From Photorhabdus heterorhabditis (GTDB lineage Bacteria > Pseudomonadota > Gammaproteobacteria > Enterobacterales > Enterobacteriaceae), in assembly GCF_018448905.1 (NCBI RefSeq), contig NZ_RCWA01000036.1, positions 1 to 47,740 of the forward strand: a DNA stretch of 47,740 nucleotides. Reading direction: 5' to 3'. The notes beneath the pieces were generated by a model. That model was not told the DNA's origin. It saw nothing but the letters and a program-made list of their open reading frames with translations, and searched no databases. A program made the translations under genes and the position numbers. Positions 1 to 47,740 of the stretch are shown piece after piece; the stretch's first letter is position 1; every line of letters begins with the position of its first letter.

Positions 1-2
1 GA

Positions 3-116
3 AATCATAGCTGTCAATTTATGTGGCAGTTGATTAATTATGTTGATGCCTTTTTGGCATCGTTTTCATCACAGCAAAAACCAGGAAGACAAAGAATGGG
101 TGTAGCACTATTATGA
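3..116 (+). CDS. Unrecognised reading frame running in from the left edge (3' end only)
   Basis: An open frame enters from the left boundary and stops at a TGA at 114-116, giving 37 residues that end in the motif KPGRQRMGVALL. No domain could be recognised. A start at position 21 would give a 31-residue peptide, but the frame stays open to the edge, so a longer upstream gene is just as likely. Its stop lies immediately before the PUA-like gene at 136. It may be the tail of a broken gene or of a mobile element; nothing visible decides. Confidence 0.25.
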   Translation, partial: NHSCQFMWQLINYVDAFLASFSSQQKPGRQRMGVALL

Positions 117-135
117 AACCTTATTTATATGTGCA

Positions 136-543
136 ATGAAAGATGTCCTTCATATGAAGAGAGGGGATATCATTGTTATATATAGAACGACTGATAAACA
201 AGGGGCAGCACGATATAGATCTGTGATTAGTTCACTTTGCGTTGTTGAAGAAGTCAGGTGTATTAATGAGTTCTCAACGCTAGGAAGTTATATTGATTAT
301 TGTAGTAAATTTAGTGTCTTTAGTGAAAATGAATTAATTGAAAAATATAGAATAAGAAAGTACCCATACATAATAAGATTTACTTATAATATGGCTTTAC
401 CCAAAAGGATTATTCGTGATAGACTCATTAACGAAGTCGGTTTAAATAATGGTGATTATTGGGGTGTAATGAAATTAACCAATGATCAATTTAATAAAAT
501 TATCAAACTGAGTGAAGTGAATGAAAGTTTTATTATCAATTAA
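136..543 (+). CDS. Small PUA-like protein, probably the C-terminal remnant of a larger protein
   Basis: This 135-residue frame begins with a short segment followed by MKRGDIIVIYRTTDKQG. That segment resembles the beta-strand entry of PUA/EVE/ASCH-type domains, which in several bacterial proteins sit C-terminal to an acetyltransferase domain. There is no good ribosome-binding site before the ATG at 136. A different frame starting at 113 reads MKPYLYVQ and then stops at 137-139, exactly where the 136 frame takes over, so a frameshift in a longer ancestor is plausible. It overlaps the following ASCH gene by 23 bases, which suggests the two are translated together. Function unknown; RNA or modified-base binding is only an inference from the fold class. 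It could still be a genuine short gene. Confidence 0.5.
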   Translation: MKDVLHMKRGDIIVIYRTTDKQGAARYRSVISSLCVVEEVRCINEFSTLGSYIDYCSKFSVFSENELIEKYRIRKYPYIIRFTYNMALPKRIIRDRLINEVGLNNGDYWGVMKLTNDQFNKIIKLSEVNESFIIN

Positions 544-898
544 GCCAGAATATGTTGATAGAATACTTGATGGCTCAAAGAAATTTGAATTTAGGAAAGT
601 TGCTTTTAAGAATAATCAAGTTCAATCCGTTGTTATATATGCAACTATGCCGATAGGAATGATTGTCGGTGAGTTTGAAATTAAAGAGATCATTTCTAAC
701 TCTCCTTCCGTTGTATGGGAAATGACTCATAAATTTGCAGGTACAACGAAGGATTTTTTTGATAGTTATTTTGAGGGAAGAGAAAAGGCTGTCGCAATTA
801 GTATTGGTAATGTTAAAAAATACGATAAGCCTTTGCCTTTAAATATGCTTGGTCAAGGGGTAACAGCGCCTCAATCTTATCGTTACTTATCTGCATGA
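521..898 (+). CDS. ASCH-domain protein (PUA superfamily)
   Basis: The 125-residue product starts MKVLLSIKPEYVDRILDG followed by KKFEFRK. This is the hallmark opening of ASCH domains: a short strand, a helix, then a Lys/Glu/Arg-rich loop proposed to bind RNA. The whole protein is one ASCH domain with no signal peptide and no membrane segment. The start lies inside the end of the upstream PUA-like frame (23-base overlap), so the two are probably one transcription unit. ASCH proteins have been proposed as RNA-binding regulators or modified-nucleoside amidohydrolases; which applies here cannot be told. The region is AT-rich relative to dnaB and looks accessory. ASCH family membership is fairly secure; the function is not. 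Confidence 0.7.
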   Translation: MKVLLSIKPEYVDRILDGSKKFEFRKVAFKNNQVQSVVIYATMPIGMIVGEFEIKEIISNSPSVVWEMTHKFAGTTKDFFDSYFEGREKAVAISIGNVKKYDKPLPLNMLGQGVTAPQSYRYLSA

Positions 899-931
899 GG
901 TACGTCCTACCAATAGGGGTATTGCTCTGTC

Positions 932-1056
932 TATCTCCTATGGATTTCAAGATACATCGCAACGGCAAGGGAGCGAATCCCCGGGAAAATAGATAACTAT
1001 GTGACCGGGGTGAGTGAGTGCAGCCACAAAAGGCAACTTGAAAGATAACGAGTATA
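932..1056 (+). repeat. ERIC-type intergenic repeat (full length, about 125 bp)
   Basis: The left end resembles the usual TATACCCAATGGATTTCAAG. The centre is a palindrome (GAATCCCCGGG ... GACCGGGGTGAG) and the right end is CAACTTGAAAGATAACGAGTATA. The first bases are diverged (TATCTCCTATGG). It sits between the ASCH gene and the 3' end of qorA. ERIC elements are short non-coding imperfect palindromes of enterobacteria that are moved in trans. Confidence 0.9.
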
Positions 1057-1097
1057 TTAGACTTGCTGGCTTAGTTAATAATCCGCTCAACTTACCG

Positions 1098-2081
1098 TTA
1101 AGGGATTAGTAAACTTGACCCTTGTGTTGCTCGACTTTCCAGAATCTGATGTGCCCTTGTTGCTTCACTTAGCGGGAACTTCTGATTTTCTGGTACATCG
1201 ACATTAATTTTGCCGCTGGCAATCAGATCAAATAATTCTTTACTTGCTTCATCCAACTCTTCTCGCGTTGAAATATAGCCGGCGATAGAAGGGCGGGTAA
1301 CAAATAGTGAACCTTTTTGATTCAAAATCCCCAAATCAACACCAGTAACAGGCCCGGATGCATTGCCAAAGCTGACCATCAATCCGTGACGTTTCAAGCA
1401 ATCCAGTGAATCTAACCAGGTAGATTTACCAACCGAATCATAAACTACACCGACTTTCTCACCACGGGTAATTTCATGAACCCGTTCGACAATATTTTCA
1501 CGGTTATAGTTAATTACCTGCCATGCCCCGGCATTTTTAGCGAGTTGTGCTTTCTCATCCGAGCCAACTGTCCCAATAAGTTTTGCCCCTAAAGTTTTTG
1601 CCCATTGGCAGGCAATTAGCCCAACGCCACCCGCAGCGGCATGAAATAAAAAGATTTCTCTTGGCTGAATTTTGTACGTACGGCGTAGAAGATAATAAAC
1701 CGTCAGTCCTTTTAAAAAAGAAGCAGCAGCTTGCTCGAAGGAGATAGTATCAGGCAGAACAGTGACTTTATTTTCCGCGACATTATGCACTTCACTGTAA
1801 GCACCCAAAGTTGATTGTGCATAAACCACGCGATCACCGACTTTTAGGGTAGTGACCGCAGAACCAACTTTGGTAACGACGCCTGCGGCTTCAGTCCCCA
1901 GACCGCTAGGTAATTGTGCTGGTGGATAGAGTCCACTACGAATATAAGTGTCGATGTAGTTGATTCCAATAGCTCTGTTTTCTATTTGTACTTCATTATT
2001 AGCAGGATCTACAGGTGTAAATTCACAATATTTCAGGGTTTCAGGGCCACCAGTTGTAGAAAATTCGATATGTCTTGCCAT
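1098..2081 (-). CDS. qorA: NADPH:quinone oxidoreductase QorA
   Basis: At 327 residues this equals the length of E. coli QorA. It is a zinc-free member of the medium-chain dehydrogenase/reductase superfamily. The N-terminal catalytic part includes NYIDTYIRSGLYP (41-53) and GLGTEAAGVV. The NADPH-binding Rossmann motif AAGGVG lies at 149-154, followed by GLIACQWAKTLGAK. The family reduces quinones in the cytoplasm with NADPH by one-electron transfer. It is divergent from dnaB across a 170-bp spacer, the arrangement also found in E. coli. The start was chosen by length and family alignment. No anomaly seen. Confidence 0.95.
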   Translation of the reverse strand: MARHIEFSTTGGPETLKYCEFTPVDPANNEVQIENRAIGINYIDTYIRSGLYPPAQLPSGLGTEAAGVVTKVGSAVTTLKVGDRVVYAQSTLGAYSEVHNVAENKVTVLPDTISFEQAAASFLKGLTVYYLLRRTYKIQPREIFLFHAAAGGVGLIACQWAKTLGAKLIGTVGSDEKAQLAKNAGAWQVINYNRENIVERVHEITRGEKVGVVYDSVGKSTWLDSLDCLKRHGLMVSFGNASGPVTGVDLGILNQKGSLFVTRPSIAGYISTREELDEASKELFDLIASGKINVDVPENQKFPLSEATRAHQILESRATQGSSLLIP

Positions 2082-2251
2082 GACTCAACCTCTTAAATGT
2101 TGGTGGAACGCTTGTACGTAACAGTTGAGCTCATTGTAAACGGGCTTTAGTGTGTCAGAAATAATTACAAACTATATGTAATTACTCAAGGCACTTCATA
2201 GCGTATACTCGTGTCCTGTTGCAGATTTATCAGTAGATTATTGCGGGATTC

Positions 2252-3661
2252 ATGGCGGGAAAAAAATCAACTCACAACAAAGCGGTCGAACCTAAAGATC
2301 GCCAAATGGAAGGACTGAAGCTTCCGCCACACTCTTTGGAAGCAGAGCAATCCGTGTTAGGCGGTTTAATGTTAGATAACGAGCGCTGGGATAATGTATC
2401 CGAACGTGTTACTAGCAATGATTTTTTCAGCCGTCCACACCGGCGCATTTTTTCTGAAATGCAGCGATTGCTGGAGATGGGTAATCCAATCGATCTGATT
2501 ACGTTATCTGAATCTCTTGAGCAAAGTGGTGATCTAAGTAATGTAGGTGGTTTTGCTTATCTGGCCGAGTTATCAAAAAATACGCCAAGTGCCGCTAACA
2601 TTAACGCTTATGCAGATATTGTCCGTGAACGTGCTGTTGTCCGCGATATGATCGCCGTTGCGAATGAAATTGCGGATGCCGGTTATGATCCTCAGGGCAG
2701 GAGCAGCGAAGAATTATTGGATCTGGCTGAATCACGAGTATTCCAGATCGCAGAAAACCGGGCCAGCAAAGATGAAGGGCCAAAAGGGATAGAGCGTATC
2801 CTTGAGGAAACCGTCGAACGAATTGAACAACTCTATCAGCGCCCTCATGATGGCGTAACCGGTGTTTCTACCGGTTATCAGGATCTGGATAAGAAAACCG
2901 CGGGGTTACAGAAATCGGATCTGATTATTGTGGCCGCTCGTCCTTCTATGGGTAAAACCACTTTCGCTATGAACCTGTGTGAAAATGCAGCTATGATGCA
3001 GGATAAGCCGGTTCTGATTTTCAGCCTTGAGATGCCTGGCAACCAGATCATGATGCGTATGTTGGCATCTCTTTCTCGAGTGGATCAGACTCGTATCCGC
3101 ACCGGCCAGCTTGATGATGAGGATTGGGCGCGGATCTCCAGTACGATGGGAATACTGCTGGAAAAACGCAATATGTATATTGATGACTCGTCGGGTCTGA
3201 CGCCTACCGAAGTCCGTTCCCGCGCCCGGCGTGTTTTTCGTGAAAATGGTGGATTGAGTCTCATCATGATCGACTACCTGCAATTGATGCGGGTTCCGTC
3301 CTTATCTGATAACCGTACCTTGGAGATTGCAGAGATTTCCCGTTCATTGAAGGCGTTGGCTAAGGAGCTTCAGGTGCCGGTGGTTGCACTTTCTCAGCTC
3401 AACCGTAGCCTTGAACAACGTGCGGATAAACGTCCAGTTAACTCCGATTTACGTGAATCCGGTTCTATTGAGCAGGATGCTGATCTGATCATGTTTATCT
3501 ACCGTGACGAGGTTTACCATGAGAACAGCGACATGAAAGGTGTGGCTGAAATCATTCTTGGTAAGCAGCGTAACGGCCCAATTGGTACAGTTCGCCTGAC
3601 GTTTAATGGTCAATGGTCGCGGTTTGATAACTATGCCGGACCCAGTTATGACGACGAATAA
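2252..3661 (+). CDS. dnaB: Replicative DNA helicase DnaB
   Basis: The 469-residue product (E. coli 471) is the hexameric 5'-3' helicase at the replication fork. It is loaded by DnaC at oriC and contacts DnaG primase through its N-terminal domain. The N-terminal domain spans roughly 20-170, with [18 protein letters not shown] at its start; a linker follows. The RecA-like ATPase domain carries Walker A PSMGKTT at 231-237 (catalytic Lys235), Walker [11 protein letters not shown] near 337-346 and the conserved [10 protein letters not shown] segment. No intein interrupts the Walker A region, which is a common intein site in dnaB. alr follows 38 bases downstream, as in E. coli. Confidence 0.98.
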
Positions 3662-3699
3662 GTACTAACCACCAAAGAATCAATAAATTAAGGAATAGA

Positions 3700-4779
3700 A
3701 TGAAAGCGGCAACCGCAGTTATTAACCGCCGCGCTCTGCGACATAACCTGCAACGGGTAAGGGAGCTTGCCCCTAAAAGTAATCTGATTGCAGTTGTGAA
3801 AGCAAACGCTTATGGCCATGGTTTACTAGAAACAGCACATACGCTGGAAGATGCCGATTGTTTCGGTGTAGCGCGAATTGGTGAAGCATTGACGTTGCGT
3901 AATGGTGGTGTCGTCAAACCGATTCTATTATTAGAAGGATGTTTTGGTGCGGTTGATCTGCCGGTGTTGGTAGCCAACCAGATTGAGACTGTGGTTCACA
4001 GCATTGAACAACTGGAGGCACTGGAACAGGCTGAGTTAACTCATCCGGTAAAAGTGTGGATGAAACTTGACAGTGGAATGCATCGCCTTGGCATACGGCC
4101 GGAAGATGCAGAAGATTTCTACGAACGGCTGAGTCGTTGTAAAAATGTGCAGCAACCCGTTAATATTGTTAGCCATTTTGGCAGGGCTGATGAACCAACG
4201 GCAGACACAACTTGCCAACAGATAGCCTGTTTTCAAGCTTTCTGTGCTGACAAACCGGGAGAAAAATCTATTGATGCATCGGGAGGTATCCTGTTGTGGC
4301 CAGAAGCCCATCAGGATTGGGTGCGTCCTGGGCTGATGATGTATGGTGTATCGCCATTGTCTGATAAAACGGCCATGGATTTTAACCTGATCCCAGCGAT
4401 GACCTTAAAATCGAGCTTAATTGCTGTTCGTAAGCATAAAGCTGGCGAGTCAGTCGGTTATGGCGGGACTTGGGTTAGTGAACGTGATACTCGTCTGGGG
4501 GTTGTGGCTATCGGTTATGGTGATGGTTATCCGCGTAGTGCTCCTTCAGGGACACCAATATATATTAATGGCCGTGAAGTGCCGATTGCTGGCCGTGTCT
4601 CGATGGATATGATCTCTGTTGATTTGGGGCCAGATGCGACAGATAACGTCGGTGATGAAGTGGTCCTCTGGGGAGATGTGTTGCCAGTGGAACGGGTTGC
4701 TGAATGCACTGGTATCATTACTTATGAGTTGGTGACCAAACTCACTTCCAGAGTGGTAATGGAGTACCTGGACGAATGA
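3700..4779 (+). CDS. alr: Alanine racemase (biosynthetic, PLP-dependent)
   Basis: At 359 residues this equals E. coli Alr. It interconverts L- and D-alanine for peptidoglycan. PLP is held by Lys34 in [11 protein letters not shown], and the second catalytic base is Tyr254 in SVGYGGTW from the C-terminal beta domain. The start follows AAGGAATAGA and matches the family N-terminus. It lies 38 bases after dnaB and 52 before tyrB, so it may be read with either. The family's N-S-A-G segment is here DASGG, a mild divergence. A second racemase (DadX) is common in enterobacteria; the position next to dnaB supports Alr. Confidence 0.97.
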
Positions 4780-4831
4780 TGTTGTAGGTTATATTGTTCT
4801 TAAGTAACTCACTAATAAGGAGTAAAGCCTG

Positions 4832-6028
4832 ATGTTCCAGAATGTTGATGCTTATGCCGGTGATCCTATTCTTTCGCTGGCTGAAGAATTTAAAAAAGAT
4901 CCTCGTGCGGAAAAAATTAATCTGAGCATCGGGCTTTATTACGATGAGCAGGGTGTGACTCCGCAATTGCAGTCGGTAGCTACCGCAGAAGAACAACTTA
5001 GAGCGTTATCGCAGACTGCCTCTCTTTATCTGCCGATGGAAGGATTGACATCATATCGTCTTGCGGTTCAGGAACTGTTATTTGGTAAAGATCATCCGGT
5101 GTTGAAACAGCAGCAAGTGGCAACCATTCAAACATTAGGCGGTTCTGGCGCCCTTAAAATTGGTGCTGATTTTTTGCGTCGCTACTTCCCTGATTCAGAA
5201 GTATGGTGCAGTGATCCAACCTGGGAAAACCATGCTGCTATTTTTGCAGGTGCTGGTATTAAGGTGAATTATTACCCTTATTTTGATACACAGACCAAAG
5301 GGGTAAAATTCAGTGAGATGTTGGAAACGTTCGGGAAATTACCAGCAAAAAGCATTATTGTGATGCACCCTTGTTGCCATAATCCAACAGGATCTGACCT
5401 GACCTATGATCAGTGGGATCAGGTTGTTCAGATTGTTAAAGAGAGAGAATTACTGCCATTCCTTGATATTGCTTATCAGGGACTTGCTGATGGTATGGAA
5501 AAAGATGCTTATGCCATTCGTGCTATGGCGACAGCCGGATTGCCTTGTCTGGTAAGTAATTCTTTTTCGAAGATATTCTCCATGTATGGTGAACGCGTCG
5601 GTGGCTTATCTGTCATTTGTGATGGTGAGCAGATTAAAGAGCAAGTATTGGGGCAACTGAAAGCGGGTGTACGTCGTGTCTACTCTAGCCCGCCGAATTT
5701 TGGTGCACAGGTTGTCGCTAAGGTGCTGACTGATCCCGCATTGAAAGCGCAGTGGTTGGAAGAAGTTGAGCGTATGCGCTTGCGTATTTTGGAAATGCGC
5801 ACAGTGCTGGTGGATACCTTGAAAACCACATTACCAGAGAAAAACTTTGAGTATTTTCTAAAACAGCGCGGGATGTTCAGCTATACCGGTTTTAGTCAGA
5901 AACAGGCGGATCGTTTGCGCCAAGAGTTTGCTGTTTATCTGGTTGGTAATGGCCGGGTTTGTATGGCGGGTGTTAATCACCGTAATGTTGCACGTATTAC
6001 TGAAACATTTGCGGCGGTAAATAAGTAA
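4832..6028 (+). CDS. tyrB: Aromatic-amino-acid aminotransferase TyrB
   Basis: The 398-residue product (E. coli TyrB 397) is a fold-type I, class I aminotransferase. It carries out the last step of tyrosine and phenylalanine synthesis and also acts on leucine. The PLP Schiff-base lysine is K247 in [16 protein letters not shown]. The co-substrate segment HPCCHNPTG (179-187) is present. An AAGGAG ribosome-binding site precedes the ATG. AspC is the main alternative by sequence; the dnaB-alr-tyrB order and the HPCCHNPTG segment favour TyrB. In E. coli aphA and other genes follow; here a 1.1-kb accessory gap replaces them. Confidence 0.93.
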
Positions 6029-6277
6029 TAAATTTTAATGTAAATGAGCTGCTGTTGACGATTGTGAGCGGCAGTTTTGTAAAATAGTAGTATACCCTCT
6101 TTAGAAGCGTACCGTGTATGGTGTGCTTAATTTTAACTTCAATCAATTGAATTATAATATTTTTTCTCTGTGTTTTTTCACCCTGCAATTATTAATTAAA
6201 CTATTAACTAGTATCACTAATCTTAAATAAAGTGGAGGGAGAAAGCGTAACATTAAAAAATTTTTATGAGGTGAGTT

Positions 6278-6532
6278 ATGGGGTTAAAGTTAAACATTGT
6301 GTGGTTTGACAGAAAATCGGAAGAGTTTATTGGTGAAGAGTATTCTGGAGATCTGGGAGATGATGGTTCAGTAATAGAGAAATTAGGGCTTCCTATTCAA
6401 GATAATATTAATAATGGTGGATTCGATGTAAAAAAATAATGGGTTCCGATACTTTAGTCATATTTTAAAAATAAAATTTAAATAGATAAATATTGGTATC
6501 AAATATATTTTGACTACCGAGATTAATGGTAA
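6278..6532 (+). pseudogene. Decayed colicin E3/cloacin-type immunity protein gene (orphan)
   Basis: The frame opens [20 protein letters not shown] and continues [13 protein letters not shown], then [15 protein letters not shown]. From memory this follows the 85-residue immunity protein of colicin E3/cloacin DF13 almost position by position ([20 protein letters not shown]). After codon 53 there is a TAA, yet the same frame goes on to match the rest of the family: WVPIL, stop, SYF, KNKI, stop, then YFDYRD, stop, W and the terminal TAA at 6530-6532. With the internal stops read through, the relic is 84 codons long, essentially full length. Four internal stops make it a pseudogene, although a 53-residue peptide could still be made. 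A GAGGTGAG ribosome-binding site precedes the ATG. No intact nuclease toxin gene lies beside it. Confidence 0.85.
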
Positions 6533-7136
6533 TTATTTATTCTTACTTAAACCTTGCTAACATGAATTGCAGAAAAATTAGGTAGATAATAAGTATTGAG
6601 TTCTATATATCATAGAATTCAGTTCTTTTATGTACCACTCTTAATGGTAATGACAATATACTTTCATAGTTATTTTATTGAATTTAATTACCTAGTTAAA
6701 CGATAATTTTTGATTATTATGGTCATAGGATAACTTTCTTATCTAATAATATACTATTTGATAATGCTCCGACTATCCCTATTTATTGTGAAATAGATCA
6801 CTTTTTTATGAAATATGTTTCATCCGGTAAAAATACTTATGACTATTTCAAAGCATAGCCAAACACTTGTTAGTATTCGATAAGAATTTTCCTATTCCTT
6901 TGTTTTATCAGGTTTATTTTAAACATAAAATACAGATTTATTATCAAAGTGCTGGAATAAATGTTTTCTAGCAGAATTTAACTTGATGGTTATCACATAA
7001 AATAGGACTGAAAATTCAGCAAAGCATTCTTACGATCATTCTCTCAACTTCGTTATAAAGTAAAAAATCCTTCTTTACTGTTTTGCGTTTCACGCATAAA
7101 ACAAACGTATGTTTAGAAACAAACAAGTGCCTAAAA
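6533..7136. other. Gene-free AT-rich spacer between the immunity pseudogene and psuK
   Basis: About 600 bases with no credible gene. It holds a good CRP-like site at 6787-6802 and several short AT-rich inverted repeats, including TGAAATATGTTTCA near 6809. The last part presumably contains the psuK promoter, but I could not pin down a convincing -35/-10 pair. Confidence 0.5.
6787..6802. promoter_or_regulatory. Candidate CRP-cAMP binding site
   Basis: TGTGA-AATAGA-TCACT matches the CRP consensus TGTGA-N6-TCACA at nine of ten core positions. It lies about 335 bases upstream of psuK. That is distant, so control of psuKG requires a promoter further upstream than usual. Control of nucleoside catabolism by CRP is common; its role here is inference. 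Confidence 0.5.
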
Positions 7137-8228
7137 ATGACGAACCGGGAAAAGCAAATATTGTATCTTCTGAGACAAGATCCGTTGATCCCACAGCAGG
7201 AAATTGCCAATATTTTAGGGATAAGCCGCTCTGGTGTCGCGGGTCACATTATGAATTTAATGAATAAAGGGTATATAAAGGGGAAAGGTTATATTTTATC
7301 TGATCACAATTATGTGGTGGCTGTTGGTTCTATTAATATGGATGTCTGTGGTTATGCCTCTTCTAAATTAATTTATGCAGATTCTAACCCAGGAAAAGTA
7401 AAGTGTGCACCTGGTGGTGTAGGGAGAAATATTGCCCAAAATATCGCGTTGTTAGGTAAAGAATGTCATCTTATTTCTGTGGTTGGTAATGATTTCTATG
7501 GTAGTACTTTATTGGATTTAGCCAAACGTGCAGGTGTCAACATCGATCATTGCTATAAGCTTCATGGTGAGAATACCTCAACTTATATCTCTTTATTAGA
7601 TGACAATGGCGAGATGTTAGTTGCCATTAACGACATGCATATTCTGGAAAAACTGACGCCATCGTTGTTGGTGGATAATTGTGATCTTATCCAGCATGCG
7701 GGTGTACTGGCTATTGATTGCAATTTATCCGAAGAAGCCTTGACCTGGCTGTTTACCAATGCCGGAACAGTCCCTGTATTTGTCGATCCGGTATCTGCAT
7801 TTAAAGCACCTAAAATTAAAAATTGGCTTTCCTATATTCATACTTTAAAGCCTAATCGCCTAGAGGCAGAGGCGCTTAGTGGCATGAAAATAACCCATCT
7901 TTCTGATGTTCTTGGTGTAGCACAGTGGTTTCATGATCAGGGCGTGCAGCGATTAGTGCTCAGCATGGGTATGGACGGTGCCTATTTCAGCGAAAATAAT
8001 GGTGTGGCCGGCTGGTCACGTCCCATCAGTATCAAGATTGTCAATGTAACAGGTGCCGGCGACGCTATGATGGCCGGGTTGGTAAGCTGTTGGCTGGAGG
8101 ATATGACGCTGGCCGAAAGTGTTCGCTTTGCTCAAGGATGTTCTGCGTTAACGCTATCTTGTGAATTTACCAATAATCCAAATCTGTCGAATGGCAGTGT
8201 TCAAAAACTTTTGGAATTACCATCATGA
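7137..8228 (+). CDS. psuK: Pseudouridine kinase, PfkB family, with N-terminal helix-turn-helix (YeiI/PsuK type)
   Basis: PfkB-family sugar kinase expected to phosphorylate pseudouridine to its 5'-phosphate, the substrate of the adjacent PsuG. Residues 1-55 form a winged helix-turn-helix (REKQILYLLRQDPLIPQQEI, then ISRSGVAGHIMNLMNKGYI), as in E. coli YeiI (362 residues) and unlike the shorter E. coli PsuK (313). The kinase domain has APGGVGRN (about 91-98) and NVTGAGDAMMAG with catalytic Asp309. The start at 7137 gives 363 residues and matches the family; an ATG at 7083 would add 18 poorly conserved residues. Its TGA overlaps the psuG ATG (ATGA), so translation is coupled. The DNA-binding domain may make it autoregulatory; that is inference. 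Confidence 0.88.
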   Translation: MTNREKQILYLLRQDPLIPQQEIANILGISRSGVAGHIMNLMNKGYIKGKGYILSDHNYVVAVGSINMDVCGYASSKLIYADSNPGKVKCAPGGVGRNIAQNIALLGKECHLISVVGNDFYGSTLLDLAKRAGVNIDHCYKLHGENTSTYISLLDDNGEMLVAINDMHILEKLTPSLLVDNCDLIQHAGVLAIDCNLSEEALTWLFTNAGTVPVFVDPVSAFKAPKIKNWLSYIHTLKPNRLEAEALSGMKITHLSDVLGVAQWFHDQGVQRLVLSMGMDGAYFSENNGVAGWSRPISIKIVNVTGAGDAMMAGLVSCWLEDMTLAESVRFAQGCSALTLSCEFTNNPNLSNGSVQKLLELPS

Positions 8229-9163
8229 AAAATCACGCTATTGGAAATGAATATCTGGATATTTCTTCAGAAGTTACTGAGGCTTTAGCGAATAATCAAC
8301 CTGTCGTAGCGTTTGAATCCACGATTATTGCTCAAGGGATGCCCTATCCGCAGAATGTGGAGGTTGCCTTACAGGTTGAACAGAAAGTCAGGGAGAATGG
8401 CGCTGTTCCCGCAACGATAGCTGTCATCAATGGGCGGATGAAAGCGGGATTGTCGCATGAGGAAATAGAACTTTTAGGTAGAGAAGGTTATAAGGTGACG
8501 AAAGTCAGTCGCCGTGATTTACCCTTTGTTATCGCTGCTGGAAAAAACGGTGCGACTACGGTTGCTTCTACCATGATTATCGCTGAAATGGCGGGCATTA
8601 AAATTTTTGCTACTGGCGGCATTGGTGGTGTGCACCGTGGAGCGGAACATACTTTTGATATTTCCGCCGACTTGCAGGAATTGGCTAAAACCCGTGTTGC
8701 GGTAGTTTGTGCCGGGGCTAAATCCATTTTGGATCTTGGTTTGACAACAGAATATCTTGAGACTCATGGTGTGCCACTCATTGGTTATCAGACTCACTCT
8801 TTGCCGGCGTTTTTCTGTCGTACCAGTCCATTTTCGGTTAGTGCTCGCTTAGATTCCCCAGAACAGATAGCCCAAGTCATGGCGATAAAATGGCGTACTG
8901 GATTGCAGGGGGGATTAGTGATAGCTAATCCGATCCCTGAGCAGTACGCCATGCCAGAAGAGGAAATTAATGCTGCTATTGAGCAGGCGGTGCGTGAGTC
9001 CATTGAGCAGGAAGTTAGTGGAAAAGAGTGTACACCTTTTTTGTTAGCCAGAGTGGCTGAGTTGACTGGCGGCAATAGCCGGTCTTCTAATATTCAATTA
9101 GTGCTCAATAACGCTGAATTAGCGGCGAAAATTGCTTGTCATTATTGGGAAAACTATATGTGA
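8225..9163 (+). CDS. psuG: Pseudouridine-5'-phosphate glycosidase PsuG
   Basis: At 312 residues this equals E. coli PsuG (YeiN). It breaks the C-C glycosidic bond of pseudouridine 5'-phosphate to uracil and ribose 5-phosphate (reversible, Mn-dependent). The catalytic residues known for the E. coli enzyme fall at the same numbers: Glu31 (VAFESTI), Lys93 (VTKVSRRD), Asp149 (FDISADL) and Lys166 (CAGAKSILD). The start overlaps the psuK stop by four bases. The nucleoside transporter psuT that follows in E. coli is absent; uvrA comes next on the other strand. Confidence 0.96.
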   Translation: MKNHAIGNEYLDISSEVTEALANNQPVVAFESTIIAQGMPYPQNVEVALQVEQKVRENGAVPATIAVINGRMKAGLSHEEIELLGREGYKVTKVSRRDLPFVIAAGKNGATTVASTMIIAEMAGIKIFATGGIGGVHRGAEHTFDISADLQELAKTRVAVVCAGAKSILDLGLTTEYLETHGVPLIGYQTHSLPAFFCRTSPFSVSARLDSPEQIAQVMAIKWRTGLQGGLVIANPIPEQYAMPEEEINAAIEQAVRESIEQEVSGKECTPFLLARVAELTGGNSRSSNIQLVLNNAELAAKIACHYWENYM

Positions 9164-9183
9164 AGTTGCTGTCAGGAAATAGA

Positions 9184-9201
9184 GGGGCCTCACTAAGCCC
9201 C
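9184..9201. terminator. Weak hairpin between convergent psuG and uvrA
   Basis: GGGGC (9184-9188) pairs with GCCCC (9197-9201) across an eight-base loop in the 48-bp gap between convergent genes. There is no strong T tract on either side, so it may be an imperfect bidirectional terminator. Confidence 0.4.
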
Positions 9202-9211
9202 TACCTGCGCG

Positions 9212-12046
9212 TTATACTTTTTTCTGCAATATAGGTTTCAGGAAACGGGCGGTATGTGATTTTTCACATTCGGCTACCTCTTCTGGGGTGCCAGAAACCA
9301 GAATTTCGCCGCCGCCGCTACCTCCTTCAGGACCAAGATCAATGATCCAGTCAGCGGTTTTAATAACATCAAGGTTGTGCTCAATAACCACAATAGTATT
9401 TCCTTGAGCGCGTAACTGATGCAAAACCGCCAGCAATTGCTGGATATCAGCAAAATGCAAACCTGTTGTTGGTTCATCAAGAATATATAATGTCTGTCCA
9501 GTTCCGCGTTTGGATAACTCGCGTGCTAGTTTTACTCGCTGAGCTTCACCACCTGATAACGTTGTTGCTGATTGCCCCAGACGAATGTAGGAAAGACCAA
9601 CATCCATTAATGTTTGCAGTTTACGAGCCAAAGCCGGAACAGCATCAAAGAATTCACGAGCTTCTTCGATAGTCATATTCAGCACTTCATTGATATTCTT
9701 GCCTTTATATTTTATTTCCAATGTTTCACGGTTATAACGCTTACCTTTACATTGATCGCAAGGTACATAAATATCAGGTAGGAAGTGCATTTCTACTTTA
9801 ATCACGCCATCACCCTGACAAGCTTCACAGCGTCCACCTTTAACGTTAAAACTGAATCGTCCAAGTGTATAACCACGGGTACGGGATTCCGGTACGCCAG
9901 AAAATAATTCACGGACTGGCGTGAATACGCCGGTGTAAGTTGCTGGGTTAGAACGGGGAGTTCGGCCTATCGGACTCTGGTCAATATCAATCACTTTATC
10001 GAAATGTTCCAGCCCCTGAATATCAACATAAGGAGCGGGGTTGATATTGGTCGCACCATTTAACTGACGTTGTGCAATGGGGAATAGCGTATCATTTATT
10101 AGCGTCGATTTACCGGAGCCAGAAACCCCGGTAATACAAGTGAATAACCCGACTGGCAGATTGAACATCACATTTTTCAGGTTATTACCTTTGGCACCAA
10201 TCAGTTTCAGTATCTTTTCCGGATCTGCCGGAATACGCTTTTCTGGAATCGCAATTTCTCGTTCACCACTCAGGAACTTACCTGTCAGTGAATCTTTACT
10301 CACCATGATATCTTTAACTGTGCCTTCTGCGACGATTTCGCCACCATGCACACCGGCACCGGGGCCGATATCAATGATATGGTCGGCAGCGCGGATTGCA
10401 TCTTCATCATGTTCAACCACAATCACGGTATTTCCCAAGTTGCGCAAGTGGATCAGTGTCTCCAGCAAGCGTTCATTATCCCGCTGATGCAATCCGATAG
10501 AAGGTTCATCAAGTACATACATCACTCCCACCAGACCGGCACCAATTTGGCTGGCAAGGCGGATACGTTGAGCTTCACCACCGGACAGCGTTTCGGCAGA
10601 ACGGGAAAGTGTCAGATAATTCAGACCAACATTAACCAGAAATTTCAGACGGTCGCGGATCTCTTTCAGTACTTTCTCAGCGATTTGTGCACGTTGACCG
10701 CTGAGTTTGAGATTTTGGAAGAAGTTCATCGCATGGCCGATACTGAAATCTGAAATCTCCGGCAGGGTTGTATTCTCGATAAATACGTAACGTGCTTCTT
10801 TGCGCAAGCGGGTTCCGTGGCAGGAGATACATGAGCGATTACTAATATATTTTGCCAGTTCTTCACGAACAGCAATGGATTCCGTTTCTTTATAGCGGCG
10901 TTCCATATTATGCAGTACACCCTCGAACGGATGGTTGCGTACTGTGGTATCGCCACGGTCATTGATGTATTTAAATTCGATAGATTGTTTACCAGAACCG
11001 TACAACACCACTTTCTGAATACTGCTGCTCAGGGAGTTGAAAGATGCTTCAATATCGAATTTATAATGTTCTGCCAGTGAACATAGCATCTGGAAATAGT
11101 AGAAATTACGGCGATCCCAGCCACGAATCGCACCACCGGCGAGAGAGATATCACCATTCTGAATCACTCTGTCAGGATCGAAAAATTGCTGAATGCCTAA
11201 ACCATCACAAGTTGGGCAAGCACCGGCTGGGTTGTTAAAAGAGAACAAGCGAGGTTCCAGTTCACTCATACTGTAGCCACATGTTGGACACGCAAAGTTG
11301 GCGGAGAAAATCAGTTCCTCAGCCTGAGCGTCATCCATATCGGCGACAATGGCTGTACCGCCTGAAAGCTCCAGAGCGGTTTCAAAAGATTCCGCCAGAC
11401 GTTGCGCCAGATCGGCGCGAACTTTAAAACGATCAATGACCACTTCAATGGTGTGTTTCTTCTGTAATTCCAGTTTTGGTGGATCGGATAAATCACAGAC
11501 CTCGCCATCAATGCGCGCGCGGATGTAACCTTGTGCTGCCAGATTATCCAGTAATTTAGTGTGTTCGCCTTTGCGCTCTTTTACAATCGGTGCCAGCAGC
11601 ATCAAGCGATTACCTTCTGGCAGTGCTAATACATTATCTACCATTTGGCTAACAGTCTGAGCTGTCAATGGAATATCGTGATCAGGGCAGCGAGGTTCAC
11701 CTACTCGGGCAAACAGCAAACGTAGATAATCATGGATTTCGGTAATTGTCCCCACGGTTGAACGTGGGTTGTGGGAAGTGGATTTTTGCTCAATGGAAAT
11801 GGCCGGGGATAATCCTTCAATATGATCAACATCGGGTTTCTCCATCAGTGACAGAAACTGGCGCGCATAAGCTGAAAGCGATTCAACATAACGGCGCTGC
11901 CCTTCTGCATAAAGGGTGTCAAATGCTAGAGAAGACTTACCTGAGCCGGACAAACCCGTGATAACGATCAGCTTGTCTCGGGGAATTATCAGATTGATAT
12001 TTTTGAGATTATGGGTGCGTGCGCCCCGAACTTCGATGTTATCCAT
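9212..12046 (-). CDS. uvrA: Excinuclease ABC subunit A (UvrA)
   Basis: The 944-residue product (E. coli 940) is the damage-sensing ATPase of nucleotide excision repair. It forms UvrA2B and is then displaced as UvrC cuts. Two ABC modules are visible: Walker [10 protein letters not shown] at 31-39 (Lys37) and a second, [12 protein letters not shown], near 645. There are two signature motifs, [13 protein letters not shown] and [15 protein letters not shown]. Zinc-finger cysteine pairs occur at [10 protein letters not shown] ... [14 protein letters not shown] and CEACQGDG ... [10 protein letters not shown]. It is divergent from ssb around a LexA-type box, as in E. coli, which implies SOS induction. 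Confidence 0.98.
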
Positions 12047-12076
12047 GAACTATTTCCCGGATGATTCATACGTGCA

Positions 12077-12203
12077 TATACCCGTCATCTTTCAAGTTGC
12101 CTCTTTGTTGGCTGCACTCGCTCACCCTGGTCACAGAGTTTGCTATGCTCCCGGGGATTCACTCCTTTGCCGCCGCGATGCATCTTGAAATCCATAGGGT
12201 ATA
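12077..12203 (-). repeat. ERIC-type repeat (full length, 127 bp) between uvrA and ssb
   Basis: Complete element in the opposite orientation to the copy at 932. It starts TATACCCGTCATCTTTCAAG, has the GGTCACAGAG ... CTCCCGGGGATTC centre, and ends CATCTTGAAATCCATAGGGT then ATA. It lies between the uvrA start and the LexA box, so it is transcribed as part of the uvrA leader unless uvrA has a promoter inside or beyond it. Confidence 0.92.
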
Positions 12204-12235
12204 TAATAATAAGTGAGTTATTATTACACAGAGTT

Positions 12236-12255
12236 GACTGATTAGATATACAGTA
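12236..12255. promoter_or_regulatory. LexA (SOS) box shared by uvrA and ssb
   Basis: Read on the minus strand the site is TACTGTATATCTAATCAGTC. It fits CTGT-N8-(A/T)CAG and is nearly identical to the E. coli uvrA/ssb box as I recall it (TACTGTATATTCATTCAGGT). It lies about 190 bases before uvrA and 150 before ssb, in the divergent promoter region, so DNA damage should induce at least uvrA. Confidence 0.8.
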
Positions 12256-12405
12256 TTTAAGTGAAATAATGTAATAAGTACAGTATGAAAGTACGGTAAG
12301 CTTCGCAAAGTCCACTTTAAAGTGGTCACGTTTCATTTTTAGCGTCGCATGTTAAACTGCGTTGCTTAATAATTGTAGAAATTCATTTCATCAGGAGTAT
12401 TCCCA

Positions 12406-12951
12406 ATGGCCAGCAGAGGCATAAACAAAGTTATTCTAATTGGTAATCTGGGGCAGGACCCTGAAGTCCGCTACATGCCAAACGGCGGCGCAGTTACCAA
12501 CATTACTCTGGCGACTTCTGAAAGCTGGCGCGATAAACAAACCGGCGAGATGAAAGAGAAGACTGAATGGCACCGGGTGGTTTTATTCGGCAAACTGGCA
12601 GAAGTTGCGGGTGAATACCTGCGTAAAGGCTCGCAGGTTTATATTGAAGGTTCCCTGCAAACTCGCAAATGGCAGGATCAGAACGGCCAGGATCGTTACA
12701 CCACTGAAGTTGTGGTAAACATGGGTGGTACCATGCAAATGTTGGGTGGCCGCGCTGGTGGTAATTTCCAGGAGGGGCAACCACAAGGGGGAAGTTGGGG
12801 ACAGCCACAGCAACCACAATCACAGCAGCCACAATCACAACCACAACAGGCTCAGCAGTTCAGCGGCGGCGCTACTTCTCGTCCAGCTCAATCCTTTGCT
12901 CCACAGAGCAATGAGCCGCCAATGGATTTTGATGATGATATTCCTTTTTAG
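12406..12951 (+). CDS. ssb: Single-stranded DNA-binding protein
   Basis: The 181-residue product is a homotetrameric protein that coats single-stranded DNA in replication, repair and recombination. The OB fold spans about 1-112 ([20 protein letters not shown] at the start; [12 protein letters not shown] within). A Gly/Gln/Pro/Ser-rich disordered linker follows at 115-165, with several CAA/CAG-coded glutamine runs. The acidic tip MDFDDDIPF is the docking peptide for PriA, RecQ, ExoI, Pol III chi and others. The start follows an AGGAG ribosome-binding site. It is divergent from uvrA and followed by a strong terminator. Confidence 0.98.
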
Positions 12952-12990
12952 GATTTACCTAAGAGTAAAAGTGTAAATTTACGAGAATAA

Positions 12991-13015
12991 GCCTCTGTTT
13001 TTGCAGAGGCTTTTT
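12991..13015 (+). terminator. Rho-independent terminator of ssb
   Basis: GCCTCTG TTTTTG CAGAGGC followed by TTTTTAT: a perfect seven-base-pair stem, short loop and T tract, 40 bases after the ssb stop. It could also partly terminate fghA transcripts arriving from the other side. Confidence 0.9.
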
Positions 13016-13028
13016 ATCTGAACTCGTA

Positions 13029-13871
13029 TTAAATTGACTGGATAGCCACTAGGGTATTGGCATGATACGCGATATGTTCGCCGATAAAACTGGCGACGAA
13101 ATAGTAGCTATGGTCATAGCCGGTGCGTAGGTTTAGTGTGTAGGGATGTCCTGTCCTTTCGCATATATCTTTTAGTCGTTCAGGGCGCAACTGTTCTTCA
13201 ATAAACGGGTCATCGGTACCGATATCAATTAACACATGCAATGGTTCAGTGCTATTGGCTAGCAGCTCGACTGTATCATAGGTTTTCCATGTGTCACGAT
13301 CTTCGCCCAAGTAAGCGCGAAAAGCTTTTTCTCCCCAAGGAACCTGAGAGGGCGCAACGATCGGTGAAAAGGCCGATGCACTGCGGTAACGATCTGGATT
13401 ACGTAGAGCTATCATCAGTGCTCCGTGGCCGCCCATAGAATGACCACTGATGGTCCTAGCGGTTGTTGCCGGAAAATGTGCTTCGATCAGGGCCGGTAGC
13501 TCTGACACCACATAATCGTACATGCGGTAGTGCGTCGCCCAAGGTTGCTGTGTCGCGTTGAGGTAAAAACCGGCTCCCTGACCCAAATCATAAGCGTTAT
13601 CATCCGCAATTTTTTCACCGCGCGGGCTGGTATCCGGGGCGACAAGGATAATACTCTGTTCGGCAGCGTAACGTTGAGCACCGGCTTTAGTGATGAAATT
13701 CTGCTCATTGCATGTTAAGCCTGAGAGCCAGTACAGCACCGGTAATTTCTGATGTTCAGCTTGAGGAGGAAGGTAGACAGCAAAATTCATGGTACAGCCA
13801 AGTACAGCCGATTCGTGCTGATAAACATCCTGCCATCCTCCAAAACAAGCGTGGTGTTCAATTCTCTCCAT
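13029..13871 (-). CDS. fghA: S-formylglutathione hydrolase (FrmB/YeiG family)
   Basis: 280 residues (E. coli FrmB and YeiG are 277-278). It hydrolyses S-formylglutathione to formate and glutathione, the last step of glutathione-dependent formaldehyde removal. The alpha/beta-hydrolase fold has the nucleophile elbow GHSMGGHG (Ser145), an acidic residue near Asp221 in DIGTDDPFIE, and catalytic His254 in GYDHSYYF. The family oxyanion segment YWLSGLTCNEQNF is present (48-59). It follows frmA by 88 bases on the same strand, so the two form a formaldehyde-detoxification operon. Whether it is nearer FrmB or YeiG cannot be settled by eye. Confidence 0.93.
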   Translation of the reverse strand: MERIEHHACFGGWQDVYQHESAVLGCTMNFAVYLPPQAEHQKLPVLYWLSGLTCNEQNFITKAGAQRYAAEQSIILVAPDTSPRGEKIADDNAYDLGQGAGFYLNATQQPWATHYRMYDYVVSELPALIEAHFPATTARTISGHSMGGHGALMIALRNPDRYRSASAFSPIVAPSQVPWGEKAFRAYLGEDRDTWKTYDTVELLANSTEPLHVLIDIGTDDPFIEEQLRPERLKDICERTGHPYTLNLRTGYDHSYYFVASFIGEHIAYHANTLVAIQSI

Positions 13872-13959
13872 TCTTTTTCCTCTGTAAAACTTACCGGTTC
13901 ACTCATTTCACGTTAAAAACCGTCTGCTACAGCACGGTTTTTAACTCCTGTAAAACAGT

Positions 13960-15262
<1,303 letters not shown>

Positions 15263-15297
15263 AAAACAAGTATCTCCTGAATAGTCGGGGATGTATA

Positions 15298-15424
15298 TAT
15301 ACTCGTTATCTTTCAAGTTGCCTCTTTGTTGGCTGCACTCACTCACCCCGGTCACAGAGTTATCTATGTTCCCGGGGATTCGCTCCTTTGCCGTCGCGAT
15401 CCATCTTGAAATCTATTGGGTCTA
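15298..15424 (-). repeat. ERIC-type repeat (full length, 127 bp) upstream of the frmR remnant
   Basis: Minus-orientation copy beginning TATACTCGTTATCTTTCAAG and ending CATCTTGAAATCTATTGGGT then CTA. It has the same length as the uvrA-ssb copy and very similar sequence through the centre. It lies where the frmR promoter would be expected and may have displaced it. Confidence 0.92.
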
Positions 15425-15857
15425 GCGTGTGGTGAAATATGGATTTAGATCGCACTATTGAGTCTATTTGTTTTTTAATTCTGTATCCTGTTCTGATAAA
15501 TATTTACCTATTTTTTCAGTGAACCTTAGTTTAAATTAATAGGAATAAACGAGATGAGTTATTCACATTATATGATTGAGAATTCATTGATCTTATTATT
15601 AAGGCAAAATCCTTGATTGATTTTAGTATTAATTTTGGCAGGGATTTAGCTTTGGTTGAAAAATGATGATAAAAATTTGGTGATTATCATGTTTAATTTA
15701 GATATTTAAATTAGTAAATTATTTATATAAAAATTGCTATAAATTAAAGGTTTATTTCTTGGGTTTTATAATTAAATTTGTTGAAATGAATTTTTCCACG
15801 GATGTCTATGAAATAGATAAGCTTTATTTTAGACAAGGAGAATGGGGGGTGTTATAA
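15425..15857. other. Gene-free AT-rich spacer
   Basis: About 430 bases, strongly AT-rich, between the ERIC element and the terminator of the 111-residue gene. The only short frame with a plausible ribosome-binding site (AGGAATAAACG before the ATG at 15554) encodes about 20 residues. I would not call it a gene. Confidence 0.5.
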
Positions 15858-15877
15858 GGCTCTGCATAAGCAGAGCC
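15858..15877 (-). terminator. Hairpin terminator of the 111-residue gene
   Basis: GGCTCTGC (15858-15865), four-base loop, GCAGAGCC (15870-15877), lying just beyond the stop of the minus-strand gene and followed on that strand by TTATAAC. The stem is a perfect eight base pairs; the T tract is short. Confidence 0.7.
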
Positions 15878-15885
15878 TATATGTA

Positions 15886-16221
15886 TTACTGCGTAACATC
15901 GATCAAACCGAGATCATTATTTAATGTTGTGCCACTAATCATATAGTTGGCAATCGCTTGGCTTCCTTTTTTGTATGAAAAAACTTGATGAGCTTCATTA
16001 TCACGACCCCATACTACAAATACATGCATATAAACCGTCGCGCCATCAGGAACGCCAAGATCGCCTGGGTCAATGGTTTTTGTTACTCCAAGAGTAATGT
16101 CATCACTTTGTTTACTTAAATACTTTTCGCCATCAGAATCAATATAACTAAACAGAATTCTGGCAACAAATCCGCCTGAATTTTTTAGGCTCATTTGTCC
16201 AATTTGTTGAAATTCCATCAT
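15886..16221 (-). CDS. Unrecognised 111-residue beta-rich protein
   Basis: Not recognised with confidence. The protein has no cysteine, no signal peptide and no membrane segment. It looks all-beta: alternating strands SGGFVARILFSYID, ITLGVTKTIDPGDLGV, ATVYMHVFVVWG, and a C-terminal block ANYMISGTTLNNDLGLI that reads like a family signature. The N-terminus (MEFQQIGQMSLKNSGGFV) suggests a single compact beta-sandwich. A second Met at codon 2 is an equally good start; an AAGAGGAAA ribosome-binding site lies just before. It stands alone, with about 590 AT-rich bases upstream and its own terminator downstream, like a separately regulated effector or accessory gene. A role as a small toxin, lectin or inclusion protein would be a guess. 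Confidence 0.75.
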   Translation of the reverse strand: MMEFQQIGQMSLKNSGGFVARILFSYIDSDGEKYLSKQSDDITLGVTKTIDPGDLGVPDGATVYMHVFVVWGRDNEAHQVFSYKKGSQAIANYMISGTTLNNDLGLIDVTQ

Positions 16222-16808
16222 AATTTCCTCTTAAGAAAAACATTAATAACATTAAGATATTCGATTGCACAAATCGTCCAAGATTTATAAAAAGTAAATA
16301 ACATCTTAAAACAACTGGGGCAAATAAATATTATGTTTATTTTAGGGGGGATAAAATTATGCTGATAAACATCAAGAATATATGATTTATTTGTTTTTAT
16401 TTTTGCAGATATTTAATATAGTTCATTATTTTTCTTTGAAATATAATTCAGTGTGATTTTTGTTTTTTATTATATAGTAACGTTTTTATATTATTTTTAT
16501 AATGCTCTTATATTGTTTTTATTAGCAATAATTTCAATGTATAATATTTTTGTTGAGAGTTTGGAATTAAATTTTTATTTTTGAATGGTTTATCCAAATA
16601 GCATTTAATATATAACTCTTTGAGTTAAGTTAATGGGAGTCTATTAGACTTCATTTATTGAGTCAGTATTAGTTGTTTGTCATTCTGGAGTATCAATCTA
16701 AAATTTTATTTTATAAAACTATAATATCATTAAATGAATTAAGAAAACGTACAATTTTTTAGGTGTTATATTGGAATATGAATAATTGAATCTTTGTAAG
16801 TAATAATA
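16222..16808. other. Gene-free, extremely AT-rich region upstream of the 111-residue gene
   Basis: About 590 bases made almost wholly of A/T runs, with no coding frame above noise on either strand. It probably contains the promoter of the minus-strand 111-residue gene. Such composition is typical of horizontally acquired DNA silenced by H-NS; that is inference. Confidence 0.5.
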
Positions 16809-16892
16809 TATACCCAATAGATTTCAAGTTGCAGGGCGGCGGCAAGGGTGCGAATCCCCGGGAGCATAGAGTTATCTATGCTCCCGGGGATT
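16809..16892 (+). repeat. Rearranged ERIC fragment ending in a perfect fold-back
   Basis: The left half is a normal ERIC (TATACCCAATAGATTTCAAG onward). The expected right half is replaced by an exact inverted copy of the centre. AATCCCCGGGAGCATAG (16853-16869) and CTATGCTCCCGGGGATT (16876-16892) form a 17-bp perfect inverted repeat around AGTTAT. The distal part of the element is missing and the DNA runs straight into a membrane-protein fragment. Confidence 0.88.
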
Positions 16893-17033
16893 GGGAGTTT
16901 GTTTGGCCCATTGCTTGCAGGTGTAGCGAGTTCAGTGGTGCTATCAGGTTTACCTATTTTACTTGTCATCATTGCGGCATTATTTCTGGTTTCGACAATG
17001 GATCGGTTTAATCCACAGAGTGATAATGGCTGA
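16893..17033 (+). pseudogene. C-terminal remnant of a membrane protein, probably an MFS transporter
   Basis: The 46 codons after the ERIC fold-back read GSLFGPLLAG, then a hydrophobic segment (VVLSGLPILLVIIAALFLVS) and a polar tail MDRFNPQSDNG before TGA. A Gly-rich GPLLAG helix followed by one last hydrophobic helix and a short cytoplasmic tail is what the final two helices of a major-facilitator transporter look like. The rest of the gene is missing, with the break exactly at the ERIC junction. Family assignment is moderate; that it is a truncated membrane protein is clearer. Confidence 0.55.
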
Positions 17034-17283
17034 AGGCTGAAGATTGTTACAGCGATAGAAGCTGGTTGTGAGCAGCAGCCAGCCCCGAGTAAATCTTATT
17101 TCTTTTCGAAGAGTGAATAAATTGAACTCTAAATAATCTCGTTAGCTATTGATTTCGACACTATGATCACTGGATAATCTTTCGCCTTAAATTCTCTCAC
17201 TGTTTTCTATTCTAAAAGCCAAACGATTGCTTTTATGATTTATTGAACCGATTGGTGCAATATTCATTAGTTGTTATTCAGTG

Positions 17284-17299
17284 AGGTAATCGTTTTCGT
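17284..17299. promoter_or_regulatory. Candidate PurR box upstream of ghxP
   Basis: AGGTAATCGTTTTCGT agrees with the PurR consensus ACGCAAACGTTTTCGT at 13 of 16 positions. It lies 50 bases before the ghxP start, where it would cover or flank the promoter. PurR repression of purine permease genes of this type is known in E. coli. Confidence 0.65.
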
Positions 17300-17348
17300 T
17301 TGATTAGGAAGTGGAAGAAGTACCATGAACATAATGCAGGGGAATAAT

Positions 17349-18695
17349 ATGTCTGGCACTCAGGCACCAGTTAAATGCAGACTGGATAAGTATTTCAAAT
17401 TGACTGAACGTGGAACAACGGTACGCCGTGAAATGCTGGCAGGACTCACAACTTTCTTGGCGATGGTTTATTCAGTCATCGTTGTACCGGGGATGTTAGG
17501 GCAGGCAGGGTTTCCCCATACGGCTGTCTTTATTGCGACTTGTTTGGTTGCCGGTTTTGGTTCTTTGTTAATGGGCCTTTGGGCTAACTTGCCGATGGCA
17601 ATTGGTTGTGCAATTTCATTGACTGCATTTACCGCTTTTAGTTTGGTTTTAGGACAGCAAATCAGTATTCCGGTTGCACTTGGTGCAGTATTCCTGATGG
17701 GGTGCTTGTTTACGGTGATTTCTGTTACTGGTATTCGTTCCTGGATTTTACGCAATATACCTATGGGTATTGCACATGGTGCAGGGATTGGTATTGGACT
17801 GTTTTTGTTACTGATTGCGTCAAACGGTGTTGGTCTGGTCATTAAGAACCCGTTGGAAGGTTTGCCTGTTGCTCTGGGGGCGTTCACCTCTTTTCCTGTG
17901 GTGATGACTTTGCTTGGGCTGGCTGTTATTTTCGGCTTGGAAAAGTTGAAAGTTCCTGGCGGTGTGCTGTTGGTGATTGTTGTGATTTCTGTTATTGGGT
18001 TGATTTTTGATCCAACGGTGAGATATCAAGGGTTCTTTAAAGTACCGAGTCTGGGTGATGATGGATTGTCCCTGATTTTTAGTATGGATATTATGGGGGC
18101 TTTACAGCCGATTGTATTACCTAGTGTGTTAGCGTTGGTAATGACCGCCGTATTTGATGCGACCGGTACAATCCGTGCGGTAGCAGGGCAAGGGAATCTG
18201 TTGGATAAAGGTGGACAGATTATTAACGGTAGTAAAGCGCTGACTGCCGATTCTGTCAGTAGTATTTTTGCCGGTGCTATCGGTGCTTCTCCGGCTGCGG
18301 TATATATTGAATCAGCCGCGGGTACCGCAGCAGGTGGTAAAACAGGTTTAACCGCAACAGTTGTCGGTATCCTGTTCCTGTTGATTTTGTTCTTTTCTCC
18401 ACTTTCATATCTTGTACCGGCATACGCGACTGCACCGGCGCTGATGTATGTTGGTCTGCTGATGTTGAGTAATATCAGGAAACTGGATTTCAATGATTTT
18501 GTTGGGGCAATGTCCGGTATGCTCTGTGCAGTCTTTATTGTTCTGACCTGCAATATTGTTACTGGTATTATGCTGGGCTTCAGCTCTTTGGTTGTTGGTC
18601 GTATCTGTTCCGGTGAATGGCGTAAATTGAATATGGGGACAGTGGTGATTACGATCGCTTTGGTAGCATTTTATGCTGGTGATTGGGCTATTTGA
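17349..18695 (+). CDS. ghxP: Guanine/hypoxanthine permease GhxP (YjcD), NCS2 AzgA-like
   Basis: Proton-coupled purine-base importer of the inner membrane. From the chosen start ([20 protein letters not shown]) it has 448 residues; E. coli YjcD has 449. Many hydrophobic segments are visible, as expected for the 14-helix AzgA fold. Family motifs include [17 protein letters not shown] near the start, [14 protein letters not shown] and [16 protein letters not shown]. The start at 17349 follows an AGGGGA ribosome-binding site and matches the family; an ATG at 17325 would add eight residues. Upstream PurR box and downstream hairpin. Its neighbour yjcE is also its neighbour in E. coli. Confidence 0.92.
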
Positions 18696-18703
18696 TTGAT
18701 TAA

Positions 18704-18738
18704 AAAGTGCGTAAGGGGCGTCTGTGCCTGCGCACTTT
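18704..18738 (+). terminator. Hairpin after ghxP
   Basis: AAAGTGCG (18704-18711) pairs with CGCACTTT (18731-18738) around a 19-base loop, nine bases after the ghxP stop. The trailing T tract is only the TTT of the stem, so termination may be incomplete. Confidence 0.5.
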
Positions 18739-18966
18739 ACCATTTCTTGCGATTACTTTTAAATTTTCAATTATTTCACCGCTATTTATCTGATTAGTTT
18801 ACAATATTCCTGCAATTCTTTTGGATACGGCTCGGCATGTATCCACCTTTTTCGATTGATTCAGTTATTTTAGTATTAAGATTCTATTCTCACTGTTTTT
18901 GTTTTGACGGAAAGAAAAAGTCTCAATCTATATACCAATGGTTCTCAGGTAAATTGTAAGGGCAAC

Positions 18967-20616
18967 ATGGAAATATTCTTTACTATTTTGATCTTGATTT
19001 TGGTGGTTTCAGTCTCTGGCATTCTGACTAAGGTGATTCCGTTCCGCATACCTCTGCCGTTAATACAAATTGCGATGGGGGCATTATTGGCTTGGCCACA
19101 TTTTGGTTTGCATGTTACCTTCGATCCTGAACTGTTTCTTGTTCTGTTAATCCCTCCTCTGTTATTCGTTGATGGCTGGAAAACGCCAACCAGAGAGTTT
19201 TTCCAGCATGGAAGAGAAATTTTCATACTAATGTTGGTACTGGTTCTGGTTACTGTTGTTGGTATTGGTTATCTGATTTACTGGCTGATGCCGGGCATTC
19301 CATTAATTGCCGCTTTTGCTCTTGCTGCTGTGCTATCGCCAACAGATGCAGTGGCTTTGTCATCCATTGTTGGAAAAGGGCGTATGCCTAAGCGCATGAT
19401 GAGTGTGATGGAAGGGGAAGCGTTAATGAACGATGCTTCCGGTCTGGTAGCTTTAAAGTTCGCGGTAGCGATAGCAATGGGAACGATGGTATTTACTGTT
19501 ACCGGCGTGACTATCGAATTCTTCAAAGTTGCTATTGGTGGTTTGTTATCCGGCATTGCCGTGACTTGGTTATACAGTAAATCTTTGCGTTTGATGAACC
19601 GTTGGAGCGGTGGCGATCCCGCAACACAAATTGTTTTTATGTTGCTGTTGCCGTTTGCTTCTTACATGATTGCAGAACATATCGGCGTCTCCGGTATCTT
19701 GGCTGCGGTTGCTGCGGGCATGACTATCAGTAAAGCTGGGGTTATTCGTAATGCGCCGTTGGCGATGCGTTTACGTGCTGATAGTGTCTGGTTAATGCTG
19801 GAATTTGTGTTTAATGGTCTGGTATTTATTATGTTGGGCCTGCAATTACCGGGGATCTGGGAAACGTCTGTTGTACAGGCAGAACTCGATCCAACAGTTG
19901 AAACCTGGATGTTATTTGCTGCCGTTGCAGTGATTTATGGTGCGCTTCTACTATTGCGTTTCTGTTGGTTGTGGCTGATGAAAAATATCAGCAAAACTTT
20001 TATGAAAAAAAATCCGCTGCATTTCGCGGCTTATACCACCCGTGAATTGTGGCTGGCATCTTTTGCTGGTGTTCGCGGTGCAATCACACTTGCTGGCGCG
20101 CTGTCTGTTCCTCTGTTTCTGGCGGATGGTACGCCATTCCCGGCTCGTTATCAGCTTATCTTTATTGCTGCCGGGGTCATCCTGTTCTCGTTGTTAATTG
20201 GGGTTATGTCTTTGCCATTCCTGTTACGGGGAATTCAAACTTCCAATAAAGAGGCAGATATCAGTGAAGTAAGAATGGCGCGGGCAGCCATGGCGGAAGT
20301 GGCTATTGTCAGTATGAATAAGATGGAGGAACGTCTTTCTGCCAGTACTGAAGAGCAACTGGATGCTGAAGTTATTACTGAAGTTGCTTCCAGAGTAATT
20401 GGCTATTTGCGTCGCCGTACTGTGGGGCAGGATGAGATAGAACATAACCTGCTAGTGGAAGATTTGGAACGTCGTTTTCGTCTGACTGCATTAAGGGCAG
20501 AACGCGGCGAGCTGTATCATTTGCGTGCAACCAGAAAAATCAGTAATGAGACACTTCAAGCCTTACTGCATGATTTGGATTTATTGGAAGCTCTATTGGT
20601 AGAGAAAGAGCACTGA
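18967..20616 (+). CDS. yjcE: Na+/H+ antiporter YjcE (CPA1/NhaP family)
   Basis: Inner-membrane monovalent cation/proton antiporter. The start at 18967 (MEIFFTILILILVVSVSGIL) gives 549 residues, equal to E. coli YjcE; an in-frame ATG 63 bases earlier has no family support. About 12 membrane helices occupy residues 1-400. Key motifs are ALAAVLSPTDAVALSSIVG, GEALMNDASGLVALKF (acidic pair of the transport site) and GVRGAITLAGALS. A cytoplasmic C-terminal tail (about 430-549) is charged and helical. The physiological ion is not certain for this subgroup. Confidence 0.92.
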   Translation: MEIFFTILILILVVSVSGILTKVIPFRIPLPLIQIAMGALLAWPHFGLHVTFDPELFLVLLIPPLLFVDGWKTPTREFFQHGREIFILMLVLVLVTVVGIGYLIYWLMPGIPLIAAFALAAVLSPTDAVALSSIVGKGRMPKRMMSVMEGEALMNDASGLVALKFAVAIAMGTMVFTVTGVTIEFFKVAIGGLLSGIAVTWLYSKSLRLMNRWSGGDPATQIVFMLLLPFASYMIAEHIGVSGILAAVAAGMTISKAGVIRNAPLAMRLRADSVWLMLEFVFNGLVFIMLGLQLPGIWETSVVQAELDPTVETWMLFAAVAVIYGALLLLRFCWLWLMKNISKTFMKKNPLHFAAYTTRELWLASFAGVRGAITLAGALSVPLFLADGTPFPARYQLIFIAAGVILFSLLIGVMSLPFLLRGIQTSNKEADISEVRMARAAMAEVAIVSMNKMEERLSASTEEQLDAEVITEVASRVIGYLRRRTVGQDEIEHNLLVEDLERRFRLTALRAERGELYHLRATRKISNETLQALLHDLDLLEALLVEKEH

Positions 20617-20809
20617 TATCCTGTAATTTATTGGTTGTCACGGCAATATTGTGAACGGCTTTATTCAGTCTGAACGGTGAATATCTCGCTTTTCAGGCTG
20701 ATAGCTGATTTGTGATCTGGCTGGTGGTATTGATTCTCCCGCCGTGGATACCGGAACCTCATTACCCATGATGAATAATATGTTGGTTCCGGCGGCATGG
20801 TTGATAAAT

Positions 20810-21766
20810 TTACCATTGGAGGGAGTTTTCTGGTTGTGTTGCTCTGGGGTCATCGACGCTTAATTTTGAAATTCCTTTTACGAACGGCAGATTGTCCATT
20901 GCGTGCTGACGTGCAGAATGAATAAATGCGTCAATCTCAGGCTGGTGTTGTTCACCTTCACGGACGGCAGCATACAGCCTGCTCCATAGACCTTCTCCCA
21001 GTGTTTTAGTGACCACTAACCCTTGCCTTTCGAATGATTCAACAACCCAATGTGGCAGAGCCGCGATTCCCATGCGGGCAGCGACCATTTGAATCAGTAA
21101 TAGTGTGTTATCCACATTTTTCAACGTAGGAATAACGCCGGCTGGTTGCAGAAAACGCCGCCAGATATCGAATCGCTGACGCTGAACGGGGTAGATCATC
21201 AATGTCTCATCAATTAAATCTTTTGGCTGGATGTGCAGTTTATTTGCCAACGGGTGATCCGGAGCGACAACTAGTTTGACCTCATAATCAAATAGCGGTG
21301 TGTAGTGTAGATGACTTTCAGGGAGAATATCTGATGTCAGAACCACATCCAGTTCCCGTTGCTGTAGTGCAGGCTGTGGATCAAAAGTGACGCCAGATTT
21401 GAAATCCACGTTGACCTGTGGCCAGGCTTCGCGGAAATGTTTGAGTGCCGGTGTCAGCCATTGAATACAACTATGGCATTCAATGGCGATACGTAGATTT
21501 GTTTGGCTTGGCTCTTTACATTCGCAGAGTGCACTTTGGACCAAAGGAAGAACTTGTTCTGCCAACCGTAATAAAATCTCACCCTGTGGGGTGAAACGAA
21601 GTGGCTGACTTTTACGAATGAACAGCCGAAAACCAAGGCGATGTTCAAGATCACTGAACTGATGGGATAAAGCGGACTGTGTTTGATGCAGGTGATTGGC
21701 TGCTGCCGCTAATGAACCACAATGACTCAATGATTGTAATGTTTTTAGATGTTTTATTTCGATCAT
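20810..21766 (-). CDS. metR: LysR-type regulator MetR
   Basis: The 318-residue product (E. coli MetR 317) activates metE and other methionine genes with homocysteine as co-regulator. The N-terminal winged helix-turn-helix is [20 protein letters not shown] followed by [20 protein letters not shown]. The effector domain spans about 90-300. It is divergent from metE with a 108-bp shared regulatory region carrying MetJ-type boxes, exactly the E. coli arrangement. The C-terminus lacks recognisable extras. Note that metR-metE follows yjcE here, whereas the two loci are far apart in E. coli. Confidence 0.95.
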
Positions 21767-21778
21767 GAGAAACCTTCA
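21766..21778. promoter_or_regulatory. Candidate MetR binding site
   Basis: TGAG-AAACC-TTCA fits the MetR half-site pattern TGAA-N5-TTCA at seven of eight positions. It touches the metR start codon, a position suited to autoregulation but somewhat far from metE. Confidence 0.35.
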
Positions 21779-21830
21779 GGATGATAATGAATAAATTGCG
21801 CTTGTGGTTTATACCTTACCTGTTGATTAT

Positions 21831-21854
21831 GGATGTGTAAACATCTAGACGGCT
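21831..21854. promoter_or_regulatory. Tandem MetJ boxes in the metR-metE spacer
   Basis: Three contiguous 8-mers, GGATGTGT, AAACATCT and AGACGGCT, match the met box AGACGTCT at 5, 6 and 7 of 8 positions. Tandem boxes of this kind bind MetJ with S-adenosylmethionine. They lie 20-44 bases before the metE start, placing them over its promoter. Confidence 0.7.
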
Positions 21855-21874
21855 AAAAATGACGGGATAATGAA

Positions 21875-24151
21875 ATGACGATTATTAATCACACACTTGG
21901 CTTTCCACGTATCGGTTTGAAAAGAGAACTCAAAAAGGCTCAGGAAAACTATTGGGCAGGGAAAATTTCCCAGCAAGAATTATTGGAAACAGGCCGTGAG
22001 TTACGTGCCCGTCACTGGGAGCAACAGAAGCAGGCTGGTGTTGATTTAGTGCCGGTTGGTGATTTCGCTTGGTATGATCATGTTCTGACGACTAGCTTAC
22101 TACTCGGTAATGTACCACCGCGTCACCAGAATCCAGATGGCACGATTAATCTGGATACACTATTCCGTATTGCCCGCGGTCGTGCGCCGACAGGTGAACC
22201 TGCCGCTGCTGCAGAAATGACTAAATGGTTTAATACTAACTACCATTATATTGTGCCAGAATTTCAGCAAGGACAGGAATTTAAACTGAGTTGGACTCAG
22301 TTACTAGAAGAAGTGGATGAAGCGTTGGCCTTGGGTCATCAAGTGAAGCCAGTTTTACTGGGGCCGGTAACTTACCTGTGGTTGGGTAAGGTGAAAGGTC
22401 AGGTATTTGATCGTCTCTCTTTATTGCAAGATATTCTTCCTGTTTATCAGCAAGTATTAGCTGAGCTGGCTAGACGTGGTATTGAATGGGTTCAGATTGA
22501 TGAACCTGCGCTGGTTCTGGAATTACCAGCAGAGTGGCTGGCAGCTTATCCGGTTGCTTATCAGGCACTTCAGGGGCAGGTTAAATCATTGTTGACCACC
22601 TACTTCGATAGCATTGGTCACAATCTGGAAACGATCAAATCCCTGCCGGTACAAGGGCTGCATGTGGATCTGGTTGCTGGTCAAGATGATATTGCACAAT
22701 TGCATGAATTATTGCCAAAAGAATGGTTACTTTCCCTTGGTGTGATTAATGGTCGTAACGTATGGCGTGCCGATTTAACCGCTAAATATCAGTTGATTAA
22801 GCCATTGATAGGTAGTCGTACACTGTGGGTCGGTTCTTCTTGTTCCCTGCTGCACAGTCCTATCGATTTGAGTGATGAGACAGCGCTTGATGCAGAGGTG
22901 AAAAGCTGGTTTGCGTTCGCATTACAGAAATGTGAGGAATTGGCTCTGCTAGCTGCGGCATTGAATCAGCCAGAAGGCAGTAAACAAGCAGAATTGGATG
23001 CTTACAGTGCGCCAATCCGTGCTCGCCGTGAATCTAAACGGGTGAATAATCAGACGGTTACTGAGCGACTTACCGCAATTAATCCACAGGACAGTGAGCG
23101 TAATCAGCCATATCCACAACGTGCAGAAATACAGCGCCAGCGCTATAACTTGCCATTGTGGCCGACAACAACAATTGGATCATTCCCGCAAACAACGGAA
23201 ATCCGCAGCTTGCGTCTGGATTTCAAAAAAGGCCGGGTAGATGGTACTAACTATCGAACCAATATTTGTGAACATATTAAGCAGGCAATTAACGAACAGG
23301 AACGTTTAGAATTAGATGTCTTGGTTCATGGCGAAGCTGAGCGCAACGACATGGTGGAATACTTTGGTGAACACTTCGATGGTTTTGTCTTTACGCAGAA
23401 TGGTTGGGTTCAAAGTTATGGGTCCCGTTGTGTTAAGCCACCAGTGATTATTGGTGATATTAGCCGTCCTGAAGCTATCACTGTGGAGTGGGCGAAATAT
23501 GCTCAATCGTTGACAGAGAAACCTGTCAAAGGAATGTTAACCGGGCCTGTAACTATTCTCTGTTGGTCATTCCCAAGGGAAGATGTCAGCCGTGAGACGA
23601 TTGCTAAGCAAATTGCATTGGCACTGCGTGATGAAGTGAATGATTTGCAGGAAGCTGGCATTGGTATCATCCAGATTGATGAACCTGCATTGCGAGAAGG
23701 TTTGCCACTGCGTCGGGAAGAATGGCAAGCTTATCTAGACTGGTCGGTAGAGGCATTTAAATTGAGTGCTGCAATTGCTAAAGATGACACACAGATTCAC
23801 ACTCATATGTGTTATTGCGAGTTCAATGACATCATGCCTTCTATTGCAGCATTGGATGCGGATGTGATTACTATTGAAACTTCCCGTTCAGATATGGAGC
23901 TGTTGGAGTCATTCGAAAACTTCTCTTATCCAAATGAGATTGGGCCGGGTGTTTATGATATTCATTCACCTAACGTACCTAGTGTTGAATGGATTGAAGC
24001 ACTATTACGCAAAGCAGCTGATCGTATTCCGGTCGAACGTTTGTGGGTTAACCCGGATTGTGGCTTGAAAACTCGTGGTTGGACCGAAACTCGCCAGTCA
24101 TTGGCAAATATGGTGCAGGCGGCGAAACGTCTACGTGAATCGGCGAAATAA
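21875..24151 (+). CDS. metE: Cobalamin-independent methionine synthase MetE
   Basis: The 758-residue product (E. coli 753) transfers the methyl group of 5-methyltetrahydropteroyltriglutamate to homocysteine, without B12. Two homologous barrels are present; the N-terminal half begins [20 protein letters not shown]. The catalytic C-terminal half has the zinc ligands His644 and Cys646 (HTHMCYCEF), a Glu near 668, and Cys729 ([11 protein letters not shown]). Regulated from the divergent metR promoter region by MetR and MetJ. A hairpin follows the stop. No defect seen. Confidence 0.98.
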
Positions 24152-24165
24152 CTAATCTAACAATT

Positions 24166-24199
24166 TGCCTGTCACCTCTAATGGGTGATGGGCATTTTT
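24166..24199 (+). terminator. Terminator of metE
   Basis: TGCC-TG-TCACC, loop TCTAAT, GGGTGATGGGCA, then TTTTT. An imperfect stem with a clear T tract, 14 bases after the metE stop. Confidence 0.7.
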
Positions 24200-24389
24200 C
24201 ATAAAATAATCTTTCTCTTAGGGGAGTTTGTCGCTTAATGGGACTTCCTCTGTAATAAAACTTTTTGTGATTTATATATTCCATATTGATATTGGAAAAA
24301 ATATATTTTATTAACAAAATACCCGCAACGTAACAAAATGGAAACTGGAAGCATTGTAATAGAAACTAAATAATTAATGAGAGGATTAT

Positions 24390-25223
24390 ATGGATGTAAA
24401 TAATTTGCAAGGTAAGAAAAGTAGCTCTCGAAGAGATTTTCTAAAAAGTGGTGCTGTTATCACGGCTACGGCTGCATTTGCTCCGATTGGTTTGGCCCGT
24501 GCAGAAGGAAAATTATCGTCACAGAATGGAATAGGTGTGTGTACGCTTGCTCCAGAGCAAATATCAGGGCCATATTTCCGAAATAGTAAAATTGTAAGGA
24601 GGGATATTACTGATTCAGAAGCAGGAATACCTTTTTTATTAAAAATCACTATCATGGATGAGAAAACATGTAAGCCTGTCGATAAATTATTTGTTGATAT
24701 TTGGCACTGTAATAGTCGGGGGAAATATTCTGGCTGGAGTTATATAAGCCCTGATATACCACCTAAAGCCGGTGAAATATCCGCTATCGACAGAACTGAT
24801 GATAAAGTTTTTCTAAGAGGTGCTCAACAATCGGATAAAAATGGAGTGGTCAATTTTACTACTATTTATCCTGGGTTTTATGTTGGTAGGGCAACTCATA
24901 TTCATATTGCAATTAGACAGATTAGCAAAGATATAAATGAAAAAGAGCATTTTTCCTTTGTTGGTCAGATGTATTTTCCTGAAGAAATCAACACAGAGGT
25001 TTATAAATATGATCTGTATTCAAAACGGAAGATAATCAGAACCAAAAATCATGAAGATGAATATTTTAAAAATATGAATGGTCATCTTTCAGAAATAAAA
25101 TTAACAAAAATAGATGAATCTGATATTAACCGTGGAATATTGGGTGAAATAATTTTATCAATAGACTTGGAAAATATATCTAATTTCATAACTAAAGATG
25201 ATTTATATTCTCATGCGGTATGA
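24390..25223 (+). CDS. Tat-exported intradiol ring-cleavage dioxygenase
   Basis: 277 residues. The N-terminus SSSRRDFLKSGAVI is a twin-arginine signal (Arg14-Arg15), followed by a hydrophobic stretch and an AxA cleavage site ARA-E near residue 38, so the enzyme is exported folded. The mature part is an intradiol dioxygenase of the protocatechuate/catechol type. Iron(III) ligands can be picked out as Tyr113 (KYSGW), Tyr164 (YPGFYVGR), His170 and His172 (THIHIAI), plus the VDIWHCNSRG strand. The family opens catechol rings between the hydroxyls. Substrate unknown; an exported enzyme points to an environmental or host phenol rather than central catabolism. The DNA is more AT-rich than metE, with AAA/ATA-heavy codons, suggesting acquisition. 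TatABC is encoded about 10 kb downstream. Confidence 0.85.
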   Translation: MDVNNLQGKKSSSRRDFLKSGAVITATAAFAPIGLARAEGKLSSQNGIGVCTLAPEQISGPYFRNSKIVRRDITDSEAGIPFLLKITIMDEKTCKPVDKLFVDIWHCNSRGKYSGWSYISPDIPPKAGEISAIDRTDDKVFLRGAQQSDKNGVVNFTTIYPGFYVGRATHIHIAIRQISKDINEKEHFSFVGQMYFPEEINTEVYKYDLYSKRKIIRTKNHEDEYFKNMNGHLSEIKLTKIDESDINRGILGEIILSIDLENISNFITKDDLYSHAV

Positions 25224-25333
25224 CCGATTCTGTTGAATAGACTAAATTTCAATGTAATAACAGTCGAAATTATAAAGTAACCTATGTAAATAGTATGCTG
25301 ATTAGTCATTTAAAAAAAGTATCAGGTGCTTGA

Positions 25334-25415
25334 TATACCCAATAGATTTCAATTTGCAGCGTGGCGGCAAGTGAACGCAGCCAACAAAGAGGCAACTTGA
25401 AAGATAACAGGTATA
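25334..25415 (+). repeat. Short ERIC element with a central deletion (82 bp)
   Basis: Both ends are typical: TATACCCAATAGATTTCAAT on the left, CAACTTGAAAGATAACAGGT then ATA on the right. About 45 bases of the central palindrome are missing, GGCGGCAAGTGAACGCAGCC joining the two sides directly. Confidence 0.88.
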
Positions 25416-25434
25416 GTTACATATGGACATTGTG

Positions 25435-25507
25435 CAGGCACAGAGAGAGAGGATTATCTTTGCTGTTTGGTTAATATTATCCAGTAGATCGTGGTTCTCT
25501 GTGCCTG
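25435..25507. repeat. Inverted repeat downstream of pcp
   Basis: CAGGCACAGAG (25435-25445) and CTCTGTGCCTG (25497-25507) are a perfect 11-bp inverted repeat with a 51-base loop. It lies between the convergent dioxygenase and pcp genes. No T tract follows, so a terminator role is unproven. Confidence 0.6.
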
Positions 25508-25552
25508 TCATTTTCGTGGAGAGTTTTCAACCGCAGTGAGCGAAACATCAAA

Positions 25553-26209
25553 TTAATGAGTTGCACCTCCACTGATGACGACATCCTCACTGTTTTTTAA
25601 TGCTTCATCGATGGCAATTTCCAGCGCTGTTATGACAGTTTCTAAGGTCATACTTGGAGTACCTGAGTGCCGAGCTGCCTGCTCAGGCAGATAGGGAATA
25701 TGGATAAATCCACCACGTATTTCAGGATTGGTGTATGCCAAATGATGCAACAAGCCATACATAACGTGATTACAGACAAAAGTGCCTGCGGTTTGTGAGA
25801 TTGAGGCAGGGACTCCTGCTTTATGCAAGCCTTTGACTATCGCATTGATCGGTAATGTGGAGAAGTAGGCCGCAGGGCCTGTTACGACTATGGGAGTATT
25901 GATAGGCTGATTGCCTTGATTATCAGGAATACGAGCATCATTAATATTAATTGCTACGCGTTCTACGGTAATATCTGGCCTACCGCCCGCTTGTCCTACT
26001 GAAATCACTAGATCAGGTTGTATTTCATCAATAGCGGTGTATAGGCAAGCCAGAGAGACATCGAATACGCATGGAAGCTGGCGAGCTTCGACCCGCGCTC
26101 CGCATAGTCTGCGACCTTGCAGCTGTTTAGCTGCTTCCCATGACGGGTTTATCGTTTCATCGTCGAAAGGATCAAAACCTGTAATTAAAACTGTTTTTTG
26201 TGGCACCAT
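25553..26209 (-). CDS. pcp: Pyrrolidone-carboxylate peptidase (pyroglutamyl peptidase I)
   Basis: Cysteine peptidase of family C15 that removes N-terminal pyroglutamate from peptides in the cytoplasm. The start at 26209 ([15 protein letters not shown]) is preceded by AGGAG at good spacing and gives 218 residues, near the usual 215; a GTG nine bases earlier sits too close to that site. The catalytic triad is in family context: Glu83 ([10 protein letters not shown]), Cys146 ([18 protein letters not shown]) and His170 ([12 protein letters not shown]). E. coli K-12 lacks this gene. It sits alone between the dioxygenase and udp. Confidence 0.95.
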
Positions 26210-26456
26210 AGATAGCACTCCTGCATGTTGGAAAAATTCTAATATGTTTAAACAATATGCATTCTATAAAAGGTGATTGTGATATTTATATTTGTTAATT
26301 GTTACATTTTTATTGTAAATATAATTATAACATTGTGAAAAATAATAAAGAAAAAACATTTCATTAGATATGGAAATAAAATATAATTTTTTTTAATTTT
26401 TCACGATAATAAAAATTCGATGAAAATATAATTCGATGTATTGTACTGTTGGTTTA

Positions 26457-26582
26457 TATACCCAGTGGATTTCAAGATGGATCGCGACGGCAAGGGAGCG
26501 AATCCCCGGGAGCATAGATAACGATGTGACCGGGGGAGTGAGTGCAGCCAACAAAGAGGCGACTTGAAAGATTACGGGTATA
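26457..26582 (+). repeat. ERIC-type repeat (full length, 126 bp) upstream of pcp
   Basis: Begins TATACCCAGTGGATTTCAAG and ends CGACTTGAAAGATTACGGGT then ATA, with the central GAATCCCCGGGAGCATAG palindrome. It lies about 250 bases before pcp and 435 before udp, in an otherwise AT-rich 800-bp gap with no gene. Confidence 0.93.
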
Positions 26583-26875
26583 AACATAGGAGCGGATAAT
26601 TTATATTTAATGAAGTTGCAGTAGACCTTTGTTTTTCTTCTTCACGGTTAATAAATCAAATCAGTTATTTGGGCCTATTCTCTTCTTGGTGTTGTTTGAA
26701 ATATAAATATAATTAAACAATTTATTGTTTGTTTCCCAGTGTGAATGTATTCAGATAGCTTATGATTGAGAGAAAACATTCGGCTTTTTTTGTTAAATTT
26801 GCAATTGTTGTTCAATCCCGTGTTAATCTTCAGTAATAGTTAGACCACTCATTTTTTCTTGTTTTATGGTTATTT

Positions 26876-26891
26876 TGTGACTTATGTCTCA
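26876..26891. promoter_or_regulatory. Candidate upstream CRP site of udp
   Basis: TGTGA-CTTATG-TCTCA matches CRP consensus in the left half fully and the right half partly. It is about 52 bases (five helical turns) from the second candidate site, a spacing seen at CRP/CytR promoters. E. coli udp is controlled by CRP and CytR. Confidence 0.5.
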
Positions 26892-26927
26892 AAATAATGT
26901 ACGTTTTTCTTTTTTATCTTACTTTAA

Positions 26928-26943
26928 AGTGATATTTATCACT
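26928..26943. promoter_or_regulatory. Candidate downstream CRP site of udp
   Basis: AGTGA-TATTTA-TCACT is a symmetric GTGA-N6-TCAC site, 76 bases before the udp start. With the site at 26876 it forms the double-CRP arrangement expected for a CytR-repressed nucleoside gene. Confidence 0.6.
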
Positions 26944-27018
26944 AATAGATGTCTAAATACTCAATACAGTAGATTTCAATTAATTTCATTATAAATTCTT
27001 CCCTCTGAGGAGTCTGAT

Positions 27019-27774
27019 ATGTCTGATGTGTTTCACTTGGGTCTGACCAAAAGCGACCTGCAAGGCGCAACTCTAGCTATTGTTCCGGGTGATCCGAAAC
27101 GTGTGGAAAAAATTGCAAGATTAATGGACAACCCAGTTCATCTTGCTTCTTTGCGTGAATTTACGTCATGGCGAGCAGAAATTGATGGTAAAGCAGTTAT
27201 TGTTTGCTCCACGGGTATAGGTGGTCCATCAACGTCCATTGCTGTTGAAGAATTAGCACAATTAGGTGTTCGTACTTTCCTGCGTATTGGTACAACAGGG
27301 GCAATTCAAGAAAATATTAATGTTGGTGATGTACTGGTAACCACGGCGGCTGTTCGCTTGGATGGTGCTAGCTTGCATTTTGCGCCGATGGAGTTTCCGG
27401 CAGTTGCAGATTTTGAATGTACAACTGCGTTGTATGAAACGGCAAAAGATTTAGGTGCAACGACACATGTTGGCGTAACAGCTTCTTCAGATACTTTCTA
27501 TCCTGGTCAGGAACGTTATGATACCTATTCTGGCCGTGTTGTGAGTCGTTTCAAAGGGTCAATGGCTGAATGGCAGGCAATGGGCGTCATGAACTATGAA
27601 ATGGAATCTGCAACTTTGTTGACTATGTGTGCAAGCCAGGGGCTGCGTGCGGGTATGGTTGCTGGTGTCATTGTTAACCGTACTCAGCAGGAAATCCCTG
27701 ATGTTGAATTGCTAAAGAAAACCGAGAGCAGTGCATTGATGATCGTAGTAGAGGCTGCTCGCCGCCTATTGTAA
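27019..27774 (+). CDS. udp: Uridine phosphorylase
   Basis: The 251-residue product (E. coli 253) reversibly cleaves uridine with phosphate to uracil and ribose 1-phosphate. It belongs to the nucleoside phosphorylase I family; hexamer. Family motifs are [20 protein letters not shown] at the start, [16 protein letters not shown] (phosphate/ribose site), [11 protein letters not shown] and [13 protein letters not shown] (ribose-binding Met-Glu). A GAGGAG ribosome-binding site precedes the ATG. Two CRP-like sites lie upstream and a palindromic terminator downstream. Confidence 0.97.
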
Positions 27775-27789
27775 ATCATATTCTTTAGG

Positions 27790-27820
27790 GCCGGAATATT
27801 CCGGCTCACTCTTCTTTTTA
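27790..27820 (+). terminator. Terminator of udp
   Basis: GCCGGAATATTCCGGC is a perfect 16-base palindrome followed by TCACTCTTCTTTTTA, 16 bases after the udp stop. Confidence 0.8.
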
Positions 27821-27870
27821 GATAGAAATCTGTTAATGTCTTAATATTTTACAACTAATTAAGAGTAATC

Positions 27871-28656
27871 ATGATTACAACATCCTTCTTATTACATCCA
27901 TCGGCGCTTCCCCTCCATGGAGGGATTAATTTCCGTGATTTAGGTGGTAAAACGGTAGTCAGTGGCGGGAAAATCAAATCAGGTTTACTTTTCCGTTCCG
28001 GTTCTCTAGATCTTTTGACAGAAAAAGACCAATCTTTCTTGGCAAAGAAAAACCTGTTTCAAATTATAGATTATCGGGATATAAGTGAAATATCTGATAA
28101 GCCCGATCAGATATGGAATGGTGCTAATTATCACCATGCCCCTGCTAATCCATTATCTGAGGAGGTGAATGCTAATCTGGAGAAATTAGCGTCAGAAACG
28201 TTGGAACAATTTAATCCACAGGCATTTATGTTCCGTCTTTATGAATTATTGCCTTTAAAAAACCCCGCTTATAAGACACTGGTTAGCTTACTGCAACAGC
28301 CGGAAAAAGGCGGAATAGTACAACATTGTGCGGTAGGTAAAGATAGAACCGGTGTAGGTTCTGCGCTGGTGTTGTTTGCACTTGGCGCTGATTTGGACAC
28401 GGTAATGGAAGATTATTTGGTGACTAATTCTACGTTGGCTCCTTACCGAGAGTATTTGTTGAATGAACATGCGAAAACCATGAGTGACAATGTGGTTGAG
28501 AAATTCGCTTATGTCTATTCCGTCAGAGAAGAGTTTCTCATGACGGCATTAAACAGTATTAATCAGAATTATGGCAGTGTAGATGTATGGCTGGAGAAAG
28601 ACTTTGGCCTTGATTGTGCAGCCCGTAAGAAATTACAAGGTTATTTCCTTGAATAA
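27871..28656 (+). CDS. Tyrosine/dual-specificity phosphatase (IphP/MptpB-like)
   Basis: The 261-residue protein carries the CX5R phosphatase loop as HCAVGKDRTGVGSA (Cys near 151). The N-terminal HGGINFRDLGG and FRSGSLDLLT segments are the signature of the atypical tyrosine phosphatase family that includes IphP of cyanobacteria and PtpB of mycobacteria. These act on phosphotyrosine, phosphoserine/threonine or phosphoinositides. No signal peptide is seen, so it is cytosolic unless delivered by a secretion system. A general acid Asp is likely in the LGADLDTVMEDYLVTN region. It lies between udp and rmuC, which are adjacent in E. coli, so it is an insertion. Target unknown. Confidence 0.85.
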   Translation: MITTSFLLHPSALPLHGGINFRDLGGKTVVSGGKIKSGLLFRSGSLDLLTEKDQSFLAKKNLFQIIDYRDISEISDKPDQIWNGANYHHAPANPLSEEVNANLEKLASETLEQFNPQAFMFRLYELLPLKNPAYKTLVSLLQQPEKGGIVQHCAVGKDRTGVGSALVLFALGADLDTVMEDYLVTNSTLAPYREYLLNEHAKTMSDNVVEKFAYVYSVREEFLMTALNSINQNYGSVDVWLEKDFGLDCAARKKLQGYFLE

Positions 28657-28724
28657 AATATCGGTTTAATTCTGGTTAATACGGTAGTAGTTAAATTGAA
28701 TATGGTATTAATCAATATAGGAAT

Positions 28725-29261
28725 ATGAATTTGAGCCTCCATGAATTAGTTGATCTGGTTGTAGATTTTGTTAAAGCCCATGATACTTGGATCATACCGA
28801 TAATTTTCTTACTCGCTTTTGGTGAATCTTTAGCTTTTTTCTCCTTGCTATTGCCAGCAACTATCATATTGCTCGGATTAGGTGCATTAATAGGTGAAAG
28901 TGGCCTTAATTTTTGGCCAATGTGGTTGGCAGCAGCAGCAGGGGCCTTTTTCGGCGATTGGGTATCCTACATCGTTGGTGCTTATTTTAAAGGTGATGTT
29001 GTCAAGATTTGGCCGATTTCCCGCAAGCCACAGTTGTTGACACGAGTGCACCATTTCTTTGATCGTTGGGGTATTTGGAGCATTTTCTTCGGTCGGTTCT
29101 TTGGCCCATTTCGTGCAATTGTGCCATTAGTGGCGGGGATCTGTACTATGCCATTGCGCTATTTTCAAATTGCTAATATCTGTTCTGCACTTATCTGGTC
29201 TTTTGGGATATTAGCGCCAGGTGCTTTTGGTTTGCAATGGCTGGCTGAATGGATGAGCTGA
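28725..29261 (+). CDS. DedA-family membrane protein
   Basis: 178 residues with about four to five hydrophobic segments. The family has been linked to flipping of undecaprenyl phosphate and other lipids and to membrane-potential homeostasis. Family features are an acidic residue in the first membrane-embedded segment (LAFGESLAFFSLLLPATII), the ...GAFFGDWVSYIVGAYF stretch, and the arginine motif FGRFFGPFRAIVPLVAG. It follows the phosphatase by 68 bases and may be cotranscribed; like it, the gene is an insertion between udp and rmuC. Which of the E. coli DedA paralogues it corresponds to cannot be told. Confidence 0.88.
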   Translation: MNLSLHELVDLVVDFVKAHDTWIIPIIFLLAFGESLAFFSLLLPATIILLGLGALIGESGLNFWPMWLAAAAGAFFGDWVSYIVGAYFKGDVVKIWPISRKPQLLTRVHHFFDRWGIWSIFFGRFFGPFRAIVPLVAGICTMPLRYFQIANICSALIWSFGILAPGAFGLQWLAEWMS

Positions 29262-29366
29262 TTGCGAGTGGCTTCGTAAACTGAACCATTTATATAAATC
29301 AATCTGGACATATATACAGTATCTATTTAATTTAACTGGCTGAAGAATGTAACAGAGGAAATACAG

Positions 29367-30722
29367 GTGGATATCCAGTTGCTATATATGTTGATTGGTA
29401 TTTTCGGGGGCTTGCTGGGTGGGGGCGTTATCGTCTGGCTTTCTGTTTATCAACGTATTCAGCAACAAGAACGGGAGTTCCGGGAATTAAACAGCCAGCT
29501 TGCAGTTGCCAATGAAAAACTTGAGCAGTTGGCTTACTGGCGGGCTGAATGTGAACAATTGAACCAGGAATTGCGAGCCCAGAGAGAAGTCAACAGCGTG
29601 CAGGAATCTGAACTACGGGAAGTGACTACTCGGCTGGAAGAGAGTCGCCTTGCAGCTGAGGAGAAACAGCGGTTATTGATCAATAGTGAACTACGTCTGA
29701 ATACTCAATTTGAAAATTTGGCTAACCGTATTTTTGAACAAACTGGTCGTCGTACAGATGAGCAAAATCGGCAGAGTCTTAGTAGTCTTCTGACTCCGTT
29801 TCGTGAACAACTTGATGGTTTTCGCCGCCAGGTACAGGAGAGTTTTGGTCAGGAAGCCCGTGAACGGCATACTCTTACACATGAAATCCGTAATTTACAG
29901 CAACTGAATGCCCAGATGGCGAAAGAGGCTGTTAATCTGACAAATGCCCTTAAAGGTGATAACAAAATTCAAGGAGATTGGGGGGAAGTGGTGCTTGCTC
30001 GTATTCTGGAAGCCTCTGGGTTACGAGAGGGACATGAATTTTGCACTCAGGTGAATATCAAGGTAGAGGGTAACAGTCGTTTCCAACCCGATGTTATTGT
30101 TCATTTGCCGCAAGGGAAAGATGTGGTTATCGATGCCAAAATGTCACTAGTGGCTTATGAGCGTTATTTTAACAGTGAAGATCGGCATCAGCAGGAATTA
30201 GCCCTTCAGGACCATATTAACTCAATTAAAGGCCATATTCGCGGCTTGAGTCGTAAAGATTACCAGCAACTACCTGGGTTGAAATCGCTGGACTATGTAC
30301 TGATGTTTATTCCAGTTGAACCCGCTTATTTGATTGCGCTCAACAGAGCGCCTGAGCTGCTTGATGAGGCACTTAAACACAATATTATGCTGGTTAGTCC
30401 ATCAACATTATTAGTTGCAGTGCGTACTATCAATAACTTGTGGCGATATGAGTATCAGAGCCAAAATGCTCGTTTAATCGCGGATAAGGCTTCTAGAATG
30501 TACGATAAGATGCGTTTGTTTGTTGAGGATATGCAAGGTTTAGGGCAAAGCTTGGATAAGGCTCAACTTAATTATCGGTTAGCAATGAAAAAGCTTACTG
30601 GGGGACGTGGTAATCTGATTAGCCAGGCGGAGGGTTTTCGTAATTTAGGAGTTGAAGTAAAACGTCCTATTGATCCTGAATTAGCTGATAGGGCTAACCA
30701 ACCATCCTGTGCTAATGATTAA
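29367..30722 (+). CDS. rmuC: DNA recombination protein RmuC
   Basis: 451 residues starting from GTG at 29367 after an AGAGGAA ribosome-binding site. The N-terminal membrane anchor is at about 4-26 (LLYMLIGIFGGLLGGGVIVW), followed by a long coiled coil (about 30-185, rich in Glu/Gln/Leu). The conserved RmuC nuclease-like domain spans 195-400 (KGDNKIQGDWGEVVLARILE; PDVIVHLPQGKDVVIDAKMS with the PD-(D/E)xK-like DAKMS core). In E. coli it limits recombination at short inverted repeats. It sits directly upstream of ubiE, the E. coli order. Confidence 0.95.
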   Translation: MDIQLLYMLIGIFGGLLGGGVIVWLSVYQRIQQQEREFRELNSQLAVANEKLEQLAYWRAECEQLNQELRAQREVNSVQESELREVTTRLEESRLAAEEKQRLLINSELRLNTQFENLANRIFEQTGRRTDEQNRQSLSSLLTPFREQLDGFRRQVQESFGQEARERHTLTHEIRNLQQLNAQMAKEAVNLTNALKGDNKIQGDWGEVVLARILEASGLREGHEFCTQVNIKVEGNSRFQPDVIVHLPQGKDVVIDAKMSLVAYERYFNSEDRHQQELALQDHINSIKGHIRGLSRKDYQQLPGLKSLDYVLMFIPVEPAYLIALNRAPELLDEALKHNIMLVSPSTLLVAVRTINNLWRYEYQSQNARLIADKASRMYDKMRLFVEDMQGLGQSLDKAQLNYRLAMKKLTGGRGNLISQAEGFRNLGVEVKRPIDPELADRANQPSCAND

Positions 30723-30794
30723 CGCTAGGATGGGGTTTTGTATGAAAGGCTGATACACTTTTATAACAGTTTGAGTAAAAAGCGGGCAAATAAT

Positions 30795-31550
30795 ATGGTA
30801 GACCAAACGAAACAAACCACACATTTTGGTTTCCGCACTGTAGCGAAAGATGAAAAAGAGGGCATGGTAGCTGAAGTGTTTCATTCTGTTGCTGCAAAAT
30901 ACGATTTAATGAATGATTTAATGTCGTTTGGCATCCATCGTATCTGGAAGCGTGTGGCGATTAATGCCAGTGGTGTTCGCCGGAGTCAAAGGGTGCTTGA
31001 TTTGGCTGGTGGTACGGGAGATCTGACAGCTAAATTTTCCCGCATAGTTGGTGAGAAAGGGGAAATTGTTCTTGCTGATATAAATGAATCTATGCTGAAG
31101 GTTGGGCGTGAGAAATTACGTGATACTGGTATTGTTGGTAATGTCAGTTATGTGCAAGCTAATGCGGAAGCTTTACCTTTTCCTGATAACTATTTTGATT
31201 GCATCACTATCTCTTTTGGTTTACGCAATGTGACTGAAAAAGAAAAGGCCCTGCGCTCTATGTTTCGGGTTTTGAAACCTGGTGGGCGCTTATTGGTGCT
31301 TGAGTTTTCTAAACCTTTGCTTGCACCATTAAGTAAAGCTTATGATGCTTATTCTTTCCATTTGTTGCCAAAAATTGGTCAAGTTTTTGTGCAGGATGCT
31401 GATAGTTATCGTTATCTGGCGGAATCTATTCGTATGCATCCTGATCAAGAAACACTTAAAACAATGATGGAAGATGCTGGCTTCGAACAGGTGACTTATA
31501 CCAATATGACTGGCGGCATTGTTGCACTACATAGAGGTTTCAAATTCTGA
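30795..31550 (+). CDS. ubiE: Ubiquinone/menaquinone C-methyltransferase UbiE
   Basis: S-adenosylmethionine-dependent methyltransferase acting in both ubiquinone (C2 of the benzoquinol) and menaquinone (last step) synthesis. The start at 30795 ([20 protein letters not shown]) gives 251 residues, equal to E. coli. SAM motif I is [12 protein letters not shown] (68-79), followed by [10 protein letters not shown] and the family segment [19 protein letters not shown]. First gene of the ubiE-ubiJ-ubiB-tatABC run; ubiJ begins one base after its stop. Confidence 0.98.
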
Positions 31551-31551
31551 G

Positions 31552-32202
31552 ATGGAAAGGCCATCACTGAGTAAAACTATGAATTCCACATTGATGCCGG
31601 TTTTAACCGCAGTGATGGAAACATCGTTGAATCACATGTTGTACCGCGAACCTGTGTTGAGGCTAGCCCGTATACGCTTGATGGGTAAAGTTTTGTCGAT
31701 TGAACTGAAAGAAATGAATACACCACTTACACTGGTATTCAGTGAAAAACAAGTGGACGTATTAAGTCAATGGACTGAATCTGCCGATTGTACAGTTAAA
31801 ACTAATTTTTCTGTTTTGCTTAAGCTACGGGATCGTCAACAGCTTTCCAGGTTACTCAATAATGGTGAAATAGTTATTGAAGGGGATATGCAGGTCGTTC
31901 AGCAATGGTCTGCTTTGCTGGATATGGTTGAATGGGATTTGGCCCATTACCTTTCCCCTTATGTTGGAGATATCGCTGCTGAAGGTATTAATCAGGTAAT
32001 TAAAAAAGGATTTCAGTTTTTTTCCGGTTCAATAGCGTGCCAGAAAAATTATCTGGTGGAAACATTAACAGAAGAATGGAAACTGGCGCCAAATAAGCTT
32101 GAAGTGGCTCATTTCAGTGAAGAAGTTAGCGTGTTAACCGAAGATATCAGGCAAATAGAGCAACGATTGGCGGTATTAGAGGGAAAATATGACACCAAGT
32201 GA
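31552..32202 (+). CDS. ubiJ: Ubiquinone biosynthesis accessory factor UbiJ
   Basis: Lipid-binding SCP2-domain protein that scaffolds the aerobic ubiquinone-synthesis complex with UbiK. Recognised by [20 protein letters not shown], the conserved [16 protein letters not shown], and [16 protein letters not shown]; the C-terminal segment [17 protein letters not shown] is a short coiled coil. The start is uncertain. 31552 gives 216 residues; internal ATGs at 31579 and 31594 give lengths closer to the 201 of E. coli, but none has a good ribosome-binding site, which suggests translational coupling to ubiE. Its 3' end overlaps ubiB by 14 bases. Confidence 0.88.
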
Positions 32203-33826
32203 ATTAAGACGCCTTTATTTGATTATACGGGTTTTGCTTTCTTACGGATTGGATGAACTGATTCCCCGGATTCGTTTGACTTGGCCTCTTCGTTTTGGGC
32301 GTTATTTGTTATTCTGGATTCCGAACAGACATAAAGATAAATCACTTGGGGAGAGATTACGACTTGCCTTACAGGAGTTGGGACCAGTCTGGATTAAATT
32401 TGGCCAGATGCTTTCAACAAGGCGTGATCTTTTTCCACCTGCAATAGCGGATCAATTGGCTTTGTTGCAAGACCGGGTTGCCTCTTTCGACGGTGCTTTA
32501 GCTCGTCAATATATTGAAACTTCTTTAGGGGGAGAGCTGGAAACTTGGTTTGATGATTTTGAACCTAAAGCTTTAGCTTCTGCTTCAATTGCTCAGGTAC
32601 ATACTGCTCGGTTAAAAGAAAATGGTCAGGAAATCGTTATTAAAGTAATCCGCCCGGATATTCTGCCAATTATTAAAGCAGATATCCGGTTAATGTATCG
32701 TCTGGCTAACTGGGTACCAATGTTATTGCCCGATGGGCGCCGTTTACGTCCTCGTGAAGTCGTGAGGGAATACGAAAAGACGTTGATTGATGAGCTAAAT
32801 TTACTGCGTGAAGCAGCTAATTCAATTCAGCTTCGCCGTAATTTCGAAAAGAGTTCAATGCTCTATGTGCCAGAAATTTATTCTGATTATTGCCGTGAAA
32901 ATGTTCTGGTGATGGAACGGGTTTATGGTATTCCAGTTTCTGATATTGAAGCGTTGGAAGCGCAGAATACCAATATGAAATTACTGGCTGAACGGGGAGT
33001 TCAGGTTTTTTTTACTCAGGTTTTTCGTGACAGTTTCTTTCATGCGGATATGCATCCGGGAAATATTTTTGTCAGTTATGAACATCCTGAAGATCCGTTT
33101 TATATTGGTATTGATTGCGGTATTGTTGGTTCTCTTAATAAAGATGATAAACGTTACCTGGCTGAGAATTTTATCGCTTTCTTTAATCGTGATTATCGGA
33201 AAGTTGCTGAACTTCATGTGGATTCAGGTTGGGTGCCCAGTGATACCAATGTTGAAGACTTTGAGTTTGCAATTCGTACAGTTTGTGAACCAATATTTGA
33301 GAAGCCGCTTGCAGAAATTTCATTTGGGCATGTTCTTCTGAATCTGTTTAATACTGCACGCCGTTTTAATATGGCAGTACAGCCTCAGTTGGTTCTTCTG
33401 CAAAAGACGCTTTTGTATGTAGAAGGCTTAGGACGGCAGCTCTATCCACAACTTGATTTATGGAAAACAGCAAAACCGTTTCTGGAGGAGTGGTTACATA
33501 GTCAAGTCGGATTACCTGCGGTTATTCGTGCACTGAAAGAAAAAGCACCTTATTGGGCAGAAAAGTTGCCAGAGCTACCCGAATTAGTGTATGACAGTCT
33601 TCAGCAGCATAAGTATTTGCAAGCCAACATTGAGAAGCTGTCAGATCAGTTAAAAGGACAACAGATAAAACAGCGGCAGTCACAGTATTTGCTCGGTGTT
33701 GGTGCGACATTGTTTCTCTGTGGGAGTTTGTTTTTGTTGTCTGGCTTAGCAAATATCCCTTGGCTGTTTATAGGCATGGGCGCTGTTTCATGGCTGTTTG
33801 GCTGGTGTAGGTTGAGTAAAACTTAG
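32189..33826 (+). CDS. ubiB: UbiB, atypical kinase/ATPase for ubiquinone synthesis
   Basis: The 545-residue product (E. coli 546) belongs to the ABC1/ADCK family of protein-kinase-like proteins. The family KxGQ motif is KFGQ at 70-73 ([15 protein letters not shown]). The alanine-rich nucleotide loop is in [14 protein letters not shown]. Catalytic-loop-like [10 protein letters not shown] and metal-site IGIDCGIVG follow. Two hydrophobic helices close the C-terminus (about 500-540) and anchor it in the membrane. ATPase activity is thought to help extract lipid ubiquinone precursors. The start lies inside ubiJ; tatA follows after 107 bases. Confidence 0.97.
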
Positions 33827-33933
33827 TAAAATTTGTCTTAGGTAGCTTTATTTGAAGGTCGGTATTTTCGAAGACATAGTTCGTCGTATAATGAGCTATG
33901 AATGATAATCCCTGTTAATAGAGGTAAATCAGG

Positions 33934-34194
33934 ATGGGCGGTATAAGCATTTGGCAATTACTTATCATTGCGGTCATTGTGGTGCTGTTGTTCGGCACAA
34001 ATAAACTTCGTACTCTGGGTTCTGATCTTGGGGCATCTATTAAAGGTTTTAAAAAAGCGATAGGGGATGATAATCAGCCTGATCACGCTCAGAAAACCAG
34101 TAATGATGCTGATTTTGAAACTAAAAACATTACTGAAAAACAATCTGTAGCTCGATCTGAAACATCTGAGAGCAAAAACAAAGAGCAGGTATAA
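33934..34194 (+). CDS. tatA: Twin-arginine translocase subunit TatA
   Basis: 86 residues (E. coli 89). One N-terminal membrane helix ([20 protein letters not shown]), the [14 protein letters not shown] hinge and an amphipathic helix to about residue 44, then a charged unstructured tail rich in Asp/Glu/Lys. TatA oligomers form the transport pore that moves folded proteins across the inner membrane. It follows an AGAGG ribosome-binding site. Only three bases separate it from tatB. Confidence 0.97.
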
Positions 34195-34197
34195 ACC

Positions 34198-34641
34198 GTG
34201 TTTGACATTGGTTTTGGCGAGCTACTATTGGTTATGGTCATTGGCTTGGTGGTTCTGGGGCCAGAACGGCTACCGGTGGCAGTAAAAACGGTTGCTGGTT
34301 GGATCAGGGCATTACGTTCTTTGGCTGCTAACGTCCAAAATGAGCTTGCCCAGGAACTGAAATTACAGGAACTCCAGGAAAGCCTAAAAAAAGTCGAAGA
34401 AGAAGCAGGCTTGCAGAATTTATCTCCGGAATTAAAAGCTTCGATGGATGAGTTGAAAGAAGCGGCTGAATCTTTGAAAAAAGCATACCAAACCGAACCT
34501 GATGCGGGGAATATGCAAGCATCAGAAATAAATGGGGTGGCCCAAAAGTCGGCAACGTCTCAGATTGTGGCTTCATCCGGATCTTCTTCTCCAGTGGATG
34601 ATAAAGCGGCTTCTGATGCGAAGAAAAAAACTTCTGATTAA
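34198..34641 (+). CDS. tatB: Twin-arginine translocase subunit TatB
   Basis: 147 residues (E. coli 171; the variable tail is shorter) starting at GTG, three bases after tatA. Opening [20 protein letters not shown] is the membrane helix with the polar Glu8 needed for contact with Tat[21 protein letters not shown] begins the long amphipathic helix. The tail from about 110 is Ser/Ala/Lys-rich and disordered. With TatC it forms the receptor for twin-arginine signals such as that of the dioxygenase at 24390. Confidence 0.96.
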
Positions 34642-34662
34642 GTTAATGGTGAACACTAAAAC

Positions 34663-35439
34663 ATGGCTGTTGATGATACTCAACCACTTATCAGTCATCT
34701 TATTGAACTGCGCAAGCGAATTCTAAACAGTTTACTGACTGTATTAGTGGTTTTTTTAGCATTGGTTTATTTTTCTAACGACATCTATCAGATGATTTCT
34801 GCACCTTTAATTAAGCAATTGCCTCAAGGTGCCAGTATGATAGCGACGGATGTTGCTTCTCCCTTTTTCACACCAATAAAATTGACCATTATGGTGTCGA
34901 TATTTGTATCTGCACCTATGGTTCTCTATCAGGTGTGGGCATTTATTGCTCCTGCATTATATAAGCATGAGCGCCGCTTGATGATCCCTCTGCTTTTTTC
35001 CAGTAGTTTGTTGTTCTATTTGGGGATGGCATTTGCTTACTTCGTCGTATTTCCGATAGCTTTTGGATTCTTTGCTAAGACTGCTCCTGAAGGAGTTTTG
35101 ATTGCAACAGATATCAGTAACTATTTAAGCTTTGTCATGGCACTGTTCATGGCTTTTGGTGTTTCTTTTGAAGTACCAGTTGCCATTATTTTATTGTGCT
35201 GGAGTGGGGTGGTGACACCTGAATCCCTGAAGAAAAAGCGCCCGTATATTTTGGTAGGCGCTTTTGTTGTCGGCATGTTGTTAACGCCCCCAGATGTCTT
35301 CTCGCAAACTTTACTGGCTATTCCTATGTATCTGTTGTTTGAACTGGGTATTTTGCTCTCTCGTTTTTACACTGGGCAGCGCAAACTGGGAGATCGTTCA
35401 GAAGACGAGCAAACATCGGAAGCAAATACGGAAAAGTGA
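34663..35439 (+). CDS. tatC: Twin-arginine translocase subunit TatC
   Basis: At 258 residues this equals E. coli TatC. It has six membrane helices. The N-terminal [20 protein letters not shown] contains the signal-recognition region (HLxELR motif). The conserved FxxPALYxHERR segment appears as [20 protein letters not shown]. The charged C-terminal tail is short. It ends the operon; the tatD nuclease gene that follows in E. coli is not here, and a hairpin then hemB come next. Confidence 0.97.
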
Positions 35440-35507
35440 TAATAGTAATCTTAACATGTTGTTCTGTAGTGTTAAGATATTAACACAAAGCGATAGCATA
35501 TTAATTA

Positions 35508-35532
35508 ACCCAGCGCTAGTGCGCTGGGTTTT
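35508..35532 (+). terminator. Terminator of the ubiE-tatC operon
   Basis: ACCCAGCGC, loop TAGT, GCGCTGGGT then TTT: a nine-base-pair perfect stem ending 17 bases before the hemB start. Its closeness to hemB suggests the hemB promoter overlaps or precedes it, or that it attenuates read-through. Confidence 0.7.
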
Positions 35533-35539
35533 AAGTTAG

Positions 35540-36562
<1,023 letters not shown>

Positions 36563-36570
36563 TATTGATT

Positions 36571-36604
36571 AAAAACGGGTGAATATGATTCTGCCCGTTT
36601 TTTT
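36571..36604. terminator. Bidirectional terminator between hemB and rfaH
   Basis: AAAAACGGG ... CCCGTTTTTTT around a 12-base region, between convergent genes. A and T tracts flank the stem on both sides, so it can serve both strands. Confidence 0.85.
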
Positions 36605-36610
36605 GTTTGG

Positions 36611-37099
36611 TTAAATTTTCACAAACTGCTTGTTATCAAGTGCCTTAGGTAATTGCTTATTCAGAATATTAAGCAACAAAATAGAACGGGTTTCTCCATC
36701 TGGCTCATTGTAGATAGCTTGTAATCCTTCAAAAATTCCTTCTGTGATTAATACCGTGTCACCAGTCACAGGTGTATTTGGTGATACATATTCTTGCTCT
36801 GTCGTAGACATGATTTCATTAATCAGCGTTTCCGGCACGATAGCCGGATGTATACCAAAACGGACAAAATGGCTGACGCCGCGCGTTGAATTGACAGTCG
36901 TAGTATGGATAACTTCTGGGTCAAACTGAACAAACAAATAATTAGGGAAAAGTGGTTCTGTATTCACAGTACGTTTACCACGGGTTATTTTTTCAATTCT
37001 CGCAGTAGGAGTCAGGCAGGCAACATCCTGTCGTTCTAGATTTTCTATTGCTCGTGAAATTTGTCCACGTTTACAGTAGATGAGGTACCAGTTTTCCAT
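36611..37099 (-). CDS. rfaH: Transcription antiterminator RfaH
   Basis: The 162-residue product (E. coli 162) is a specialised NusG paralogue. It is recruited at ops sites and promotes transcription and translation of long lipopolysaccharide, capsule, haemolysin and pilus operons. The N-terminal NGN domain is MENWYLIYCKRGQISRAIEN ... PLFPNYLFVQFDPE. The C-terminal domain (about 105-162, GDTVLITEGIFEGLQAIYNE) is the KOW region known to refold from helices to a beta barrel. Convergent with hemB. In this type of organism O-antigen and toxin operons are plausible targets; none is in the window. Confidence 0.96.
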   Translation of the reverse strand: MENWYLIYCKRGQISRAIENLERQDVACLTPTARIEKITRGKRTVNTEPLFPNYLFVQFDPEVIHTTTVNSTRGVSHFVRFGIHPAIVPETLINEIMSTTEQEYVSPNTPVTGDTVLITEGIFEGLQAIYNEPDGETRSILLLNILNKQLPKALDNKQFVKI

Positions 37100-37564
37100 G
37101 TTTATTTAACCTTGATCCAATGACTATTAAGCATAGCAAAATAGGAAAGGGCATTACAGGCATTATCTTAGTGATAATTGTTTGATGATAGATATTTATT
37201 GTTATGAGTAGGCACTGTATTTTCAGTAAAAAAGCGATGAGTAATATTATGGTAGACCGTTGGTGATTCTTTCTGCAATTAATAGGGGGAAAAAATAAAT
37301 GTATAAATATTTCTGCTTAATAATGGCAAACTTTCAGATAATTCGAGCTAGTTAATCTATGCTAAAGATCGGTTGGATATAATGTTTGCCGAGCATGATA
37401 TCTGCTCTGTTAATTGCAGGTATATTTGGCTCTGAGATCGCAAGGTTGAATTAAACCCATTGCTTTTTATTAAGTTATTGGTTTACCTTGTAGTCTTCCA
37501 AAAAAACACAAAAAAGCTGAATGGGATAGCTTATAATGTTTTCCCCCCTTAAAAACCGGCATGA
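37100..37564. other. Gene-free region between rfaH and ubiD
   Basis: About 465 bases between divergent genes, presumably with promoters for both. No frame with a convincing ribosome-binding site, no repeat and no ERIC. ATTATGGTAGACCGTTGGTG near 37245 resembles the first codons of ubiE but stops after five codons. Confidence 0.5.
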
Positions 37565-39046
37565 ATGGATAGTATGAAATACCGTGATTTGAGAGACTTT
37601 CTGACCTTGTTAGAGCAGAAAGGTGAATTGAAACGTGTCAGCCTTGAAGTTGATCCTTATTTGGAGATGACTGAGATTGCGGATCGTACTCTTCGTGCTG
37701 GTGGACCGGCCTTATTGTTTGAAAATCCCAAAGGCTATTCAATGCCTGTATTGTGTAATTTGTTTGGTACTACCGAACGTGTTGCTATGGGGATGGGGCA
37801 GGATGATGTTAAAGCTTTGCACGATGTAGGTAAGTTGCTCGCTTTTTTGAAAGAACCTGATCCCCCGAAAGGTTTTCGTGATTTGCTGGATAAGTTGCCG
37901 AAATTTAAGCAAGTCCTTAATATGCCGACCAAACGGCTTAGTACTGCGGCTTGTCAGGAACAGGTTTGGGTTGGGGATGATGTAGATTTAAACCGTATCC
38001 CTATAATGCACTGTTGGCCAGAGGATGCGGCTCCGCTGATTACTTGGGGGCTGACAGTAACACGTGGCCCAAATAAAGAGCGGCAAAACCTTGGTATTTA
38101 TCGCCAGCAGGTGTTGGGTAAAAATAAACTCATTATGCGTTGGTTATCTCATCGTGGTGGGGCTCTTGATTTTCAGGAATGGTGTCAGGCACACCCAGGA
38201 GAGCGTTTTCCTGTTGCTGTTGCGTTGGGGGCTGATCCGGCAACGATATTGGGTGCTGTGACGCCAGTTCCCGACACGTTATCAGAATATGCATTTGCTG
38301 GGCTGTTAAGGGGACATAAAACAGAAGTTGTGAAATGTCTTTCAAATAACTTGGAAGTGCCAGCAAGTGCAGAGATCATATTGGAGGGATATATTGAGCC
38401 TGGCGAGTTAGCCCCTGAAGGGCCATATGGTGACCATACGGGTTATTATAATGAAATTGATATGTTCCCAGTGTTCACTGTGACACATGTTACTCAACGT
38501 CACGATGCTATTTATCACTCGACTTATACTGGTCGCCCGCCAGATGAACCTGCGGTATTAGGGGTTGCATTGAATGAGGTGCTGGTTCCGATTTTGCAAA
38601 AGCAATTTCCTGAAATTGTCGATTTTTATTTGCCTCCAGAAGGTTGCTCTTATCGCCTTGCAGTTGTGACTATGAAGAAACAGTATGCAGGTCATGCTAA
38701 ACGGGTCATGATGGGGGTTTGGTCATATCTGCGGCAATTTATGTATACAAAATTTGTTATTGTTTGTGATGATGATATTAATGCCAGAGACTGGAACGAT
38801 GTCATTTGGGCAATAACTACGCGAATGGACCCGGTAAGAGATACAGTATTAATGGATAATACTCCAATCGATTATCTCGACTTTGCATCACCAGTTTCAG
38901 GATTAGGTTCGAAAATGGGAATGGATGCAACGAATAAATGGCCGGGGGAGACGCAGAGGGAATGGGGACGCCCTATCGTGATGAGTGAGGAAGTGCGTAC
39001 TCGCGTCAACAAAATTTGGGATGAATTAGATATTTTAAGACCATAA
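37565..39046 (+). CDS. ubiD: 3-octaprenyl-4-hydroxybenzoate carboxy-lyase UbiD
   Basis: The 493-residue product (E. coli 497) decarboxylates octaprenyl-hydroxybenzoate in ubiquinone synthesis, using prenylated FMN made by UbiX (not in the window). The N-terminus [18 protein letters not shown] matches the family. Conserved blocks include [13 protein letters not shown], the prFMN site region GIYRQQVLG and [20 protein letters not shown], and the Glu/Arg/Glu catalytic region [13 protein letters not shown]. fre follows ten bases later, as in E. coli, suggesting a shared transcript. Confidence 0.97.
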
Positions 39047-39056
39047 GAGGGAACGC

Positions 39057-39758
39057 ATGACAACACTGAGCTGTAAAGTAACCTCCGTAGAGGCTATTAC
39101 TGATACGGTTTATCGGGTACGGTTACTTCCTGATTCTCCGTTCTCATTCCGTGCCGGTCAGTATCTGATGGTGGTGATGGATGAGAGAGATAAGCGTCCG
39201 TTTTCAATGGCATCAACGCCTTCAGAAAAGAAGTTTATTGAACTACATATTGGTGCCTCCGAACTGAATCTGTATGCAATGGCTGTGATGGATAGAATTC
39301 TTGAACGGAAAATAATTGATGTTGATATCCCTTATGGTAAAGCTTGGTTCCGTCAGAGTAGCACTAATCCGCTGTTATTGATTGCAGGTGGTACGGGGTT
39401 TTCTTATACCCGTTCTATATTGTTGACAGCTTTGGAAGAACAACCTGAACGCCAGATCTCTATTTACTGGGGGGGAAGAGAATCACAACATTTATATGAT
39501 CTTGCCGAATTACAGCTACTTACAGATAGTTATCCTAATCTGATAGTTGTTCCAGTTGTTGAACAGTCGGAGAATGGCTGGTGTGGGCGTACTGGGACAG
39601 TTCTCAAAGCGGTGCTAGAAGATTTTGGTAGTTTGTCCAATTACGATATCTACATTGCTGGGCGTTTTGAAATGGCAAAAATTGCTCGTGAGCGCTTTTG
39701 TTGTGAGCGTGGGGCCTCTGCTGACAGTATGTATGGCGATGCTTTCGAATTCATTTAA
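39057..39758 (+). CDS. fre: NAD(P)H-flavin reductase Fre (LuxG-like)
   Basis: At 233 residues this equals E. coli Fre. It reduces free FMN, FAD or riboflavin with NAD(P)H and is homologous to LuxG of marine luminous bacteria. The flavin-binding RPFSMAS motif is near residues 45-51, and the NAD site [20 protein letters not shown] near 103-122. An AGAGGGAA ribosome-binding site precedes the ATG. If the host is Photorhabdus, which is bioluminescent, this enzyme is a likely supplier of FMNH2 to luciferase; that is inference from the genus assignment. Confidence 0.97.
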
Positions 39759-39767
39759 AATGATAAT

Positions 39768-39793
39768 AAAAAAACCCGCCCCTGACAGGCGGG
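39768..39793 (-). terminator. Terminator of the fadBA operon
   Basis: On the minus strand: CCCGCC, loop TGTCAGG, GGCGGG, then TTTTTTT. It sits about 50 bases past the fadA stop. The T tract exists only on the minus strand, so it serves fadBA rather than fre. Confidence 0.85.
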
Positions 39794-39841
39794 AATTACG
39801 GCAACAACGACTCAGTTATAGTATTTTTTACAGATAAGTTC

Positions 39842-43206
<3,365 letters not shown>

Positions 43207-43232
43207 GTCGTTCTCCTAAATGAGCGCATACC

Positions 43233-43249
43233 ATCTGGTATGACCAGAT
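43233..43249. promoter_or_regulatory. FadR operator of fadBA
   Basis: ATCTGGTATGACCAGAT is a near-perfect palindrome fitting the FadR consensus (A-x-CTGGT-xx-GACCAG-x-T). It differs by one base from the E. coli fadB operator as I remember it (ATCTGGTACGACCAGAT). It lies 27 bases before fadB, so FadR would repress fadBA until long-chain acyl-CoA releases it. Confidence 0.88.
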
Positions 43250-43481
43250 GGGTTTGATTGTGGTTATTATGTTAAGTAAATGCAAATGAGTGATTAATTT
43301 TTTGCAAGGGTGATCACAAGTAAGATTTATATCTCATGGGCAATAATTGTTTTTATATTTTGATAAATAAGGGATTAGTAGGATCAGATAATATTGAAAT
43401 GATTTTGACGTGATACCTGCAAAGATCAACGATTGTGATAAGCTGATGATTCAGACATAAAATAAAAAAAGGTCAATTGAA

Positions 43482-44816
43482 ATGGAAAAGTTGGCATCTC
43501 TGTACCACGAACATATCTCTACATTACAACAACGTGCCCGTGAAGTATTGGCACATAATCAATTTGACGCTCTGCTTATTCACTCTGGAGAGTTACAACG
43601 TATTTTCCTTGATGACAGAGACTATCCTTTCAACGTTAATGCTCACTTCAAAGCTTGGGTGCCAGTAACTAAAGTGCCTAATTGCTGGTTATGGGTAGAT
43701 GGTATTAATAAACCTAAATTATGGTTTTATTCACCAATAGATTATTGGCACAGCGTAGAACCGTTACCAACCAGTTATTGGACCAAAGAAGTCGAAATGA
43801 TTCATCTGGCAAATACCGGAGATATTAATTCAGAGCTAAATTCTTATGTAAAACATAATGTTGTTTATATCGGTTGTTCTCAACAAAGAGCAAAAGAACT
43901 TGGTTTTTCTGAACATAATATTAATCCAAAGGCTGTTCTGGATTATTTGCATTTTTATCGTTCATATAAAACAGATTATGAATTGGCTTGTATGCGTGAA
44001 GCGCAGAAAACGGCTGTTGTTGGGCATTTGGCAGCTCATGAAGCATTTCAGGCTGGCATGAGTGAATTTGATATCAATATATCTTATCTGATGGCAACAG
44101 GTCACCGTGATACAGATGTTCCTTATGACAATATTATTGCTATGAATGAGAATTCAGCCGTCTTGCATTACACAGTATTACAGCACAATGCACCTGCCGA
44201 AGCGCGTAGTTTTCTGATTGATGCCGGTGCTGAATATAATGGCTATGCGGCAGATATTACCCGTACTTATGCAGCAAAAAGTAATAACGAATTTGCTTCT
44301 CTGATTAAAGATGTAAATGCTGAACAAAAAGCTCTCATCAGTACAATTAAAGCAGGAGTTCGCTATACCGAATATCATATCCAAATGCATCATAGAATCG
44401 CCAAATTGCTGAAAAAACATGGGATTGTGAAAAATATTAGTGAAGAGGCTATGGTTGAAAAAGGGCTGACAATGCCATTTTTTCCGCATGGTATTGGTCA
44501 TCTTCTTGGATTACAGGTTCATGATGTGGCAGGATTTATGCAGGATGATACAGGTACGCATTTAGCAGCGCCGGATGTATATCCATATCTACGCTGTACC
44601 CGTATTCTGGAACCTCGTATGGTGCTGACCATTGAACCGGGCCTTTATTTCATTGAATCGCTGCTTGCATCTTGGCGTGAAAGTGAATTTAGTAAACATT
44701 TTGACTGGAATAAAATAGAGATGTTTAAACCTTTCGGTGGTATACGTATCGAAGACAATATTGTTATCCATGAAAATAAAGTGGAAAACATGACTCGGGA
44801 TCTTCAACTGCCATAA
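43482..44816 (+). CDS. pepQ: Xaa-Pro dipeptidase (prolidase) PepQ
   Basis: The 444-residue product (E. coli 443) is a manganese-dependent M24B dipeptidase that splits Xaa-Pro dipeptides and can hydrolyse organophosphate triesters. The two-metal ligands fall at Asp247 and Asp258 ([20 protein letters not shown]), His340 ([13 protein letters not shown]), Glu385 (TIEPGLYF) and Glu424 (GIRIEDNI). It is divergent from fadB across a 275-bp region with the FadR site. The stop shares a base with the yigZ start (TAATG), so the two are coupled. Confidence 0.97.
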
Positions 44817-45427
44817 TGAAACCTTATTTGATACCGGCAGCTTCAGTGAGTTGGGCTGAAGAGATTAAAAAAAGCCGTTTTATTACTCTGCTGGGACATA
44901 CCTGCGGAGTAGATGAGGCTAAAGCGTTTATTCAGCAAATTAAAGCTCAATACCCTGACGCTCGTCATCATTGCTGGGCATTTGTTGCTGGTGCACCAGA
45001 TGATTCACAGCAATTGGGTTTTTCAGATGATGGTGAACCTTCAGGAACCGCTGGTAAGCCAATGTTATCCCAGCTTATGGGAAATAATGTTGGTGAAATA
45101 ACAGCGGTTGTTGTCCGTTATTTTGGTGGAATAAAATTAGGTACTGGTGGATTGGTTAGGGCATATGGAAGTGGTGTCCAACAGGCGCTGAAGTTACTGG
45201 AAACAAAATATAAGGTTCCACAGAAACTCTGTTCTTTACAGTGTGAATATGCCCATATTTCTATGGTTGAACAGTTATTACAGAAGTCAGCAGGAAAGAT
45301 CATTTCCAGTGAGTATACAGAGAGTGTTACTTTGCAAATTTCACTCCCAGCTACCCTAGTGGGTGAAGTCAGTGATAAATTACGTGATCTGAGTCGTGGT
45401 GTACTGAATTTAACACCTGATTTGTAA
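44816..45427 (+). CDS. yigZ: IMPACT-family protein YigZ
   Basis: 203 residues (E. coli 204). The N-terminal UPF0029/Impact domain has the family signature SDDGEPSGTAGKPMLSQL, preceded by DARHHCWAFVAG and followed by VVVRYFGGIKLGTGGLVRAY. The C-terminal ferredoxin-like domain (about 140-200) resembles elongation-factor domain V. Cytosolic; possible nucleic-acid or ribosome-linked role, not established. Start overlaps pepQ by one base; trkH follows after 37 bases. Confidence 0.95.
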   Translation: MKPYLIPAASVSWAEEIKKSRFITLLGHTCGVDEAKAFIQQIKAQYPDARHHCWAFVAGAPDDSQQLGFSDDGEPSGTAGKPMLSQLMGNNVGEITAVVVRYFGGIKLGTGGLVRAYGSGVQQALKLLETKYKVPQKLCSLQCEYAHISMVEQLLQKSAGKIISSEYTESVTLQISLPATLVGEVSDKLRDLSRGVLNLTPDL

Positions 45428-45464
45428 ATATTCTCTGTAACTGGATTTCTAAGGAACCAGCTGA

Positions 45465-46916
45465 ATGCATTTTCGTGCCATAACCCGTATTGTTGGGCTG
45501 CTTGTCATTCTTTTCTCTGTCACTATGATTATTCCCGGGTTGGTAGCGCTTATCTATCGTGATGGCGCTGGGCGTGCATTTAGTCAGACATTTATTTTTG
45601 CCTTAGTTATTGGTCTGATACTTTGGATACCTAACCGGGAGCAAAAACACGAATTAAAACCTCGAGAAGGGTTTCTTATCGTGGTTTTATTCTGGACGGT
45701 ATTAGGAAGTGTTGGGGCTTTGCCTTTCATCTTTTCTGAACAGCCAAGTCTTTCTATTACAGACGCATTCTTTGAATCTTTCTCTGGTTTAACAACAACC
45801 GGTGCGACAACACTTATTGGACTTGATTCCTTACCTAAGGCGATTCTCTTCTACCGGCAGATGTTGCAATGGTTGGGTGGGATGGGGATTATTGTATTGG
45901 CGGTTGCAATACTGCCTCTGCTTGGGGTTGGGGGAATGCAGCTCTATCGAGCTGAAATGCCGGGACCTTTGAAAGATAATAAAATGCGTCCGCGAATTGC
46001 TGAAACGGCAAAAACTTTATGGTTGATCTATGTGTTACTGACAATTGCTTGTGCTCTGGCATTATGGGCGGCTGGCATGTCAGTTTTTGATGCTATTTCT
46101 CACAGCTTTTCAACTATCGCGATCGGTGGATTTTCTACTCATGATGCCAGTATTGGTTATTTCGATAGTCCCGCGATAAACACCATTATTGCGATTTTTC
46201 TGTTGATTTCTGGTTGCAACTTTGGTCTGCATTTCGCGGTGTTAACGGGACGTAGTCTGACAGTATATTGGCGAGATCCTGAATTCCGTATGTTTATCTC
46301 CATTCAATTAGTTCTGGTGATTATTTGTACTCTAATGTTATGGAATCATGCTGTTTATAAATCGGGGATAGAGACATTAAACCAAGCTTTTTTCCAGGTT
46401 GTCTCAATGGCGACAACCGCTGGATTCAGTACAGATAGCTTTGCCCGTTGGCCATCATTTTTGCCCATATTGTTATTGTGTTCTGCTTTTATCGGTGGCT
46501 GTGCCGGTTCGACGGGGGGGGGACTGAAAGTTATTCGTATCTTATTGTTATTCCTGCAAGGTTCCCGTGAGTTGAAGCGCTTGGTTCATCCGAATGCGGT
46601 CTATACCCTTAAGTTAGGACGAAGGGCATTACCTGAACGTATTATTGAAGCTGTCTGGGGATTCTTCTCTGCTTATGCTTTGGTATTTATCATTAGTTTG
46701 TTGTTACTGATTGCAACAGGTGTAGACGAGCTTTCTGCTTTTTCTGCGATAGCCGCTACACTGAATAATCTAGGGCCAGGGCTGGGTGTTGTTGCAGATA
46801 ACTTTACTGCAATGAATCCGATAGCTAAGTGGATATTAGTTATAACGATGTTGTTTGGTCGTTTGGAAGTATTCACTTTGTTAGTTTTATTTACACCGAC
46901 CTTTTGGCGTGAATAG
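45465..46916 (+). CDS. trkH: Trk potassium uptake transporter TrkH
   Basis: At 483 residues this equals E. coli TrkH. It is an inner-membrane K+ channel-like subunit working with the NAD/ATP-binding ring TrkA (encoded elsewhere). The four selectivity-filter loops of this superfamily can be read: SGLTTTGATTL, IAIGGFSTHDAS, MATTAGFSTDSF and GCAGSTGGGLKVIRI. About ten to twelve hydrophobic helices; GGMGIIVLAVAILPLLGVGG follows the first loop. Part of the pepQ-yigZ-trkH-hemG run; hemG begins 23 bases after its stop. Confidence 0.97.
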   Translation: MHFRAITRIVGLLVILFSVTMIIPGLVALIYRDGAGRAFSQTFIFALVIGLILWIPNREQKHELKPREGFLIVVLFWTVLGSVGALPFIFSEQPSLSITDAFFESFSGLTTTGATTLIGLDSLPKAILFYRQMLQWLGGMGIIVLAVAILPLLGVGGMQLYRAEMPGPLKDNKMRPRIAETAKTLWLIYVLLTIACALALWAAGMSVFDAISHSFSTIAIGGFSTHDASIGYFDSPAINTIIAIFLLISGCNFGLHFAVLTGRSLTVYWRDPEFRMFISIQLVLVIICTLMLWNHAVYKSGIETLNQAFFQVVSMATTAGFSTDSFARWPSFLPILLLCSAFIGGCAGSTGGGLKVIRILLLFLQGSRELKRLVHPNAVYTLKLGRRALPERIIEAVWGFFSAYALVFIISLLLLIATGVDELSAFSAIAATLNNLGPGLGVVADNFTAMNPIAKWILVITMLFGRLEVFTLLVLFTPTFWRE

Positions 46917-46939
46917 CCTATTGGGAAAAGGGTATAGAT

Positions 46940-47476
46940 ATGAATTGTTTATTGCTTTATTCCAGTCGAGATGGGCAGACGAAGAAAATTATTACTTGTA
47001 TTGCTGAAAATTTACGCAGAGCAGGGGAAGTATGTGATCTTAAAGAATTGGCAACAGTAGAAAGAGTCAATTGGGAATCTTATGACAAGGTTATGATTGG
47101 AGCTTCAATCAGATATGGCCATTTTAATCCAGTACTGAAAAAATTCGCTATTTGCCATCAACAACAACTTAATAAAATGCCCACCGCATTTTTTGGCGTT
47201 AATCTAACCGCAAGGAAGCCAGAGAAATGTACTCCTGAAACGAATGTATATGTTCGTAAATTTTTGCTTAATACACCTTGGAAACCAGATCTGTGCGGTG
47301 TTTTTGCTGGCGCATTACTTTATCCTCGTTATCACTGGTTGGATCGTGTAATGGTTAAATTGATCATGAAAATGACTGGAGGGGAAACGGATACAACTAA
47401 GGAGATTGAATATACAGATTGGCAGCGAGTCGCTCGTTTTGCCGATGATTTCCTTAGAGTCTCGAATGAAAAATAA
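46940..47476 (+). CDS. hemG: Menaquinone-dependent protoporphyrinogen IX dehydrogenase HemG
   Basis: 178 residues (E. coli 181). Flavodoxin-like enzyme that oxidises protoporphyrinogen IX to protoporphyrin IX, passing electrons to quinones. The FMN-phosphate loop is at the N-terminus (LLLYSSRDGQTKKIITCIAE). KVMIGASIRYGHFNPVLKKF and the HemG-specific long insert region (FFGVNLTARKPEK, about 90-105) are present. Last gene before the rRNA operon, as in E. coli hemG-rrnA. Confidence 0.96.
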   Translation: MNCLLLYSSRDGQTKKIITCIAENLRRAGEVCDLKELATVERVNWESYDKVMIGASIRYGHFNPVLKKFAICHQQQLNKMPTAFFGVNLTARKPEKCTPETNVYVRKFLLNTPWKPDLCGVFAGALLYPRYHWLDRVMVKLIMKMTGGETDTTKEIEYTDWQRVARFADDFLRVSNEK

Positions 47477-47545
47477 TCAACTTGTTCTTTTTATCAATGT
47501 TTTGTTGAAAAAAACCGCGGTCGTTAACTTTTTTCAAATAAACAC

Positions 47546-47573
47546 TTGCCAGCGCCGAAGAACGCCCTATAAT
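47546..47573 (+). promoter_or_regulatory. rRNA operon promoter P1
   Basis: -35 TTGCCA (47546-47551), 16-bp spacer, -10 TATAAT (47568-47573), then the GC-rich discriminator GCGCCACCACTGAC typical of rrn P1 promoters. A run of T then A-rich bases (CTTTTTTCAAATAAA) just upstream is a likely UP element. The GC-rich discriminator implies stringent (ppGpp) control. Confidence 0.92.
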
Positions 47574-47641
47574 GCGCCACCACTGACCGACACAACGCTG
47601 AGAAAACGTGTGAGGTTGGGCAGGGGAGCGCAAATAAGCGC

Positions 47642-47669
47642 TTGACTCTGCGGGCAAAAAGCGTAATAT
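47642..47669 (+). promoter_or_regulatory. rRNA operon promoter P2
   Basis: -35 TTGACT, 16-bp spacer, -10 TAATAT, 96 bases after the P1 -35. This is the standard tandem arrangement of enterobacterial rRNA operons. Confidence 0.88.
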
Positions 47670-47711
47670 ACGCAGCCCGGCTGACCGAGAATATCAAATT
47701 TTAAGGTGGCC

Positions 47712-47723
47712 TGCTCTTTAACA
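47712..47723 (+). promoter_or_regulatory. boxA antitermination element of the rRNA leader
   Basis: TGCTCTTTAACA is the exact rrn boxA, where the NusB/NusE antitermination complex assembles. The following AATTAATCAGACAATCTG is the usual leader before 16S rRNA. The window ends inside the leader. Confidence 0.93.
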
Positions 47724-47740
47724 ATTAATCAGACAATCTG

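Follow-up and report, generated by a model that had tools for sequence, protein, structure and literature searches.

A decayed colicin E3-type immunity gene between tyrB and psuK of Photorhabdus, probably left behind after deletion of its toxin gene

Positions 6278 to 6532 of the window, by which we mean the whole stretch of 47,740 nucleotides of Photorhabdus heterorhabditis DNA that was analysed, hold a pseudogene of a colicin E3/cloacin-type immunity gene, which was very probably left behind when its toxin gene was deleted and was then decayed by point mutation (we put the probability of this reading at about 93%). A colicin E3-type bacteriocin operon, encoding a toxin that by homology would cleave 16S rRNA, would once have been present with its immunity gene between tyrB and psuK; judging from LexA- and Fur-like boxes in relatives, the operon was probably controlled by the SOS response and by iron. 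A deletion of about 1.9 kb would have taken the control region adjoining the toxin gene together with that gene itself, apart from its last codons, so that the bare immunity gene remained. Since there was then neither a self-made toxin nor an operon promoter, the immunity gene would have served no purpose any more, and would probably have ceased to be expressed, before point mutations accumulated. The toxin would have been lost first and immunity later, and the 53-residue stub that is still open would do nothing. The evidence consists of homology, a toxin remnant and a retained leader with the middle missing between them, toxin-bearing and orphan states of the locus in relatives, and a draft genome without a matching toxin elsewhere. 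The features concerned are listed below.

4832 to 6028, forward strand: tyrB, bounding the spacer on the left and matched in all 13 genomes searched (name taken from an earlier note)
6026 to 6228, forward strand: leader of the toxin operon, still present upstream and 94.9% identical to that of relative G003
6105 to 6128, forward strand: hairpin resembling a terminator, between the end of tyrB and the pseudogene, the sole one in 5950–7160 (mean in shuffled sequences 0.4)
6229 to 6245, forward strand: deletion junction between toxin-operon leader and toxin 3' end, where about 1.9 kb of relative G003 is missing
6246 to 6269, forward strand: last 7 codons and stop codon of the E3-type toxin gene that was deleted
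6268 to 6275, forward strand: putative ribosome-binding-site-like stretch before the immunity start, recognized by eye, overlapping the toxin stop and similar in relatives
6278 to 6532, forward strand: pseudogene of the immunity gene (Cloacin_immun, PF03513), consisting of 84 codons and a terminator and interrupted in frame by stops at codons 54, 60, 68 and 83
6534 to 6630, forward strand: downstream stretch aligning with sequence 3' of the divergent immunity gene of G003, being the end of a 392-nt, 69% alignment
7137 to 8228, forward strand: psuK, bounding the spacer on the right and also matched in all 13 genomes searched (name likewise from an earlier note)

Identity of the pseudogene

Translation from 6278 gives 53 open codons and a final stop at codon 85, and in alignment with intact close homologues the frame is unbroken by any insertion or deletion. 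The 5' part of 53 residues matches the Pfam family Cloacin_immun at 4.7e-27 (profile 1–52 of 80), and the 3' piece, used as a query of its own with the stops written as X, matches this family too at 3.6e-9 (profile 54–80 of 80). The PF03513 search of Photorhabdus genomes scored the place at 1.2e-41 (143.3 bits, profile 1–80). Among solved structures, 1e44, the colicin E3 immunity protein, is the nearest in sequence; residues 1–51 of the 5' part match it at 4.8e-20. The sequence-only reading had proposed a full-length corpse of an E3/cloacin-type immunity gene with four in-frame stops, decayed through point mutations, and had suggested a protein search against colicin E3 immunity proteins. The match of both pieces to one family, the hit to 1e44, and the presence of all stops in one frame without any indel bear this description out.

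The interrupted frame and its position in AT-rich intergenic DNA could be taken as signs of a chance open stretch that is unrelated to any gene. However, two separate pieces match one family and intact copies occur at the same place in relatives; this explanation is refuted, with a practically negligible probability, as the match to Cloacin_immun is far beyond chance. The profile is covered over its whole length while an open frame of about 85 residues is lacking, and because of the four in-frame stops the window copy is a pseudogene of the family and not a working member. Stop-codon recoding, or a working full-length protein, was rejected because the stops are of two kinds (TAA and TAG) and six intact close homologues have sense codons at these positions. 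An assembly error at a single stop is possible; four separate errors seem unlikely.

Remains of the toxin operon

What directly precedes the immunity gene in the window is the end of a toxin gene. The 32 nt at 6246–6277, which cover the end of the toxin gene and the intergenic gap before the immunity gene, are 90.6% identical to the sequence of P. tasmaniensis (G011) and 93.8% to that of P. thracensis (G012). Further upstream, a 233-nt match to G003 (94.9%) starts 30 nt before 6026, inside tyrB, and represents bases 1–233 of the spacer. The middle that is missing corresponds to the G003 spacer from 234 to about 2117, about 1.9 kb, and at the junction about 17 nt have no assigned source. The 392-nt alignment with G003 at the downstream side also spans the immunity genes of both. 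An adjacent upstream E3-type rRNase toxin gene, which is present in the spacers of G003, G011 and G012, is absent in the window except for its last codons, and the colicin-like translocation domain and C-terminal nuclease domain are found in the toxins of relatives only.

Profile searches of the window's genome, a draft of 226 contigs, gave no matches to PF09000, PF03515 or PF11480 (ImmE5), and the pseudogene was its only PF03513 match. A separate toxin elsewhere that the gene might counter was for this reason not retained as a candidate; since the genome is a draft of 226 contigs, a missed toxin is possible. That no intact nuclease toxin is adjacent had been noted from the sequence alone and agrees with the 7 remaining toxin codons and the lack of any PF09000 match in the genome. 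The additional suggestion of a lost cassette gains precision from the last codons of the toxin, the operon leader and the stretch of about 1.9 kb that is missing between them.

The spacer in related genomes

The spacer between tyrB and psuK was compared in 14 Photorhabdus genomes, consisting of 13 whole genomes (with that of the window, G000, included) and P. akhurstii DSM 15138. Strains with a name here are P. tasmaniensis T327 (G011), P. thracensis DSM 15199 (G012), P. bodei LJ24-63 (G005) and P. luminescens DSM 3368 (G008). A search for PF03513 with a cut-off of 25 bits covered the 13 whole genomes and 14 control genomes; the family was present in 11 of the 13 and in none of the 14 controls. 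Eight of the 12 places found lie inside the tyrB–psuK spacer and four elsewhere.

The states of the spacer are diverse. An E3-type toxin with a close homologue of the immunity gene occurs in two of the 14 spacers (G011 and G012), with the toxin gene directly upstream of the immunity gene in both and the toxin frame of G012 interrupted. One spacer (G003) has an E3-type toxin, a divergent immunity gene and an E5-type immunity gene, and another (G004) an E5-type toxin with E5-type immunity. An intact orphan immunity gene is present in four (G005, G007, G008 and P. akhurstii) and a dead one in two, the window's and that of G010. The remaining four (G001, G002, G009 and G006) hold neither toxin nor E3-type immunity; in G006 there is only an interrupted E5-immunity fragment, which is below the cut-off. 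A close homologue that is open over at least 84 codons is found at this spacer in 6 of 14 genomes. The comparison of the spacer among Photorhabdus strains, which the sequence-only reading had called for, thus yielded both intact immunity genes and toxin-bearing spacers, and a frame that was never open past codon 53, named there as an outcome that would speak against a decayed gene, is not what related strains have.

According to Pfam, the toxins of G011 and G003 combine PF03515 (Cloacin) with PF09000 (Cytotoxic), and that of G004 combines PF03515 with Colicin_E5. The body of the toxin is similar in G003 (L043), which has an E3-type nuclease end, and G004 (L044), which has an E5-type end, and G003 carries an E5-type immunity gene downstream. 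The sequences look like the outcome of an exchange of one nuclease end in which the earlier immunity gene was retained.

The spacers also contain other genes. On the opposite strand, 3' of the immunity gene, a HicB-like antitoxin and HicA-like toxin pair occurs in G011 (L051:2979-3383), G005, G007, G008, G010 and G012, with Pfam applied to the HicB of G011 and the HicA of G012 only; G009 has an apparent fused remnant of such a pair. A GNAT acetyltransferase gene is found in the spacer of G004 (L044:3365-3817), G001 and G006 (Pfam on the copy of G004 only). In G007 (L047), a 337-codon open reading frame that by eye resembles an IS630-type transposase lies between tyrB and the orphan immunity gene, just before the latter. 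Outside the spacer, a second E3-type immunity gene is present in G001 (L053), G004 (L054), G006 (L055) and G010 (L056). It lies 3' of an E3-nuclease (PF09000) match in G001, G004 and G006; G010 has no PF09000 match, and about 1 kb before its second immunity gene there is an open reading frame that starts like the upstream one of G006. This shared start is PAAR-like by eye.

With respect to regulation, an exact CTGT-N8-ACAG palindrome, which we take to be the LexA-box consensus, is located shortly before the toxin start in all four toxin-bearing spacers and in none of the 10 others, and an exact box of this kind appeared in 2 of 2600 shuffled 200-nt leaders. Sites with one mismatch occur in the toxin-less spacers of G000, G001 and G008, at places other than that in the toxin leader. 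Scored against a 19-position sequence that we assume to represent the Fur-box consensus, a Fur-like site with 16–17 of 19 positions, slightly upstream of the LexA-like position, is present in 8 of 13 spacers, namely the four that bear a toxin and those of G005, G007, G008 and G010, with P. akhurstii outside the count; the best score in 520 shuffles was 15. These boxes in relatives suggest that the toxin operon is probably controlled by both the SOS response and iron. The scan of the window's spacer gave neither an exact LexA-like box nor a Fur-like site.

Probably separate losses of the toxin

The deletions that produced toxin-less spacers do not all have the same endpoints. In the window the leader is retained to base 233 together with 32 nt before the immunity start, in P. 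akhurstii about 156 nt of leader and 55 nt before the immunity start are left, and in G008 these values are about 310 and 80 nt. In G005 and G010 the junction is the same, at about 328, and hardly anything of the toxin remains, and in G007 the leader ends where it does in G005 and G010 and is followed by the inserted transposase-like reading frame. We read these as at least four junction types. In trees of the flanking genes the window groups with G002 and G003, apart from the other orphan-bearing genomes. Recombination at the locus is likely, since the cassette of G004 is not the one found in its sister G010, and this makes the number of loss events uncertain.

P. akhurstii also provides an observation against the main reading, as it too lost the control region and its immunity gene is still intact; loss of the promoter alone therefore does not force decay.

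Decay of the immunity gene

Compared with six intact relatives, codons 1–53 have dN values of 0.024–0.065 and dS values of 0.22–0.52, which suggests that this part was under constraint for most of its divergence. The last 31 codons contain the four stops and 4–5 further amino-acid differences from intact relatives. The sequence-only reading held the decay to be fairly recent, which is plausible in view of the absence of indels and a dN well below dS in codons 1–53. When 25 random changes were simulated on five intact relatives, at least four stops appeared in 2.5–7% of the trials, and in 0.2–0.4% there were at least four that all fell behind codon 53. We read the four stops as mildly high relative to neutral expectation and as nothing more than decay.

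The position of all stops behind codon 53, which is rare in these simulations, the apparent constraint on codons 1–53 and the retained Shine-Dalgarno-like sequence would fit a functional truncated immunity protein that is translated from its own ribosome-binding site and maintained by selection, with decay confined to the part past the first stop. However, the asymmetry of the stops was tested after the data had been seen, and a recently dead gene would look constrained too. Furthermore, such a protein would miss the last third of the domain (profile 54–80), the operon control region is deleted and a scan of 5950–7160 gave no forward promoter-like match upstream of the pseudogene, and the draft genome yielded no matching toxin. 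A working stub is for these reasons very improbable.

The dead copies of the window and G010 have 5 bases in common that occur in them alone among 8 aligned copies (the next highest pair has 2) and that are absent from all six intact close copies. Three of these sites are in codons 54–69, one of them at the codon that is the first stop in the window, and two are in codons 8 and 22. By chance, 0.75–1.96 shared bases are expected, with a probability of 0.001–0.03 for at least 5, depending on the AT bias that is assumed. Independent decay does not readily explain this excess, which could be due to AT-biased coincidence or to recombination. If a single dead allele had spread from one lineage to another by recombination, the two copies would not be independent decays. 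Against such a transfer, the flanks and deletion junctions differ, the G010 spacer is 93.9% identical over 1459 nt to that of G005, of which the immunity gene is intact, two of the five shared bases are found towards the opposite end of the gene, and AT-biased decay raises the number of coincidences. We regard a single dead allele as unlikely.

Among the four intact orphan immunity genes, dN/dS is 0.21–0.60 on very few changes. Purifying selection for resistance on these genes is possible, the ratios being too weak to decide. At residue 48, where Im3 has the cysteine of NNGCFDV, the residue is G in the window, G011 and G012, A in G007, G008 and P. akhurstii, and V in G005; we take this position to be the known specificity residue or the one next to it.

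Occurrence of the family

PF03513 was found in 10 of 149 genomes drawn evenly from the bacterial family, including those of the window and G006. Relatives of the P. tasmaniensis immunity protein occur in 896 plasmid records, of which 785 are from Klebsiella; the best 15 of the 896 comprise 14 from Klebsiella and 1 from E. coli, with an identity of up to 80.5% among the matches listed. The same protein gave no match in phage records, and a phage origin was rejected on this ground.

Relation to known systems

Lumicins of Photorhabdus are reportedly the subject of work by Sharma et al. in 2002. As far as the available text of the sources goes, bacteriocins of Photorhabdus are termed lumicins (PMC2717986, PMC3220699), and the lumicin loci of strain W14 are described as encoding a killer protein and multiple predicted immunity proteins (PMC2717986). 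The sequence-only reading had referred to lumicins with orphan immunity genes; both the term and the multiple immunity proteins are found in the part of the paper that was available, which makes no mention of orphan immunity genes (PMC2717986). The likeness to these loci is one of description.

With the colicin E3/cloacin immunity family (PF03513; PDB 1e44, 1jch), the window copy shares length and frame, and the first 51 residues are closely similar; Photorhabdus relatives likewise have an E3-type nuclease gene directly upstream. In contrast, the Photorhabdus locus is in the tyrB–psuK spacer and not on a small plasmid, and the window copy is dead, with its toxin gene deleted. Mutagenesis pointed to a single residue of Im3, located in its third strand, as crucial for binding, according to the text available (PMC7884437). 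Orphan immunity genes at polymorphic toxin systems, in the portion of the source that is accessible (PMC10470768), are likewise immunity genes without toxin, as in the four relatives at tyrB–psuK; in Photorhabdus it is a single gene left by deletion and not an array, it is decayed in the window, and its role is presumed from sequence.

Types of nuclease bacteriocins have been described in a paper of which the main text, as available, does not contain the word Photorhabdus (PMC5536347), and the available parts of two other papers hold nothing on the tyrB–psuK locus (PMC3482391, PMC11944403). A swap-and-decay site at tyrB–psuK was not found in the literature searched on lumicins, colicin E3/S-type pyocins of Photorhabdus and orphan immunity, a search that subscription papers were mostly outside.

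Meaning of the locus

The window copy itself is an ordinary fossil of bacteriocin turnover; the useful part is the comparative spacer as a swap-and-decay site. It is conceivable, though clearly less than an even bet, that tyrB–psuK is a chromosomal site of bacteriocin turnover, at which toxin genes whose nuclease ends can be swapped are removed in separate events, each taking away the SOS operator and most of the toxin gene while the immunity gene is left. This would yield resistant non-producers, in which immunity would then be kept or lost depending on the toxins of neighbours, and the window would represent the end state of a cycle from producer to resistant to sensitive. At one address, several stages in the life of a bacteriocin are present across species: a complete pair, an exchanged nuclease end, orphan immunity, dead immunity and a site without either. 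The locus would make the long-discussed succession of producer, resistant and sensitive types testable in insect-associated bacteria with natural strains.
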